From Georgenia soli (GTDB lineage: Bacteria; Actinomycetota; Actinomycetes; Actinomycetales; Actinomycetaceae), in contig NZ_PDJI01000004.1 in assembly GCF_002563695.1 (NCBI RefSeq), positions 620,001-684,000 of the forward strand: a DNA stretch of 64,000 nucleotides, in the 5' to 3' direction. Positions 1-64,000 of this stretch are shown piece by piece. Within the stretch, counting starts at the first letter, position 1. Each line of letters opens with the position of its first letter. Below the pieces are notes generated by a model. That model was not told the DNA's origin. It saw nothing but the letters and a program-made list of their open reading frames with translations, and did no database searches. Position numbers and translations under genes: made by a program.

Positions 1-441
1 GCGGCGCCCGGCGACCCAGGCGGTGAGGGTGTCGCGGGCGTACTCGGGGTACATCGAGTACGTCGGCGCGAAGGACAGCACGTTCCGCCCCGGTCCGCCG
101 AACGCCTGCAGCAGGTGAAGCATGACCTCGTTGGAGCCGTTCGCCGCCCAGACCTGCTCGGCGCCGACGTCGACGCCGGACTCCACGCGCAGGTACTCCG
201 CCAGCTCGGTGCGCAGCTCGAGGAAGTCGCGGTCCGGGTAGCGGTTGAGCCCGTGCGCGGCCCTGGCCACCGCGTCCGCGATGTCCGCGACGACCGCCTC
301 CGAGGGCGGGTAGGGGTTCTCGTTGACGTTGAGCAGGACCGGCACGTCCAGCTGCGGGGCGCCGTAGGGCTCGAGGCCCTCGAGCCCCGGGCGCAGCGGC
401 AGACGGACGTCCGCGGTGGGGGTCTCTGCGGGGGTGGTCAC
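1..441 (-). CDS. hisC: histidinol-phosphate aminotransferase, N-terminal part (cut by window edge)
   Basis: Cytosolic PLP aminotransferase of histidine biosynthesis, making histidinol phosphate from imidazole-acetol phosphate with glutamate as donor. About 147 N-terminal codons are visible and the rest runs off the left edge. Recognisable parts are the N-terminal [11 protein letters not shown] segment, [13 protein letters not shown], and [16 protein letters not shown] of the fold-type I aminotransferase core. The GTG start at 441 has no Shine-Dalgarno. A TAGACT hexamer ends 6 nt upstream, so the transcript is probably leaderless. Its usual partner hisD lies 4.6 kb away rather than adjacent. 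Confidence 0.9.
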
Positions 442-447
442 GGAGGA

Positions 448-453
448 AGTCTA
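448..453 (-). promoter_or_regulatory. -10 element of leaderless hisC promoter
   Basis: TAGACT followed by 6 nt and the GTG start. This spacing puts the transcription start at or next to the start codon. No SD is present. The same arrangement recurs at about ten other genes in the window. Confidence 0.6.
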
Positions 454-542
454 GGCTGCACCGGCCCGGCGCCCGGCGTGTGGTCCGGCCCGGGAGACGG
501 CCGTGGCCGGTGTCACGCGGCGTGGCGCTTCGACGTCCCGCG

Positions 543-1355
543 TCAGGTCCGGCGCCGGCCGACGGCGAAGACCCGCCGGAAGGGCATCGGGACCCCCATG
601 GCGGAGCGGGGGTAGGCGTCCGCGAGCGCGCTCGCGTAGCGGTGCAGCAGCTGTGCCTCCCGGGCGGGCTCGAGGCGACCGAGCAGCGGTCGCAGCCCGG
701 TGCCGCGCATCCACTCGAGCACCGGGTTGTCCAGCTCGCCGGCCGGGTCCAGCAGGTGCAGGTAGGTGGTCTCCCAGGCGTCCACCTCGCAGCCCGCGGC
801 GTGAAGTGCCGCCGCGTACCCGGCCGGGTCCGCCGCGCCGCCCTTGCCGAGCAGGAGGCTCGTCAGCTCGGGGCCCTCGGGAAGCACGGCCACGAGGTCC
901 CGCAGCAGCGTGTGGTTCGGCGCCTCGGCGTTGCCGGGCACCTGGAGCGCGAACCAGCCGCCGGCCGCCAGGCTCGACACCCAGCCCGCCAGGAGGTCGA
1001 GGTGTCCCGGCACCCACTGCAGCACGGCGTTCGTGACGACGACGTCCGGCCGCCCTGGCAGCCGCCAGTCGATGATGTCCGCCTCGACCCACTCGATGCG
1101 CCTTTCCGTGTCCGTGCGGCGGGCGCGCTCCAGCATGTGCGGCGACGAGTCCACCCCGACGATCCGCGCCCGGGGCCAGCGGGCGGCAAGGGGCCTGGTC
1201 GAGGCGCCGGTGCCGCAGCCGAGGTCGACCACCAGCTCCGGTTCGACCGCGCCCACCCTTGCGAGCAGGTCCGCGACGGGCCGGGCGCGGTGGGCGGCGA
1301 ACCGCTCGTAGACGTCGGCGTCCCAGGTGGTGCGTGTGCCGGCCTGCCGCGTCAT
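543..1355 (-). CDS. tam: trans-aconitate 2-methyltransferase-like SAM methyltransferase
   Basis: Class I SAM-dependent methyltransferase of 270 aa, the size of Tam, which methylates trans-aconitate in the cytosol. The N-terminal TTWDADVYERFAAHRARPVADLL resembles Tam proteins. SAM motif I is VVDLGCGTGASTRPLA, followed by the acidic VGVDSS strand and TNAVLQWVPGHLDLL (motif IV region). The conserved Tam C-terminus PFRRVFAVGRR is present. The start is the ATG at 1355; the open frame extends further upstream but without a family match or SD. It is divergent from recQ across about 120 bp and sits between hisC and hisD. The substrate is inferred from family resemblance only. Confidence 0.75.
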   Translation of the reverse strand: MTRQAGTRTTWDADVYERFAAHRARPVADLLARVGAVEPELVVDLGCGTGASTRPLAARWPRARIVGVDSSPHMLERARRTDTERRIEWVEADIIDWRLPGRPDVVVTNAVLQWVPGHLDLLAGWVSSLAAGGWFALQVPGNAEAPNHTLLRDLVAVLPEGPELTSLLLGKGGAADPAGYAAALHAAGCEVDAWETTYLHLLDPAGELDNPVLEWMRGTGLRPLLGRLEPAREAQLLHRYASALADAYPRSAMGVPMPFRRVFAVGRRRT

Positions 1356-1477
1356 GGCGCCATGCTCGTGCAGGCGCAGGCCTGCCGTCCAACGTGCAGC
1401 GCGCAGCGGTTGTGGGTGGGCCGGGAGAGGGTGGGCCCGTTCGTGAGAGCGTGGAGGGGCCGAGGAGAGGGAGCACG

Positions 1478-3862
1478 ATGACTGAGAACGCAGCCGCGAC
1501 GACGGCGGGCCCGCACGCAGCGAGTCGCGGCGTGCCGGCACCGGGGACGCCCGGCGCCACCGTGGCGTCGTCCGGCGCCGCCGGCTCCTCGTCGCTGCGC
1601 GACCAGGCCGAGGCCGCGCTGCGTGCGCTGGTGGGCCGGGATGACGCCCGACTGCGGGAGGACCAGTGGACCGCCGTCGAGGCGCTGGTGGCCCAGCGCC
1701 GCCGGGCCCTGGTGGTGGAGCGGACCGGTTGGGGCAAGTCCGCCGTGTACTTCGTGGCGACCGCGCTGCTGCGGGCCGGGGCCGCCGGCCGCCCGCCGGC
1801 CGGGCCGACGGTCATCGTCTCCCCGCTGCTGGCGCTCATGCGCGACCAGATCGGCGCCGCCTCCCGCGCCGGCATCCGGGCGGTCACGATCAACTCCTCG
1901 AACGTCACCGAGTGGGACGACGTCCACGCGGCGATCGCCGCCGGCGAGGTCGACGTGCTCCTGTGCTCGCCGGAGCGGCTCAACAACCCCGCCTTCCGGG
2001 ACGAGGTCCTGCCCCGCCTGGCGGCGAGCGCCGGGCTGGTCGTCGTGGACGAGGCGCACTGCATCTCCGACTGGGGCCACGACTTCCGCCCCGACTACCG
2101 GCGCATCCGCACGCTGCTCACGGACCTGCCGGACGGCATCCCCGTCCTCGCCACGACCGCGACGGCGAACGCCCGGGTGAGCCGCGACGTCGCCGAGCAG
2201 CTCGGTGTCGGCCGGCACGACGATGACGTGCTGGTCCTGCGCGGCTCGCTCGACCGGCCCTCCCTGCACCTCGGCGTCCTGTCCCTGCCGGACCACTCGA
2301 GCCGGGTCGCCTGGCTCGGGGAGCAGCTCGGGCGGTGGAACGGCTCCGGCATCGTCTACACCCTGACGGTGGCGGCAGCCCAGGGCGTGGCCGAGCAGCT
2401 GCGCGCGGCCGGCCACGAGGTGGCCGCCTACACGGGCCAGACGGACACCGCGGAGCGGGAGCAGCTCGAGGCGGACCTGAAGGCCAACCGGGTCAAGGCC
2501 CTCGTGGCCACGTCTGCGCTCGGCATGGGCTTCGACAAGCCAGACCTGGCCTTCGTCGTCCACCTCGGTGCCCCCTCCTCCCCCATCGCCTACTACCAGC
2601 AGGTCGGCCGTGCGGGCCGCGGTGTGGCGCGGGCCGACGTCGTCCTCCTTCCGGGCCAGGAGGACCGGGACATCTGGAACTACTTCGGCTCCCTCGGCTT
2701 CCCGCCCGAGTCCGCGGTGCGCGAGACGCTCGCCGCGCTGGCTGAGGGCGGCACGATGTCGACCGCGCGGCTCGAGACGCAGGTGGACCTCCGGCGGAAC
2801 AGGCTCGAGACGATGCTGAAGGTCCTCGACGTCGACGGCGCGGTGCGCCGGGTGCGCGGCGGCTGGGAGGCCACCGGCACCGAGTGGGCCTACGACGCCG
2901 AGCGGTACGCCCGGGTGGAGGCCACCCGGGAGCAGGAGCAGCAGGCGATGGTCGACTACCAGCGGCTCGGCCCCGACGCCTGCCGGATGGCCTTCCTGCG
3001 CGGGCAGCTCGACGACCCGGACCTGGTTGACGGCTGGCGGTGCGGGCGGTGCGACCTGTGCGGCGGCCTGTCCCTGGAGGCCGGCGTCGACGCCGGCGCG
3101 GTGGAGCAGGTGCGGGCGGCCCTGGACCGGCCGGGCCTGGAGATCTCGCCGCGGCGGCAGTGGCCCACCGGGATGGACGCGCTCGGGGTGGACCTGCGGG
3201 GCAAGATCCCTGAGGACGAACGCGCCGAGGCCGGCCGGGCGGTGGCCCGGCTCGACGGGCTGGGCTGGTCCGTCCCGCTGCGCACGCTCTTCGAGCCGGC
3301 GCGCGGGTCCGGCACGGACCAGGGCGGCGGCCCCGTCGAGGCACCGAGCGTCGTCGACGGCGCGGACGACGCCGGAGGGAGGGCACCCGGCGGCTCCCCC
3401 GGTCCCGAGGGCGAGGCCCTCCACGGCGGCGACGGGCTGCTGCCGACCGCGCTGCGCCGGCCGGTCCAGGAGGTGCTCACGACGTGGGCGCAGGAGATCA
3501 CCGCCGCCGGCGGGCGGGTCGACGGCGTCGTCGTGGTCGACTCGGCGACCCGCCCCCACCTCGTGCGGCATCTCGCGCAGGGGGTGGCGACCATTCTCGG
3601 CGTGCCCGTCGTCGGCTCCGTCGCGCCCGACCCGCAGGTCCCGGCCGGTCGCCACGACGTCAACTCGGCGCAGCGGCTCGCGGGCGTCCACCGGCGTCTG
3701 CACCTCAACCTCTCCGGGCCGGCCGCGGCGGGACTGCCCGGGCGGTCGGTGGTCCTCGTCGACGACCTCACCGACTCCGGGTGGACCCTGACGGTGGCCG
3801 CCCGGCTGCTCCGCCGCGCCGGCGCACGGGCGGTGCTGCCCTTCGTGCTGGCCCAGCGCTGA
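1478..3862 (+). CDS. recQ: RecQ-family ATP-dependent DNA helicase with C-terminal phosphoribosyltransferase-like domain
   Basis: SF2 3'-5' DNA helicase, 794 aa. A Ser/Ala/Gly-rich N-terminus of about 40 aa precedes the helicase core. Walker A is variant, RTGWGKSA (about 82-89); the DEAH box is VVDEAHCISDWGHDF (DEAH 191-194); the second RecA domain includes TSALGMGFDKPDLAFVVH and QQVGRAGR. Four cysteines (C502, C522, C525, C528) form the RecQ zinc module. There is no obvious HRDC domain. Instead, about residues 650-794 resemble a type I phosphoribosyltransferase, ending in VVLVDDLTDSGWTLT (about 758-771), close to the VxxVDDxxTTGxTL PRPP loop. The ATG at 1478 follows GGAGAGGGAGC. It is convergent with the MFS gene. 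Helicase activity is well supported; the role of the C-terminal domain is unknown. Confidence 0.9.
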   Translation: MTENAAATTAGPHAASRGVPAPGTPGATVASSGAAGSSSLRDQAEAALRALVGRDDARLREDQWTAVEALVAQRRRALVVERTGWGKSAVYFVATALLRAGAAGRPPAGPTVIVSPLLALMRDQIGAASRAGIRAVTINSSNVTEWDDVHAAIAAGEVDVLLCSPERLNNPAFRDEVLPRLAASAGLVVVDEAHCISDWGHDFRPDYRRIRTLLTDLPDGIPVLATTATANARVSRDVAEQLGVGRHDDDVLVLRGSLDRPSLHLGVLSLPDHSSRVAWLGEQLGRWNGSGIVYTLTVAAAQGVAEQLRAAGHEVAAYTGQTDTAEREQLEADLKANRVKALVATSALGMGFDKPDLAFVVHLGAPSSPIAYYQQVGRAGRGVARADVVLLPGQEDRDIWNYFGSLGFPPESAVRETLAALAEGGTMSTARLETQVDLRRNRLETMLKVLDVDGAVRRVRGGWEATGTEWAYDAERYARVEATREQEQQAMVDYQRLGPDACRMAFLRGQLDDPDLVDGWRCGRCDLCGGLSLEAGVDAGAVEQVRAALDRPGLEISPRRQWPTGMDALGVDLRGKIPEDERAEAGRAVARLDGLGWSVPLRTLFEPARGSGTDQGGGPVEAPSVVDGADDAGGRAPGGSPGPEGEALHGGDGLLPTALRRPVQEVLTTWAQEITAAGGRVDGVVVVDSATRPHLVRHLAQGVATILGVPVVGSVAPDPQVPAGRHDVNSAQRLAGVHRRLHLNLSGPAAAGLPGRSVVLVDDLTDSGWTLTVAARLLRRAGARAVLPFVLAQR

Positions 3863-3868
3863 CCTCGG

Positions 3869-3885
3869 TGCCGGCCGGACCGGCA
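3869..3885. terminator. short hairpin between convergent recQ and MFS gene
   Basis: Inverted repeat TGCCGG / CCGGCA with a 5-nt loop in the 30-bp gap between two convergent stop codons. No U-tract follows. A weak candidate bidirectional terminator. Confidence 0.35.
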
Positions 3886-3892
3886 GCGGGGG

Positions 3893-5029
3893 TCAGCGGG
3901 ACGGGCGGCGCAGCGCCAGAGGGAGGGTCAGCAGGGCCAGGGCGCCGGCGGCGAGCATCCCGGCACTGAAGGACGTCGCCGCGGCCACCATGCCCACCAC
4001 GACAGAGCCCAGCCCCGTCCCGGCGTCGAAGCCGATGTTCCACACGGCGCTCGCCGAGCCGTAGTGCGGCCGGCTCACCGAGGCGAAGGTCACCAGCAGC
4101 GTGAGGTTCTGCAGCGCGCCGTAGCTGGCGCCGACCACGGCCGTCCCGAGGAGGAGGGCCGGCGCGCTGGTCGCCTCCGGGTCGCGCACGGCCCAGGCGA
4201 TGAGCGTCATCCCCACCGCCGTGTTGACGACGAGCGGCCAGATGAACCGCTGGGGTCCGTAGCGGTCCGCGAGCAGCCCCACCCGCCAGCGGGTCAGCGC
4301 CGCCATCGTGGTCATGACGAGCAGCGCCAGCACGGTCAGGGGCGCGCTGCTGCTCATCTGCGCCATGAACGTGATCAGCGCACCGCCCGCCAGCGTGACA
4401 CCGAGGAGCAGCAGCATCGGGCGCAGCAGCCGCAGGTAGGGCGCGCGCTCCTGCGGCTCGGGGACGTGGTGGAGCATCCGGGCCAGCCCGATCGCCGGGA
4501 CCACACCGAGGACCGGTAGTCCCGCCAGCGCGAAGACGACCCCGAAGCCGAGCCGCTCCGCGATCCAGGGAGCGCCCGCCACCAGCAGCACCTGCGGCCC
4601 GGCGATGGCGAGCCCGTAGGCGCCGATCGCCTGCCCGCGCCGGGCCGGCTCGACGAGCTCGGCCACCAGCGCGCTGCCGGTGACCGTGAGCACCCCGAAC
4701 CCGAGGCCGCGCACCGCCGCCAGGACCAGCGTGGGCGCCAGGTCGTCCGTGAGGACGTGCGCGATCCCGGGAAGTCCGAGCAGGACCATGCCGGCCACGA
4801 GCACCGGCGCCCAGCCGAGGCGGCGCAGGGCACCGGGGACGACGAGCTGGGTGAGCACGGTGAAGAGCATGAGCACGCCGTTGACGAGGCCGGCACCTGC
4901 GGCATCGGCACCGCCCCGCACCACCCAGAGCGGGGCGACCGGGAGCAGCGCGGCGTAGCCCGCGAACCCCAGGGCGGTCATCGCCAGGAGCAGCGGCATG
5001 CCCGGCGCGCGCAGGACGGAGCCGTTCAT
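3893..5029 (-). CDS. major facilitator superfamily transporter
   Basis: Integral membrane protein of 378 aa with about 12 predicted hydrophobic helices, typical of a compact MFS permease. The first helix is MPLLLAMTALGFAGYAALLPVAPLWVV. The loop RRLGWAPVLVAG after helix 2 and DRYGPQRFIWPL later correspond to the conserved MFS inter-helix signatures. It resembles drug or sugar efflux MFS proteins, but the substrate cannot be read from sequence. It lies 58 bp downstream of hisD on the same strand, so it may be co-transcribed. The start is the ATG at 5029. Confidence 0.8.
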   Translation of the reverse strand: MNGSVLRAPGMPLLLAMTALGFAGYAALLPVAPLWVVRGGADAAGAGLVNGVLMLFTVLTQLVVPGALRRLGWAPVLVAGMVLLGLPGIAHVLTDDLAPTLVLAAVRGLGFGVLTVTGSALVAELVEPARRGQAIGAYGLAIAGPQVLLVAGAPWIAERLGFGVVFALAGLPVLGVVPAIGLARMLHHVPEPQERAPYLRLLRPMLLLLGVTLAGGALITFMAQMSSSAPLTVLALLVMTTMAALTRWRVGLLADRYGPQRFIWPLVVNTAVGMTLIAWAVRDPEATSAPALLLGTAVVGASYGALQNLTLLVTFASVSRPHYGSASAVWNIGFDAGTGLGSVVVGMVAAATSFSAGMLAAGALALLTLPLALRRPSR

Positions 5030-5087
5030 GTGACCGTCCGCACGTGGGCGACGGGCGCGCAGCAGCGGCAGCGCGGGTTGTGGCGCA

Positions 5088-6443
5088 TCACTCGAAGCGG
5101 GCGGTGACCGCCTCCGCGTGCCCCGGCAGATCCTCCGACTCGGCCAGCGCGGACAGCGGGGCGGCGAGCTCCTTCAGCGCCGTCTCGCCGTACTCGATGA
5201 CCTGGACCGACTTGATGAAGGCCATGACGTTGAGGCCGCTGGCGAACCGGGCGGTCCCGCCCGTGGGCAGCACGTGGTTCGACCCGGCCAGGTAGTCCCC
5301 CAGCGGCACCGGCGAGTACGGGCCGACGAAGATCGCTCCCGCGTTGCGGATGCGCTGCGCGACGCCCCCGGCGTCGGCGGTCTGGATCTCCAGGTGCTCC
5401 GCGCCGTAGGCGTCCGCGACGGCGACGCCCTGCTCGAGGTCGCTCACCAGGACCGTGCCGGACTGCGGCCCGCTCAGGGCGGTGCGCATCCGGTCCGCGT
5501 GCCGGGCGAGGGGGACGCGGCGTGCGATCTCGGCGTCGACGGCGTCCGCGAGCTGCGGGGAGTCCGTGATGAGCACGGACGCGGCGGCCGGGTCGTGCTC
5601 CGCCTGCGACATGAGGTCCACGGCGACGTGCGCGGGGTCTGCGGTGGCGTCCGCCAGGACCGCGATCTCGGTGGTACCGGCCTCGGCGTCGATGCCGACG
5701 GTGCCCATCACCGCCCGCTTCGCCGCGGCGACGTAGATGTTGCCCGGGCCGGTGACGACGTCGACCGGCTCGCAGAGCAGCTCGCCGGCGGCGCCGGCCG
5801 CGGCGAGGTCGGCACGGTCGACGTCGTCCGCGACCGTGGCCCCGTAGGCGAACATGCCGACCGCCTGGGCCCCGCCGACGGCGTAGACCTCCTCGACGCC
5901 GAGCAGCGCGCAGGCGGCGAGGATCACCGGGTGCGGCAGGCCGTCGTGGTCCTTCTGGGGCGGGGACGCGACGGCGAGCTGCTCGACGCCGGCCACCTGC
6001 GCCGCCACCGCGTTCATCACGACGCTGGAGGGGTAGACCGCGAGGCCGCCGGGGACGTAGAGGCCCACCCTTCTCACCGGTACCCACCGCTGGTGCACGA
6101 AGCCGCCGTGGGTGATCTCCGTGGTGGTGTCCCGCGGGAGCTGGGCGGCGTGCCCGGCGCGGTTGTGGGCGATCGAGATCTCGAGAGCCTCGCGCACCGC
6201 CGGGTCGAGGTCCGCCAGGGCGGCGGCGATCGCGTCGGCGGGGACCCGCAGGTGCTCCGGGCGAACCCCGTCGAACCGCTCGGCGAGGTCGCGCAGGGCG
6301 GCAGCCCCGCGCTCGCGCACGTCCTTCAGGACCGGCCGGATCTGCTCCAGCGCCCCCTCCACGTCCAGCGCCGCACGCGGCAGGGTGGCGGCCAGCTCGG
6401 CCGCGGTGAGGGTCTGACCTCGCAGGTCCGTGCGCTTGAGCAT
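5088..6443 (-). CDS. hisD: histidinol dehydrogenase
   Basis: Zn- and NAD-dependent enzyme that performs the last two oxidations of histidine synthesis (L-histidinol to L-histidine). 451 aa, the normal length. Family blocks: [38 protein letters not shown] (zinc-site and active-site region) and [14 protein letters not shown]. The frame is open well upstream, but the ATG at 6443 gives the expected HisD N-terminus ([10 protein letters not shown]) and has TAGACT exactly 7 nt upstream, so transcription is likely leaderless. It is separated from hisC by three unrelated genes. Confidence 0.96.
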
Positions 6444-6450
6444 GGTGCCC

Positions 6451-6456
6451 AGTCTA
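6451..6456 (-). promoter_or_regulatory. -10 element of leaderless hisD promoter
   Basis: TAGACT, then 7 nt, then the ATG of hisD, with no SD between. The hexamer is identical to that before hisC. Confidence 0.6.
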
Positions 6457-6558
6457 GGTGGGCGGCAGGGACCCCCTGCCGGGACGTCTGTGCCGCCGCG
6501 CGCGCCGTCCAGCCGCTCGCGTGGAGGCGGCCGGGACGCGTGGGCCGTTCCCCACCGT

Positions 6559-6602
6559 GCAGCCCCCACGTCTGCAGCCCCCACGTCCGCAGCCCCCGCG
6601 GC
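6559..6602. repeat. 15-bp direct repeat, nearly three copies
   Basis: The unit GCAGCCCCCACGTCY occurs twice in full and once in part within the divergent hisD / S4-protein intergenic region. The rest of this 180-bp gap holds a 7-bp hairpin at 6464-6480 and no other recognisable element. Confidence 0.6.
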
Positions 6603-6611
6603 GGCGCCTGG

Positions 6612-6617
6612 CAGGAT
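6612..6617 (+). promoter_or_regulatory. -10-like element before the S4-domain gene
   Basis: CAGGAT followed by 6 nt and ATG. A weaker match to TAnnnT than the others, but with the same spacing and no SD. Confidence 0.4.
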
Positions 6618-6623
6618 CGGACC

Positions 6624-6854
6624 ATGAGTGTCGACGACGTCCCCACGGTCCCCACCGAGGGCACCATCCGGCTGGGTCAGTTCCTCAAGCTGGCCAACCT
6701 CGTGGACTCCGGTGCCGAGGCACGGGAGCTCATCGCCGATGGCGAGGTCACCGTGGACGGCGAGGTGGAGACCCGGCGCGGCCGTCAGCTGGCGAAGGGC
6801 GTGCTGGTCGAGGTCGATCTGCCGACCGGCCGGGTCGCCGCCCGGGTGGGCTGA
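6624..6854 (+). CDS. small RNA-binding S4-domain protein
   Basis: A 76-aa protein made almost entirely of an S4 fold: [45 protein letters not shown]. The pattern LxxFLKxxxLVxSGxEAxxLIxxGxVxVNGxxExRRGRKL is that of the YaaA/RlbA-like free-standing S4 proteins, which bind structured RNA such as rRNA. The start is the ATG at 6624, preceded by a -10-like CAGGAT at leaderless spacing. Divergent from hisD. The RNA target is not known. Confidence 0.85.
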
Positions 6855-6912
6855 CGCCCAGACCCGGAGGGCTCGCCGTCCCACGTGCCGCCGTCGTCGT
6901 CGCCGGTCCGGG

Positions 6913-7455
6913 TCAGCTCGTGCTTCGGCTCGCGGTGCCGGACGACGTCGAGGCGTTGCGGTACGCCGGCAACAGCTCGGCGAACCGTTCGGCCCAGGTC
7001 CCGGCGGGTTCGGCGCCGGCGAGCATGGACCGGAGGTCGTCGAGGTGCACGTGCCATCCCGCGGCGTACCCGTGCGCGGACTCCCCGGGCAGGCCTCGGT
7101 GCTCCAGCCGCAGTGTCGTGCCGTCGGCATCCTCCTCGAGCGCCACCTCGACCTCGGTCTCGTGCCCGTCCGGCAGGACCCAGGTCACCACCAACCGGGC
7201 AGGTGGCTCGCACGTGAGCACGGTGCCTGTGACCACCTCGTCGTCACCGTCGCCGAACGCCAGCCGGTACGTCCCGCCGGGTGCCATCTCGCCGGTGAGA
7301 ACCCCGAGCCAGCCGCACAGTCGTTCGGGCCGGGTCAGGGCCGTCCACATCTCCTCGCGCCCGGCCCGGTAGCTGCGCTCGACGACAGCGCGCACGGTGC
7401 CGCGGTCGGGCACGAGAACGGCGAGGGGACTCATCGGGCGGTCCGTGCCGGTCAT
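6913..7455 (-). CDS. SRPBCC (AHSA1-like) domain protein
   Basis: A 180-aa protein with one START/AHSA1 lipid-binding-type fold: [83 protein letters not shown], and the C-terminal [12 protein letters not shown] helix. This family often sits beside ArsR regulators. Here its ATG overlaps the ArsR stop codon (ATGA), so the two are translationally coupled. The ligand is unknown. The last about ten residues ([14 protein letters not shown]) are low-complexity. Confidence 0.85.
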
Positions 7456-7790
7456 GAGGAGCCCTTTCGACGGGCTGCCCGCCCGCGGACGATCTCGGTC
7501 TCGAGGGCGTCGAGCCGCTGGTTCCAGAACTGCGCAAGGCCGTCGGTCCAGGCCATGAGGTCCTCGACCGCCTCGGCGCGCAGGGAGTACCGGCGACGTT
7601 GGGCGTCGACCTCGCTCGCCACCACGCCGGCTTCCTTGAGGACCCGCAGGTGCCGCGAGACCGCCGGCTGACTGATCCCGAACTCCAGGCCCACCACCCG
7701 GGCGAGCTCGCCCGCCGGGCGGTCCCCGGCGGCCAGCTCCTCGACGATCCGTCGGCGAACCGGGTCACCCAGCGCGTCCATCGCGTGCAC
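7452..7790 (-). CDS. ArsR-family winged-helix transcriptional regulator
   Basis: A 112-aa repressor-type DNA-binding protein. The helix-turn-helix reads GISQPAVSRHLRVLKEAGVVASEVDAQRRRYSL, as in the ArsR/SmtB fold. No CxC metal site is visible, so metal sensing is not indicated. Subgroups paired with SRPBCC genes have such metal-free sequences. The GTG at 7790 gives an N-terminus VHAMDALGDPVRRRIVEEL that matches family members; ATG at 7781 is the alternative. A perfect palindrome just upstream is the probable autoregulatory operator. Confidence 0.88.
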   Translation of the reverse strand: MHAMDALGDPVRRRIVEELAAGDRPAGELARVVGLEFGISQPAVSRHLRVLKEAGVVASEVDAQRRRYSLRAEAVEDLMAWTDGLAQFWNQRLDALETEIVRGRAARRKGSS

Positions 7791-7805
7791 AAGCAGATGC
7801 TCGCA

Positions 7806-7827
7806 CGTTGCGTTAAATAACGCAACG
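7806..7827. promoter_or_regulatory. palindromic operator of the arsR-SRPBCC operon
   Basis: A perfect 10-bp inverted repeat, CGTTGCGTTA / TAACGCAACG, with a 2-nt AA centre, 16 bp upstream of the ArsR GTG. The AT-rich middle would also supply a -10 on the minus strand, so ArsR binding should block its own promoter. Confidence 0.75.
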
Positions 7828-7867
7828 GTTAAACGCGAAGGGTGTCTCCGTGCGTCAGCTCATCACT

Positions 7868-10800
7868 TCAGTGCACCAGGCAGCTCGGCCCGAGCAGCGC
7901 CTTGAGGTCGCCGAAGAGCGCCGGCGTGGGCTGGACGCGCAGGTTGTCCGCCAGCTTCATCACGGTGTGCCGCCCCGGGCTGGTCAGCCGCAGCCGGACC
8001 TCCGACTGCCCCGGGTGGTTGGTGAGGATGCCGCGCAGCTGCTCGACCACCGGCCCGGTGCACCGGTTCGCCGGCAGGGTGAGGCTGACCGGCCCGTCCT
8101 CGGCGTTCGAGACGTCCGGGAGGGTCATCTCCTGCGCGTAGATGGTGGGGATGTCGTCGCGGCGGTTGAGCCGGCCCCGCACGGTGACGATGGTGTCCTC
8201 CGCCAGCGCGGTGGAGACGGTCGCGAAGGTCTGCGGGAAGAACAGCACCTCGATGGAGCCGGTGAGGTCCTCGACCGTGGCGATCGCCCACGGGTTGCCG
8301 TTCTTGGTCATCTTGCGCTGCAGGGACGTCACCAGCCCCGCCACGTGGACCGAGGAGCCGTCGGGCTTCGCGTCGTCCTCGAGCAGGGAGGCCACCTGGG
8401 TGTCCGCCGCACGCTGGAGGACGTGCTCCAGGCCGGCGAGCGGGTGGTCGGAGACGTACAGGCCGAGCATCTGGCGCTCGAAGGTCAGCTTGGCCTTCTT
8501 GTCCCACTCGGGCAGGTCGGGGATGTCCGGCGCGAAGCCGGCCGTCGCGCCGTCGTCGCCGCCCAGGCCGGCGAAGAGGTCGAACTGGCCGACGGCCTCG
8601 TTGCGCTTGACGTCCACGACCGCGTCGATGGCGTCCTCATGGGCCGCCACCAGGGCGCGCCGGGTGTGGCCCAGCGAGTCGAACGCCCCGGCCTTGATGA
8701 GGGACTCGATGGTGCGCTTGTTGCACACGATCGCGGGCACCTTGTCGAGGAAGTCGGTGAAGGACGTGTAGTCGCCCTTCTCCTCGCGGGTCTCGATGAT
8801 CGCCCGGACGACGTGGGCGCCGACGTTGCGGATACCGGCCAGGCCGAAGCGGATGTCCTTCCCGACCGGGGTGAAGTTCGCCGCGGAGGTGTTCACGTCG
8901 GGCGGCAGGACGGTGATCCCCATGTGGCGGCACTCGCCGAGGTAGAGCCCCAGCTTGTCCTTGTTGTCCTGCGTCGAGGTGAGCAGGGCCGCCATGTACT
9001 CGACCGGGTAGTTCGCCTTGAGGTAGGCGGTCCAGAAGGACACCACCCCGTACGCCGCGGAGTGCGCCTTGTTGAACGCGTAGTCCGAGAATGGCAGGAG
9101 GATGTCCCACAGCGTCCTGACGGCTTCCTTGGAGAAGCCACGCTCGAGCATGCCCGCCTCGAAGCCGGCGAACTGCTTGTCCAGCTCCGCCTTCTTCTTC
9201 TTGCCCATCGCGCGGCGCAGCAGGTCGGCCTGGCCGAGCGTGAACCCGGCGACCTTCTGCGCGATGGCCATGACCTGCTCCTGGTAGACGATCAGGCCGT
9301 AGGTCGTGCCGAGGATGTCCTTCAGCGGTTCCTCGAGCTCCGGGTGGATGGGCTCGATCTTCTGCTGGCCGTTCTTGCGCAGCGCGTAGTTGGTGTGCGA
9401 GTTCGCGCCCATCGGACCGGGCCGGTAGAGCGCGCCGACGGCGGAGATGTCCTCGAAGTTGTCGGGACGCATGAGCCGGAGCAGCGTCCGCATGCCGCCG
9501 CCGTCGAGCTGGAACACGCCGAGGGTGTCACCGCGGCCGAGGAGCTCGTACGTCTTGGGGTCGTCGAGGCCGAGGGTCTCGAGGTCGACGGGCTCCTTGC
9601 CGTTCATCTCGAGGTTCTTCAGCGCGTCGTCGATCACGGTGAGGTTGCGCAGGCCCAGGAAGTCCATCTTCAGCAGGCCGAGGCCCTCGCAGGTCGGGTA
9701 GTCGAACTGCGTGATGATGGCGCCGTCCTGGGGGCGGCGCATGATCGGGATGATGTCGATCAGCGGGGCGGAGGACATGATGACCGCGCAGGCGTGGACG
9801 CCCCACTGACGCTTGATGCCCTCGAGGCCCTGGGCGTAGGCGACGATCTTCTGCGCCTCGGGGTCGGCGGCATGCACCTGGCGGAACTCCTCCGCCTCGG
9901 CGTAGCGCTTGTCCTTGGGGTCGAAGATGCCCGAGAGGGTGATGTCCTTGCCCATGACCGACGGCGGCATCGCCTTGGTCAGCTTCTCCCCCATCGCGAA
10001 GGGGTAGCCGAGCACGCGGGAGGAGTCCTTCAGGGCCTGCTTGGCCTTGATCGTGCCGTAGGTGACGACCTGGGCGACGCGGTCGTCGCCGTACTTCTTG
10101 GTCACGTACTCGATGACCTCGCCGCGCCGGCGCTCGTCGAAGTCGACGTCGAAGTCGGGCATCGACACACGGTCGGGGTTGAGGAACCGCTCGAAGATCA
10201 GCCCGTGGTCGAGCGGGTTGAGGTCGGTGATGCGCATGGCGTACGCGACCATCGAGCCGGCGCCGGAGCCACGGCCCGGGCCCACGCGGATGCCGCGGGA
10301 CTTGGCCCAGTTGATGAAGTCGGCGACGACGAGGAAGTAGCCGGGGAAGCCCATCTGGGTGATGACGCCGACCTCGTACTCGGCCTGCCTGCGCACGTCG
10401 TCGGGGATGCCGGCAGGGAAACGGTAGTGCAGTCCCTTCTCGACCTCCTTGACGAACCAGGAGTGCTCGTCCTCCCCCGCCGGGACGTCGAAGCGCGGCA
10501 TGTAGTTGGCGCCCTGCGCGGCGGTGTGGAACTCCACCTCGCACTGCTCGGCCACGAGGAGGGTGTTGTCGCAGGCGTCGGGATGGTCGCGCCACACCTC
10601 GCGCATCTCGGCCGCCGAGCGCACGTAGTAGGTGTCGCCGGTGAACTTGAACCGGTTGGGGTCGGCCAGGGTGGAGCCGGAGTTGATGCACAGCAGGGCG
10701 TCGTGCGTCGTGTGGTCCTCGGCCTTGACGTAGTGGGAGTCGTTCGTGGCCAGCAGCGGGGCGCCGATGTCCTTGGACAGGCGCAGCAGGTCCGGGATCA

Positions 10801-11416
10801 CGCGCGACTCGATGTCGAGCCCGTGCTGCATGAGCTCGACGTAGAAGTTCTCCTTGCCGAAGATGTCCTGGAACTCCCCGGCGGCCCGCCTGGCCTCCTC
10901 GTACTGGCCGAGCCGGATGCGCGTCTGCACCTCACCGGACGGGCAGCCGGTGGTGGCGATGAGCCCCTTGCCGTAGGTGGTCAGCAGCTCCCGGTCCATG
11001 CGCGGGGCCTTGCCCATCTGCCCGTCGAGGGAGGCGAGGGACGCCATCCGGAAGAGGTTGTGCATGCCCTCGGTCGTGCGGGCCAGCATGGTCATGTGGG
11101 TGTAGGACCCGCGGGCCGAGACGTCGTCGTCGCCCTGGGACTCGTCGCCCCAGCGCACACGGGTCTTGTCCGCCCGCGCCGTGCCCGGCGTGAGGTACGC
11201 CTCGACGCCGATGATCGGCTTCACCCCCGCGCCGCGCGCGGTGCTCCAGAAGTCGAAGGCCCCGAACATGTAGCCGTGGTCGGTCATGGCGATGGCCCGC
11301 TGGCCGAGCCTGTTCACCTCGTCGAAGAGGGGGTTCAGCTTGGCGGCCCCGTCCAGCATCGAGTACTCGGTGTGGACGTGGAGGTGGACGAAGTCATCGG
11401 ATCCGCCAGCAGCCAT
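7868..11416 (-). CDS. dnaE: DNA polymerase III alpha subunit (replicative polymerase)
   Basis: Catalytic subunit of the replisome, 1182 aa, full length for DnaE1. The N-terminal PHP domain starts with FVHLHVHTEYSMLDGAA and MTDHGYMFG. The C-family polymerase active-site aspartates lie in MPDFDVDF (419-426), preceded by GPGRGSGAGSMVAYAM and NPLDHGLIFERFLNPDR. The finger-domain segment GADLLRRAMGKKKK appears here as QADLLRRAMGKKKKAE. A helix-hairpin-helix region and a C-terminal OB fold (VHVAGLVTSLQRKMTKNGNPWAIATVEDLTG) follow. The ATG at 11416 has TAAACT 7 nt upstream and no SD, so it is probably leaderless. Confidence 0.97.
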   Translation of the reverse strand: MAAGGSDDFVHLHVHTEYSMLDGAAKLNPLFDEVNRLGQRAIAMTDHGYMFGAFDFWSTARGAGVKPIIGVEAYLTPGTARADKTRVRWGDESQGDDDVSARGSYTHMTMLARTTEGMHNLFRMASLASLDGQMGKAPRMDRELLTTYGKGLIATTGCPSGEVQTRIRLGQYEEARRAAGEFQDIFGKENFYVELMQHGLDIESRVIPDLLRLSKDIGAPLLATNDSHYVKAEDHTTHDALLCINSGSTLADPNRFKFTGDTYYVRSAAEMREVWRDHPDACDNTLLVAEQCEVEFHTAAQGANYMPRFDVPAGEDEHSWFVKEVEKGLHYRFPAGIPDDVRRQAEYEVGVITQMGFPGYFLVVADFINWAKSRGIRVGPGRGSGAGSMVAYAMRITDLNPLDHGLIFERFLNPDRVSMPDFDVDFDERRRGEVIEYVTKKYGDDRVAQVVTYGTIKAKQALKDSSRVLGYPFAMGEKLTKAMPPSVMGKDITLSGIFDPKDKRYAEAEEFRQVHAADPEAQKIVAYAQGLEGIKRQWGVHACAVIMSSAPLIDIIPIMRRPQDGAIITQFDYPTCEGLGLLKMDFLGLRNLTVIDDALKNLEMNGKEPVDLETLGLDDPKTYELLGRGDTLGVFQLDGGGMRTLLRLMRPDNFEDISAVGALYRPGPMGANSHTNYALRKNGQQKIEPIHPELEEPLKDILGTTYGLIVYQEQVMAIAQKVAGFTLGQADLLRRAMGKKKKAELDKQFAGFEAGMLERGFSKEAVRTLWDILLPFSDYAFNKAHSAAYGVVSFWTAYLKANYPVEYMAALLTSTQDNKDKLGLYLGECRHMGITVLPPDVNTSAANFTPVGKDIRFGLAGIRNVGAHVVRAIIETREEKGDYTSFTDFLDKVPAIVCNKRTIESLIKAGAFDSLGHTRRALVAAHEDAIDAVVDVKRNEAVGQFDLFAGLGGDDGATAGFAPDIPDLPEWDKKAKLTFERQMLGLYVSDHPLAGLEHVLQRAADTQVASLLEDDAKPDGSSVHVAGLVTSLQRKMTKNGNPWAIATVEDLTGSIEVLFFPQTFATVSTALAEDTIVTVRGRLNRRDDIPTIYAQEMTLPDVSNAEDGPVSLTLPANRCTGPVVEQLRGILTNHPGQSEVRLRLTSPGRHTVMKLADNLRVQPTPALFGDLKALLGPSCLVH

Positions 11417-11423
11417 GCGGTCC

Positions 11424-11429
11424 AGTTTA
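11424..11429 (-). promoter_or_regulatory. -10 element of leaderless dnaE promoter
   Basis: TAAACT, 7 nt, ATG of dnaE. No SD lies between them. Confidence 0.6.
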
Positions 11430-11582
11430 GGTGGGGCCACCGACGCTTCCGGCCAGGCGCGTCGGCGGTGCGGGGCGAGCCGCGGCGGACCGGCGTGTCG
11501 CCGTCGGCGGGTCGCGCACGAGGGCGCGAGGGCGCCGGACCCGTCTGCCACGAGGGTGGCGGGAATCACCGCGCGGCGGCGG

Positions 11583-12167
11583 TCAGGACATGACCGTGTG
11601 CGCCATGTCCTGGTGCCAGATGCCGGCGTCGAGGTACCGCTCGCCGGAGACGATCTCGTACCCGAGCCGCCGGTAGAACCCGATCGCCGACTCCTGCGCC
11701 GACAGCACCACCCGCACGCGGAGCGTCCCGGGATCGTCCGAGGTGCCGTTGCCCGTCGCGCCGTTCGTCGCTCCGGGGCCCGTCGCTCCGGGCCGGGCCG
11801 GCGTGCCGCTCTCCGCCGCCGCGTGCCCGGCGAGCGCGAGGCCCTCGATGGCGATCACGAGCCGGGCGCCGATGCCACGTCCGCGGGCGGCGGCGCGCAC
11901 GGCGAGCCGGCCCAGGTGCACCTCCCCCTCGTGCCCCGGGTCGGAGAGAAGCCGGCCGGTGCCGAGCGCCTCGCCGGTGACCTCGTCGAGGGCGAGCACG
12001 TGCGTGGTGCTCGCCGCCGTGTCGAGCTCGTCGATCTCCTCCTCCACGGGCACGTGCTGCTCGTGGACGAAGACCTCGGTGCGTACGTCCCAGGCGAGCT
12101 CGAGCTCCTCGCGCTCGCTCACGCGCACGACCCTCACGCCGTCGCCGCTGTGCAGGACCTCCGTCAT
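11583..12167 (-). CDS. GNAT-family N-acetyltransferase
   Basis: A 194-aa acetyl-CoA-dependent acyltransferase. The N-terminal [24 protein letters not shown] and the [20 protein letters not shown] strand resemble ElaA-type GNATs. The acetyl-CoA loop is [18 protein letters not shown]. An unusual low-complexity insert rich in Gly, Ala, Thr and Asn (about residues 120-150) separates motif A from motif B ([23 protein letters not shown]). The ATG overlaps the stop of the upstream pseudouridine synthase (ATGA). The substrate is not predictable. Confidence 0.85.
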
Positions 12168-13093
12168 CGCGCTCCCTCCCGCATCGCGTCCAGCGCGTGG
12201 GCGAGGTCGTCCGGGTAGTCGCTGCTCACCTGGGTCCACTGTCCGGTGCTCGGGTGCTCGAAGCCGAGGCGGACGGCGTGGAGCCACTGGCGGGTCAGGC
12301 CGAGGCGCTCGGCGAGCCGCGGGTCGGCGCCGTAGGTCACGTCGCCCACGCACGGGTGGCGCACGGCCGACATGTGGACCCGGATCTGGTGGGTGCGGCC
12401 GGTCTCGAGATGGATCTCGAGGAGCGAGGCGCCGGGCATCGCCTCGACGGTCTCGTAGTGCGTCACCGAGTCCTTGCCACCGGCGACCACGGCCATCTTG
12501 TACGGCGCGGTGGGGTGCCTTCCGATGGGCGCCTCGACGGTGCCGGTCGTGGGGTCCGGGTGGCCCTGGACGAGGGCGTGGTAGACCTTCTCGACGGTCC
12601 GCTCCTTGAAGGCGCGCTTGAGGGTGCTGTACGCCAGCTCGGACTTGGCGACCACCATGAGCCCGGACGTGCCGACGTCGAGCCGGTGCACGATGCCCTG
12701 GCGCTCGGCGGCCCCCGAGGTCGAGATGCGGTGGCCCGCCGCGGCGAGGGCGCCGACCACGGTCGGCCCGTCCCAGCCCGGCGACGGGTGGGCGGCGACC
12801 CCGACCGGCTTGTCGACGACGACGACGTCGTCGTCCTCGTACACCAGCCGCATCCCCGCGACGGCGACCGGCGCGGGTGCCGGTGCGTCGACGTCGGGCA
12901 GGGTCACCTCCAGCCAGCCGCCGGCGACGAGCCGGTCGGCCTTGCCGAGGGTGCGGCCGTCGAGGGTGACTCCCCCGGCGGCGGCGAGCTCGGCGGCGCG
13001 GGTGCGTGACAGGCCCAGGAGCCGGGCGAGGGCGGCGTCGACCCGCTCTCCCACGAGGCCGTCCGGCACCGGGAGGGATCGGACCTCAGCCAT
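12164..13093 (-). CDS. RluD-type 23S rRNA pseudouridine synthase
   Basis: A 309-aa RluA/RluD-family enzyme that isomerises uridine to pseudouridine in large-subunit rRNA. The N-terminal S4 domain is about residues 15-75. The catalytic aspartate is in [19 protein letters not shown]. The C-terminal [21 protein letters not shown] block is conserved. The ATG at 13093 overlaps the end of lspA by 8 nt (ATGGCTGA). lspA-rluD adjacency is common in bacteria. The exact target uridines cannot be told from sequence. Confidence 0.92.
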
Positions 13094-13766
13094 CGGCGAC
13101 CGTCCCGGTCCCTCTGCTTCCCCTGGCGGCGTCGTCGGTGCGGCTGCCGTCGACCTCCTGGCCCCGCAGGGCGAGGTAGCCGACGAGCACGGCGGCGCCG
13201 ACGATGGCGATGTCGGCGACGTTGCCGACGAACCAGCCGTTGTAGCTGATGAAGTCGACGACGTGCCCGACCGCGAAGCCGGGGTCGCGGAACAGCCGGT
13301 CGTACAGGTTGCCGAGGCAGCCGCCCAGCAGCATGCCCAGCGCGACGGCCCAGGCGGTCGAACCGAGCCGGCGGGCGACTCGGAGCACGGCGACGGCCAC
13401 GACGACCATCACGATGGTGAACACCCACGTCATCCCGGTGGCGAAGGAGAACGCCGCACCGGGGTTGTAGACGAGCTGCAGCCCGAGTGCATCACCCAGA
13501 ACGGGCACGAGCTCGCCGCGCACGAGCCTCGCCTCGGCGAGGTACTTGGTCACCTGGTCGACGACGAAGATGCCCGCCGCGAGGCCGAGCAGGAGGCCGA
13601 GGAGCCGACGGCGGCGGGTGGGCGAGACCGCTGCGGACCCCGCGGTGGGTGCGGCCACGTCCGTGCCGGGCAGGGCAGCGCCGTCGTCATCCGCGTCGGT
13701 CAGGGCTGGCACGTCGGCGCGCCGCTGCGGGGCGCGCCCGGGCGGCGTCTCGGGCTGGCTGTCCAT
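13086..13766 (-). CDS. lspA: lipoprotein signal peptidase (signal peptidase II)
   Basis: Membrane aspartyl protease that removes the signal peptide from prolipoproteins. A hydrophilic N-terminal extension of about 50 aa precedes four transmembrane helices. Catalytic aspartates lie in [12 protein letters not shown] and [22 protein letters not shown] and [10 protein letters not shown] are further family blocks. The ATG at 13766 is preferred because GGGAGG lies 9 nt upstream; the in-frame ATG at 13775 touches that SD. It should process lipoproteins such as GluB in this window. Confidence 0.95.
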
Positions 13767-13800
13767 CGGGGTCATCCTCCCACGTCGGCCCCGGCACGCC

Positions 13801-13834
13801 GGACGGCGACGACCCCGTGGGGTCGCCGCCGTCC
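13801..13834. terminator. strong hairpin downstream of divIVA
   Basis: A 16-bp stem with one mismatch (GGACGGCGACGACCCC against GGGGTCGCCGCCGTCC) and a tiny loop, placed between the divIVA stop and the lspA start. No U-tract follows, as is usual in high-GC actinobacteria. Confidence 0.65.
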
Positions 13835-13851
13835 GTCGTGCTCGTCCGGGG

Positions 13852-14517
13852 TCAGATGCCCTCGGCCTTGGGGGCGCCGGACTCGACGTTGCTCAGGAGC
13901 GACTCGAGGTAGCTCTTCAGGCGCGTGCGGTAGTCACGCTCGAAGGTGCGCAGCTCGTCGATCTTGCGCTCGAGGAGCGAACGCTCCTGCTCGAGCTGGG
14001 TGAGGGTCCGGTTGTGCTGGTCCTCGGCCTCCTTGATGATCCGAGCACCCTCGGCCTGGGCCTCGGAGACGATCCGCTCGCCCTCTTCCCGGCCGTTGTT
14101 GACGTACTCGTCGTGCAGGCGCTGCGCGAGGGCGAGCATGCCGGTCGCGGACTCGGGCTCGCTGGAGCCGCCGGCCGGTGCGGCCTGCGGAGCGACAGGG
14201 GCGGCCTGCACCGGGGCCGGCTGGACCGGGGCGGCGGCGGGGACGGGGCGCACGGGCGCCTCGACGACCTCCTCCTCGCGCTTGTCGGCCTCCTCGGTGG
14301 CGCGCGCGCCGTTGCCGCCCTCGCGGGTCAGCTCGGCGATGCGGCGCTCGGCGGCGGCCAGCTTCGCCTTCAGCTCCTCGTTCTCGCCCGTCACCACCCG
14401 CAGCGTGTTGACAACCTCGTCAAGGAAGTCGTCGACCTCGTCCTGGTCGTAACCCTCACGGAACTTGGTCGGCTGGAACTTCTTGTTGAGGACGTCGTCT
14501 GCTGTGAGCAGCGCCAT
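13852..14517 (-). CDS. wag31: DivIVA-family polar growth protein (Wag31 type)
   Basis: Coiled-coil scaffold that marks the cell poles and septum and directs peptidoglycan synthesis in actinobacteria. 221 aa. The N-terminal membrane-binding domain is ALLTADDVLNKKFQPTKFREGYDQDEVDDFLDEV, followed by a first coiled coil (about 40-65). A Pro/Ala-rich linker (about 85-115) precedes the long second coiled coil. The ATG at 14517 has GAGGTG at good spacing and gives the canonical Wag31 start; an upstream in-frame ATG at 14550 lacks both. A hairpin follows the stop codon. Confidence 0.95.
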   Translation of the reverse strand: MALLTADDVLNKKFQPTKFREGYDQDEVDDFLDEVVNTLRVVTGENEELKAKLAAAERRIAELTREGGNGARATEEADKREEEVVEAPVRPVPAAAPVQPAPVQAAPVAPQAAPAGGSSEPESATGMLALAQRLHDEYVNNGREEGERIVSEAQAEGARIIKEAEDQHNRTLTQLEQERSLLERKIDELRTFERDYRTRLKSYLESLLSNVESGAPKAEGI

Positions 14518-14640
14518 GGTCGTCACCTCGGTGTCGTCTTGTTCGGTCATGAGCGTTCGGTCCCGCTGCTCACTCGAGCAACCGTAGCGGACCCCCGCCA
14601 GGCAGGGCCTGCGAGGACATTAGCGGGCGATCTGGTTGCA

Positions 14641-14937
14641 CTAGAAATTGCGTCCGACCCCCGCCACCAGCACGCGAAGGATCTGGACGCCGATGAAGAG
14701 CACCAGAAATCCGAGGTCGAGCTGGACCTGGCCGAGGCGCAGCGGCGGGATGAAGCGGCGCAGGAACCGCAGCGGCGGGTCGGTCAGGCTGTACACCAGG
14801 TTCGCGAGCACGAGGACGACGCCCGTGGGGCGCCAGGACCGCGCGAAGACCTGGATCCAGTCGAGGACCAGCCTGATGATCAGGACCAGCATGTAGAGCA
14901 GCAGCAGCAGGCCCAGCAGGTCGAAGAAGAAGGACAA
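14641..14937 (-). CDS. YggT-family membrane protein
   Basis: A 98-aa protein with two hydrophobic segments (about 5-27 and 68-90) flanking the family motif DPPLRFLRRFIPPLRLGQVQLDLGFL. YggT proteins lie between sepF and divIVA in many Gram-positives; their role is ill-defined but linked to division and envelope homeostasis. The start appears to be TTG at 14937, 4 nt after the SepF stop codon; no ATG or GTG gives a complete first helix. Coupled translation with sepF is likely. Confidence 0.88.
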   Translation of the reverse strand: MSFFFDLLGLLLLLYMLVLIIRLVLDWIQVFARSWRPTGVVLVLANLVYSLTDPPLRFLRRFIPPLRLGQVQLDLGFLVLFIGVQILRVLVAGVGRNF

Positions 14938-14941
14938 AGGG

Positions 14942-15439
14942 TCAGCCCTGGGAGAAGAAGCGGCCGGGCACCCGGTCGCCGTCGGACTTGTCGGTGTCGA
15001 CCTCGACCGTGGCCGGCGAGAGGAGGAACACCCTGTTGGTCACCCGCTCGATGGCGCCGTGCAGGCCGAAGACGAGGCCCGCGGAGAAGTCGACCATGCG
15101 CTTGGCGTCGGCCTCGCTCATGCCCGTGAGGTTCATGATCACGGGCGTGCCCTCGCGGAAGGCCTCGCCGATGACCCGGGCCTCGTTGTAGCTGACCGGG
15201 TGCACCGTCACGATCCTGCGCAGGTCCTCGGTCACCACGGGCTCCTCGATGTGCAGGGCGGCGGCGCGGGAGATCGGCGTGACCTCCGCGCGGTGCTCGG
15301 TGCGGTCGCGTTCACGGTCCCGCTCAGGCTCGGGCGCCTCGTCCTCGTACGCCTCCGGCTCGGGCGCGTCGTCGTAGAGCTCGTCCTCCGGCTCCGCCAG
15401 GGAGAGGTACTCCATCATCTTGCGCATCGTTCCGGCCAT
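14942..15439 (-). CDS. sepF: SepF cell-division protein
   Basis: FtsZ-binding membrane anchor that is essential for Z-ring assembly in actinobacteria lacking FtsA. 165 aa. The N-terminal amphipathic membrane-targeting helix is AGTMRKMMEYLSLAEPE. An acidic linker rich in Glu and Asp follows (about 20-50). The SepF core is RIVTVHPVSYNEARVIGEAFREGTPVIMNLTGMSEADAKRMVDFSAGLVFGLHGAIERVTNRVFLLSP. The ATG at 15439 has GAGGAG just upstream. No yggS gene lies between pgeF and sepF; the 127-bp gap contains nothing else recognisable. Confidence 0.96.
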   Translation of the reverse strand: MAGTMRKMMEYLSLAEPEDELYDDAPEPEAYEDEAPEPERDRERDRTEHRAEVTPISRAAALHIEEPVVTEDLRRIVTVHPVSYNEARVIGEAFREGTPVIMNLTGMSEADAKRMVDFSAGLVFGLHGAIERVTNRVFLLSPATVEVDTDKSDGDRVPGRFFSQG

Positions 15440-15566
15440 CGCTGCTCCTCGTGGTTTCGGTCACCGGCCGCGCCTGCGGCGACCTGCTGCTTCCCCCGAC
15501 GCTAGACCAGTGCACGGATGCGTGGCGGCACGTCCGGCGGCGTGTCGTCCCGGCCCGGAGGACCGC

Positions 15567-16349
15567 TCAGAGCGCCCGGACCACGCCGGCGAACCGCCCG
15601 GTCGTCCCGGCACCGTCACGGCCCGCACGCCGGTGGGAGTACAGCCGTTCGTCCTCCATGGTGCACCCGTGGACGGTGTCCACGCCGCTCACGCCGAGCT
15701 CGGACAGCTGACGGAGCACCCCGGCGCGCAGGTCGAGGGCCGGCGTGCCCCACGAGGTGGTCGTCGCGGTGCCGGGGACGACCGCCTCGACCTCGTCCTG
15801 GAGGGGCTGGGGCACCTCGTAGCAGTGCCCGCACACGCTCGGCCCGACCGCGGCACGCACGTCCGACGGCGCGGCTCCCAGCTCCGCCATCCGCGAGACC
15901 GCCGCGTCGAGGACCCCGCGCACCAGGCCCTGGCGCCCCACGTGCGCCGCGCCGACGACGGAGCCGTCGGCGGCGGCGAGCAGCACGGGCACGCAGTCGG
16001 CGACCATCACGGCGAGGGCCACCCCGGCCGCCGCCCGGGCGACGAGCGCGTCGCACTCCCCGGCGCTCGTGCCGGTCCCGCCCGTGGCCTCGCGCACCAC
16101 GTCGCCGTGCACCTGGTCCATCCAGACGATCCGGGTGCCGACGGCGGCCTCGAGGCGGGCCCGGTTGGCCAGGACCGCGGCACGGTCGTCCCCGACGTGC
16201 AGGCCGAGGTTCAGCCCGCCCGCGCCGGCCGGCGCCGACCAGGGCCCGGCGGAGACGCCCCCGGCGCGGGTGGTGAAGACACCGCGCGCGCCGGGGCCGA
16301 GGTCGGCCTCGAGCAGCGGGACCACGCCCGCCGGGGACCGCTCGATCAC
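15567..16349 (-). CDS. pgeF: peptidoglycan editing factor / YfiH-family purine nucleoside phosphorylase-like protein
   Basis: A 260-aa DUF152 protein. Family members are described both as multi-copper/purine-nucleoside enzymes and as an editor that removes L-Ser-containing muropeptides. Metal-site segments are visible: [39 protein letters not shown], and [12 protein letters not shown]. The GTG at 16349 overlaps the ftsZ stop codon (GTGA), so it is translationally coupled to ftsZ, as in most actinobacterial dcw clusters. Confidence 0.92.
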
Positions 16350-17653
16350 TTGAGGAAGTCGGGGATGTCCAAGTCCTCGTCGCGGCGGCGGGCCGGCTCC
16401 TCGTCGAAGACCCGGGGGACCTCGTAGGAGCGAGCCTGGCGGGGCTGGCCGTCCTCGCCGATGAAGGCGGGGACACCGCCGCCGGCGGTGACGGGCGCAG
16501 GCTCTGGCGCGGGTGCCGGCACGGTGCCGGGGCTCGGGGCCGAGGCCTGGACGGGGGCACCAGGCGTCGGCAGCACCGCCCGGTGCGCACCGGCCTCGGC
16601 CGGCTCGGCGAGCACGGCGGGCGGCACCGGCGCGGGCTCAGCGGCGGGCGGGGCCACCTGGCCCACGGGGCGTCCGGCGAGCTTGTTCTGCGAGCCTGCG
16701 GGGCCGGTGCCCTCGTCGAAGCCGGCGGCGATGACGGTCACGCGGACCTCGTCGCCGAGAGCGTCGTCGATGACCGCGCCGAAGATGATGTTCGCCTCGG
16801 GGTGCGCGGCCTCCTGCACGAGGCGGGCGGCCTCGTGGATCTCGAAGAGGCCGAGGTCGGAGCCGCCCTGGATGGACAGCAGGACGCCGTGCGCGCCGTC
16901 GATGCTCGCCTCGAGCAGGGGCGAGGAGATCGCCAGCTCGGAGGCCTGGACGGCGCGGTCCTCGCCGCGCGCGGAGCCGATGCCCATCAGGGCGCTGCCG
17001 GCGCCCTGCATGACCGACTTGACGTCGGCGAAGTCGAGGTTGATCAGACCCGGGGTGGTGATGAGGTCGGTGATGCCCTGGACACCCGAGAGAAGGACCT
17101 GGTCGGCAGACTTGAAGGCGTCCAGGACGGAGACGCCGCGGTCGGAGATGGACAGCAGACGGTCGTTCGGGATGACGATGAGGGTGTCGACCTCGGCACG
17201 CAGCGCCTCGATGCCGGACTCGGCCTGCACACCGCGCCGGCGCCCCTCGAAGGTGAACGGGCGCGTGACGACGCCGATGGTCAGCGCACCGAGCGAGCGG
17301 GCGATCCGGGCGACCACCGGCGCGCCGCCGGTGCCGGTCCCGCCGCCCTCGCCGGCGGTCACGAAGACCATGTCGGCGCCGCGGAGCACCTCCTCGATCT
17401 CCTCCGCGTGGTCCTCGGCGGCCTTCTTGCCCACCTCGGGGTCCGCGCCGGCGCCCAGGCCGCGAGTGAGCTCGCGGCCGACGTCGAGCTTGACGTCGGC
17501 GTCGCTCATGAGCAGCGCCTGCGCGTCGGTGTTGACGGCGATGAACTCGACGCCCTTCAACCCGACCTCGATCATGCGGTTGACGGCGTTCACGCCGCCA
17601 CCGCCGATGCCCACCACCTTGATCACTGCCAGGTAGTTCTGCGGTGCCGCCAC
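16346..17653 (-). CDS. ftsZ: cell-division GTPase FtsZ
   Basis: Tubulin homologue that forms the Z ring. 435 aa. The tubulin signature GGGTGTG is at residues 103-109, with the N-terminal [17 protein letters not shown] and the synergy loop in [22 protein letters not shown] Pro/Ala-rich linker (about 320-410) leads to the C-terminal peptide DLDIPDFLK, which binds SepF and FtsW. The GTG at 17653 is preferred because GAGAGG lies 8 nt upstream and the product starts [15 protein letters not shown]; a further 12 codons are open upstream. Confidence 0.98.
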
Positions 17654-17689
17654 GTCGGTCCCTCTCGTCGTCCTTGGCCCAACCCTCAA

Positions 17690-17736
17690 CCTCTACCTCA
17701 GGGTCAGACTTATGTCATTTTCTGCCACTGGTGACG
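17690..17736 (-). promoter_or_regulatory. ftsZ: possible ftsZ promoter region
   Basis: The 220-bp ftsQ-ftsZ gap contains the only AT-rich stretch in this part of the cluster (17706-17730). On the minus strand it includes ACATAAGT and, nearer the gene, GGTAGAGG. No convincing -35/-10 pair was found, so the location is tentative. Confidence 0.35.
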
Positions 17737-17873
17737 CTAGGTGCCACGGATGCACGGAGCAACGACCAGGAGTGGTGTGTCGCGGGCGACGGTGCGCCGG
17801 CGGGCGTGTCGCGGGTGGCGTGTCGCGCACTCCGGGACGCCGCCCGTGCGCCGGCGGGTGCGGCCGAGCACGC

Positions 17874-18974
17874 TCAGCCGCTCGTCGTCGGCGAGCGGGG
17901 CACGCTCACGTCGTAGACGCCCGCGGGCTGCTGACGCAGCACGAGGAGCACCTCCGCCTTGAGCTCGTTCTCCTCGGCGCTCCCCCACTGCACGGTGGCC
18001 CCGTCGGCGAGCTTGAGGGTGACGTGCTCGGCCGAGCTCGCGCCGGCCTCGGCCACCTGGCCCAGCAGGTCGGTCGGCAGCGAGCCGAGCACGGTCAGCA
18101 CGGCGTCGAGTGCCGGTGCGGTCTCGGCGGAGGTCGACAGCGGCACGGTCACCTCGGGCAGGTCGGCCGGCGCCTCCGGCACGGTGGTGACCTGGACGCC
18201 CTGGTCGTCGAGCAGCACCCACCCGCCCTCGGCGGGCGCGGAGGCGACAGGCTCGCGCGGGACCACGGTCACGGTCAGGCCGTGGGGCCAGGACCGGGCG
18301 ACCTGCGCGCTCTCGACGGCCGTCACCGAGGCCACCCGGTCGGCCACGCCCGCGGTGTCGACGCGCAGCAGCGGGGTGCCGATCTCCGGCTCGACGGCGG
18401 CCCGGACCTGCGCGGCGTCGACGTGCCCGCCGACGCCGTCGATCTGGATCCGCTCGCCGTCCAGGGCTAGCAGCGGCGAGAACAGCACGGCCCAGGTCAG
18501 GCCCGCGAGGAAGGCGACCACCGCGACGGCGATGCCGAGCCGTCGCAGCAGCAGGCGCCGGTCGGCGGCGGCCTTCTCGGCCAGGCGGGCGGCCAGGCCG
18601 GTGCTGACGGCGGTCGACGCGGCACCCTGCGGACGGTCGGGCAGCTGGGCGCCGGTGGGGACGAACGGTGGACGCGCCAGGGCGCGACCCGTCCGTGGCT
18701 GATCCCCAGCCGGCGAGGTGCGGGCGGCCGGAGCCGGCGCCTGCGCACCGGGGCGCTGCCGTGGCTCGCCGGCCCGTGCCTCCGCGTCGGCCGGGGCGCG
18801 GCCCCTGCCGCCGGCGCCGGACGTGCTGCCGCCGGCGCCGGACGTGCTGCCGCGGGCGCCGGACCTCTCACCCCTGGCACCAGACGTGGCCCCGCGGGCG
18901 GCGGGGGTTCGGGGCGCAGGCGTCTCGGGCTCGGGCTGGCGGCGGGGCTGGCGGGGCGCGGCCGGGGGCCTCAT
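17874..18974 (-). CDS. ftsQ: cell-division protein FtsQ (DivIB)
   Basis: Bitopic divisome protein that bridges FtsL/FtsB and the septal synthase. 366 aa. A long basic, Pro/Gly/Ala-rich cytoplasmic N-terminus (about 1-150) contains four tandem copies of a heptapeptide of type GxxSGAx. One transmembrane helix, LGIAVAVVAFLAGLTWAVLFSPLLAL, precedes a POTRA domain (GERIQIDGVGGHVDAAQVRAAVEPEIGTPLLRVDTAGVADRVASV...WPHGLTVTVVPREPVA). The ATG overlaps the murC stop (ATGA). The cytoplasmic region is much longer than in E. coli FtsQ. Confidence 0.95.
   Translation of the reverse strand: MRPPAAPRQPRRQPEPETPAPRTPAARGATSGARGERSGARGSTSGAGGSTSGAGGRGRAPADAEARAGEPRQRPGAQAPAPAARTSPAGDQPRTGRALARPPFVPTGAQLPDRPQGAASTAVSTGLAARLAEKAAADRRLLLRRLGIAVAVVAFLAGLTWAVLFSPLLALDGERIQIDGVGGHVDAAQVRAAVEPEIGTPLLRVDTAGVADRVASVTAVESAQVARSWPHGLTVTVVPREPVASAPAEGGWVLLDDQGVQVTTVPEAPADLPEVTVPLSTSAETAPALDAVLTVLGSLPTDLLGQVAEAGASSAEHVTLKLADGATVQWGSAEENELKAEVLLVLRQQPAGVYDVSVPRSPTTSG
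18805..18888. repeat. 21-bp in-frame tandem repeat in the FtsQ cytoplasmic linker
   Basis: Four units of 21 bp at 18805, 18826, 18847 and 18868. The first two are identical and the last two diverged. They encode heptapeptides GSTSGAG, GSTSGAG, GERSGAR and GATSGAR. Likely replication-slippage expansion in a disordered linker. Confidence 0.85.
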
Positions 18975-20383
18975 GCCCGTTCCTCGAGCCGGGCGAGGAT
19001 CACCGGCCCCAGCTCGGTGACGTCGCCGGCCCCGACGGTGAGGACGAGGTCGCCGGGGCGGGCCGCGTCCGCGGCGGCGTGGGCGGCCTGCACGCGGTCG
19101 GCGACGTGGCGGGCGCGCGCGCCACCGCCGCGCCGTCCCATCGCGTCGGTGATGAGGCTGCCGTCCACGCCGGGGACAGGGTCCTCGCGTGCTCCGTAGA
19201 CGTCGGTGACGACGACCTCGTCCGCTGCCCCGAGGGCGGCGGCGAACTCCTCGGCGAAGGTCCGCGTGCGCGAGTACAGGTGCGGCTGGAACAGCACGAC
19301 CACGCGCCCCTCCCCGGCCTCGAGGCGCGCGGTGCCGAGCGTGGCGGCCACCTCGGTCGGGTGGTGCGCGTAGTCGTCCACCACCCGCACGCCGGCGGCC
19401 TCGCCGCGGTGCTCGAAGCGCCGCCCGGTGCCGGTGAACGCGCCGAGGGCCGCCGCCATCTCCTCGGGGCCGACGCCGAGCTCGAGCCCGGCGCACCACG
19501 CGCCGGCCGCGTTGAGGAGCATGTGCGCGCCGCCGACCCGCAGGTGGAGGTCCACCTCGACGACGGCGTCGTCGAGGCCGGCGAGGGTGACCCGCGCGGA
19601 CGAGGTGCCCCCGGTCATCGAGGTCGCCGGGGCGAGGGTGGCGTGCGCCTCCACCCCCTCGGGGGCGGGGCCGCGTCCGTAGGTGACGACCCGGGTGCCG
19701 CCGGCCACGGCGTGCCGGACCAGGGCGAGAGCTCCGGCGTCGTCCGCGCACGCGACGAGCAGCCCTCCCGGGACGAGGCGGTCCACGAACTCCTCGAAGG
19801 AGCGCCGGAAGGCGGCCTCGCTGCCGTGGTGGTCGAGGTGGTCCGGCTCGACGTTCGTCACCAGCGCCACGCGGGGCGCGTAGTTGAGGAAGGACCCGTC
19901 GGACTCGTCCGCCTCCGCGACGAACGCCCGCCCGGTCCCGAGGTGGGCGCCGGTCCCCAGCGCCAGCACGGTCCCGCCGATGGCGTAGGAGGGGTCCTGG
20001 CCGGCGGCACGCAGCGCGACGGCGAGCATCGCCGAGGTGGACGTCTTGCCGTGGGCGCCGGCGACGGCGACGAAGTCCAGGCCCGCGGCGGCGCGCGCGA
20101 GCGCCTGGGAGCGGTGCAGGACGGGCAGGCCGCGTCCGCGCGCGGCGGCCAGCTCGGGGTTGGACTCGCGCACCGCCGTGGAGACGACGAGCGACCCCGT
20201 GTCTGGCACGTGCGCCGCGTCGTGGCCGACGTAGGTGCGGACACCGAGGCCGCGCAGGCGGGCCAGCACGGCCGAGTCGCGCTGGTCCGAGCCGGAGACG
20301 TCGTGCCCGCGGGCGGCGAGGAGCTCGGCGACGGCGGACATGCCCGCCCCGCCCACCCCCACGAGGTGGAAGCGCTCAGCCAC
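18971..20383 (-). CDS. murC: UDP-N-acetylmuramate--L-alanine ligase
   Basis: First Mur ligase of stem-peptide synthesis, 470 aa. The N-terminal Rossmann domain is FHLVGVGGAGMSAVAELLAARGHDVSGSD. The ATP loop is VAGAHGKTSTSAML. The central VEADESDGSFLNYAP block appears here as VAEADESDGSFLNYAP, followed by TNVEPDHLDHHG. The C-terminal domain contains DDYAHHPTEV and FQPHLYSRT. The GTG at 20383 overlaps the end of murG by 8 nt (GTGGCTGA). It lies upstream of ftsQ with an ATGA overlap. Confidence 0.97.
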   Translation of the reverse strand: MAERFHLVGVGGAGMSAVAELLAARGHDVSGSDQRDSAVLARLRGLGVRTYVGHDAAHVPDTGSLVVSTAVRESNPELAAARGRGLPVLHRSQALARAAAGLDFVAVAGAHGKTSTSAMLAVALRAAGQDPSYAIGGTVLALGTGAHLGTGRAFVAEADESDGSFLNYAPRVALVTNVEPDHLDHHGSEAAFRRSFEEFVDRLVPGGLLVACADDAGALALVRHAVAGGTRVVTYGRGPAPEGVEAHATLAPATSMTGGTSSARVTLAGLDDAVVEVDLHLRVGGAHMLLNAAGAWCAGLELGVGPEEMAAALGAFTGTGRRFEHRGEAAGVRVVDDYAHHPTEVAATLGTARLEAGEGRVVVLFQPHLYSRTRTFAEEFAAALGAADEVVVTDVYGAREDPVPGVDGSLITDAMGRRGGGARARHVADRVQAAHAAADAARPGDLVLTVGAGDVTELGPVILARLEERA

Positions 20384-21566
20384 GGTCGTGCCCCCCACCG
20401 GCGCGGTGCGCCTCCGCGGCCTCGGCGGCCTCCCGCACGAGCGCGGCCAGGTGGGACGCGCCGTCGCTGGGGCCGGCGGCCGCGGCCGCCGCGCCACGGC
20501 GCCGCAGCTCCTCGCCGTCGGCGAGCAGCGCGGTGACCCGCTGGGCGACCCACGTGGCGTCGAGGGCGGAGTCCTCGACGATGACACCGCCGCCGGCCGC
20601 GACGACGTCCGTGGCGTTGAGCCGCTGCTCGCCGTTGCCGACGGGCAGGGGCACGTAGACGGCGGGGAGGCCGAGGGCGGCCAGCTCGGAGACGGTCCCG
20701 GCGCCGGAGCGGCACAGGACCAGGTCGGCGCAGGCGTAGGCGAGCTCCATGGCACCGAGATACTCGCGCACGTGGTAGCGGTCGGCGACCTCGGGGACGT
20801 CCCGGGCGGCGGCCGCGACGGCGGCCCGCACCTCCGTGTCCTTCCCCCGGCCGGTCAGATGGAGCACCTGCGCGCCCGCGCCGGCGAGGGCGGCGGCGGC
20901 GCCGGCCACGGCCTCGTTGAGCCGCTGGGCGCCGAGCGAGCCGCCCGTCACGAGCAGCGTCGGCAGGGAGGGGTCGAGGCCGAGCTCCGCGGCACCGGCG
21001 GCCCGGCGGGCCGCGGCCCCCTCGGGCGTGGCCCGGTCGGCGACGAGGGCGGCGACGGCCGGGCGCAGCGGCAGCCCGGTGACCTCGGTGCGGCCGCGTG
21101 CGGCCCGCAGCGGGGTCGACGCGAAGGTGAGGGCGACGACGGCGGCCCACCGGGCGCCGAGCCGGTTGGCGAGCCCCGGGCGGGCGTTCTGCTCGTGGAT
21201 GACGACGGGCACGCGGCGCCGTCGGGCGGCGAGGTAGGCGGGGGTGGCGACGTAGCCGCCGAACCCGACGACCACCTGGGCGCCGCTCTCGTCGATGGCC
21301 GCGCCCGCGGCGCGGACGGCGCCGGAGAGACGCCCGGGCAGTCGCAGCAGGTCGGCGGAGGGCCGGCGCGGCAGCGGCACGCGCTCGACGATGCGGAGCG
21401 GGTACCCCGCCTCCGGCACCAGGGTGCGCTCGAGCCCGGCCGCGGTGCCGAGCACGGTGATGTCGGCACCGTCGTGGGCGCGCAGCTCGGCGGCCGTGGC
21501 CAGCAGCGGGTTGACGTGCCCCGCCGTGCCGCCGCCGGCGAGGAGGACGCGCAGGGTCTCAGCCAC
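20376..21566 (-). CDS. murG: undecaprenyl-PP-MurNAc-pentapeptide GlcNAc transferase
   Basis: Peripheral membrane glycosyltransferase that makes lipid II from lipid I. 396 aa. G-loop 1 is LAGGGTAGHVNPLLA; VVVGFGGYVATP and HEQNARPGLANR follow; the UDP-GlcNAc site includes VTGGSLGAQRLN and CRSGAGTVSELAALGLPAVYVPLP. The GTG at 21566 overlaps the ftsW stop by 8 nt (GTGGCTGA). An upstream extension of 25 codons is open but has no family match. Confidence 0.97.
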   Translation of the reverse strand: MAETLRVLLAGGGTAGHVNPLLATAAELRAHDGADITVLGTAAGLERTLVPEAGYPLRIVERVPLPRRPSADLLRLPGRLSGAVRAAGAAIDESGAQVVVGFGGYVATPAYLAARRRRVPVVIHEQNARPGLANRLGARWAAVVALTFASTPLRAARGRTEVTGLPLRPAVAALVADRATPEGAAARRAAGAAELGLDPSLPTLLVTGGSLGAQRLNEAVAGAAAALAGAGAQVLHLTGRGKDTEVRAAVAAAARDVPEVADRYHVREYLGAMELAYACADLVLCRSGAGTVSELAALGLPAVYVPLPVGNGEQRLNATDVVAAGGGVIVEDSALDATWVAQRVTALLADGEELRRRGAAAAAAGPSDGASHLAALVREAAEAAEAHRAGGGHDRG

Positions 21567-22929
21567 GGCGTGACCGCCCGGAGACGACGGCGAGCGAGCG
21601 TCGCACGACACCCTTGCGGGTGGCGAGGGCCTGGGCCGCACCCGGCTCGGAGCGGGCGAAGGACAGCAGCACCCCGATCGCGATGAGGGTGGAGATCATC
21701 GCCGAGCCGCCTGCCGAGACCAGCGGGAGGGGCACGCCGATGACGGGCAGGAGCCCGATGACGACGCCGATGTTCACCAGCGCCTGGGCGAGGATCCACG
21801 TGGCGATGGCTGCCGTCGCGATCTGGACGAAGGGGTCCGGGTGGCGTCGCACGATCCGGAACATGCCGACGGCGAGCCCCCCGAAGAGGCCGAGGACGAG
21901 GAGGGTGCCCAGCAGCCCGAGCTCCTCGCCGACGATCGCGAAGATGAAGTCGTTGTGGGCCTCGGGCAGGTACGACCACTTCTCCCGGGAGGCGCCCAGC
22001 CCGACGCCGGAGAGCCCCCCGGTGCCGAGGCCCCACAGGCCGTGCCGGGTCTGGAAGCCGGCGCCTGAGGGGTCGGCCTCGACCAGGCCGAGGAAGGACA
22101 TCACGCGGGTGGTGCGGCTGTGCGAGGAGAGGATCAGCGCGGTGGCCACGCCCGCGCCGGCCACCCCGGCGAACGCGAACCACTTCATCGGCAGCCCGGC
22201 GACGAAGAAGGCGCCGACGACGAGTCCCACCATGACGAGCACGGTGCCCATGTCGTGCCCGGCGAGCACGAGCCCGACGGCCGTGAGCGAGCCGATCCCC
22301 GCCGGGACCAGCACGTGCTTCCAGTCGTGGAGCAGCGCGGCCTTGCGGGACAGCACCAGGCCGAGCCACAGGGCCAGGCCGAGCTTGAGGAACTCCGACG
22401 GCTGCAGGGTCTGGTTCACGCCCGGGACGTAGATCCAGTTGACGTTGCCGTTCTCCTCCAGGCCGAGCGGGGTGAAGATCAGCAGCTGCAGCGCCAGGGC
22501 CCCGCCCAGGGCGGGCCAGGCGAGCCGCTTGTACCAGGTCACCGGGATGCGGGAGGCGGCGATCGCCAGCGGCAGGCCGATGAAGACGAACTTGGCCTGA
22601 CCGAGGAACTCCGCGTAGGGGTTGCCGTCGTTGTCGCGGATGGAGGAGATGGTGGACGCGGAGAGCACCATGACGACGCCCAGGGCCAGCAGGAGCAGGG
22701 CCGAGCCGGCCACCAGGTAGTAGCTGAGCGCGGCGATCTCCCGGGTCGTGGTCCCCGGGGTGCTGCGCGCGGTGGTGCGTCCCGCGGGCCTGGCGGCGCC
22801 GCCGGCCGGCCGGGCGGGGCGGGGCGCGCCTCCCGTCGACCGCGCGGGCCGCGCAGGACGGGCCGTCGACCGCGCCGGCCGGGCCGGGGCGGTGCGGGTG
22901 CGGCGCCGCACGCCGTCGAGCGTGCTCAT
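21559..22929 (-). CDS. ftsW: septal peptidoglycan glycosyltransferase FtsW
   Basis: SEDS-family polymerase of the divisome, acting with FtsI. 456 aa. An N-terminal cytoplasmic extension of about 60 residues is built from ARPARST-like repeats and is strongly basic. Ten membrane helices follow, beginning LSYYLVAGSALLLLALGVVMVLSAST. SEDS landmarks are QPSEFLKLGLALWLG, PEAHNDFIFAIVGEELGLLG, and GVPLPLVSAGGSAMISTLIAIGVL. The ATG overlaps the murD stop (ATGA). The arginine-rich tail may interact with FtsZ or other partners; that is inference. Confidence 0.96.
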   Translation of the reverse strand: MSTLDGVRRRTRTAPARPARSTARPARPARSTGGAPRPARPAGGAARPAGRTTARSTPGTTTREIAALSYYLVAGSALLLLALGVVMVLSASTISSIRDNDGNPYAEFLGQAKFVFIGLPLAIAASRIPVTWYKRLAWPALGGALALQLLIFTPLGLEENGNVNWIYVPGVNQTLQPSEFLKLGLALWLGLVLSRKAALLHDWKHVLVPAGIGSLTAVGLVLAGHDMGTVLVMVGLVVGAFFVAGLPMKWFAFAGVAGAGVATALILSSHSRTTRVMSFLGLVEADPSGAGFQTRHGLWGLGTGGLSGVGLGASREKWSYLPEAHNDFIFAIVGEELGLLGTLLVLGLFGGLAVGMFRIVRRHPDPFVQIATAAIATWILAQALVNIGVVIGLLPVIGVPLPLVSAGGSAMISTLIAIGVLLSFARSEPGAAQALATRKGVVRRSLAVVSGRSRRG

Positions 22930-24440
22930 CTGCTGCCTCTCAGGGCGCGCGCGGCACGGGTGAACGCGTCGCCGCGCTCGGCATAGCTGCGGAACTGGTC
23001 AATCGAGGCGCAGGCAGGGGCCATCAGCACGGTGTCGCCCGGCCGGGCGAGCCGTGCCGCCTCGGCGACCGCCCGCGTCATCACGTCCCCATCCTCACCA
23101 GGGACGACCTCGATCACCGGGACGTCGGCCGCGTGTCGTGCCAGGGCGCCCCGGAGCGGCTCGCGGTCGGTGCCGATCAGGACGACGGCGTGCAGCCGGT
23201 CCCGCTGGGCGGCCACGAGGTCGTCGAAGGTGGCTCCCTTGGCGAGGCCGCCGGCGATCCACACGACCGTGCCGGCCGGCAGGGCCCCGAGCGACGCGGC
23301 GGCGGCGTGGGCGTTGGTCGCCTTGGAGTCGTCGATGTAGGCGACGCCGTCGACGGTGGCCACCAGCTCGATCCGGTGGGCTCCCGGGGCGTAGTCGCGC
23401 AGGCCCTGACGCACGTGCTCGGGCGCCACCCCGTGGGCGCGGGCCAGGGCGGCCGCGGCGAGGGCGTTCGCGAGCACGTGGTCGGGCACCTCGGCGCCCG
23501 CCGGGGCCAGGTGGGCCAGGTCGGCGCGGGTGGCGAGCTCGGCGGCCGCGGTGTGCCGCTCGGCGATGAACGCCCGGTCGACGAGGAACTCCTCGACGAG
23601 GCCGAGCTGGCCGACGGACGGGGTCCGCAGCGTGGTCCCGACCGCGCGCGCCCCCTCGACGACGTCGGCCTCCTCCACCATGGCGCGCGTGGCGGGGTCG
23701 GCCTCGTTGTAGACGCAGGCGACCTGGGTGCGCTCGTACACGCGGGCCTTGTCCGCCCGGTAGGCGTCGTAGGAGCCGTGCCAGTCGATGTGGTCGGGGG
23801 CCAGGTTCAGGCACGCGCTGGCCTGGGGGCTCACGGTGTGGGTGGAGTGCAGCTGGAAGCTGGAGAGCTCGACCGCGAGCACGTCCGCTCCCCCGGCGGC
23901 CGCCACGCGCACGATCGGGGTCCCGACGTTGCCGACCGCCGGTGCGTTCTCCCCCGCCGCCGTCAGGATGGAGGCGAGCATCGAGACGGTGGTGGTCTTG
24001 CCGTTCGTGCCGGTCAGGGTCAGCCACGGGGCGCGGGTGCCGTCGGGGCGGCGTGCCTGCACGCGCCACGCCAGCTCGACCTCGCTCCACAGCGGCACGC
24101 CCGCCGCCGCGGCGCGCACGTGCAGCGGCGAGACCGCCGGGACCCCGGGCGAGACGACGACGAAGTCCGGCTCCCCGGCGAGGACCTGCTCGGCGAGGTC
24201 GGCGGGGTCGGCGGCCGCGGCGAGCCGTGCCCCCGCGGGCACCTCCCCGCTCTCGCGGGCGGCGTCCAGCGCGGCGGCGTCGGCGTCGTGGCCGGAGAGC
24301 TCTGCACCGGTGCTGCCGAGGACGTCCAGCGCCGCCCGCCCCGAGGCACCGAGACCGACGACGGCGACGCGGGCGCCGTCGAGGTGGAGGGGCCCGCCGC
24401 CGCCCGCGCCGGCACCGCTCACGCCGGGGCCGCCGGTCAT
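22926..24440 (-). CDS. murD: UDP-N-acetylmuramoyl-L-alanine--D-glutamate ligase
   Basis: Mur ligase adding D-Glu to UDP-MurNAc-L-Ala in the cytosol. 504 aa, slightly longer than usual because of a Gly/Pro-rich N-terminus. [19 protein letters not shown] forms the first domain, [12 protein letters not shown] the substrate segment, [18 protein letters not shown] the ATP loop, and [23 protein letters not shown] the central domain. [17 protein letters not shown] and [26 protein letters not shown] are C-terminal MurD blocks. The ATG overlaps the mraY stop (ATGA). Confidence 0.97.
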
Positions 24441-25528
24441 GACGGCGCCACCGAGACCCACTCGGCGTAGAACATGCCGAGGCCGAGCGCGACGCACAGG
24501 GCGGCGATGATCCAGAACCGCACGACGATGGTGACCTCGCCCCAGCCCTTGAGCTCGAAGTGGTGGTGCAGCGGGGCCATGCGGAACACCCGTCTGCCGG
24601 TCATCTTGAAGAAGCCGATCTGGATGACGTCGCTCATGACGATGATGACGAAGAGCCCACCGAGGATCACGGCGAGGAACTCGGTCCGGGTGAGGATCGA
24701 CAGGCCGGCCAGCGCGCCGCCGAGGGCGAGGGAGCCGGTGTCGCCCATGAAGATCTGTGCCGGGGAGGTGTTCCACCACAGGAACCCGAAGCACGCGCCG
24801 ACGATGGCGGCGGTGACGATGGCCAGGTCCCGCGGGTCGCGGACCTCGTAGCAGCCCGGGCCGGGCTCCCTCAGGTACTGGCACGACTGGTTGGACTGCC
24901 AGATCGTGATGACCGTGTAGGCGCCGAAGACGAACATCGACGCGCCGGTGGCGAGGCCGTCCAGCCCGTCGGTCAGGTTCACCGCGTTGGACCAGGCGGT
25001 GATGAGGAAGTTGGCCCACAGCACGAAGAGCACGACCCCCAGCCCGGCCCCGGCCCACGCGAGGTCGATGCCGGTGTCCCGGATGAAGGAGATCCGGGTG
25101 GAGCCCGGCGTGCGGTAGTTCTCGTTCTCGAACTGCAGCGCCAGCACCGCGAACGTGATGCCGATGACGGCCTGCCCGATGAGCTTGCCGCGCTCGTCGA
25201 GGCCGAGGGAGCGCTGTCGGGAGATCTTGATGTAGTCGTCGAGGAAGCCGATCAGGCCCATGCCGACCATCAGGAAGAGCAGCAGGAGGCCGGAGGCGTT
25301 CGGCAGCCGCCCGGTGACGATGTTCGAGACGGTGTACCCGAGCACGGTGGCGCCGATGATGACGACGCCGCCCATGGTGGGCGTGCCGCGCTTGGTGAAG
25401 TGGGCGGTCGGTCCGTCCTGGCGGATGAACTGGCCGTAGTTCTTCGCCACGAGCAGGCGGATGAACAGCGGGGTGCCGGCCATGGCGACGATGAGCGCCA
25501 CCGCCCCCGCGATGAGCACGGACATCAT
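24437..25528 (-). CDS. mraY: phospho-MurNAc-pentapeptide transferase
   Basis: Polytopic membrane enzyme making lipid I from UDP-MurNAc-pentapeptide and undecaprenyl phosphate. 363 aa with about ten helices. Active-site segments: [34 protein letters not shown] (the DDxxK-like site), [27 protein letters not shown], and [15 protein letters not shown]. Two consecutive ATGs (25528 and 25525) overlap the murF stop. The first gives an ATGA overlap. Confidence 0.97.
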
Positions 25529-26979
25529 GAGGCGGTCCTCCCGGTGGTGCCCTCGAGCAGCGCGTCCGCCAGGCGCCAGATCCCGGAGCCGTTCGAGCCC
25601 TTGAGCAGCACGACGTCGCCGTGCCGCAGCCGCTGGTCCAGCAGCGTCCGTGCGGCGTCGACGTCGGGCACCTGCACCACCTCGTGGCCGGCGCGGTCGG
25701 CGGATCCTCCCGGGGCGCCGTCGGCGGCCTCGCGGGCCCCCGCGGCCAGGGCGGTCGTGCCCTCCCCGACGGCGACGACGACGTCGACGCCCAGCCGGAC
25801 GGCGTCCGCGCCCACGGCACGGTGCTCGGCGTCGGAGTACTCGCCGAGCTCGAGCATCTCGCCGAGGACGGCGACGCTGCGCCGGCCGTCGGCGAGCCCG
25901 ACGAGGGCCCGCAGCCCGGCTCGCACCGAGTCGGGGTTGGCGTTGTAGGAGTCGTCCACGACTCGCACGCCGTCGGCGCGGTCGCGCACGTCCATGCGGT
26001 GCGGGCTCGCGGCGCCGGCGCCGGCGAGGACGTCGGCCACGGTCTCGGGCGCGACGCCGAGCTCCAGGGCGACGGACGCGGCGGCGAGGGCGTTGGTGAC
26101 GTGGTGCTCGCCCACGAGCGCGAGGCGGACGTCCAGGCTGACCTGGGGGGTCACCAGGCGGAAGGCGGCCCGTCCGGCGTCGTCCACGCGGACGTCCTCC
26201 GCCCGCACGTCCGCGCCGTCGGAGCGGCCGAAGCGCACCACCTTGGCGGGGGCGAGCGAGGCCATGGCGGCGACGCGGGCGTCGTCGGCGTTGAGGACGG
26301 CGGTGCCGCCGGGCGCGAGGCCGGCCACGAGCTCGGACTTGGCGCGGGCGACGTTCTCGATGCCGCCGAACTCGCCCAGGTGCGCCCGGCCGACGGCGAG
26401 GACGACGGCGACGTCCGGCGGGGCGACCGAGGTGAGGTACTCGAGGTTGCCGACGTGGTCGGCGCCCATCTCCAGCACCAGGGTCCGGGTGGTGCCGGTG
26501 GCCCGCAGGACCGTCAGCGGCAGGCCGATCTCGTTGTTGAGGGACCCGGGCGGGGCGATGCGCTCGCCGAGCGGCGCGAGCAGGCGGGCGAGGAGGTCCT
26601 TCGTGGTGGTCTTGCCCACCGAGCCGGTCACGGCGACCACCTGCAGCGGGTCCTCGGCGCCCCGGCGCGCACGGAGCTCGGCGAGCACGTGCCTGGCGAG
26701 GCGGCCCAGGGCGGCGGCGACGTCGTCGACGAGGACGGTCCGGGCCGCGTCGGCACCGGGGACGGGACGGGACACGAGCGCCCCGGCGGCGCCGGCCTCC
26801 AGCGCGCCCACGACGAAGTCGTGCCCGTCCACGTGCTCGCCGACGAAGGCGGCGAAGAGGGCCCCGGGCGCGACCGCGCGGGAGTCGGTGACGACGTCGC
26901 CCGTGACGGGCACGTCCTCCTCCCCCGCGAGCTCGCCGCCCGTGACGGCGGCGACCTGCGCGAGCGTCATCTCGATCAT
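25525..26979 (-). CDS. murF: UDP-MurNAc-tripeptide--D-alanyl-D-alanine ligase
   Basis: Mur ligase adding D-Ala-D-Ala to complete the pentapeptide precursor. 484 aa. The substrate domain includes [27 protein letters not shown]. The ATP loop is [21 protein letters not shown], followed by [14 protein letters not shown] and [42 protein letters not shown] and [12 protein letters not shown] are C-terminal MurF signatures. The ATG at 26979 overlaps the murE stop by one base (TGATG). Confidence 0.97.
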
Positions 26980-28607
26980 CAGCTGTGTCCTCCGGCGCGC
27001 TGCACCAGGGCGGCACGCACCTCTTCGCGGTCGTCCAGGTGGTGGTCCACGCCGGCGATCTCCTGCACGGTCTCGTGGCCGCGGCCGGCGACGAGCACCG
27101 TGTCGTCCTCGCCGGCCTCGAGGACAACCGTACGGATGGCCTCGCTCCGGCTCCCAATCTCACGCACCGTGGCGTCGGGCACATGGACGCGCGCCGCGGC
27201 GAGAACCTCGGCCCGGATCTGCTCGGCCGGCTCGTCGTGCGGGTCGTCGTCCGTGACGACGACGACGTCCGCGCCGTCGACCGCGACCCTGGCCATCTCG
27301 GGCCGCTTGGAGCGGTCGCGGGAGCCGGTGGCGCCGAAGACGAGCACCAGCCTGCCCTTCGTCGTCGGGCGCAGGGCGGCGAGCGCCTTGTCGAGCGCGC
27401 CGGGGTTGTGAGCGAAGTCGACGATCACGCGGGGCGCGTCGGCGAGCTGCTCCATGCGTCCGGGCACCTGCGGGCTCAGGCCGCCGGCGGCGGCGAGGGC
27501 GTCCCCGAGGGTGGCGGGGTCCACGCCGCTCTCCAGCACCATCGCGGCGGCCAGGGCGGCGTTGGCGACGTTGAAGTCGCCGGGCAGGCCGGTGCGGGTG
27601 CGCAGCGTCCGCCCGTCGCGGTGGACGAGGGTGAAGGCGGTGCCGGTGCCGTCCGCGGCCACCTCCCGCACCCGCCAGTCCGGGTCCTCGAACGTGCCGT
27701 CGTGGACGGCGAGGGTCACGACGGCGCCGGGGTGGACGGTCGCGGAGCGCTCCGCGAGCCGCCGGCCCCAGTCGTCGTCGACGAGCACCACACCGCGGCG
27801 CGAGCGGGCGGGGGTGAAGAGCTCCGCCTTGGCGTCGAAGTACTCGTCGAGGGTGGCGTGGAAGTCCAGGTGGTCCTGGGTGAGGTTGGTGAAGCCGGCG
27901 ACGTCGAAGACCACCGGGTCCACCCGGTGCAGGGCGAGGGCGTGGGAGGAGACCTCCATGACGAGGTCGTCCACCTCCTCCGCGACCATCGTCGCCAGGA
28001 GCGCCTGCAGGTCCGCGGGCTGCGGCGTCGTCAGGGTGGCCGGCACGGCGTGCTCGCCCACGCGCAGCTCGACGGTGCCGATGAGCCCGGTGCGCCGGCC
28101 GAGGGCACGGAGCGCGTGCTCGAGCATGAAGACGGTGGTGGTCTTGCCGTTCGTGCCCGTCACCGCGAAGGTGCCGAGGCGGTCCGCGGGGCGGTCGTAC
28201 AGCGTGGCGGCGAGCTCCCCCAGCAGGGCGGGGACGTCGTCGGCCACCAGCACCGGGACGCCGAGCGGGTCGTCGCCGGCGAGCAGCCGCTCGCCGGCGG
28301 GGTCGGTCAGGACCGCGGCGGCCCCCGCGTCGACCGCGGCCCGGGCGAACCGGGCGCCGTGCACGTGCCCGCCGGTGTGCGCGGCGAAGAGCTCCCCGCC
28401 GGCGATCTCCCGGTTGTCGGCGCGCACTCCCCGGACGGTCACGTCCGCCCACCCGGGCCCCCCGGCCCCCGCGACGGTGAGCGGGAACGGTCCCACCAGG
28501 TCACCGAGGCGGCGGGGCGGAGGCACAGCTGTACGCAGCTTCTGTCGGGAGGAGGTCACCGCCCCATTGTTGTCGTTCCCGGCGCCACGTCCATCCGGGG
28601 CGGTCAC
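26979..28607 (-). CDS. murE: UDP-MurNAc-L-alanyl-D-glutamate--diamino-acid ligase
   Basis: Mur ligase that adds the third stem-peptide residue. 542 aa. [20 protein letters not shown] is the substrate domain, [20 protein letters not shown] the ATP loop, K260 in YFDAKAELF the likely carbamylated lysine, and [13 protein letters not shown] the C-terminal domain. The residues at 454-457 are DDPH, where meso-DAP-adding MurE has DNPR, so L-Lys or L-Orn is the likelier substrate. The GTG at 28607 overlaps the ftsI stop (GTGA); GTG at 28559 is an alternative start. Confidence 0.95.
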
Positions 28608-30382
28608 TGCCCCGACTCGAGCGGGAGGTCCGGCGTCGGCTCGGTCGACGGCGGGACGCCCATGTCACGCAGGGCGAAGCCCATGACCTCGCTGAAGGTC
28701 GGGCCGGCGACGGTGCCGCCGTAGGAGGTGCCCGCGCCGCGGTAGACGACGACGCCGACGGCCACCCGCGGGTTCTCCGCCGGTGCCACGCCCACGTAGG
28801 AGCCGAGCCGGTTGGAGAGCCCGCCGGCCGCGTCGAGAATCTCGGCGGTGCCGGTCTTGGCGGCGACGCGGTACCCGTCGACCGCGCCCTGGGGGCCCGT
28901 GCCGCCCTTCTGCACGACGGACTCCATCATGGCGAGCATCGTGTCCGCGGTCTCCTCGCTGAGCACCTGCTCGCCGGGGCCGACCTCGGTGGGGCTGAAC
29001 TGCCCGTCGCCGTCGGTGGTGCCGTCGACGATGTGCGGGTCGACCCGGACGCCGCCGTTGCCGAGGGTGGCCACCATGGAGGTGTTCTGCAGGAGCGTCA
29101 CCGACATGCCCTGCCCGAACATCGTGGTGTAGCGGGTGCGGCCGTCCCAGTCGTCCGGGTCCCGCACCACGCCGGCCGCCTCGCCGGGCAGCTCGACGCC
29201 GGTGGTCCGGCCGAAGCCGAGGCCCCGCAGCAGGTTGAACCGGTCGCGGTCGTCGACCATGTCACCGATCTGCACGGTGGCCGTGTTCGAGGACATCTGC
29301 AGCGCGCCCGTGGTGGTGAGGTGGCGGGTCTCGTGCGGGCTGTTGTCGCGGAAGGTCTGCCCGTTGGGCATGGTCAGGGTGTCCGGCACGGTGAACGCGG
29401 TGGTCGCGTCGATCTTGCCCTGCTCCAGCGCGAGCGCGAAGGTGGGCAGCTTGCCCGTGGAGCCGGGCTCGTAGGGGCTCGAGACGGCACGGGAGCCGCG
29501 GTCCTCGGGCGCCCAGTCCTGGTAGTTGCCCGGGTCGACGCTGCCGGAGTCGGCCAGGGCCAGGATGCGGCCGGTGCCGATCTCCTCGACGACGACGGCG
29601 CCCCAGGCACCCCCGTGCTTCTCGACGGCCTCGTCGATGCTGCGCTGGGCGACGTGCTGGAGGTCGCGGTCGATCGTGGTGTGGACGGTGTGCCCCTGGA
29701 CCGCGGGCACCTCCTCGCGGTGGCCGGTGGGGATGACCTGCCCGGTGGCGCCGATCTCGACGGTGAGGGAGCCGTCCTTCCCGGTCAGCACGTCGTCCAT
29801 GGTCAGCTCGAGGCCGGCGAGGCCGTGCCGGTCGCGCCCGACGTAGCCGATGATGTTGCCGGCAGTGCTGCCGTTGGGGTAGATCCGCGCCGTCGTCTCC
29901 TCCGGCTCGATGCCGGGGATGTTCAGGGCGTCGATCTCGCGCCACTGCTCCGGGGTCAGGCCCTTGGCGAGGTAGACGAACGTCGAGTCCCCCACCATCT
30001 GGGCGCCGAGCTCGGCCTTGTCGCGGTCGAGCAGGGGGGCGAGCACCTCCGCCGCGGCGGCGGCGCCGGTGGAGAGGACCTCACCGGTCTCCTCGTCCTT
30101 CAGTTCGTAGTTGCGCACCCGGAGCTGGTTGACGCCCACGTTGTACCGCTCGACGGAGGTGGCAAGGATCTCGCCGTCGCTGTCGACGATGTCGCCGCGG
30201 GGGGCGCGGATGGGCGACGTGCGCGTGCGGTCCTCCCGCGCCTGGTCGGCCAGCTCCTGGCCCTGGAAGGCCTGGACGTAGACCAGCCGGCCGCTGAAGA
30301 CGAGCAGGACGGTCAGGACGAGGACGAGGATGGCCTGCCGACGCAGCCGCGGGCCGCGCAGCGCGGCGTTCCTCGCGCTCAT
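28604..30382 (-). CDS. ftsI: septal transpeptidase FtsI (class B PBP3)
   Basis: Divisome D,D-transpeptidase that cross-links septal peptidoglycan. 592 aa. One membrane anchor, QAILVLVLTVLLVFSGRLVYVQAF (about 16-39), then the PBP dimerisation region containing RAPRGDIVDSDGEILA. Transpeptidase motifs: SxxK as S308-T-G-K311, SxN as S364-S-N366, and KTG at 509-511. No PASTA domains. Overlaps ftsL (ATGA) upstream and murE (GTGA) downstream. The upstream open frame is discarded because the ATG at 30382 gives the expected short cytoplasmic tail. Confidence 0.96.
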   Translation of the reverse strand: MSARNAALRGPRLRRQAILVLVLTVLLVFSGRLVYVQAFQGQELADQAREDRTRTSPIRAPRGDIVDSDGEILATSVERYNVGVNQLRVRNYELKDEETGEVLSTGAAAAAEVLAPLLDRDKAELGAQMVGDSTFVYLAKGLTPEQWREIDALNIPGIEPEETTARIYPNGSTAGNIIGYVGRDRHGLAGLELTMDDVLTGKDGSLTVEIGATGQVIPTGHREEVPAVQGHTVHTTIDRDLQHVAQRSIDEAVEKHGGAWGAVVVEEIGTGRILALADSGSVDPGNYQDWAPEDRGSRAVSSPYEPGSTGKLPTFALALEQGKIDATTAFTVPDTLTMPNGQTFRDNSPHETRHLTTTGALQMSSNTATVQIGDMVDDRDRFNLLRGLGFGRTTGVELPGEAAGVVRDPDDWDGRTRYTTMFGQGMSVTLLQNTSMVATLGNGGVRVDPHIVDGTTDGDGQFSPTEVGPGEQVLSEETADTMLAMMESVVQKGGTGPQGAVDGYRVAAKTGTAEILDAAGGLSNRLGSYVGVAPAENPRVAVGVVVYRGAGTSYGGTVAGPTFSEVMGFALRDMGVPPSTEPTPDLPLESGQ

Positions 30383-30761
30383 CCCTCGTCCTCCGCCCCC
30401 AGGATGCTGCCATCGGCCAGTAGCACGAAGCGGATGTCCTCGGCCGGGACCATGCCCAGCTCCTTGGCCCGCTCCTCGAGAGCCGCCGGCGACCCGGCCT
30501 GCTCGACCTGGGCGCGCAGGGAGGCCTCGCCCTCGTCGAGCCTGTTCAGGGCCACCTGCTTGTCGTGGATCTCGTAGGAGGTCGCCGCCATCTGGGTGTT
30601 GAGCAGGAGGACCCCGAGCAGCGCACCACCGAGGACCGCCGCGCACAGGAGGAGGAACGGGACGACGCTGCGCGCGGGGGCCGGACTGGGCACCACCTCC
30701 AGGCGTGGCCGCCACGACGGGCGTGGCGCGGTCGCTCTGGTCGCGCGTGCGGTTGCAGCGC

Positions 30762-30765
<4 letters not shown>
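30379..30765 (-). CDS. ftsL: FtsL-like divisome protein
   Basis: A 128-aa bitopic protein in the ftsL position between rsmH and ftsI. A basic N-terminus of about 30 residues precedes one membrane helix ([28 protein letters not shown]) and a short periplasmic coiled coil ([46 protein letters not shown]). FtsL sequences are poorly conserved, so the call rests on position, topology and the [12 protein letters not shown] segment typical of actinobacterial FtsL. The ATG overlaps rsmH (ATGA). Confidence 0.88.
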
Positions 30766-31778
<1,013 letters not shown>

Positions 31779-31869
31779 GCGGTGCTCCTGGTCCGTTCGG
31801 GTCGTGGGTGGTGCTGGTGAGTGTCTGGTCGGGGGCCCTCCACCGCCCGACCAGGACTCCCTCCGCCTG

Positions 31870-31896
31870 CTCTGACGCCGGGGAAGTGCGTCAGAG
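31870..31896. other. hairpin in the mraZ-rsmH leader
   Basis: A perfect 9-bp inverted repeat, CTCTGACGC / GCGTCAGAG, with a 9-nt loop, inside the 184-nt region between mraZ and rsmH. No U-run follows. It could be an attenuator, a processing site or an mRNA stability element between mraZ and the rest of the operon. Confidence 0.5.
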
Positions 31897-31962
31897 TCGC
31901 GGTGAGAGACCTCGTCGTGCGGGGGTGGTGCCGGATCGGTTCGAACGGGAGCGTGGGGTACC

Positions 31963-32394
31963 TCAGAAGAGACCGGGGACCACCTCCTCCGCCGTCTCGG
32001 CGAAGGCCTGCTCCTGCTCGGCCAGGTACGTCTCCCACGCCGCCGCGTCCCAGATCTCGATCCGGGTACCGGCGCCGATCACGGCCAGGTCCCGCGTGAG
32101 CCCGGCGTACTGGCGCAGCGCCGAGGGGATCGTGATGCGGCCCTGCTTGTCCGGGACCTCGTCGGTGGCGCCGGAGAGGAAGACACGCAGGTAGTCGCGG
32201 GCCTGCTTGCTGGTGACGGGGGCCTGTCGCAGCCGGGAGTGCATGTCCTCGAACTCCCGCATGGGGAAGACGTAGAGGCACCGCTCCTGGCCGCGGGTGA
32301 GGACGATGCCGCCCGCCAGCTCCTCGCGGAACTTGGCGGGAAGGATGAGGCGCCCCTTGTCGTCGAGACGAGGTGCGTGAGTACCCAGGAACAC
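31963..32394 (-). CDS. mraZ: transcriptional regulator MraZ
   Basis: Ring-shaped AbrB-like DNA-binding protein that controls the dcw operon, first gene of the cluster. 143 aa, the standard length. Two SpoVT-AbrB repeats, each with the DxxxR signature: [25 protein letters not shown] and [24 protein letters not shown]. The GTG at 32394 has AGGTG 5 nt upstream and yields VFLGTHAP. Two TGG[A/G]G boxes 10 bp apart overlap a putative -10 in front of it, consistent with autorepression. A large tandem array of similar boxes lies about 350 bp further upstream. Confidence 0.96.
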
Positions 32395-32420
32395 ATCGGC
32401 ACCTCCCCTCCTTCTCCGCT

Positions 32421-32449
32421 CGCCACCAGTGGGCCCCACATTACTCCAC
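32421..32449 (-). promoter_or_regulatory. mraZ: mraZ promoter with MraZ-type operator boxes
   Basis: On the minus strand GTGGAG (32444-32449) and GTGGGG (32434-32439) are direct repeats with a 4-nt gap, i.e. a 10-bp period as in known MraZ operators (TGGGN repeats with 5-nt spacers in E. coli). A third, GTGGCG (32421-32426), is out of phase by 3 bp. A putative -10, TAATGT (32438-32443), lies across the first two boxes. Confidence 0.6.
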
Positions 32450-32746
32450 TTCCCTCCCCTGCGCAGGAGTTTGTGGGCACTTCTTGCAGATTCGGCACGC
32501 GAAATCGCAGGTGAACGCTGGTGGGGCAGGGTGGAGGGAAAAACAACGCCGGCGCCCGGTGCTGGCGTCCGCAGTGGCGGCCTCGTGCGAGCGACGGGAG
32601 GGCGGCCTCGCCCGGATCGACAACGTCCTGACTCCACCGGCGCGAAAGGTCCACCGGCGGGGCGACGAGGTTGCCGTTCTGGTCAGATTCCGGCGCTCGA
32701 CGAACCATTTCGGCCAGCTCGTCCGGCGTTCGTGAGAGGAGCACCC

Positions 32747-33120
32747 GGCCGGTGGAGCGGAGTGGAGACCGGCCGGTGGAGCGGAGTGGGGGCCGCCCGG
32801 TGGAGCGAAGTGGAGACCGCCCGGTGGAGCGGAGTGGAGACCGCCCGGTGGAGCGGAGTGGAGACCGCCCGGTGGAGCGGAGTGGGGACCGCCCGGTGGA
32901 GCGGAGTGGAGACCGCCCGGTGGAGCGGCGTGGAGACCGGCCGGTGGGGCGAAGTGGAGACCGGCCGGTGGAGCGGAGTGGGGACCGGCCGGTGGGGCGA
33001 AGTGGAGACCGGCCGGTGGAGCGAAGTGGAGACCGCCCGGTGGAGCGGCGTGGAGACCGCCCGGTGGAGCGAAGTGGAGACCGGCCGGTGGAGCGAAGTG
33101 GAGACCGCCCGGTGGGGCTA
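32747..33120. repeat. 24-bp tandem array (about 15.6 units) of paired GTGG[A/G]G boxes upstream of the dcw operon
   Basis: Fifteen full units and one degenerate unit, first hexamer at 32752 and then every 24 bp to 33112. Each full unit reads GTGG[A/G]G, 4 nt (CGGA, CGAA or CGGC), GTGG[A/G]G, 8 nt. All variation inside the hexamers is A/G at position 5. All reading frames are open because the unit is a multiple of 3 and lacks stops, but no SD or known protein is evident. This fills most of the 841-bp gap between mraZ and the DUF3040 gene. I see nothing recognisable in 32450-32746. Confidence 0.95.
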
Positions 33121-33181
33121 GGTGACGTCCCCGCCGGCAGTCACGCTGACGACGACCGGCGCCCGCCCGGAGAACGAGCAA

Positions 33182-33203
33182 CCCGTGACCGTCCGGTCAC
33201 GGG
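33182..33203 (-). terminator. hairpin downstream of the DUF3040 gene
   Basis: A perfect 9-bp stem, CCCGTGACC / GGTCACGGG, with a 4-nt loop, 33 bp beyond the DUF3040 stop. A short T-containing stretch follows on the minus strand. It separates DUF3040 transcription from the tandem array. Confidence 0.6.
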
Positions 33204-33235
33204 CTGTGTCAGCGAGATGAACGACGAGTGGGGCG

Positions 33236-33616
33236 TCAGCGCCCGCGCTCCTCGTTGCGCCGGTTCCACCGGTCCTCCTGACGCTGCATGAACCCGGCGG
33301 ACGGGGCCTTGCCCCCCGGACGGCGAACGCCGCCGCGGCCGCCGCCCTTGGTCGCGCCGCCGCGCGGGCCGGTGATCGCGAGCATGACGCCACCGAGCAT
33401 CGCCAGGAACCCGAGCACGCCCAGCCAGACGTAGCCAGTCGCGACACCGCCGACCAGGCCGCCGAGGCCGACCAGGAAGAGGAGGACGCCCAGGCTGAGC
33501 CTGCGCACGTTCGGCCGCGGCTTGTCGGCGAGCGTGTTGGCGAGCTTGGGGTCGTCGGAGCGCAGCTGCTGCTCCATCTGCTGGAGCATCCGCTGCTCAT
33601 ATTCGGAGAGAGGCAT
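33236..33616 (-). CDS. DUF3040 membrane protein
   Basis: A 126-aa actinobacterial protein. The N-terminus PLSEYEQRMLQQMEQQLRSDDPKLANTL is the DUF3040 signature. Two hydrophobic segments follow (LSLGVLLFLVGLGGLVGGVATGYVWLGVLGFLAMLGGVMLAIT), then a Gly/Arg-rich tail ending ERGR. Function unknown; the family commonly sits next to dinB or the mraZ region in actinobacteria. The ATG at 33616 has GGAGG 4 nt upstream. Confidence 0.9.
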   Translation of the reverse strand: MPLSEYEQRMLQQMEQQLRSDDPKLANTLADKPRPNVRRLSLGVLLFLVGLGGLVGGVATGYVWLGVLGFLAMLGGVMLAITGPRGGATKGGGRGGVRRPGGKAPSAGFMQRQEDRWNRRNEERGR

Positions 33617-33664
33617 TGGACCTCCAGTCTCGCCACGAGACCGCCTGTCACTGGCGGTATGGGA

Positions 33665-34921
33665 TCAGGATAGGTCTCCGGAGGCGCTGTTGAAAGCGGA
33701 GTGCCGTTTGTTGTCGAGCAACGTGGCCGGACGCACGACCTGGGAGCCGAACCGGGCCCTCACACCGTCCATGGCGCGCTCCGCGAGCGCCCTTTGCGGG
33801 TCGTCGTCGAGGGCGCCCTGCACGCCCGTGGTCGCGGCCGGCGCGAGTCGCTCCGCCCGGACGCCCAGCAGCCGGACACCGGCCGTCGGGATGTCGACGC
33901 CGGCGAGCAGGGCCCGGGCGGCGGCGTTGATGTCGTGCGCGAGGTCGGTGGGCGCTTGAAGGGTGCGGGAGCGGCTCAGGGTGGTGAAGTCCGCGTGGCG
34001 GACCTTGATCGCGACCGTCCACGCGACCATCTCCTCCGCGCGCAGGCGCGCGGCGCACTCGTGCGCCTGGCGCAGCAGCATCTTCTCCAGGTGCGCCCGG
34101 TCGGTGACGTCCTCGGCGAACGTCGTCTCCGTGCCGACGGACTTCTCCACCCGCGTCGGCTGGACCTGGCGCGCGTCCCTGCCCCACGCCAGCTCGTGGA
34201 GCCGCTGCCCCGCGGCCACCCCCAGGGTCTGGTGCAGCACCGTGACGGGCGTGGCCGCCAGCTGGGCCACGGTCTCGATCCCGTGCCGCTCGAGCGCCTC
34301 CTGGGTCTTCTCCCCCACCCCCCACAGCGCCCCGACCGGGAGCGAGTGGAGGAACGGCACCGTGGCGTCGGCCGGCACGAGGAGCAGACCGTCGGGCTTG
34401 GCGTGCGTCGAGGCGAGCTTGGCCACGTGCTTGCTGGCGGCGACGCCCACGGAGGCGGGGACGCCGCACCGCCGGTGCACCTCCTGCCGGACCCAGCGGG
34501 CGATCTCGACCGGCCGCCCCATGCGCCGCACCGCGCCTGCGACGTCGAGGAACGCCTCGTCGATGCTCACCTGCTCCATGACGGGGGTGACCTCGGACAG
34601 CACCGACATGACCTCGCGCGAGACCTCGCCGTAACGGTCGTGCCGGCCGGGCAGCACCACCGCCTGCGGGCACAGGATCTTCGCCCGCGCGGCGGGCATC
34701 GCGGAGTGGACGCCGAAGGCCCGGGCCTCGTAGCTCGCGGCCGCCACCACGCCCCGGTGGTCACCACCGACGATGACGGGCCGGCCGCGAAGCTCGGGAC
34801 GGTCGAGCAGCTCGACGGAGACGAAGAAGGCGTCCATGTCGACGTGGAGGATGGTGCAGCCGGTGTCGTCCTCGCCCCAGGACCGTCTGGCCGCGGCGCT
34901 GCGGGGAGCTCTGCTCACCAC
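33665..34921 (-). CDS. dinB: DNA polymerase IV (Y-family translesion polymerase)
   Basis: Error-prone lesion-bypass polymerase, 418 aa. Catalytic motifs: ILHVDMDAFFVSVELLDRPELRGRPVIVGG and SIDEAFLDVAGA, with the steric-gate region FFVSVE. Thumb segment VGVAASKHVAKLASTHAKPDGLL and the little-finger domain follow (KSVGTETTFAEDV...). No QLSLF-like clamp peptide is evident at the C-terminus. Two GTG codons at 34921 and 34918 follow GAGAGGGG; either may start. No LexA box was seen in the 42-bp divergent intergenic region. Confidence 0.93.
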   Translation of the reverse strand: MVSRAPRSAAARRSWGEDDTGCTILHVDMDAFFVSVELLDRPELRGRPVIVGGDHRGVVAAASYEARAFGVHSAMPAARAKILCPQAVVLPGRHDRYGEVSREVMSVLSEVTPVMEQVSIDEAFLDVAGAVRRMGRPVEIARWVRQEVHRRCGVPASVGVAASKHVAKLASTHAKPDGLLLVPADATVPFLHSLPVGALWGVGEKTQEALERHGIETVAQLAATPVTVLHQTLGVAAGQRLHELAWGRDARQVQPTRVEKSVGTETTFAEDVTDRAHLEKMLLRQAHECAARLRAEEMVAWTVAIKVRHADFTTLSRSRTLQAPTDLAHDINAAARALLAGVDIPTAGVRLLGVRAERLAPAATTGVQGALDDDPQRALAERAMDGVRARFGSQVVRPATLLDNKRHSAFNSASGDLS

Positions 34922-34951
34922 GCACCCCCTCTCGCCGGCCAGGTCCCAGGT

Positions 34952-34957
34952 TAACGT
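34952..34957 (+). promoter_or_regulatory. -10 element of leaderless promoter, overlapping a divergent dinB -10
   Basis: TAACGT, 6 nt, GTG of the spermidine-synthase-like gene. On the other strand the overlapping TTAACC could serve as the dinB -10, so the two promoters would compete for RNA polymerase. Confidence 0.5.
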
Positions 34958-34963
34958 GGCCGG

Positions 34964-35863
34964 GTGCCAGACCGCCGTCGTCGTCCCGCCCCCGCCGCAA
35001 CGAGAGCAGCCGAGCTGCCGACCGAGACCGTCGAGACCTCGCTCGGGACGGCGAGCCTCCGCCGGGACCCCGGTGCCCCGCACCGGGTGACGCTGATGCT
35101 CGGCAGCACCGAGAGCTCCTCGCTCGACCTCGACGACCCCGGCTACCTCGAGTTCGAGTACATGCAGCAGATGGCTGTCGTCATCGACGCCGCCCGGCCC
35201 GCCGGGCCCCTGCGTGCGCTCCACCTCGGAGCGGCGGGGTGTGCCTTTCCTCGCGCCCTGGATGCCCGCCGTCCCGGCTCGACCCAGCTGGCCGTGGAGC
35301 TCGACGAGAAGCTCGCGGCCCTGGTGCGCGAGTGGTTCGACCTGCCCCGCGCCCCGCGCCTGCGCATCCGCACGGGGGATGCCCGCGCCGTCACGGCCGC
35401 CCAGCGGACCGGCACCTGGGAGGTGGTGGTCCGCGACGTGTTCCACCATGCCGAGGTACCCCGTCACGTCCGCACGCTCGAGGCGGCCGCCGACGTGCAC
35501 CGGGCGCTCGTGCCGGGCGGCCTCTACCTGCTGAACCTCACCGACCACCCGCCGCTGCAGAAGGCGCGCATGGAGGTCGCGACGCTCCAGCAGGTGTTCG
35601 CGCACGTGCAGCTGGTGGCAGACCCCGCCATCCTGCGCGGACGGCGTTACGGCAACGTGGTGCTCGCCGCCTCTGACCACCCGCTCCCGGTGACGGAGGT
35701 CGAGCGGGGCCTGCGGCGGCTGCCCCTGCCGGTGCGTCTGCTCCACGGTGAGGAGCTCGACGCCTTCCGGGGGACGGTGCAGCCGGTGCTCGACCCGCAG
35801 GCCGACGGCGAGGCTCCCGACGGCGACGCGGCCGTGACGCCGAGGACGACGCCGCCCCGCTGA
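34964..35863 (+). CDS. spermidine synthase-like methyltransferase-fold protein
   Basis: A 299-aa protein of the polyamine-synthase/SAM-binding fold. GYLEFEYMQQMAVVIDAARPAGPLRALHLGAAGCAFPRALDARRPGSTQLAVELDEKLAALVREWFDLP matches the N-terminal half of SpeE-like proteins. TGDARAVTAAQRTGTWEVVVRDVF stands where SpeE has its catalytic DxxD region. The putrescine-binding tyrosines are not evident, so true spermidine synthesis is uncertain. The start is GTG at 34964 at leaderless spacing from TAACGT. Divergent from dinB. Confidence 0.75.
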   Translation: MPDRRRRPAPAATRAAELPTETVETSLGTASLRRDPGAPHRVTLMLGSTESSSLDLDDPGYLEFEYMQQMAVVIDAARPAGPLRALHLGAAGCAFPRALDARRPGSTQLAVELDEKLAALVREWFDLPRAPRLRIRTGDARAVTAAQRTGTWEVVVRDVFHHAEVPRHVRTLEAAADVHRALVPGGLYLLNLTDHPPLQKARMEVATLQQVFAHVQLVADPAILRGRRYGNVVLAASDHPLPVTEVERGLRRLPLPVRLLHGEELDAFRGTVQPVLDPQADGEAPDGDAAVTPRTTPPR

Positions 35864-35876
35864 GCGGGGGGACGAG

Positions 35877-35910
35877 CGACGGGCCCGCACCATCAGGTGC
35901 GGGCCCGTCG
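35877..35910. terminator. bidirectional terminator hairpin
   Basis: A perfect 15-bp inverted repeat (CGACGGGCCCGCACC and its complement) around the loop ATCA, between the convergent spermidine-synthase-like gene and cspA. Confidence 0.85.
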
Positions 35911-35936
35911 GGATGGCCGGACCACCGGCCGTGAGG

Positions 35937-36143
35937 TCAGAGAGCGCGGACGTTCTCGGCCTGGGGGCCCTTCGGGCCCTGGGTGATCTCGAACTCGACC
36001 CGCTGCGCGTCCTCGAGCGAGCGGTAGCCGTCGGACTGGATCGCCGAGTAGTGGACGAACACGTCGGGGGCGTTGCCACCGTCCTGCTCGATGAAGCCGT
36101 AACCCTTCTCAGCGTTGAACCACTTCACGGTTCCCTGTGCCAT
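35937..36143 (-). CDS. cspA: cold-shock protein (CspA family)
   Basis: A 68-aa single OB-fold RNA chaperone. RNP-1 is KGYGFI and RNP-2 is VFVHYSAI, within [35 protein letters not shown]. It binds single-stranded RNA and prevents secondary structure. The ATG at 36143 is preceded by AAGGA about 10 nt upstream. The 5' region contains a GC-rich hairpin (36171-36191), so the mRNA leader is long and structured, as is usual for cold-shock genes. Convergent with the spermidine-synthase-like gene. Confidence 0.96.
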
Positions 36144-36170
36144 CTTGCTGTGTCCTTCCGGGACGTCGGT

Positions 36171-36191
36171 GGGCCCGCCTCGTGCGGGCCC
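36171..36191 (-). other. hairpin in the cspA 5' leader
   Basis: GGGCCCGC / GCGGGCCC with a 5-nt loop, 28 nt upstream of the cspA ATG. The remainder of the 291-bp cspA/MFS gap (to 36434) shows no other clear element. Possible mRNA thermosensor or stability element. Confidence 0.5.
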
Positions 36192-36434
36192 GGTTCGTGC
36201 CGCAATACCTCGTCCCACTTCCTTGCTCGGGTACCGCCCGCCGGAGCGAACGGTGCCCGTGGAACCCGTCTTCCGGCAGGTCCCGGACCGCACGTCAGGG
36301 AAACGCAGATGCAACGGCCACAGCATGGCAGAAGTCACGTCGGGCGGCCAGGGATCTGCGGCCCGATCCCGCGCCTCCCAAGAACCTGCTACCCACGCCG
36401 TTCCGGCCGCGCGGCAGGGCCGGCCGGCCGGGGC

Positions 36435-37820
36435 TCAGGAGGCGCCGGACCGCCGACGGCGCATCCGCGCGACCGCCTCCCGCACCGGTGGCACCACCAC
36501 GCCGCGGTCGGCCATGCGCCGCCGGGTCGACCGCCGGCACAGCAGCAGCCCGACGAGGCCGACGGCCCACAGCAGGGCCTGGGAGGACATGGCCAGCCGG
36601 AAGTCGTCCAGGGTGTACGCGCCGTCCGGGCGGACGACGTCGAGGACCGCCCCGACGAGGAAGATCGCGACGAGCGACGCCACGAACCCGCCGACGTTGA
36701 CGAGCCCCGTGGCCGTGCCCAGCCGCTCCGACGGCACGAACGTGCGCGCGAAGTCGAACCCGATGTTCGACGCGGTCGCCGAGACGGTCAGCACGATCAC
36801 CAGCAGCGCGAGCTGCCACATCGGCCGCGGCGACGCCGGGAGGAGCACGGTGCCCCACACGACGACGGTCGCGGCGACGGCGCCCAGCACCAGCCAGGAG
36901 CGGCGCAGCGGGTGCCGGCTCTGGAGGAACCCGGTGACCGGTCCCGTGACCACGCCCGTGAGCGCGGCGAGGGTGAGCAACGAGCTCGCCGCCGCGGCGC
37001 TCACCCCCTGCCCGGCGGTGAGGAACGGCACCCCCCAGAGCAGCATGAAGGTGTTCGTGGGGAACAGGCACACGAAGTGCGTGAAGAAACCGAGCCAGGT
37101 CCCCGGCTCCCGGAGAACCGCGGAGATCGGCACCCGGGTCGCCTCCGCGGGCACGGGGGCCGCGGGGACCTCGACGCCGGTACCCACCGGCTGCACCGAC
37201 TCCCCCGACCGGCGCGTGGCACGAGCCGTCGGGTGGTCGCGCACCACGACGAGCACCAGGAAGGCCACGAACACGCCGAGCGCGGCCAGCGACGCGAACG
37301 CCGTCGTCCACCCGGCACCGAGAAGGAGGGCGAGGAAGGGGACGGCGGAGATGATCTGCCCCGTCTGCCCGACGATGCCGGTCATCTGGGTCAGGAGCGG
37401 CACGCGCTGGCCCGGGAACCAGGCCGGGACGAGCCGGAGCACCGAGACGAAGGCGGTCGCGTCGCCCAGACCCACCAGCACGCGGGCGACCAGCGCGAGG
37501 GGCAGCGTGTCGACGAACGCGAGCATGAGCTGGCCGCAGGAGAGGATCAACGCGCCGGTGAAGATGACCTTCCGGCTGCCGACCTTGTCCAGGACGATCC
37601 CGACCGGGACCTGGGCCGCGGCGTAGACGGCGAGCTGGACGACGACGAAGAGGGACAGCACGGACGCCGAGATGTCGAACCGCTCGGCGGCCTGCAGCCC
37701 CGCCACGCCGAGGGACGTGCGACCGGTGGTGGCGACGATGTAGGCCGCCAGTCCGGCCCCCCACACCGTGGCCGCCACCCGGGTCGGGGCGGGGGCCTGG
37801 AACGGGGACACGGCTGCCAT
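36435..37820 (-). CDS. major facilitator superfamily transporter
   Basis: A 461-aa permease with 12 predicted helices. VWGAGLAAYIVATTGRTSLGVAG is helix 1, VGIVLDKVGSRKVIFTGALIL carries the MFS loop 2-3 signature, and LVGLGDATAFVSVLRLVPAWFPGQRVPLLTQMTGIVGQTGQI resembles nitrate/hexuronate-type MFS transporters. A large cytoplasmic loop lies at about residues 195-235. The C-terminus is strongly basic. The ATG at 37820 is preferred over a start 12 codons earlier. Substrate unknown. Confidence 0.85.
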   Translation of the reverse strand: MAAVSPFQAPAPTRVAATVWGAGLAAYIVATTGRTSLGVAGLQAAERFDISASVLSLFVVVQLAVYAAAQVPVGIVLDKVGSRKVIFTGALILSCGQLMLAFVDTLPLALVARVLVGLGDATAFVSVLRLVPAWFPGQRVPLLTQMTGIVGQTGQIISAVPFLALLLGAGWTTAFASLAALGVFVAFLVLVVVRDHPTARATRRSGESVQPVGTGVEVPAAPVPAEATRVPISAVLREPGTWLGFFTHFVCLFPTNTFMLLWGVPFLTAGQGVSAAAASSLLTLAALTGVVTGPVTGFLQSRHPLRRSWLVLGAVAATVVVWGTVLLPASPRPMWQLALLVIVLTVSATASNIGFDFARTFVPSERLGTATGLVNVGGFVASLVAIFLVGAVLDVVRPDGAYTLDDFRLAMSSQALLWAVGLVGLLLCRRSTRRRMADRGVVVPPVREAVARMRRRRSGAS

Positions 37821-37853
37821 TGTCCCAGGCCGGGGCGATCCGGGCGCAACGAG

Positions 37854-37897
37854 CACCGGCCGCGGCGCATGAGTCTGCTCACACGCCGCGGCCGGTG
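37854..37897 (-). terminator. hairpin downstream of the PAC2 gene
   Basis: A perfect 14-bp stem, CACCGGCCGCGGCG and its complement, with a 16-nt loop, 12 bp after the PAC2 stop and before the MFS gene. Confidence 0.7.
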
Positions 37898-37909
37898 GCC
37901 GTGCTGGGG

Positions 37910-38845
37910 TCAGGCCTGCTCGGGCTGCCCGCCGTCGTCGCCCTGCTGCTCGGCGAGGAACGCCTCGAGCTCCGCGCCGATCTCGTCCGCGGTGGGCAGG
38001 GAGTCGGGCTCGGCGAGCAGCGTCTTGTGGGTCGGCTGCGCCGCGGCCTCCATGAAGGCGTCGTACTGCTGCTCCAGCGCGTGGACCACCGCCCCGACCT
38101 CGGCCGACGCGGAGACCTGCGCCTCGATCTGGCGGGCGGTCTCGGCGGCTGCGGCCTCGAGCTCACCCACGGGCAGGGCGAGCCCCGTGCTGGCCGCCAC
38201 CTGGCGGACCAGCTCCGCGGCCGCCTGCGGGTACTCGGACTGCGCGAGGTAGTGCGGGACGTTGGCCGCGAAGCCCAGGGCGTCGTGGCCGGTGCGGCCC
38301 AGCCGCAGCTCCAGCAGCCCCGCGGCGCTCCCCGGGATCTGCACGCGGCCCATGAGGTGGCGCTGCGGGTCGACGAGGCCGTCCCGGGTCGCGTGGGCGG
38401 TCACACTGATCGGCCGGGTGTGCGGGACCGCCATGGGGATCCCCTGCAGGCCGATGGTGCGCTGCACGCCCAACGCCTCCACGAGGTCGACGACCGCGGC
38501 GGTGAACCGGTCCCACTGCAGGTCCGGCTCGGGCCCGTGGAGCAGCAGCAGCTCCGTGCCCTCGTCGTCGCGCAGGCGGTCCAGGGCGATCACCGGCTCG
38601 TCGTAGTCGGTGTAGCGCCAGTCCTCGAAGGTCATGGCGGGCCGCCGGGAGCGGTAGTCGATCAGCGCGTCGGAGTCGAAGGTCACCACCCGCTCGACGG
38701 GGAGGGAGTCCAGCAGGTGCCGGGCGACCATCTCCCCCGCGTGGCCGGCGTCCATCGCCCCGCGCAGGGCGTGCACGAGCACGGGGACAGGGCCGTTGTC
38801 GAACGCCTCCGGGCTCACGGAGTACAGGTCGTGGGGGTCGCGCAT
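37910..38845 (-). CDS. PAC2-family protein (proteasome-assembly-chaperone-like)
   Basis: A 311-aa member of the PAC2 family found in proteasome-bearing and other actinobacteria. Conserved parts: PVPVLVHALRGAMDAGHAGEMVARHLLDSLPVERVVTFDSDALIDYRSRRP and TELLLLHGPEPDLQWDRFTAAVVDLVEALGVQRTIGLQGIPMAVPHTRPI. A C-terminal helical region rich in Glu and Ala completes it. The ATG at 38845 has GAGAGGAG at suitable spacing; a GTG 9 codons upstream is less likely. No catalytic function is established. Divergent from helD. Confidence 0.88.
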   Translation of the reverse strand: MRDPHDLYSVSPEAFDNGPVPVLVHALRGAMDAGHAGEMVARHLLDSLPVERVVTFDSDALIDYRSRRPAMTFEDWRYTDYDEPVIALDRLRDDEGTELLLLHGPEPDLQWDRFTAAVVDLVEALGVQRTIGLQGIPMAVPHTRPISVTAHATRDGLVDPQRHLMGRVQIPGSAAGLLELRLGRTGHDALGFAANVPHYLAQSEYPQAAAELVRQVAASTGLALPVGELEAAAAETARQIEAQVSASAEVGAVVHALEQQYDAFMEAAAQPTHKTLLAEPDSLPTADEIGAELEAFLAEQQGDDGGQPEQA

Positions 38846-39005
38846 GTTTCCCGCGCTCCTCTCGTCAGTCACCTCGGTCGGTCTCTGCCATTCCTAACGT
38901 CGGAGGCGTCCGCATCATTCCACGGCCCCGCGCGAGCCACCGGGCGCCGTCCGGATTCCCGGGTTCCCACGTGGCGGACCGCCTGCGGCACGCCCCGCGG
39001 TGGCG

Positions 39006-39040
39006 GATAATGGATGGCCGTGTGTCGACGGCACACGGCC
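39006..39040 (+). promoter_or_regulatory. helD promoter -10 and leader hairpin
   Basis: GATAAT (39006-39011) is the closest match to a TATAAT -10 in this region. A perfect 9-bp stem-loop, GGCCGTGTG / CACACGGCC with a 7-nt loop (39016-39040), follows at once, so it would form the 5' end of the transcript, ahead of the SD (39049-39055) and the GTG start. No clear -35 was found. Confidence 0.55.
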
Positions 39041-39060
39041 AGAACGACGAGGGAGCCCGC

Positions 39061-41361
39061 GTGCCACGAGAGGCCATCACGCCGGAGCAGGCAGTGCCGG
39101 CATCGACAGTCGAGGCGGCGATCGCCCAGGAGCAGCAGTACCTGGACGTCGTCTACGCCCGGCTGGACGAGCTGCGTGCCGCCTACGGGCAGCGGCTGGC
39201 CCAGGTGCGACGGGGCGGCCCGTCGGGCTCGCCGCAGAACCGCTCCGAGCGCGACGCGTTCGCGGCGCACTACGAGGACACCGTGGCACGGCTGGACCAC
39301 GTGGAGAACCGCCTCGTCTTCGGCCGGCTCGACCTGCGCGGGGCGTCCGAGCCCCGTTACGTCGGCCGCATCGGCATGTCGGACGCCGAGCACGACCAGC
39401 TGCTCGTCGACTGGCGGGCCCCGAGCGCCCAGCCCTTCTACCAGGCGACCGCGGCCCACCCGGGCGACGTCGTGCGCCGTCGCCACCTGATGACGCGCGC
39501 CCGCACGGTGGTCGGGGTCGAGGACGAGCTCCTCGACCACGCGCACCTGGACGCCGAGGTCGCCGACGGGCTCACCGGTGAGGGTGCCCTGTTCGCGGCG
39601 ATGTCCGCGGCTCGTGAGGGCCGCATGAGCGACATCGTGGCCACCATCCAGGCCGAGCAGGACGCGGTGATCCGCTCCCCGCTCGACGGCGTGCTGGTGG
39701 TCCAGGGCGGCCCGGGCACGGGCAAGACGGCCGTGGCCCTCCACCGTGCCGCGTACCTGCTGTACGCGCACCGCCAGCGCCTGGAGCGCTCGGGCGTGCT
39801 GCTCGTCGGCCCGTCGCGGGTCTTCCTGCGCTACATCGAGCAGGTGCTGCCCTCGCTCGGCGAGACCGACGTCGTCGCCACCACCATGGCGGAGCTCCTC
39901 CCCGGGACGACGGCGACCGCCGCGGACCGCGAGGAGGTCGCCGAGGTCAAGGGCCGCGCGGACATGGCGAAGGTGCTCTCGCGCGCGGTCCGGGCGCTCC
40001 AGCGGGTCCCCGCGGGGGTCCAGGAGCTCGATGTCGAGGGCGTGAGGCTGCACCTGCGCCCGGAGGACGTGCGCACCGCCATGGCGCGTGCCCGCCGGAC
40101 CGGGCTGCCCCACAACCAGGCCCGGGAGACGTTCGCGCTCGCGATGCTCGACGTCCTGGTGCGCGAGTACGCCGTCGCCCGCGGCGGCGAGGGGGACGAC
40201 GACCCCGAGGACCGCGCGTGGCTGCGCGAGGACGTGCGCACCGCCCGGGACGTGCGCCGGGCCGTGAACCTGTGCTGGATGCCCACCACCCCGCACGGGC
40301 TGCTCGAACGGCTCTACGCGCGCCCGGACCTGCTCGCCGCCCACGCCCGCGGCCTGTCCACGAGGGACCGGGAGCTGCTGCACCGGGAGAAGGGGTCGCC
40401 GTGGACGGTGGCCGACGTCCCCCTGCTGGACGAGCTCGCCGAGCTGCTCGGCCCGCACGAGCAGGCGGAGGCGGCCCGGGCGGCCGCCGAGGCACGCCTG
40501 CAGGCGGCCGAGGAGGTGCGCTACGCCCAGGAAGCCATCACCTCCCAGGGCCTGGGCATGGGCATGGTCACCGCGGAGATGCTCGCCGAGCGCTTCGCGG
40601 CCACCGGGCCGCGGCTGACGACGGCGGAGCGCGCCGCCGCCGACCGCACGTGGACCTACGGCCACGTCGTGGTCGACGAGGCGCAGGAGCTCTCCCCCAT
40701 GGCGTGGCGCGCGCTGCTGCGCCGCTGCCCGTCCCGGTCGATGACGGTGGTCGGGGACCTGGCCCAGCGCAGCGGGCACCGGCCGGCACGCTCCTGGGCG
40801 GAGGTCCTCGGGGCCGCCGGCAGCGAGCACGTGCGCGAGGCCGTCCTCACCGTCAGCTACCGCACTCCCGCGACCGTCATGGACACCGCGACAGAGGTCA
40901 TGACGGCGCTCGGGGCGGAGCCGAGCTACCCCGTCCGGGCGGCGCGCGACCTGCCGGACGCCCTGGCGGTCACCCGGGCCGGGCAGGAGGACCTGCCGGA
41001 CGCCACGGTCGCCGTCGTGCGCGGAGAGCTCTCCTTCCTGGACGCCGAGGTGGGCGCCGGCGCCGGCCGCGTGGCCGTCATCGTGCCCTCGGGCGCCGAG
41101 CGCACCGCCCGCGAGGCGCTGCTCGCGCACGACGACCTGCGTGACGCACTGACGTCGGGGCACGGTGACCTGCTCGGGGCGCGCGTCGCCGTCGTCGACG
41201 CCGTGCAGGCCAAGGGTCTGGAGTACGACGTGGTCGTGCTCCTCGAGCCGGCCGCGATCCTCGCCTCCGGCGCCGGCGACCTGTACGTGGCGATGACCCG
41301 TCCCACCCGGAGGCTGCACGTGGTCCACGCCGAGGACCTGCCCGAAGGGTTCCCCGCCTGA
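39061..41361 (+). CDS. HelD/HelR-like RNA-polymerase-associated SF1 helicase
   Basis: A 766-aa UvrD-like ATPase. The N-terminal coiled coil EAAIAQEQQYLDVVYARLDELRAAYGQRLAQ is the HelD-type arm that inserts into RNA polymerase. Walker A is GGPGTGKT (216-223), Walker B VVDEAQELSPMAW, and motif VI-like DLYVAMTRPTRRLHVVH. Actinobacterial class II HelD proteins dissociate stalled RNA polymerase; some (HelR) protect it from rifamycins. The GTG at 39061 is preferred for its GAGGGAG SD and the short N-terminus. The sequence does not tell whether this copy confers rifamycin tolerance. Confidence 0.87.
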   Translation: MPREAITPEQAVPASTVEAAIAQEQQYLDVVYARLDELRAAYGQRLAQVRRGGPSGSPQNRSERDAFAAHYEDTVARLDHVENRLVFGRLDLRGASEPRYVGRIGMSDAEHDQLLVDWRAPSAQPFYQATAAHPGDVVRRRHLMTRARTVVGVEDELLDHAHLDAEVADGLTGEGALFAAMSAAREGRMSDIVATIQAEQDAVIRSPLDGVLVVQGGPGTGKTAVALHRAAYLLYAHRQRLERSGVLLVGPSRVFLRYIEQVLPSLGETDVVATTMAELLPGTTATAADREEVAEVKGRADMAKVLSRAVRALQRVPAGVQELDVEGVRLHLRPEDVRTAMARARRTGLPHNQARETFALAMLDVLVREYAVARGGEGDDDPEDRAWLREDVRTARDVRRAVNLCWMPTTPHGLLERLYARPDLLAAHARGLSTRDRELLHREKGSPWTVADVPLLDELAELLGPHEQAEAARAAAEARLQAAEEVRYAQEAITSQGLGMGMVTAEMLAERFAATGPRLTTAERAAADRTWTYGHVVVDEAQELSPMAWRALLRRCPSRSMTVVGDLAQRSGHRPARSWAEVLGAAGSEHVREAVLTVSYRTPATVMDTATEVMTALGAEPSYPVRAARDLPDALAVTRAGQEDLPDATVAVVRGELSFLDAEVGAGAGRVAVIVPSGAERTAREALLAHDDLRDALTSGHGDLLGARVAVVDAVQAKGLEYDVVVLLEPAAILASGAGDLYVAMTRPTRRLHVVHAEDLPEGFPA

Positions 41362-41444
41362 CGCCCCCTCCGCGGGTCCGGTGAGACCGATCCAACACCT
41401 GGACGAACTTGCTCCGCATGGCGAGACGGGCGGAGCATGGCCTG

Positions 41445-42683
41445 GTGGCCCGCGCACTGCTCCTCGAGAACCCCCACCCCGACGCCGACCCGATCCTGGC
41501 TGACGCCGGCTTCGAGGTGGTCAGGCACCCCGGCGCGATGGAGGAGGACGAGCTGATCGAGGCCCTCGAGGGCGTCGACCTGCTCGGCATCCGCTCCACG
41601 ACCCACGTCACGGAGCGGGTGCTCGCCGCCCACCCGGAGCTGACGGCGATCGGCGCGTTCTGCATCGGCACGAACCAGATCGACCTGCGCGCCGCCGCCC
41701 GCCGCGGCATCGCCGTGTTCAACGCCCCGTTCTCCAACACCCGCTCGGTGGTGGAGCTGGCCGTCGCGGAGATCATCGCGCTGACCCGCCGCCTCACCGT
41801 GCGTGACAAGGCCCTGCACGCCGGCGTGTGGGACAAGACCGCCTCGGGCTCGCACGAGGTCCGCGGCCGCACCCTCGGCATCATCGGCTACGGCAACATC
41901 GGCACCCAGCTCTCCGTGGTGGCCGAGGCGCTGGGCATGCGCGTGGTGTTCTACGACACCGCCGAGAAGCTCGCGCTCGGCAACGCCCACCGCATGGGCT
42001 CGCTCGCCGAGGTGCTCGCCGTCGCCGACATCGTCACCCTCCACGTGGACGGCCGGGCCGGCAACGCCGGGATGTTCGGGCGCGAGCAGTTCGAGCAGAT
42101 GAAGCACGGCGCCTCGTTCCTCAACCTCTCGCGCGGGTTCCTCGTGGACTACTCGGTGCTCCGGGAGAAGATCCTCGACGGGTCGATCTCCGGTGCCGCC
42201 GTCGACGTCTTCCCGCAGGAGCCGCGCAAGAACGGCGACCCCTTCGACTCCGAGCTGCGCGGTCTGCCGAACGTGATCCTCACGCCGCACGTGGGTGGGT
42301 CCACCCAGGAGGCCCAGGAGAACATCGGTCACTTCGTGGCGAACAAGCTGAGCAAGTACGTGCGGGCCGGGTCCACCGACCTCTCGGTCAACCTCCCCCG
42401 CCTCACGCTCCAGCCGTCGGACGCGGCGCGCTACCGCATCGCCTTCGTCCACCGCAACACCCCGGGTGTGCTGGCCCTGGTCAACCAGACCTTCGCCGAG
42501 CACGGCGCCAACATCGAGGGGCAGATCCTCGGCACGGTCGGCGAGATCGGTTACGTGGTCACGGACATCGGCTCGGAGCTGCCCCGCGAGGCGGTCGAGG
42601 CGGTGCGCGGGATGGAGGACACCCTGCGCCTGCGCGTCATGGTGCGCCCGGGCTACGAGGACACCGCCGACCTCTGGCAGTGA
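41445..42683 (+). CDS. serA: D-3-phosphoglycerate dehydrogenase
   Basis: NAD-dependent first enzyme of serine synthesis. 412 aa, the E. coli-like type with one regulatory ACT domain. LLGIRSTTHVTERVL and GAFCIGTNQIDL form the substrate domain. The NAD loop is LGIIGYGNIGTQLSVVAEALGM; the catalytic His lies in LTPHVGGSTQEAQENI. The C-terminal ACT domain is YRIAFVHRNTPGVLALVNQTFAEHGANIEGQILGTVGEIGYVVTDI, which usually binds serine. The GTG at 41445 gives VARALLLENPHP and has GGCGGAG upstream; the frame is open to a TTG at 41409. Confidence 0.93.
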   Translation: MARALLLENPHPDADPILADAGFEVVRHPGAMEEDELIEALEGVDLLGIRSTTHVTERVLAAHPELTAIGAFCIGTNQIDLRAAARRGIAVFNAPFSNTRSVVELAVAEIIALTRRLTVRDKALHAGVWDKTASGSHEVRGRTLGIIGYGNIGTQLSVVAEALGMRVVFYDTAEKLALGNAHRMGSLAEVLAVADIVTLHVDGRAGNAGMFGREQFEQMKHGASFLNLSRGFLVDYSVLREKILDGSISGAAVDVFPQEPRKNGDPFDSELRGLPNVILTPHVGGSTQEAQENIGHFVANKLSKYVRAGSTDLSVNLPRLTLQPSDAARYRIAFVHRNTPGVLALVNQTFAEHGANIEGQILGTVGEIGYVVTDIGSELPREAVEAVRGMEDTLRLRVMVRPGYEDTADLWQ

Positions 42684-42716
42684 CCTCCCGCGGCGCGACG
42701 GACCCGGCCCGCGCAG

Positions 42717-42722
42717 TAACGT
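42717..42722 (+). promoter_or_regulatory. -10 element of leaderless aldo/keto reductase promoter
   Basis: TAACGT, 6 nt, ATG. Same hexamer and spacing as at 34952. Confidence 0.6.
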
Positions 42723-42728
42723 CGGAGC

Positions 42729-43763
42729 ATGTTCACCCCCGCGCCTGAGCGCTACGACTCCATGACCTACCGCCGCTGCGGCCGCAGCGGCCTGGACCTG
42801 CCCGCGATCGCCCTGGGGCTGTGGCAGAACTTCGGCGAGAGCAACCCGTACGCCACCCAGCGCGACATCGTGCTGCGCGCCGTCGACCGGGGCATCACCC
42901 ACATCGACCTCGCGAACAACTACGGTCCGCCTCCCGGCTCGGCCGAGAAGCACTTCGGCCGGATGCTCGCCGAGGACCTCGCCGGCCTGCGCGACGAGCT
43001 CGTCATCTCCACCAAGGCCGGTTACGACATGTGGCCGGGGCCGTACGGCAACGGCGGGTCCCGCAAGTACCTGCTGGCCTCGCTCGACCAGTCCCTCGAG
43101 CGCATGGGGCTCGACTACGTCGACCTGTTCTACTCCCACCGGTTCGACGACACCACGCCGCTGCGGGAGACGCTCGGTGCCCTGAAGACGGCGGTGGACT
43201 CCGGGCGCGCACTGTACGCGGGGATCTCGTCCTACTCCGCCGAGCGCACCCGCGAGGCGTTCGAGATCGCCGACGAGATCGGCCTGGACATCCTCGTGCA
43301 CCAGCCCTCGTACTCGATGCTGAACCGGTGGGTCGAGCAGGGCGAGCCGAGCCTCCTCGACGTGCTGGGCGAGACCGGCACGGGCGCCGTCGTCTTCTCC
43401 CCGCTCGCCCAGGGGATGCTGACGAACAAGTACCTCGACGGCGTCCCCGAGGGCTCCCGGGCCGCGCGGGGCGGCTCGCTGCGGCGGGAGTTCCTCGAGG
43501 AGTCCACCCTCGAGAACATCCGGGCCCTGAACGAGATCGCCGCACGCCGCGGGCAGACCCTCGCGCAGATGGCCATCGCCTGGGTGCTGCGCGACCCTCG
43601 TGTGACGACCGCCCTCGTCGGTGCCTCCAGCGTCGCCCAGCTGGAGGACTCGGTCCGGGCGCTCGACAACCTGGAGTTCACCGAGGACGAGCTGGCGCAG
43701 ATCGACCACCATGCCGTCGACGCCGGCATCAACATCTGGGCGCCCCGCTCCTCCGACCTGTGA
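42729..43763 (+). CDS. aldo/keto reductase, YghZ / L-glyceraldehyde 3-phosphate reductase type
   Basis: A 344-aa NADPH-dependent TIM-barrel oxidoreductase of the AKR14 (YghZ/Gpr) group. Signature parts: YRRCGRSGLDLPAIALGLWQNFGESNPYATQRDIVLRAVDRGITHIDLANNYGPPPGSAEKHFG, with D and Y of the catalytic tetrad, VISTKAGYDMWPGPYGNGGSRKYLLASLDQSLERMGLDYVDLFYSHRFDD (K and H), and ALVGASSVAQLEDSV for the cofactor. Members reduce small aldehydes such as L-glyceraldehyde 3-phosphate and methylglyoxal. The ATG at 42729 has TAACGT 6 nt upstream. Confidence 0.9.
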   Translation: MFTPAPERYDSMTYRRCGRSGLDLPAIALGLWQNFGESNPYATQRDIVLRAVDRGITHIDLANNYGPPPGSAEKHFGRMLAEDLAGLRDELVISTKAGYDMWPGPYGNGGSRKYLLASLDQSLERMGLDYVDLFYSHRFDDTTPLRETLGALKTAVDSGRALYAGISSYSAERTREAFEIADEIGLDILVHQPSYSMLNRWVEQGEPSLLDVLGETGTGAVVFSPLAQGMLTNKYLDGVPEGSRAARGGSLRREFLEESTLENIRALNEIAARRGQTLAQMAIAWVLRDPRVTTALVGASSVAQLEDSVRALDNLEFTEDELAQIDHHAVDAGINIWAPRSSDL

Positions 43764-43800
43764 GTCGGACGGGAGCACGCGCCGGAACGGGAGAGCATCG

Positions 43801-45672
43801 ATGACCGAGACCGAGTCGCCCGCACCCGCACGCCCGGGCTACGCCCCCGGGGTGCCCGCGGAGATCGAGGTGCCGGACCGGCCGGTCCCCACCCTGCTGG
43901 CCGACGCCGCGCGCCGGTACGGGGACCGGGTCGCCCTGGACTTCCTCGGGGCGGACACCACCTACCGCGATCTCGTCGACCAGGTGGAGCGCGCGGCCGG
44001 CATGCTGCGCAAGGCCGGGGTCCGGCCGGGCGACAGGGTGGCCCTGGTGCTGCCGAACTGCCCCCAGCACGTGGTCGCGTTCTACGCCGTGCTGCGCCTG
44101 GGCGCCGTCGTCGCCGAGCACAACCCGCTCGCACCCACCTCGGAGATCCAGGCGCAGCTCGCCGCGCACGGCGCGCGGGTGGTGGTCTGCTGGGAGAAGG
44201 CGGTCGACCAGGTGGCGCCGGGCGGTGACCTCGGCGGCCGGCGGATCCTCACCGTCAACCTCGCCGCCGCCCTCCCCCGCCGCTCGCGCCTGCTGCTGCG
44301 CCTGCCGGTCCGGGCGGCGCGCAGCCAGCGCGAGATCCTGCGCGGCCCGGTCCCGGCGGGGACCCGCAGCTGGGAACGGATGCTGGCGGCCGCCCCGCGT
44401 CTCGACCCGGCGCACCCGCTGCCGCGGGCGGAGGACCTGGCGGTGCTCATCCACACCGGGGGCACCACCGGCACGCCGAAGGCGGTCGCCCTGACCCACC
44501 GCAACCTCATGGCGAACGTGGTGCAGGGCGCCGCCTGGGTCCACGGGCTGCGGCCGGGCGAGGAGACCATCTACTCGGTACTGCCGTTCTTCCACGCCTT
44601 CGGGATGACGCTGTGCCTGACGTTCGCCGTCCACTTCGGCGCCACGCAGGTGGTGCTGCCGCGCTTCGACGTCGACATGGTGCTCGCCGCGATGAGGCGC
44701 CACCCGGCCACGTTCTTCCCCGGGGTCCCGCCCATCTTCGACAAGCTCGAGACCGCGGCGCGCGAGCGGGGGGTCGACATGTCGTCCGTGCGGTACGCCA
44801 TCTCCGGGGCCATGGCGCTCTCCCCCAACGTGGCGCGACGCTGGGAGGACCTGACGGGCGGGCTGATCATCGAGGGCTACGGCATGACCGAGTCCTCGCC
44901 CGTGGCGCTCGGGAGCCCCATGGGGCCCGGGCGGCGGCCCGGGACCCTCGGCCTGCCGTTCCCGTCGACCGACATCCGGATCGTCGACCCGGAGGATCCC
45001 GCCCGCGACGTGCCCGACGGCCAGCAGGGTGAGCTCCTCGTCCGCGGCCCGCAGGTCTTCGCCGGCTACTTCGGCCGGCCCGAGGAGACGGCCGAGGTGC
45101 TGCTGGAGGGCGGCTGGCTGCGCACCGGCGACATCGTCCGGCGCGACGAGCAGGGCTTCGTGGTGCTCGCCGACCGGCGCAAGGAGCTCATCATCTCCGG
45201 CGGCTTCAACATCTACCCGTCCCAGGTCGAGGAGGCGGTGCGCTCCATGCCGGGCGTCATCGACGTGGCCGTGGTGGGGGTGCCGGACGAGTCCTACGGC
45301 GAGAGCGTGGTGGCCGCCCTGGTCGTCGCGCCGGGGACCCACGTGGATCTCGCCCAGGTCAGGGCGTGGACCCACGAGCGGCTGGCGCACTACGCGATGC
45401 CGCGGCGGGTGGCGATCCTCGACGAGCTGCCCCGCTCGCAGCTGGGCAAGGTGCTGCGCCGCAAGGTCCGCGAGCAGGTGCTCGCGGCCGGCGAGCACGT
45501 CCGTTCCGCGGGCGAGCACGTCCGTTCGGCCGCGGAGCAGGTCCGTTCGCAGCTGCAGGAGAGGGACACGCGGGCACCCGCCGCGGCGTCCGAGCGCCCG
45601 GGCACGCAGGCCGGGCCGCGCGACGCCGACTCCGGGTCGCCGACGGCGGAGCGGGACGCGCGCGGGCTGTGA
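43801..45672 (+). CDS. long-chain acyl-CoA synthetase-like AMP-forming ligase
   Basis: A 623-aa adenylate-forming enzyme of the FadD class. The P-loop-like motif is LIHTGGTTGTPKAVALTHRNL; GYGMTESSPVAL is the A5 motif; LRTGDIVRRDEQGFVVLADRRKELIISGGFNIYPSQVEEAV holds A7-A8; and PRSQLGKVLRRKVRE supplies the catalytic A10 lysine. An unusual tail of about 65 residues follows, starting with three near-repeats AGEHVRS / AGEHVRS / AAEQVRS and then a disordered Ala/Pro/Gly stretch. The ATG at 43801 has GGGAGAG upstream. Fatty acid specificity is inferred. Confidence 0.87.
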   Translation: MTETESPAPARPGYAPGVPAEIEVPDRPVPTLLADAARRYGDRVALDFLGADTTYRDLVDQVERAAGMLRKAGVRPGDRVALVLPNCPQHVVAFYAVLRLGAVVAEHNPLAPTSEIQAQLAAHGARVVVCWEKAVDQVAPGGDLGGRRILTVNLAAALPRRSRLLLRLPVRAARSQREILRGPVPAGTRSWERMLAAAPRLDPAHPLPRAEDLAVLIHTGGTTGTPKAVALTHRNLMANVVQGAAWVHGLRPGEETIYSVLPFFHAFGMTLCLTFAVHFGATQVVLPRFDVDMVLAAMRRHPATFFPGVPPIFDKLETAARERGVDMSSVRYAISGAMALSPNVARRWEDLTGGLIIEGYGMTESSPVALGSPMGPGRRPGTLGLPFPSTDIRIVDPEDPARDVPDGQQGELLVRGPQVFAGYFGRPEETAEVLLEGGWLRTGDIVRRDEQGFVVLADRRKELIISGGFNIYPSQVEEAVRSMPGVIDVAVVGVPDESYGESVVAALVVAPGTHVDLAQVRAWTHERLAHYAMPRRVAILDELPRSQLGKVLRRKVREQVLAAGEHVRSAGEHVRSAAEQVRSQLQERDTRAPAAASERPGTQAGPRDADSGSPTAERDARGL

Positions 45673-45699
45673 CCGTGCCGTCGGTGGTGGCGGTCGTCG

Positions 45700-45715
45700 C
45701 CGCCGCCGGCGGCGG
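45700..45715. terminator. palindrome between convergent ligase and nrdR genes
   Basis: CCGCCGCC / GGCGGCGG with no spacer, directly before the nrdR stop codon. A weak candidate terminator in a 43-bp convergent gap. Confidence 0.35.
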
Positions 45716-46255
45716 TCAGTGCGTCGGTGCCTGCTCGACCTCGCCGGCGGGGCCCAGGTCGGCGGAACCGTCCGTGAGACCGTCGTCCTGCCCGGCCGGC
45801 CCGCGGTCGGCCCGCTCGGCCCGCAGGATGGCGATCGCCTCCTCGAAGTCCTTGAGGCTGCTGAAGGAGGAGTACACGCTGGCGAACCTCAGGTAGGCCA
45901 CCTCGTCGAGCTGACGCAGCGGCCCGAGGATCGCCAGCCCGATCTCGTGCGCGTCGATCTGCGCCGCCCCGGACGAGCGCAGGGTCTCCTCGACCTGCTG
46001 GGCGAGGAGCGCGAGGTCGTCGTCGGACACCGGACGTCCCTGGCAGGCCTTGCGCACGCCAGCGACCACCTTGTCGCGGCTGAACGGTTCCGTGGCGCCG
46101 GACCGCTTGACCACCGTCAGGCTCGACGTCTCCACCGTGCTGAAGCGCCGCCCGCAGGAGGGGCACTGGCGACGACGGCGGATGGCCGACCCGTCCTCGG
46201 CCGTGCGCGAGTCGATCACCCGGGTGTCGGCATGACGGCAGAACGGGCAGTGCAC
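45716..46255 (-). CDS. nrdR: ribonucleotide-reductase repressor NrdR
   Basis: Zinc-finger/ATP-cone repressor of ribonucleotide reductase genes. 179 aa. N-terminal zinc ribbon [16 protein letters not shown]...[15 protein letters not shown] (C3, C6, C31, C34). The ATP-cone is [47 protein letters not shown] disordered tail of about 30 residues is extra compared with E. coli. The GTG at 46255 follows GGAGGAG. It lies downstream of the LysM gene and divergent from lexA, an arrangement common in actinobacteria. Confidence 0.96.
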
Positions 46256-46391
46256 GGTGGAGCTCCTCCCTGCGTCCGCCCTGCGCGGACCGCACTCGAC
46301 GGCCGTCCCCGCGGGCACGGCACGCACCGGGGGCGCGGGCGCCTGAGGCACCGTAGGTCCGGCCCGGTCCACCGTGCAAGCAGGCACCCCG

Positions 46392-46886
46392 TCACCCCGC
46401 GGGGACCACGAGCTCCTGGCCCACCGCGAGCTCGGAGGAGGCGAGGCCGTTCAGCGTCGTGATGTGCTCCACGAGCTCCCGCGGGTCCTCGCCCGGCTCT
46501 GCCACGGCGCTCGCCAGCGACCAGAGGGTCTCCCCGGCACCGACCGTCACGGTGGTCGTCTCCCCGCCCACGGCGGGGTTGACCGCGACACCGACGAGCG
46601 CCCCGACCCCGACCGAGACGGCCGTGGCCAGCACGAGCGCGAGAGCGGTGACGACACCTCGCCCGCGTGCGGTGAGACGGAGGCGTCCTGACGCCTCCGA
46701 ACGAGCCTCGGCGGCACGGCTCCGGCCGTCGGCCGCTGCCGGTGCCCCGACCTGCGGCACGAACCCCGGGCCGACGAGCTGGAGGTTGCCGCGGCGCGCG
46801 GGGCGCACGCCGGTACGGCGCCGTGCCGGGCGGGCGCCCGGGGCCTGGGCGGGCTGCCACGCGGGATGTGCGAGGACTGCACTCAT
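46392..46886 (-). CDS. LysM-domain membrane protein, candidate SOS division inhibitor
   Basis: A 164-aa single-pass protein. The basic N-terminal cytoplasmic part (1-76) is followed by a membrane helix ([26 protein letters not shown], about 77-102) and an extracytoplasmic LysM domain ([19 protein letters not shown]...[23 protein letters not shown], about 111-163). It occupies the position of YneA in Bacillus, DivS in Corynebacterium and ChiZ in Mycobacterium, SOS-induced division regulators adjacent to lexA. LexA boxes overlap its promoter. The ATG at 46886 has GAGGAGAC upstream. Confidence 0.88.
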
Positions 46887-46896
46887 GTCCGTCTCC

Positions 46897-46912
46897 TCGA
46901 ACTCGTGTTCGT
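46897..46912. promoter_or_regulatory. LexA (SOS) box near the LysM gene start
   Basis: TCGAAC-N4-GTTCGT, 11 of the 12 conserved positions of the actinobacterial SOS box TCGAAC-N4-GTTCGA. It lies just downstream of the predicted LysM-gene transcription start. Confidence 0.75.
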
Positions 46913-46927
46913 CGAACGTCTGTACGC
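46912..46927. promoter_or_regulatory. degenerate LexA-box half-site
   Basis: TCGAAC-N4-GTACGC: one perfect half-site and a degraded second half, abutting the preceding box at the LysM promoter start site. Confidence 0.45.
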
Positions 46928-46956
46928 AGACTAGCGGGGACCGGCGCCGCTGTCGA
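46928..46956 (-). promoter_or_regulatory. promoter of the LysM gene (and probably nrdR)
   Basis: On the minus strand TCGACA (46951-46956), 17 nt, TAGTCT (46928-46933): a near-consensus housekeeping promoter. Transcription should begin near 46921, inside the LexA-box cluster. Confidence 0.65.
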
Positions 46957-46963
46957 CACACCG

Positions 46964-46979
46964 TCGAACAGATGTTTGA
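46964..46979. promoter_or_regulatory. LexA (SOS) box at the lexA promoter
   Basis: TCGAAC-N4-GTTTGA, 11 of 12 conserved positions. It overlaps the -35 hexamer of the lexA promoter, as expected for autorepression. Confidence 0.8.
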
Positions 46980-47004
46980 GATCGCGCGCCGAGCCTTCTA
47001 GGCT
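46976..47004 (+). promoter_or_regulatory. lexA: lexA promoter
   Basis: TTGAGA (46976-46981), 17 nt, TAGGCT (46999-47004). The predicted start is near 47011, giving a leader of about 77 nt with a GGGAGGA SD. Confidence 0.7.
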
Positions 47005-47087
47005 GACGTCCGAGAGCCCATCACCGACCACTGACATCGGCGGCCAGCGGACCCGCCGTCGGCCGAGCGCCAGGGAGGACCGTCGTC

Positions 47088-47777
47088 GTGAGCAACGTCG
47101 AGAAGCAGGTAGAGCCGAGCCCGACCGGTACGGAGGAGCTGACCGAGCGGCAGCGCATGATCCTGGAGACGATCCGGGACGCCGTCTCCTCGCGGGGCTA
47201 CCCGCCCAGCATGCGCGAGATCGGCGAGGCCGTCGGGCTCACCAGCCCCTCCTCGGTCAAGCACCAGCTCGGGGTGCTCGAGCGGAAGGGCTTCGTGCGG
47301 CGCGACCCGAACCGGCCTCGTGCGCTCGAGCTGACGTCCAGGAGCGTGCCGTCGCCCGCCGACCCGGTGGGGTCGATGGACGCCGACGGCCTGCTCACCG
47401 GCTCACCGACGTACGTGCCGGTGGTCGGCCGCATCGCCGCCGGCGGTCCCATCCTGGCGGAGCAGACGGTCGAGGACGTCTTCCCGCTCCCGCGTCAGCT
47501 GGTCGGCGACGGTGAGCTGTTCCTGCTCAAGGTGGTCGGCGAGTCGATGATCGACGCGGCGATCTGCGACGGCGACTGGGTGGTGGTGCGCCGTCAGCCG
47601 GTGGCCGAGAACGGCGAGGTGGTCGCCGCGATGATCGACGGCGAGGCCACCGTCAAGACGTTCCAGCGCAAGGACGGGCACGTGTGGCTGCTGCCGCAGA
47701 ACCCCGCCTTCTCCCCGATCCCCGGCGACGAGTCCCAGATCCTCGGGCGCGTGGTGACGGTCCTGCGCAGCCTCTGA
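47088..47777 (+). CDS. lexA: SOS repressor LexA
   Basis: Self-cleaving repressor of the DNA-damage response. 229 aa. The winged helix-turn-helix is [29 protein letters not shown]. Cleavage should occur between A118 and G119 (GRIAAGGPI), with catalytic S153 (VGESM) and K190 (ATVKTF). GTG at 47088 with a good SD. LexA boxes in the upstream region support autoregulation and control of the divergent LysM gene. Convergent with ldh, with 7 bp between stops. Confidence 0.98.
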
Positions 47778-47784
47778 CCCTCGG

Positions 47785-48795
47785 TCAGAACCCGAACTGG
47801 CGGATCACCGCCCGCACGGACTCGGCGCTCTTCTGCAGGCCGGCGCGCTCGTGCTCGGTGACCACCGGTACGAGGCGGCGCCCGACGCCGGTCTGCCCGA
47901 CGACGGTCGGGACGGACAGGCAGACGTCCGAGATGTCGAGGTAGTCGTCCAGCAGCGAGGAGACGGACAGCACGCGGCGCTCGTCGCGCAGCACGGCCTC
48001 GATGATGCGCACCACGGCCAGCGCCACGGCGTAGTTGGTGGCGCCCTTGCCCTCGATGATGCTGTACGCCGAGGTGACGACCTCCTCGGCGATCTCCGCG
48101 CGCACGGCCTCGTCGAGCAGGCGCCCGTCGGCCGTGAAGCCCCACTGCAGCAGGGGCACGGCACCGATCATGGCGGAGCTCCACAGGGGGATCTCCGAGT
48201 CGCCGTGCTCTCCGGCGATGTAGGCGTGGACGTTCTGCACCGCGACCCCGCACTGCTGCGCCACGAGGTAGCGCAGGCGGGAGGTGTCCAGGACCGTGCC
48301 GGACCCGAAGAACCTGTTCTCCGGCACGCCCGAGATCTTCAGCCCGGCGTAGGTGACGACGTCGACGGGGTTCGCCACCATGATGTACGTGGCGTCCGGG
48401 GCGACCTCCACCAGGCGGGGCAACAGGTCGCGCATGATCCCGATGGTGGCGCCGGCGAGGTCGAGGCGTGACTGCCCGGGCTTCTGCTTCGCGCCGGCGG
48501 TGACGATCACGATGTCGGCGTCCGCGCAGATGGCCAGGTCGTCGGAGCCGGACACCGTCCCCATGGGCGTGAACGCGATGCCGTGCGCGATGTCGAGCGC
48601 CTCTGCCTCGACCTTCGCCCGGTTCAGGTCGTAGAGCACCACCTCGCGGGCGGCGCCGCGCAGCAGGCACGCGTACGCGAGGGTGGAGCCGACGGCGCCG
48701 GCGCCCACGATCGCCACCTTGCTCGGGCGCCGGTCCCCCGGCCTGCTCTCGCCCAGCAGCTCGCTGCGTCCGCCAACCTCGAGCTGCTCGCTCAT
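47785..48795 (-). CDS. ldh: L-lactate dehydrogenase
   Basis: NAD-dependent enzyme interconverting pyruvate and L-lactate. 336 aa. The NAD loop is KVAIVGAGAVGSTLAYACLLRG; AGAKQKPGQSRLDL carries the substrate-loop arginine and the Gln of LDH-type specificity (KQKPGQSR); FGSGTVLDTSRLRYLVA and YIAGEHGDSEIPLWS (catalytic His) are LDH signatures. A 25-aa N-terminal extension is present. The ATG at 48795 has GGGGAGAC upstream. Malate dehydrogenase is unlikely given the Gln in the substrate loop. Confidence 0.95.
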   Translation of the reverse strand: MSEQLEVGGRSELLGESRPGDRRPSKVAIVGAGAVGSTLAYACLLRGAAREVVLYDLNRAKVEAEALDIAHGIAFTPMGTVSGSDDLAICADADIVIVTAGAKQKPGQSRLDLAGATIGIMRDLLPRLVEVAPDATYIMVANPVDVVTYAGLKISGVPENRFFGSGTVLDTSRLRYLVAQQCGVAVQNVHAYIAGEHGDSEIPLWSSAMIGAVPLLQWGFTADGRLLDEAVRAEIAEEVVTSAYSIIEGKGATNYAVALAVVRIIEAVLRDERRVLSVSSLLDDYLDISDVCLSVPTVVGQTGVGRRLVPVVTEHERAGLQKSAESVRAVIRQFGF

Positions 48796-48840
48796 CGCCC
48801 GTCTCCCCTGCGGTTTCGTCCCGGTACTTCCGGCTACACC

Positions 48841-50874
48841 CTAAGCGACGGCCGGGGCCGCAGCCGTGAGACGTCGGAGCGCGGCGCGGGTGACCTCTCC
48901 GTCGTGCGTGCGCCACAGCGGCGGCATGGAACGGGTCAGGAAGGTGCCGTAGCGGGCCGTCGCCAGGCGCGGGTCCAGCACGGCGACCACCCCCCGGTCG
49001 GACGTCGACCGCACGAGCCGTCCGGCGCCCTGCGCGAGCAGGAGCGCGGCGTGGGTGGCCGCCACGCTCATGAACCCGTTGCCTCCCGCGGCCGCGACCA
49101 CCTCGGAGCGTGCCGAGCGCACCGGGTCGTCGGGGCGCGGGAACGGGATGCGGTCGATCACCACGAGACGGCAGGTGGGGCCGGGGACGTCGACCCCCTG
49201 CCACAGCGAGAGGGTCCCCATGAGGCTCGTGGCCTCGTCCGCGGCGAACGCGCGCACCAGGGTGGGCAGCTGGTCCTCGCCCTGGCACAGGACCGGTGTG
49301 TCGAGCTCCTCGCGCAGGCGCTGCGCCGCCGCCTCCGCGGCGCGCCGGGACGAGAAGAGGCCGAGCGTCGCACCGCCGGCCGCCCGGACCAGGTCGACGA
49401 GCTCGTCGAGCGCCTCGGGGGTGGGTCCGTCCCGGCCCGGCGGCGGGAGGTGCCGGGCGACGTAGAGGATCCCCTGCCGCGGGTAGTCGAAGGGAGAGCC
49501 GACGTCGAGCGACTCGAAGGTCGTGTCCTCGCCGAGCGTGAGGCCGAGGGAGCGGGCCATGGGGTCGAACGTGCCGCCGAGGGTCAGGGTCGCGGACGTG
49601 AGCACCGCCGCGCGTCCGGCGAGCAGGTTCGTGGCCAGCGGACCCGCCACGTCGAGCGGCGCCAGCCGCAGCCTCGGCTGCTCGACGCCGCCGCGCGGTC
49701 GCTCGCACCACAGCACGTCACGGCGTCGGGCCACCCCGTCGCCCAGCAGCCGCTCGGCCACCTCGTGCAGCACGACCATCGCCGAGCGCGCCATGGCACG
49801 GGCCCCGGCCTCCTGCGCCTGCGCGCCGGGCTCCGGCCTCATGGCGGTGACGGCCTCCCGCGCGCCGGCCTCGACGAGGACGACGGCGTCGCGCAGGTCG
49901 GCGGGAAGCCCGTCGGGCAGCCGCCCGTCGGGGACGACCTCGAGCCGGGCCCTCAGCGCAGCCGCGGCGGTGTCGAGCGCGTCGACGCCGACCCCGGCGT
50001 GGCGGCGCGCGAGCCGGGCGGTCCGCTCGACGACACCGGCGCTGAGCTCGCCGGTCGCCTGGGCGGTGACCCGGTCGGTCAGCTCGTGCGCCTCGTCGAC
50101 GACGAGGATGTCGTGCTCCGGGAGCACGTTCGGGGAGCCGGACGCCGCGATGCCGAGCATGGCGTGGTTGGTGACCACGACGTCCGCCTCGCGGGCCGCC
50201 TGCCGCGCCGCCTCCGGGAAGCACTCGGAGAGCATGGGGCACTTCGCGCCGAGACACTCCATCTTCGTGACGGAGACCTGCCGCCACGCCCGCTCGCTCA
50301 CCCCGGGGACGAGGTCGTCCCGGTCACCCGTGGTCGTCTCCTCGGCCCACTCCCGCAGCCGCAGGACCTGCTCGGCCAGGGTGGAACGTCCCGCGACGGC
50401 GGGGCCCGGGTCCGCGCCGTCGGACGGTGGCAGCGGCGCGGCGGGGTCGACGCCGGTCGCGGCGGAGACGGAGAAGAGGCCCGGCTCCTCGTCGGTCGGG
50501 TAGCCGCCGGCGACCTTGTGCCGGCACAGGTAGTTGTGCCACCCCTTGAGCAGGGCGACGTCGGGGCGCATCCCGGTGCGGGCGGCGACGACCTCGGCGA
50601 CGCGCGGGGCGTCCTGGACGAGCACCTGGCGCTGGAGCGCCAGGGTCGCCGTCGAGACGACGGCCCGCTTCCCCGCGGTGACGGCGTGCGCCAGGGTGGG
50701 GACGAGGTAGGCGAGCGACTTGCCCGTGCCGGTGCCGGCCTGGACCAGCAGGTGCCGCTGACCCTCCAGGGCCTCGGTCACCGCCCGGGCCATGCGCTGC
50801 TGACCCTCGCGCGGGGTGCCGCCCAGTGCGGCGACGGCGTCGGCGAGGAGGTCGTCGGTGTCGGGCGCGGCCAC
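48841..50874 (-). CDS. dinG: DinG-family ATP-dependent DNA helicase
   Basis: SF2 XPD-like 5'-3' helicase, 677 aa. Walker A is QAGTGTGKSLAYLVP, the DEAH box VVDEAHELTDRV, and late motifs are LTSATLTLGG and MGTLSLWQGVDVPG. Four cysteines for a 4Fe-4S cluster are visible: C in NYLCRHK and three in MECLGAKCPMLSECF. It unwinds forked DNA, RNA-DNA hybrids and G-quadruplex-like structures in related bacteria. The GTG at 50874 follows the hflX stop after one base (TGAcGTG), so it is coupled to hflX. No LexA box was seen directly upstream. Confidence 0.93.
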   Translation of the reverse strand: MAAPDTDDLLADAVAALGGTPREGQQRMARAVTEALEGQRHLLVQAGTGTGKSLAYLVPTLAHAVTAGKRAVVSTATLALQRQVLVQDAPRVAEVVAARTGMRPDVALLKGWHNYLCRHKVAGGYPTDEEPGLFSVSAATGVDPAAPLPPSDGADPGPAVAGRSTLAEQVLRLREWAEETTTGDRDDLVPGVSERAWRQVSVTKMECLGAKCPMLSECFPEAARQAAREADVVVTNHAMLGIAASGSPNVLPEHDILVVDEAHELTDRVTAQATGELSAGVVERTARLARRHAGVGVDALDTAAAALRARLEVVPDGRLPDGLPADLRDAVVLVEAGAREAVTAMRPEPGAQAQEAGARAMARSAMVVLHEVAERLLGDGVARRRDVLWCERPRGGVEQPRLRLAPLDVAGPLATNLLAGRAAVLTSATLTLGGTFDPMARSLGLTLGEDTTFESLDVGSPFDYPRQGILYVARHLPPPGRDGPTPEALDELVDLVRAAGGATLGLFSSRRAAEAAAQRLREELDTPVLCQGEDQLPTLVRAFAADEATSLMGTLSLWQGVDVPGPTCRLVVIDRIPFPRPDDPVRSARSEVVAAAGGNGFMSVAATHAALLLAQGAGRLVRSTSDRGVVAVLDPRLATARYGTFLTRSMPPLWRTHDGEVTRAALRRLTAAAPAVA

Positions 50875-50875
50875 G

Positions 50876-52447
<1,572 letters not shown>

Positions 52448-52554
52448 GGTGTCCTTTCGTCGGTGCCCCTCAAGGATCCCACGCCCCGTCGCCGGGAGCC
52501 ATCTCTTTCCACCGTCGGCGGACCCCGCCCGGCACGGGCCGCACGGCGAGCCGG

Positions 52555-52560
52555 TAGCGT
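52555..52560 (+). promoter_or_regulatory. -10 element of leaderless methyltransferase promoter
   Basis: TAGCGT, 7 nt, GTG. No SD between them. Confidence 0.55.
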
Positions 52561-52567
52561 TTCCGCG

Positions 52568-53179
52568 GTGAGCGCGCACGACCACTACTTCTCCGCCGAG
52601 CCGGCCTCCCCGGGCGAGCTTCGCGCCCTCCGCGTACGCCTGCGGGGACGCGAGGTCTCCGTCCGCGTGGCGGCCGGTGTCTTCTCCGGGGACCGGCTCG
52701 ACCTGGGCACGCGGGTGCTGCTCGACGCGGTCGACGACCCGCCCGCGACCGGGACGCTCGTGGATCTCGGGTGCGGCTGGGGACCACTGACCATCGCGAT
52801 GGCCCAGGCGTCGCCGGAGGCCGGGGTGGTCGCCGTCGACGTCAACGCGCGCGCCCGCGACCTCACGGCCCGCAACGCCGCCACGCTCGGGCTGGGCAAC
52901 GTCACGGTCCTGGAGCCCGCGCAGGCCCTGGACCGGCTCGGCGCCGGGATCGACGAGATCTGGTCGAACCCGCCCATCCGCATCGGCAAGGCGGCGCTGC
53001 ACGAGCTGCTCAGCACGTGGCTCACCCGCCTGCGGCCCGACGGGCGCGCCCACCTCGTGGTGCAGCGGAACCTCGGCGCCGACTCCCTGCACCGGTGGCT
53101 GGCGGAGGAGCTGGGCACGGACGTCACCCGCACGGCGAGCTCGAAGGGCTTCCGCGTGCTCACCGTCCGCCCGCGCTGA
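52568..53179 (+). CDS. RsmC-like class I SAM methyltransferase
   Basis: A 203-aa methyltransferase small-domain protein. HDHYFSAEPASPGELRALRVRLRGREVSVRVAAGVFSGDRLDLGTRVLLDAV precedes motif I, VDLGCGWGPLTIAMA. Motif IV is SNPPIRIGKAALHELL, the NPP(F/I)H/R type of RsmC-like rRNA base methyltransferases. It ends SKGFRVLTVRPR. A 16S rRNA guanine-N2 activity is plausible but not shown. The GTG at 52568 has TAGCGT 7 nt upstream. Divergent from hflX and convergent with dapF, with only 2 bp between stops. Confidence 0.87.
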   Translation: MSAHDHYFSAEPASPGELRALRVRLRGREVSVRVAAGVFSGDRLDLGTRVLLDAVDDPPATGTLVDLGCGWGPLTIAMAQASPEAGVVAVDVNARARDLTARNAATLGLGNVTVLEPAQALDRLGAGIDEIWSNPPIRIGKAALHELLSTWLTRLRPDGRAHLVVQRNLGADSLHRWLAEELGTDVTRTASSKGFRVLTVRPR

Positions 53180-53181
53180 GC

Positions 53182-54096
53182 TCAGGCGCGCAGCACCACG
53201 TCCGCGGTCAGCACGGCAGGGCCGGTCAGGAGCACGCGGTCGCCGTCGACCCGCACGGTCACCTCGCCGCCCGGCACGAGCACGCGCCACACGTCCGGCG
53301 CGCCGGCCCCGCCCCACGCGCGCACCGCGAGCGCGGCCGCGCAGGTGCCGGTGCCGCAGGAACGGGTCTCCCCCACCCCCCGCTCGAGGACGCGCATGCG
53401 CACGGTCCCCACCGCCGTCCCGTCGGAGCCGTCCTCGCCGAGCGGGACGACGAGCTCGAGGTTCGTGCCCTCCGGCGGCACCGGGTCGTAGGTCGGCGTC
53501 AGGGCCAGCTGCGCCGCCGCGAGCGACTCCTCGTCCGGCAGGGCCACCACGGTGTGCGGGTTCGGGACGCTCACCCGCAGCCCGGCACGCGGCCCGTCGA
53601 GGCCGGGGACCTCGACGACGACGTCGTACCCCTCGGCCTCCGCCTGCGGCCCTCCCGGCATCGCCCAGCGGCCCATGTCGACCGTGTACGCCCCGCCCTC
53701 TCGGGTGACCCGGCGCGGACCGCCCCGGGTCCCGACGACGACGCTCCCGCCGTCGTCCAGCGCGGCCAGGCCCGTGGTGCGCAGGTAGTGGGCGAAGACC
53801 CGCACGCCGTTCCCGCACATCTCGGCGAGGGAGCCGTCCGCGTTGCGGTAGTCCATGAACCACTCGGCGTCCGGGTCCTGCGCGAGCAGCGCGACGCCCT
53901 CCGGCAGCGCCCGCGAGCGCACCACCCGGATCAGCCCGTCGGCGCCGACGCCCGCGTGCCGGTCGCACACGGCCGCCACCTCGGCCGCGGTGAGCTCGAG
54001 CTCGCCGTCGGGGTCCAGCACCAGCACGAAGTCGTTCTCCGTGCCGTGGCCGGTGGTCAGGGTGCGGCCGGCCAGCACGCCGAAGCTCGTGGTCAT
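53182..54096 (-). CDS. dapF: diaminopimelate epimerase
   Basis: Cofactor-independent epimerase converting LL-DAP to meso-DAP in lysine synthesis. 304 aa. The two active-site cysteines are in [14 protein letters not shown] and [12 protein letters not shown]. Other blocks: [12 protein letters not shown] at the N-terminus, [12 protein letters not shown], and [12 protein letters not shown]. The ATG at 54096 overlaps the miaA stop (ATGA). The enzyme is needed for lysine even if the cell wall uses lysine rather than DAP. Confidence 0.96.
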
Positions 54097-55028
54097 GGCT
54101 GAAGGATAGGCAGCGCAGCGGCGAGCGCGTCGGCCGGGTCCGCGGGCAGCCAGTGCACGCGCGGGTCGCGGCGGAACCACTTCTCCTGGCGCCGGGCGAG
54201 CTGCCGTGTGGCGACCGAGATCGCCTCCGCCGCCTCCTCGCGCCCCATCCGCCCGGCGACCACCTCGGCGGCCTGGGCGTACCCGACGGCGCGGCTCGCG
54301 GTGACCCCCTCGGCGAGGCCCTGCCCGAGCAGGCGCTCCGTCTCCTCCACCAGCCCGTGGGCCATCATCTGCTCCGTCCGGGCGGCGATGCGCGCGTCGA
54401 GCTCCGGGCGGGGCACGGCGATGGCCAGCTGGACCGCCGGGACGGCGTAGACGTGCTCGGGCAGGCGCGCGGAGAAGGGACGTCCGGTCAGGGCGATCAC
54501 CTCGAGCGCCCGCACCACCCGGCGGGTGTTGCGCGGGTCGATCCGGGCGGCCGCCTCGGGGTCGCGGGCGGCGAGCTCGTCGTGCAGCGGCCTGGTGCCC
54601 AGGCGTGCCGCGCGCTCCTCCAGCTCGGCGCGCACGTCCGGGTCGGTGCCGGGGAAGTCGAGGTGGTCCAGCACGGCGCGCACGTACAGCCCGGACCCGC
54701 CCACCAGCAGGGGCACCCGCCCCCGCGCACGGACGGCGGCCAGGTCCGCGCGGGCCGCCTCCTGGTAGGCGGCGACCGAGGCCTCCTCCGTGACGTCCAG
54801 GACGTCCAGCTGGTGGTGGGCGACGCCCCGGCGCTCGGGCAGCGAGAGCTTCGCGGTGCCGACGTCCATGCCGCGGTAGAGCTGCATGGCGTCGGCGTTG
54901 ACGATCTCGACGGCGTCCGGCCCGCCGAGGGCCTCCGCGAGGTCGAGGGCGAGGGCCGACTTGCCCGTGGCCGTCATGCCGACGACGGCGATCACCTGCG
55001 GTTGCTGCGCTCCTCCCCTGTCCTGCAC
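54093..55028 (-). CDS. miaA: tRNA dimethylallyltransferase
   Basis: Prenylates N6 of A37 in tRNAs reading UNN codons, the substrate for MiaB encoded nearby. 311 aa. The P-loop is [60 protein letters not shown] and [23 protein letters not shown] are family blocks; [14 protein letters not shown] closes the tRNA-binding region. The GTG at 55028 has TAGGTT 6 nt upstream and no SD, so it is probably leaderless. Operon with dapF. Confidence 0.96.
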
Positions 55029-55034
55029 GTCGTC

Positions 55035-55040
55035 AACCTA
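55035..55040 (-). promoter_or_regulatory. -10 element of leaderless miaA promoter
   Basis: TAGGTT, 6 nt, GTG of miaA. Confidence 0.55.
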
Positions 55041-55153
55041 CCCCGCACCGCCACGGGGGCCGGCCCCGGCGGCGGCCTGCCGCGGAGGAGGACCGCGTCC
55101 GGTCCCCGGGAAGGCCGTCCCTCCCGGGAGGGACGCGGGACACCTCGCCCGGT

Positions 55154-55159
55154 TAGTCT
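55154..55159 (+). promoter_or_regulatory. -10 element of leaderless YbjN-gene promoter
   Basis: TAGTCT, 6 nt, ATG of the first YbjN gene. Confidence 0.6.
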
Positions 55160-55165
55160 CGTCAC

Positions 55166-55696
55166 ATGGCTTCGTCCGGCACCTTCGACGAGGGGCGGGT
55201 CCCGGTGGGTCCCGCGCAGGCGGACGGCCCCGGGGGCGTGCGGGCCGCCCGTGACGTGGTGCTGCCCCTGACCCGGTCCCGGGTGGCCGACGCGCTGACG
55301 GAGCTGGGCTACCCCTGGTTCCGGGACTCCGGCGGCGACCTCGGCGCCATGTGGGCCCAGGCTGTCTTCCACGTCTACCTCCTCGGCCACGACGAGACCG
55401 TCCTGCAGGTGCGCGGCTCCTGGCACCGCCGCCTCAACATCGAACGCCTCGGCGAGGTGCTGGCCATGCTCGACGGGTGGAACCGCGAGTACGTCGGCCC
55501 CAAGTGCTACGTGCGGGTGCTCGACGACGGGCTGCTCTCCGTCGTCGCGGAGTCCTCGACCCCGCTGGCGTCGGGCGTGAGCGACAGCCAGCTGGTCCGG
55601 CTGCTCGAACGGGGGGTGGGTCAGGGCATGCGGGTCATGCGTGACCTGGAGGAGCTCTACCCCGACCCCGCCGCCCGGGCACCGGGGGTGTCGTGA
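55166..55696 (+). CDS. YbjN-domain protein (first of a pair)
   Basis: A 176-aa soluble protein. The YbjN-like core is [132 protein letters not shown]. The fold resembles type III secretion chaperones; E. coli YbjN affects stress and motility regulation, but no biochemical function is known. The ATG at 55166 is probably leaderless. The second YbjN gene overlaps it by 4 nt. Located between miaA and miaB. Confidence 0.82.
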   Translation: MASSGTFDEGRVPVGPAQADGPGGVRAARDVVLPLTRSRVADALTELGYPWFRDSGGDLGAMWAQAVFHVYLLGHDETVLQVRGSWHRRLNIERLGEVLAMLDGWNREYVGPKCYVRVLDDGLLSVVAESSTPLASGVSDSQLVRLLERGVGQGMRVMRDLEELYPDPAARAPGVS

Positions 55697-56247
55697 TCGG
55701 CTGGCTGCGCCGTCGTCGTCGCCGACCGGCACCGACCCCCCGTCCGGCGCCCCGGGGGGCGCGACCGGACACCACCGCCCGTCCGCCCGCCCTGCTGCGC
55801 CGTCGGGTCGAGACCACGGAGCCGGTCACGCCCGGGCGGCTGCGCGACGTCGTGGCGGCCCGCGGCTACCACGTCAGGGTGGAGCCGGACGCCTCGCTGA
55901 CGGGGCTGTGGGACGGCTACCCGTTCCAGCTCCGCCTCACCGGCACCTCCCAGGACTACCTCAGCGTGCTGGGCACCTGGGGCCGCAGCGTGCCGGAGGA
56001 GATGGGCAGCGCCGTCGCGCAGGCCGTCAACGACTGGAACCGGGACAAGATCTGGCCGACGGTCTTCACCGTCTCCGACGAGTCCGGCACCACGGTGCGC
56101 ACGGAGATCCTCGCCGACGTCGGGGCCGGCGCCACCGACCGCCAGCTGGTCGAGCTGGTGGAGGCCGGCCTGTCGGCGGGGGTGCAGTTCTTCCAGGCGC
56201 TCGGCGCGTCGATGCCGCCGCCGCACGAGCCGTCGCCGGAGATCTGA
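55693..56247 (+). CDS. YbjN-domain protein (second of a pair)
   Basis: A 184-aa protein. The N-terminus ([24 protein letters not shown]) is Arg/Pro-rich and disordered. The YbjN core follows: VTPGRLRDVVAARGYHVRVEPDASLTGLWDGYPFQLRLTGTSQDYLSVLGTWGRSVPEEMGSAVAQAVNDWNRDKIWPTVFTVSDESGTTVRTEILADVGAGATDRQLVELVEAGLSAGVQFFQAL. GTG at 55693 overlaps the upstream stop (GTGA), so the two are made together and may form a heterodimer (inference). Its stop lies inside the first of three short direct repeats. Confidence 0.82.
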   Translation: MIGWLRRRRRRPAPTPRPAPRGARPDTTARPPALLRRRVETTEPVTPGRLRDVVAARGYHVRVEPDASLTGLWDGYPFQLRLTGTSQDYLSVLGTWGRSVPEEMGSAVAQAVNDWNRDKIWPTVFTVSDESGTTVRTEILADVGAGATDRQLVELVEAGLSAGVQFFQALGASMPPPHEPSPEI

Positions 56248-56294
56248 GCCGGTCGTCCGAGACGAGATCTGAGCCGTCTGCCGAGATCTGAGCC
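56239..56294. repeat. three copies of a 12-bp direct repeat at the YbjN/miaB junction
   Basis: GAGATCTGAGCC at 56239-56250, 56264-56275 and 56283-56294. The first copy contains the YbjN stop codon and the last abuts the miaB stop. Likely a slippage-generated duplication of the gene end. Confidence 0.85.
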
Positions 56295-57857
56295 TCAGCG
56301 GCGCATCAGCGTCGGCATTCCCAGCGTGACCGGTCCGGCCGCGGGCGGCTCCCCGTGGGAGTGCGGCTCCTCGAGCAGTCCCTCGCGCCGTGCCCAGGCG
56401 TCGCCGGCGCGGGTGCGCCGGACCGCGAAGGTGCCCCCGGCGAGCGCCGAGTCCGCCACGAGGTGGTGCGGCGCGCCGTGGGTGACCTCGACGGTGACCA
56501 TGTCGCCCGGGCGGGGCCGGTCGCCGTCGGGAAGCCCGACCGGCAGGGCGGCGTGCACCAGCCGGTTGTCGGCCGCGCGCCCGGTCACCCGGCGGGTGGC
56601 GCCGTCCTTGCGCCCCTCCCCCTCGGCGACGAGGACGTCGACCGTGCGACCGACCTGCGCCTCGTTCTCCTCGGTCGAGATGCGCTGCTGCAGGGCGGCG
56701 AGGCGCTGGTACCGCTCGGTCACGACGTCCGCGGGCACCTGGGGCAGGTCGGCCGCGGGGGTGCCGGGCCGGGGGGAGTACTGGAAGGTGAAGGCGGAGG
56801 AGAACCGGCACGCCTCGACGACGTCGAGGGTGGCCTGGAAGTCCTCCTCGGTCTCCCCGGGGAAGCCGACGATGATGTCGGTCGTGATCGCGGCGTCGGG
56901 GATGGCGGCGCGGACGCGCTCGATGATGCCGAGGTACTTCGCCTGCCGGTAGGAGCGGCGCATCGCCCGGAGCACCGTGTCGGAGCCGGACTGCAGCGGC
57001 ATGTGCAGGCTGGGCATGACGTTGGGCGTCTCGGCCATGGCGTCGATGACGTCGTCGGTGAACGCCGCCGGGTGGGGGGAGGTGAACCGCACCCGCTCGA
57101 GCCCCTCGACGCGCCCGCAGGCGCGCAGGAGCTTCGCGAACGCGCCCCGGTCGCCGAAGCCGACCCCGTAGCTGTTCACGTTCTGCCCGAGCAGCGTCAC
57201 CTCGACGGCGCCCTGGGCGACGACGGCCTCGACCTCGGCGAGGACGTCGCCCGGCCGGCGGTCCCGCTCCTTCCCGCGCAGGTGCGGCACGATGCAGAAC
57301 GTGCACGTGTTGTTGCAGCCCACGGAGATGGACACGAACGCCGCGTAGGCGGACTCGCGCCGCGTGGGCAGGGTGGAGGGGAAGACCTTGAGCGACTCCT
57401 CGATCTCCACCTGCGCCGCGGCGTTGTGCCGCGCTCGCTCGAGCAGGGCCGGCAGCACGTCGAGGTTGTGGGTGCCCAGGACGACGTCGACCCAGGGCGC
57501 CTTCTCCACGATGCCCTCGCGCATCTGCTGGGCGAGGCAGCCGCCGACGGCGATCTGCATGCCCGGGCGCTCACGCTTGACGGAGGCGAGCTGGCCGAGG
57601 TTGCCGAACAGGCGCGTTGCCGCGTTCTCGCGGACGGAGCAGGTGTTGATGATGACGACGTCGGCGCCCCCGTCCCCCGCCTCGGTCGCGCGGGCGGCCG
57701 CCTCGGGCACGTCGCCGACGGGCAGGTAGCCCCGCTCCTCGAGCAGGCCGGCGAGCCGCTCGGAGTCGTGGACGTTCATCTGGCAGCCGAGCGTGCGCAC
57801 CAGGTACGTGCGCCTCTCGGCGGGGCTCGGCACGGGCGCGGTGGTGGTGGAAGACAT
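56295..57857 (-). CDS. miaB: tRNA-2-methylthio-N6-dimethylallyladenosine synthase
   Basis: Radical-SAM methylthiotransferase acting on i6A37 made by MiaA. 520 aa, somewhat long. N-terminal UPF0004 domain with cysteines in [30 protein letters not shown] and AVGGCLAQQ (auxiliary 4Fe-4S cluster). The radical-SAM CxxxCxxC motif is [17 protein letters not shown]. The C-terminal TRAM domain (about 390-460) and a tail follow. ATG at 57857 chosen: TTG 3 codons earlier abuts TACACT. Divergent from gluA. Confidence 0.96.
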
Positions 57858-57866
57858 CGTGGACAA

Positions 57867-57872
57867 AGTGTA
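57867..57872 (-). promoter_or_regulatory. -10 element before miaB
   Basis: TACACT, 9 nt, ATG of miaB. The spacing would give a leader of at most 2-3 nt. Confidence 0.45.
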
Positions 57873-57952
57873 GGCGGGCCGAAAGGCGGCTGTTCACGGC
57901 CTTCGTTTCCACCTTGTTACCGGCAATGTCGGCCGACGGCCCCCCGGCACGT

Positions 57953-57958
57953 TAGGTT
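57953..57958 (+). promoter_or_regulatory. -10 element of leaderless gluA promoter
   Basis: TAGGTT, 7 nt, ATG of gluA. Same hexamer as at miaA. Confidence 0.6.
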
Positions 57959-57965
57959 GACCCCC

Positions 57966-58763
<798 letters not shown>

Positions 58764-58818
58764 ACCCCACGCACCACCCGACCGTCCCCCGCCGGGGGAC
58801 CGACCAGTAGGAGACGAC

Positions 58819-59694
58819 ATGCGACGCACTCGCACAGCCGGTTTCGCCGCCGTGAGCCTGGCCGCTGCCCTGGCCCTGACCGCCTGCTCAGCCGGGGAGC
58901 CCGGCCAGACGGGCCAGACGGCCGGAGGCGGTGGCGGTGCCGCGACCTCGGGCGGCGGTGGCGGCGACGGCATCACCATCGGCATCAAGTTCGACCAGCC
59001 CGGTCTGGGCCTGAAGGAGGGCAACGACTACACCGGCTTCGACGTCGACGTCGCCCGGTACGTGGCCGGGAAGCTGGGCTACTCCGAGGACCAGATCCAG
59101 TTCGTGGAGTCCGTCTCCTCCCAGCGCGAGACGCTGCTGGAGAACGGCTCCGTCGACATGATCTTCGCGACCTACTCGATCACCGACGAGCGCAAGCAGC
59201 GGGTGGCCTTCGCCGGCCCGTACTTCGTCGCCGGCCAGGACCTCCTCGTCGCCGCGGACAACACCGACATCACCGGGCCCGACACCCTCGACGGCAAGGT
59301 GCTGTGCTCCGTCGAGGGCTCCACCTCGGCCGAGCGCATCCGCGACGAGCACTCCGAGGGTGTGGAGCTCTACCCGGCGCAGACGTACTCGGAGTGCGTG
59401 GAGCTGCTCTCCGCGGGCAACGTCGACGCGGTGACCACCGACGACGTGATCCTCGCCGGCTACGCCGCGCAGCCGCAGTACGAGGGGCAGTTCAAGGTGG
59501 TCGGCAACCCGTTCTCCGAGGAGAACTACGGTGTCGGCCTGCCGAAGGAGAACGACGTCTGCGAGGACGTCAACTCCGCGATCACGGAGATGATCGACGA
59601 CGGCACCTGGGAGGAGCTGCTCAAGAAGAACGTCGGCGACAACTTCAAGTGGAACCAGGAGCTCAACCCGCCGAAGCCGCAGCCCTGCGCCTGA
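58819..59694 (+). CDS. gluB: glutamate ABC transporter substrate-binding lipoprotein
   Basis: Extracellular lipid-anchored binding protein, 291 aa. Signal peptide RRTRTAGFAAVSLAAALALTAC with lipobox LTAC (Cys23 lipidated). A Gly/Thr-rich linker (about 24-50) leads to an SBP family 3 domain: GITIGIKFDQPGLGLKEGNDYTGFDVDVARYVAGKLG, FVESVSSQRETLLENGSVDMIFATYSITDERKQRVAFAGPYF, and LSAGNVDAVTTDDVILAGYA. ATG with a GGAGA SD. Specificity for glutamate is inferred from the operon. Confidence 0.93.
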   Translation: MRRTRTAGFAAVSLAAALALTACSAGEPGQTGQTAGGGGGAATSGGGGGDGITIGIKFDQPGLGLKEGNDYTGFDVDVARYVAGKLGYSEDQIQFVESVSSQRETLLENGSVDMIFATYSITDERKQRVAFAGPYFVAGQDLLVAADNTDITGPDTLDGKVLCSVEGSTSAERIRDEHSEGVELYPAQTYSECVELLSAGNVDAVTTDDVILAGYAAQPQYEGQFKVVGNPFSEENYGVGLPKENDVCEDVNSAITEMIDDGTWEELLKKNVGDNFKWNQELNPPKPQPCA

Positions 59695-59703
59695 GTGAAC
59701 CGT

Positions 59704-59735
59704 GCGGTGCCCGGGGCGTCCGCCCCGGGCACCGC
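59704..59735 (+). terminator. intra-operon hairpin after gluB
   Basis: A perfect 14-bp stem, GCGGTGCCCGGGGC and its complement, with a 4-nt loop, 9 nt after the gluB stop and before gluC. No U-tract. It probably attenuates read-through or stabilises the gluAB message so that the binding protein exceeds the permeases. Confidence 0.75.
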
Positions 59736-59774
59736 CCGCGCGGCCGCTGGCCAGCGGCAGAGAAGGAGACCTGA

Positions 59775-60479
59775 GTGGGCGGCTACCTGGCCGACATGGC
59801 CGAGCTCCTCGGCAGCTACAACCTCATCGGGGCGTTCTGGGTCAACATCCAGCTGACCTTCTGGTCCGCCCTGTTCGCATTCATCATCGGCACCGTGCTC
59901 GCCGTCATGCGGGTCTCCCCCGCGCCCAGCCTGCGCTGGGCAGGAGCGACGTACGTGAACCTGGTGCGCAACACCCCGCTCACGCTCATCATCCTCGCGT
60001 GCTCGCTGGGGCTGTGGGGTCAGCTCGGCGTCATCCTGGCCACCAACGAGGCCGGCCGGGTCGACATCACGTCCAACAGCTTCCGGCTGGCGGTCCTGGG
60101 CCTGTCCGCCTACACCGCGGCCTTCGTGTGCGAGTCGCTGCGCTCGGGCGTCAACACCGTCCCGGCCGGCCAGGCGGAGGCCGCCCGGGCGATCGGCCTC
60201 GGGTTCGGCCAGTCGATGCGCATGATCATCCTCCCGCAGGCGATCCGCGGCGCCATCGCGCCGCTCGGCAACACCCTCATCGCCCTCGCGAAGAACACCA
60301 CCGTCGCGCAGGCCGCCGGCGTCGTGCAGGCCGCGTCCGTCATGGCGACCATGATCGAGTTCCGCCCGGACCTCATGGTCGCCATCTTCCTCGTCATCGC
60401 GCTCGGCTGGGTGATCATCGTCCTGCCGATCGGCCTGGTGAGCACGTACCTGTCCCGCCGACTGGGGGTCGCCCGATGA
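59775..60479 (+). CDS. gluC: glutamate ABC transporter permease
   Basis: Integral membrane subunit of 234 aa with about five helices. The N-terminal YNLIGAFWVNIQLTFWSALFAFIIGTVLAVMRVSP is the HisMQ-type start; the EAA loop is EAARAIGLGFGQSMRMIILPQAIRGAIAPLGN. GTG at 59775 has AGGAGA 5 nt upstream. It pairs with GluD to form the heterodimeric channel and overlaps gluD (ATGA). Confidence 0.93.
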   Translation: MGGYLADMAELLGSYNLIGAFWVNIQLTFWSALFAFIIGTVLAVMRVSPAPSLRWAGATYVNLVRNTPLTLIILACSLGLWGQLGVILATNEAGRVDITSNSFRLAVLGLSAYTAAFVCESLRSGVNTVPAGQAEAARAIGLGFGQSMRMIILPQAIRGAIAPLGNTLIALAKNTTVAQAAGVVQAASVMATMIEFRPDLMVAIFLVIALGWVIIVLPIGLVSTYLSRRLGVAR

Positions 60480-61333
60480 GCTCCGTCCTCTTCGACGCCC
60501 CGGGCCCCCGGACGCGTCGCCGCATCGCCGTCGTCAACGTGGTGGGCGCCCTCGTCGTCCTCGGCGTCCTCGCCTGGGTGATCTGGGGCCTGGCCCAGAA
60601 GGGTCAGCTCACCGCCGCCAAGTGGAACCCGTTCCTCACCGAGACGGTGTGGGCCGACTACCTGCTCGTCGGGCTGTGGAACACCCTGCGCGCAGCCCTG
60701 ATCGCGATCGTCACCGCCAACGCCTTCGGGCTGCTCTTCGGCCTGGGCCGGCTCTCGCAGTCCCGGCTGGTGCGCGGCGTGTGCGGCACCGTGGTGGAGT
60801 TCTTCCGAGCTGTCCCGGTGCTGATCATGATGATCTTCTTCTGGCAGCTCTTCTCCTACGTGCCCGGCCCGTGGATGGCCGCGCCGCCGTTCTACGGCGT
60901 CGTCTTCGGGCTGACGCTGTACAACGGCTCGGTCATCGCCGAGCTGGTGCGCTCGGGCGTGCAGAACCTCCCGCGCGGGCAGCGCGAGGCGGCCCTCGCC
61001 ATCGGGCTGACGCGGTCGAAGAGCCTCCGGCTCGTGGAGGTGCCGCAGGCGCTGATCGCGATGATGCCCTCGATGGTCAGTCAGCTCGTCGTCATCCTGA
61101 AGGACACGGCGCTCGGCTACATCATCACGTACAGCGAGCTGCTGCGCTCCGCCCGGCTCGTGGGCTCCACCTTCGCCAACTACGTCCCCGCGCTGATCGT
61201 CGCCGCGGTGATCTTCATCGTCATCAACTACACCCTGACGTGGCTGGCCGAGCTCCTGGCCCGCCGCCTGAGCAAGCGGACCGCGGGCGGGACCCGGCCG
61301 GCCGAGCTGACGCCCGCGGACGCCGGGGAGTGA
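60476..61333 (+). CDS. gluD: glutamate ABC transporter permease
   Basis: Second membrane subunit, 285 aa. A cytoplasmic N-terminus of about 17 aa precedes the first helix (IAVVNVVGALVVLGVLAWVIWGLA), an extension absent in GluC, then the HisMQ core with VVEFFRAVPVLIMMIFFW and EAA loop EAALAIGLTRSKSLRLVEVPQALIAMMP. ATG at 60476 overlaps the gluC stop. The gene end overlaps the next ATPase gene by GTGA, so the ABC-2 pair appears translationally coupled to gluABCD. Confidence 0.93.
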   Translation: MSSVLFDAPGPRTRRRIAVVNVVGALVVLGVLAWVIWGLAQKGQLTAAKWNPFLTETVWADYLLVGLWNTLRAALIAIVTANAFGLLFGLGRLSQSRLVRGVCGTVVEFFRAVPVLIMMIFFWQLFSYVPGPWMAAPPFYGVVFGLTLYNGSVIAELVRSGVQNLPRGQREAALAIGLTRSKSLRLVEVPQALIAMMPSMVSQLVVILKDTALGYIITYSELLRSARLVGSTFANYVPALIVAAVIFIVINYTLTWLAELLARRLSKRTAGGTRPAELTPADAGE

Positions 61334-62283
61334 GCCGCTTGCACGAGGGGGCAGAGCTCGCCGTCGACCACCTCACGAAGACCTTCGGTGCCGTCAGAGC
61401 GGTCGACGACCTCTCCTTCACCGCCCGACCCGGCCGGGTGACCGGGTTCCTGGGCCCGAACGGTGCCGGGAAGACGACCACGCTGCGGATCCTGCTGGGG
61501 CTGGTCAGGGCCACCTCGGGGCGGGCCACCATCTCCGGCCGCACCTACGGCGAGCTGGTCCGGCCCACGCGCACCGTGGGCGCGGCCCTCGAGGCTGCGA
61601 GCTTCCACCCCGGCCGCACCGCCCTCGACCACCTCCGCGTGTACGCGCCCCAGGTCGGGGTGGACGACCGGCGCTGCAGCGAGGTGCTCGAGCTCGTGGG
61701 GCTCGATGCCGTCGCGGGCCGGCGCGTCGGCGGGTTCTCCCTGGGGATGCGTCAGCGGCTGGGCCTCGCCACCACCCTGCTGGGCGACCCGGGCGTCCTC
61801 GTGCTCGACGAGCCGGCCAACGGGCTCGACCCGGAGGGCATCGCGTGGCTCCGGGCGCTGCTGCGCCACCTGGCCGGCGAGGGCCGGACCGTGCTGGTCT
61901 CCAGCCACGTGCTCTCGGAGGTCCAGCAGACCGTCGACGACGTCGTGATCATCGCGCGCGGCACGCTCGTGCACCAGTCCTCCCTCGCCGAGCTCGCCGC
62001 CCTCGCGGAGCCGAGCGTGCGGGTCGTCTCCCCCGACGCGCGGGGGCTGGCCGACCTGATCGAGTCGGCCGGGTGGGCGGACCGCGTCGCCGAGGACGGC
62101 ACGGCCTCGACCGGTACCGCCGTCCTGCGGAGGGTCGCCGCCGCCGAGGTCGGTGCGCGCGCCTTCGCCGCCGGTCTGGAGATCCACGAGCTCAGTGCGC
62201 GGGAGGTCGGCCTCGAGGACACCTTCCTGCGGCTGGTCGACGAGCGGCCCGGGCACGTTCAGGCCGGGGAGGAAGCACGATGA
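61330..62283 (+). CDS. ABC-2 type transporter ATP-binding protein
   Basis: A 317-aa CcmA/DrrA-like ATPase, different from GluA. Walker A GPNGAGKTT, signature FSLGMRQRLGLA, Walker B VLVLDEPANGLDPEGI, H-loop VSSHVLSEV. The C-terminal about 90 residues form the usual DrrA-type regulatory domain (GTLVHQSSLAELAALAEPSVRVVSP...). GTG at 61330 overlaps the gluD stop (GTGA). With the next gene it forms a two-component exporter of drugs, peptides or lipids; the substrate is unknown. Confidence 0.9.
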   Translation: MSRLHEGAELAVDHLTKTFGAVRAVDDLSFTARPGRVTGFLGPNGAGKTTTLRILLGLVRATSGRATISGRTYGELVRPTRTVGAALEAASFHPGRTALDHLRVYAPQVGVDDRRCSEVLELVGLDAVAGRRVGGFSLGMRQRLGLATTLLGDPGVLVLDEPANGLDPEGIAWLRALLRHLAGEGRTVLVSSHVLSEVQQTVDDVVIIARGTLVHQSSLAELAALAEPSVRVVSPDARGLADLIESAGWADRVAEDGTASTGTAVLRRVAAAEVGARAFAAGLEIHELSAREVGLEDTFLRLVDERPGHVQAGEEAR

Positions 62284-63101
62284 CCGCCGCACTGGCGACC
62301 GAGTACCGCAAGCTCGTCACCACACGCCTGTGGTGGATCCTGCTGCTGACCATGGCGGCGTACATGGCCTTCCTGGCGGGCGTCATGGGCTTCACGCTGG
62401 CAGAGTCCCCCGAGGCGGCGGGCGCCGGGATGCCGGGCACCGAGCCGGGTGCCCCGATGTCGCCGGAACAGACGGCCCGGACCGTGTACACCCTCGCGAC
62501 GTCGTTGGGGTACGTCTTCCCCGTCATCGTCGGGGCGCTCGCCATGACCGGGGAGTTCCGGCACCAGACGATCACCCCCTCCCTGCTGGCAGAGCCCCGG
62601 CGCACCGTCTTCCTGACGGCGAAGATGCTCTCCTCCCTCGCCGTCGGTCTGCTGTTCGGGGTGGTCGGCACGCTGGCCACCGTCGGCGCCGGCGCGGGGG
62701 TCCTCGCGCTGCTCGGCGAGCCGACCTACCTCGGCGACCCGGTGGTGCTGCGCAGCGCCGGGCTGTCGGTGCTGGCCCTGACGGTCTGGGCCGTGGTGGG
62801 CGTCGGCTTCGGCACGCTCCTGACGAACCAGGTGGCCGCCGTGGTCGTCCTGCTCGCGTTCACGCAGTTCGTCGAGCCGATCCTGCGGATCGTGCTCGGG
62901 CAGGTCGACGCCCTGGAGGGTGTCTCGAAGTTCCTGCCCGGCGCCGCGGGCGAGGCGATCACCGGCAGCTCCTTCTACGCCGACTCGGGCATGGCGCCCG
63001 GCCTGCTGCCGTCCTGGGCGGGCCTGCTCGTGCTGCTCGGCTACGCCGTGCTGCTCGCCGTGGCCGGACGGCTCACCACCCTGCGACGCGACATCACCTG
63101 A
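62280..63101 (+). CDS. ABC-2 type transporter permease
   Basis: A 273-aa membrane protein with six predicted helices. It starts TAALATEYRKLVTTRLWWILLLTMAAYMAFLAGVMGFTLA, typical of ABC-2 permeases (EYRKL-TTR-WW). VIVGALAMTGEFRHQTITPSLLAEPRRTVFLTAKMLSSL is the conserved E-R-T-L/P-loop region. ATG at 62280 overlaps the ATPase gene by ATGA, so the two subunits are co-produced. Confidence 0.9.
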   Translation: MTAALATEYRKLVTTRLWWILLLTMAAYMAFLAGVMGFTLAESPEAAGAGMPGTEPGAPMSPEQTARTVYTLATSLGYVFPVIVGALAMTGEFRHQTITPSLLAEPRRTVFLTAKMLSSLAVGLLFGVVGTLATVGAGAGVLALLGEPTYLGDPVVLRSAGLSVLALTVWAVVGVGFGTLLTNQVAAVVVLLAFTQFVEPILRIVLGQVDALEGVSKFLPGAAGEAITGSSFYADSGMAPGLLPSWAGLLVLLGYAVLLAVAGRLTTLRRDIT

Positions 63102-63111
63102 CCCGCCGGGC

Positions 63112-63127
63112 GCCCGGCGCGCCGGGC
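63112..63127. terminator. palindrome downstream of the ABC-2 permease gene
   Basis: GCCCGGCG / CGCCGGGC with no spacer in the 70-bp convergent gap before recX, followed by a 19-bp near-direct repeat (GCCGCCACGG...). Weak terminator candidate. Confidence 0.4.
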
Positions 63128-63171
63128 CGCCACGGGACGGCGCAGGCCGCCACGGACGGCGCAGGACAGCG

Positions 63172-63774
63172 TCAGTCCAGCGCCTCCCAGTCGCCCGGTC
63201 CGGCCATCGGGTCCACCCCGTCCTCGGCCAGCACCTCGTCGATGGCGCGCATGGCGACACCGCCCGGAAACCCCTTGCGGGCGAGCATGCCCGCGAGGCG
63301 GCGCCGGCGGACCTGCGGGTCCAGCCCTCGCGTGGCCCGCGCCTTCTTCTCGACCAGGCGTCGCGCGGCGGCACGCTCGTCATCCTCGTCCACCTGCTCC
63401 AGGGCGCCCGCGGCCACCTCCGGCTCGATGCCCTTGCGCCGCAGCTCCTGGGCCAGCGCCCGGCGGGCGAGCCCACGCTCGGCGTGCCGGGTCCGCACGA
63501 GCATCTCGGCGTAGGCGGTGTCGTCGATCAGGCCCACCTCGGTGAACCGGTCGAGCACCCGCGCCGCGACGTCCTCCGGCACGTCCCGCTTCGCCATCGC
63601 CGCCTCGAGCTGGGCCCGGCTGCGCGGCGCCGCGGCGAGCTGCCGCAGGGCGATGCTCCGCGCCACCTCCTCCGCATCAGGCTCGGCGTCCTGGGCGGCG
63701 GCGCCGGTCGACGGCGGCTCGAGCTCGTCGCGCCGTCGACCGCCACGCCGCCGACCGGTTCCGGGGTGCGTCAT
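63172..63774 (-). CDS. recX: RecA regulator RecX
   Basis: Small helical protein that binds along RecA filaments and limits recombinase activity. 200 aa. Three-helix repeats: ARSIALRQLAAAPRSRAQLEAAMAKRDVPEDVAARVLDRFTEVGLIDDTAYAEMLVRTRHAERGLARRALAQELRRKGIEPEVAAGAL. The N-terminal about 30 residues are basic and disordered. The ATG at 63774 lies 5 nt after the recA stop, so recA and recX are co-transcribed. Confidence 0.95.
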   Translation of the reverse strand: MTHPGTGRRRGGRRRDELEPPSTGAAAQDAEPDAEEVARSIALRQLAAAPRSRAQLEAAMAKRDVPEDVAARVLDRFTEVGLIDDTAYAEMLVRTRHAERGLARRALAQELRRKGIEPEVAAGALEQVDEDDERAAARRLVEKKARATRGLDPQVRRRRLAGMLARKGFPGGVAMRAIDEVLAEDGVDPMAGPGDWEALD

Positions 63775-63779
63775 CGCGA

Positions 63780-64000
63780 TCAGAAGTCGACCGGGACCTC
63801 ACCGTCGGCCGGCGCCTTGGCAGCCGCAGCCTCCGCAGCGGCCTCGCCGATCCCGAGCTTGGTGAGGATCTTCTTCTCGATCTCCTCGGCCAGCTCCGGG
63901 TTGTCCCGGAGGAACGCGCGGGCCTTCTCCTTGCCCTGGCCGAGCTGGTCGCCCTCGTAGGTGAACCAGGCGCCGGACTTGCGCACGATGCCGTTCTCCA
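63780..64000 (-). CDS. recA: RecA recombinase, C-terminal part (cut by window edge)
   Basis: The final 73 codons of Rec[42 protein letters not shown] is the conserved C-terminal domain (SGAWYxYxGxxxGQGxxNAxxxLxxNP), followed by an acidic/Ala-rich tail ending [11 protein letters not shown]-binding loops and the promoter lie beyond the right edge. Co-directional with recX. Confidence 0.95.

Follow-up and report, generated by a model that had tools for sequence, protein, structure and literature searches.

What does a tandem array of paired, MraZ-like boxes do in front of mraZ in the actinomycete Georgenia soli? The window analyzed here (a stretch of 64,000 nucleotides, positions 620,001 to 684,000 of contig NZ_PDJI01000004.1) carries an array of 24-bp units located between the gene for a DUF3040 protein and mraZ, on the strand opposite to mraZ. 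Along the minus strand, the order is DUF3040, the array, an isolated pair of boxes that we denote R1, the promoter operator, mraZ and rsmH. The coordinates of these features are summarized in Table 1.

Table 1. Features of the mraZ region, with positions given within the window
Feature	Position	Strand	Remarks
rsmH (mraW), next gene after mraZ	30762..31778	-	PF01795
mraZ	31963..32394	-	Pfam PF02381, 3e-39; probable GTG start, from alignment to relatives beginning MFLGT
Promoter operator, GTGGAG-TAAT-GTGGGG	32434..32449	-	two exact boxes
Third element, conserved and lying between R1 and the promoter operator, TTCACCTGCG in the window (usual form YTGACCTGCG)	32506..32515	-	
R1, isolated inverted pair GTGGGG-CAGG-GTGGAG	32521..32536	+	87 bp upstream of the promoter operator, start to start
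Tandem array, 15 full 24-bp units	32752..33111	+	each unit GTGGRG-N4-GTGGRG plus an 8-nt spacer; 15 pairs, 30 boxes
Degenerate 16th unit	33112..33135	+	first box GTGGGG intact, second lost
GC-rich palindrome CCCGTGACCG-TC-CGGTCACGGG	33182..33203	-	3' of the DUF3040 stop; found by eye
DUF3040 gene, neighbor upstream of mraZ	33236..33616	-	codirectional with mraZ

Tandem Repeats Finder places the array at 32745-33115, with a period of 24, 15.5 copies and 91% matches, and the full units start at 32752 + 24n (n = 0-14). The sequence-only reading had described 15 full units and one degenerate unit, with two GTGG[A/G]G hexamers 10 bp apart in each full unit, and the program together with a listing of the units confirms this description. 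Its observation that the hexamers vary only by A or G at position 5 holds for all 30 hexamers of the full units, of which 25 are GTGGAG and 5 are GTGGGG, and the copy that it had noticed on the opposite strand at the mraZ promoter is indeed present. Outside the hexamers, the unit varies at four columns, equally divided between the 4-nt gap and the 8-nt spacer. No second such array occurs in the genome: the core pattern of the unit, with up to two mismatches allowed, yields 15 matches in the array and 4 scattered single matches elsewhere, and the reversed control pattern also yields 4 genome matches. A search of the 4.27-Mb genome for the exact pair GTGGRG-N4-GTGGRG yields 22 matches, 17 of them within 670 bp upstream of mraZ (one at the promoter, the inverted R1 and 15 in the array); the 5 matches elsewhere are fewer than the 13 obtained with the reversed control pattern.

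The palindrome downstream of DUF3040 resembles a terminator hairpin without a U tract and is absent from the output of the promoter and terminator (U-tract) scan, which reported nothing for 32300-33300. Because this palindrome follows the DUF3040 stop, the array lies beyond a likely terminator. A search of 31700-33700 against Rfam gave the mraW RNA as the sole match, with no RNA structure at the array; this motif (RF01746, 31833-31928 on the minus strand, 54 bits against a gathering threshold of 50) is located between mraZ and rsmH.

The boxes of E. coli MraZ are commonly worded as TGGGN. In the available portions of the published accounts, known MraZ sites are direct repeats with a 10-bp period and a GTG core that precede mraZ and are bound by MraZ octamers (PMC7761207, PMC5282649). 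Repeats of the same period with GTG/TGG cores are found in each unit of the array, in R1 and at the promoter, in front of mraZ and the dcw operon, a likeness shared with the MraZ boxes of Mollicutes and Burkholderia cenocepacia and, generally, of E. coli. Unlike these boxes, of which the accessible parts of the accounts describe three or four in one run at the promoter, the sites upstream of the promoter here consist of two boxes, are inverted, lie from 87 to more than 600 bp upstream and include a 15-fold array; R1 and the array contain pairs only, with no series of three or more boxes at 10-bp intervals. A four-box form also appears in the titles of the structures of Mycoplasma genitalium MraZ bound to its promoter (PDB 9sz7 and 9r4j). 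Within the promoter operator, TAATGT fits the TANNNT form of a -10 element and is presumed to be the mraZ -10.

The relatives of Georgenia soli show which part of the unit is constrained. The closest named relative among the loci returned, from which records of the window's own genome were possibly excluded, is Georgenia sp. EYE_87, with a 92% identical MraZ. At least one exact inverted pair is present upstream of mraZ in all 8 same-genus genomes examined. In one of these (G001), R1 is accompanied by four pairs at 24 bp, with a spacer unlike that of the window. In G002, three pairs are spaced at 45 bp and a further one is present, and in G004 four pairs are separated by 46-56 bp; two inverted pairs occur in each of G003 and G005, and one in each of G006, G007 and G008. 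The copy number accordingly differs between close species, 15 versus 4, and the boxes are retained across species while spacers, periods and copy numbers turn over. The sequence-only reading had staked the MraZ connection on the pairing being kept in relatives, with conserved hexamers and variable copy numbers, and this is the pattern that the comparison reveals, with spacers and periods varying as well. Of the nine same-genus genomes, that of the window included, only the window and G001 have an exact R1 pair no more than 140 bp from the operator; G002, G004 and G008 have one box at 86-88 bp in the single-box test described below, and the others have at most a degenerate R1.

These comparisons bear on the possibility that the array is a neutral minisatellite, in which slippage copied one site-bearing unit with no consequence. 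The near-identical head-to-tail units, 91% alike, are typical of such a repeat, and slippage was probably the source of the copies. Against this stand the pairs of the relatives, which have other spacers or other periods (24 bp in G001, where the spacer is different; 45 in G002; 46-56 in G004; 19 in G588; 23 in others), and the location of tandem double pairs upstream of mraZ in 12 of the 16 class genomes and 15 of the 16 family genomes that have any. The retention of the boxes makes the plain slippage minisatellite that the sequence-only reading had kept as an option very improbable.

We consider it extremely improbable that the array reflects another DNA-binding protein, a G-quadruplex or a repeated open reading frame. 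Two frames on the array strand are open across the array, as expected with a period of 24, which is divisible by 3, and a G-quadruplex near the Staphylococcus aureus mraZ promoter is mentioned in the accessible part of a report (PMC11796246). Nevertheless, GTGGAG, which accounts for 25 of the 30 boxes, contains no three consecutive G, the promoter operator shows the same fixed 10-bp pairing, and the 12 genomes of one genus that lack mraZ also lack such pairs upstream of rsmH. A coding repeat was rejected on two further grounds: the periods of 19, 23 and 50 bp in relatives break any frame, and the 206-aa open reading frame of the array, the one tested, has no Pfam match.

To place the locus in a broader context, we surveyed inverted pairs across the class. 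The discovery set consisted of the best 80 of 571 confirmed stretches, ranked by MraZ similarity, and leans to close relatives; the validation set comprised 60 regions picked from a class-wide draw, mostly one per genus (some genera occur two or three times), along with 29 loci of that draw. Five loci were dropped, L025, L027, L032 and L034, in which no mraZ was found, and L200, which is too short; 4 loci without an operator under the first operator rule were also dropped, and a wider rule was applied in the phasing test. The 195 usable loci were clustered by upstream similarity into 125 clusters.

Among the best 80 of the 571 loci, 43 contain a total of 59 inverted pairs within 600 bp upstream of mraZ (48 kb), and 74 have a pair on the promoter strand; no locus has a pair in the 175 kb further upstream or the 230 kb downstream, and each of 30 dinucleotide shuffles gave 0 to 1 loci with a pair. 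Across the 125 cluster representatives, promoter-strand pairs are present in 114 (51 of 55 in the discovery set, 45 of 51 in the validation set and 18 of 19 near relatives) and inverted pairs in 55 (27 of 55, 14 of 51 and 14 of 19, respectively), with an exact inverted pair not found in the other 70. The strand bias is pronounced: between 50 and 600 bp upstream of the operator, 55 representatives have 96 inverted pairs versus 2 same-strand pairs in 2 representatives. The dominant hexamer spacing is 10 bp on both strands. The promoter strand shows a 10-20-30 ladder, and the inverted strand peaks at 10 bp and then at 12, 22-24, 34 and 44. A 20-bp distance hardly ever occurs on the inverted strand (in 1 of the 55 representatives of the discovery set, in none of the 51 of the validation set and in none of the 19 near relatives), which identifies the remote sites as pairs.

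The presence of the pairs appears to follow that of mraZ. In all 12 genomes in which mraZ was not detected, no pair was found within about 1480 bp upstream of rsmH; these genomes belong to one genus and do not amount to 12 independent cases. They form one family of loci (L218-L229, family f37; genomes of 6-10 Mb) in which rsmH is kept, and in two of them the search for mraZ was repeated with a profile, with the same outcome. Among the 4 genomes examined that have a diverged mraZ, 3 have a forward pair and none has an inverted one. In the 22 loci from other classes of the phylum, the exact forward pair occurs in 7 and the exact inverted pair in 2, counts that refer to the exact motif.

The possibility that the remote pairs are second promoters was also considered. 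The commonest promoter gap among the cluster representatives is TAAA, and the gaps were listed for 87 of the 94 remote pairs, none of them beginning with TA; we therefore rejected this possibility. In one locus, L074, a remote inverted pair 86 bp upstream of the operator has the gap TAAA as in promoter operators; this pair might be a divergent promoter, and a few remote pairs could be promoter-like.

Pattern searches for tandem double pairs delineate how exceptional the array is. With periods of 22-28 bp allowed, 394 class genomes yielded 16 with a double pair, 12 of which have it upstream of mraZ, with periods of 22-24; in three, it is located elsewhere, in G-rich simple repeats, and one of these three genomes lacks mraZ. 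The reversed control pattern gave 6 matches in 6 class genomes and 3 in 3 family genomes. A separate search of 213 family genomes, with periods of 22-52 bp allowed, found 16 with a double pair, 15 of them upstream of mraZ. Some individual loci depart from the common layout. In L235 (G174), the remaining one of the 16 class genomes, the double pair, with a 24-bp step, is not upstream but some 600 bp past the mraZ start, on the same strand as mraZ. In L272 (G588), the remaining one of the 16 family genomes, five inverted pairs with a 19-bp period follow DUF3040 at 1500-1603 and run to the end of the contig; they form another independent array, which may be the cause of the break in the assembly. 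Several genomes of a single family (f22; L237 and L239-L242) carry a four-box distal element, CCCCAC-N4-CCCCAC-N6/7-CCCCAC-N4-CCCCAC, about 215-295 bp upstream of mraZ.

The distinct spacings between successive pairs were compiled for an enlarged set of 220 loci in 100 clusters, which includes loci fetched for their double pairs, so that pair counts in this set are biased upward. They fall at 22-25 bp (17 cases), 33-34 (3), 43-50 (7), 56-58 (4) and 80 (1). Within 700 bp, there are 16 pairs in the cluster of the window and at most 4 in every other cluster of this set, and one locus, L271, has six pairs within about 815 bp. Because 24 bp falls within the usual neighbor spacing of 22-25 bp, the period of the array is ordinary and the copy number is the exception.

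The distance that separates the promoter operator from the closest inverted pair is phased with the DNA helix. For the 31 of the 125 clusters with an exact inverted pair within 140 bp, this distance, taken start to start, is 85-88 bp in 17 clusters, the class to which R1 of the window belongs, 97-99 in 6, 107-108 in 2, 118-120 in 5 and 130 in one. The best period is 10.7 bp, with R 0.878, a value that none of 2000 uniform nulls attained. Coarser grouping into 64 clusters leaves 21 values, with R 0.864 (0 of 2000 nulls), and at the coarsest clustering, where the 5 values left provide little power, 55 of 2000 nulls match the observation. Among the other 94 clusters, 40 have a member with exactly one CYCCAC 60-140 bp upstream; these distances are 76-77 bp (6), 85-89 (24), 96-99 (7), 119-121 (2) and 130 (1), and V is 0.795, a value not attained in any of 5000 nulls. 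Some of the boxes in the 77- and 97-bp classes could each be one member of a pair with a degenerate partner. The 87-bp class itself may stem from common descent, so that the evidence for phasing rests on the other classes: when the distances of 84-90 bp are left out (those used, from the pair and single-box tests, were entered by hand), V is 0.836 in both sets at 10.6 bp. A register effect of the boxes themselves, with a period of 10.0 bp, was considered in place of helical phasing and rejected, given that V drops to 0.517 and 0.573 at 10.0 bp, although still only 4 and 0 of 5000 nulls reach these values without the 84-90 bp class, and that the remote sites are pairs rather than ladders. Thus, R1-type sites across the class are separated from the main operator by helical-repeat spacing, as in loop operators.

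A third conserved element, with the core ACCTGS, stands between R1 and the operator. It is found 62-65 bp before the operator in 31 of the 125 cluster representatives, versus about 0.4 expected from its density further upstream, and occurs at 73, 75 and 85 bp in three loci whose R1 lies at a greater distance (107, 120 and 130 bp), where it has shifted in helical steps.

This arrangement invites an alternative in which MraZ, alone or with a partner at TGACCTGCG, would bind R1 and the distal pairs at a low level and help RNA polymerase in a class I-like manner, with the promoter operator repressing only at high MraZ. Class I activators occupy such upstream positions with helical phasing; distal pairs and arrays lie far beyond the usual activator positions. 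The location of R1, which is phased at 10.6 bp and precedes the presumed start site by roughly 100 bp, and the third element in phase between R1 and the promoter both agree with activation, and MraZ is described as an activator in mycoplasmas in the available portion of PMC7761207. On the other side of the balance are the distances of R1 that reach 118-130 bp, the reach of the distal pairs and arrays, and the repressor role of MraZ in E. coli and M. genitalium, as given in the accessible part of PMC8475190. On the whole, we regard activation as quite unlikely.

Beyond R1, the phasing fades. Distal pairs, at 140-320 bp, are weakly phased (R 0.389, 21 of 1000 nulls), and with coarser clusters the best period becomes 8.8 and then 9.9 without significance, that is, the result depends on the clustering. 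The array pairs, 318 to 654 bp from the operator in 24-bp steps, are out of helical register with the promoter; because the step is no multiple of the helical turn, they face different sides of the DNA. This feature would suit a decoy, that is, an array that titrates free MraZ without contact with the promoter, so that more copies would entail weaker autorepression and more division proteins. Fifteen pairs confront a single promoter operator, the array begins 318 bp from the operator with its pairs out of mutual register, distal pairs are at best weakly phased, and the copy number ranges from 15 to 4 between close species. A decoy, however, requires no fixed place, strand or spacing, whereas double pairs are nearly confined to the region upstream of mraZ, remote pairs are inverted with very few exceptions and have spacings of 22-25, 33-34 or 43-50 bp, and the phasing of R1 to the promoter is strong throughout the class; a pure decoy is therefore unlikely. 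The sequence-only reading had proposed that MraZ binds the array and had offered two roles for it, decoy and extended operator. The comparison strongly supports the identification of the boxes as MraZ-type operators, and the sequence fits either role. R1 and the class-wide architecture, which that reading had missed, lead us to favor auxiliary operators over a pure decoy.

We estimate at roughly 0.55 the probability of our main reading, namely, that the array consists of amplified auxiliary MraZ operators that, together with the promoter operator, form a helically phased complex through which the dcw operon is autoregulated. That the remote sites are MraZ-type sites is well supported by the sequence comparisons. 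The sites are identifiable as such, concentrate at mraZ, are biased to one strand and are conserved despite the turnover of spacers, and the promoter-near site is phased. Under the auxiliary-operator reading, each 24-bp unit would constitute a single MraZ site of two boxes, in the opposite orientation to the promoter operator, which overlaps the presumed -10. The set in many actinomycetes would comprise the promoter operator, one inverted site that precedes it by about 87 bp or by whole helical turns more, and, often, further inverted pairs, which in Georgenia soli would have been multiplied to 15 by tandem duplication. Ring-shaped MraZ oligomers would occupy the pairs, and MraZ bound at the operator and at R1 would meet on one face of the DNA, forming a short loop or a wrapped complex by which the dcw promoter is shut. 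The array would make more MraZ available locally and provide other partners for loop formation, such that the distal pairs and the array feed or stabilize the complex, and the copy number would set the strength and earliness of autorepression. The 24-bp step turns each pair by about 100 degrees, so the array would present pairs on all faces and some unit might always be in phase, which we offer only as a suggestion. More tentatively, at somewhat less than even odds, actinomycetes may possess a dedicated MraZ architecture that combines the promoter operator, a phase-locked inverted site, the third element with its partner and a bank of distal pairs, with the copy number as an evolving dial and the 15-unit array as its extreme.

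Several observations count against the auxiliary-operator reading. The remote sites have two boxes versus three or four in a row at described MraZ sites; the 24-bp step is out of register, distal pairs are weakly phased and an exact R1 is present in only one of the eight same-genus genomes; 70 of the 125 representatives have no exact inverted pair, and none of the 4 genomes examined with a diverged mraZ has an inverted pair. In addition, helical phasing would fit an upstream activation site as well, and, according to the available part of PMC7761207, the MraZ of Burkholderia cenocepacia does not bind a fragment from -386 to -136.

Known regulatory systems offer partial parallels. The lac, gal and deo systems employ auxiliary operators and DNA looping, and the present locus resembles them in having a promoter operator and remote operators of the same sequence at helically phased spacing; it differs in the protein family involved and in that the auxiliary site is inverted, consists of two boxes and can be multiplied in tandem. 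The datA locus is a titration array for DnaA, similar to the array in that clustered sites could buffer a regulator; here, in contrast, the array lies upstream of the gene for the regulator itself and has a strand bias.

MraZ-type sites that are inverted and helically phased are widespread in actinomycetes, with the present array as their extreme, and apparently undescribed within the openly licensed literature: in the titles and openings of abstracts of that literature, no description of inverted or remote MraZ sites in actinomycetes was found among the matches listed. Although MraZ heads the dcw operon in many bacteria, little is understood of how it determines the amount of division proteins. 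Should the remote inverted sites prove to be genuine MraZ sites, a single run of boxes at the promoter would not be the full picture in a large group of bacteria. Owing to the helical phasing, the looping or wrapping model can be tested by simple insertions of 5 bp versus 10 bp, and the copy numbers of 15 and 4 in close species provide a natural case for measuring the effect of the number of sites on a division operon.
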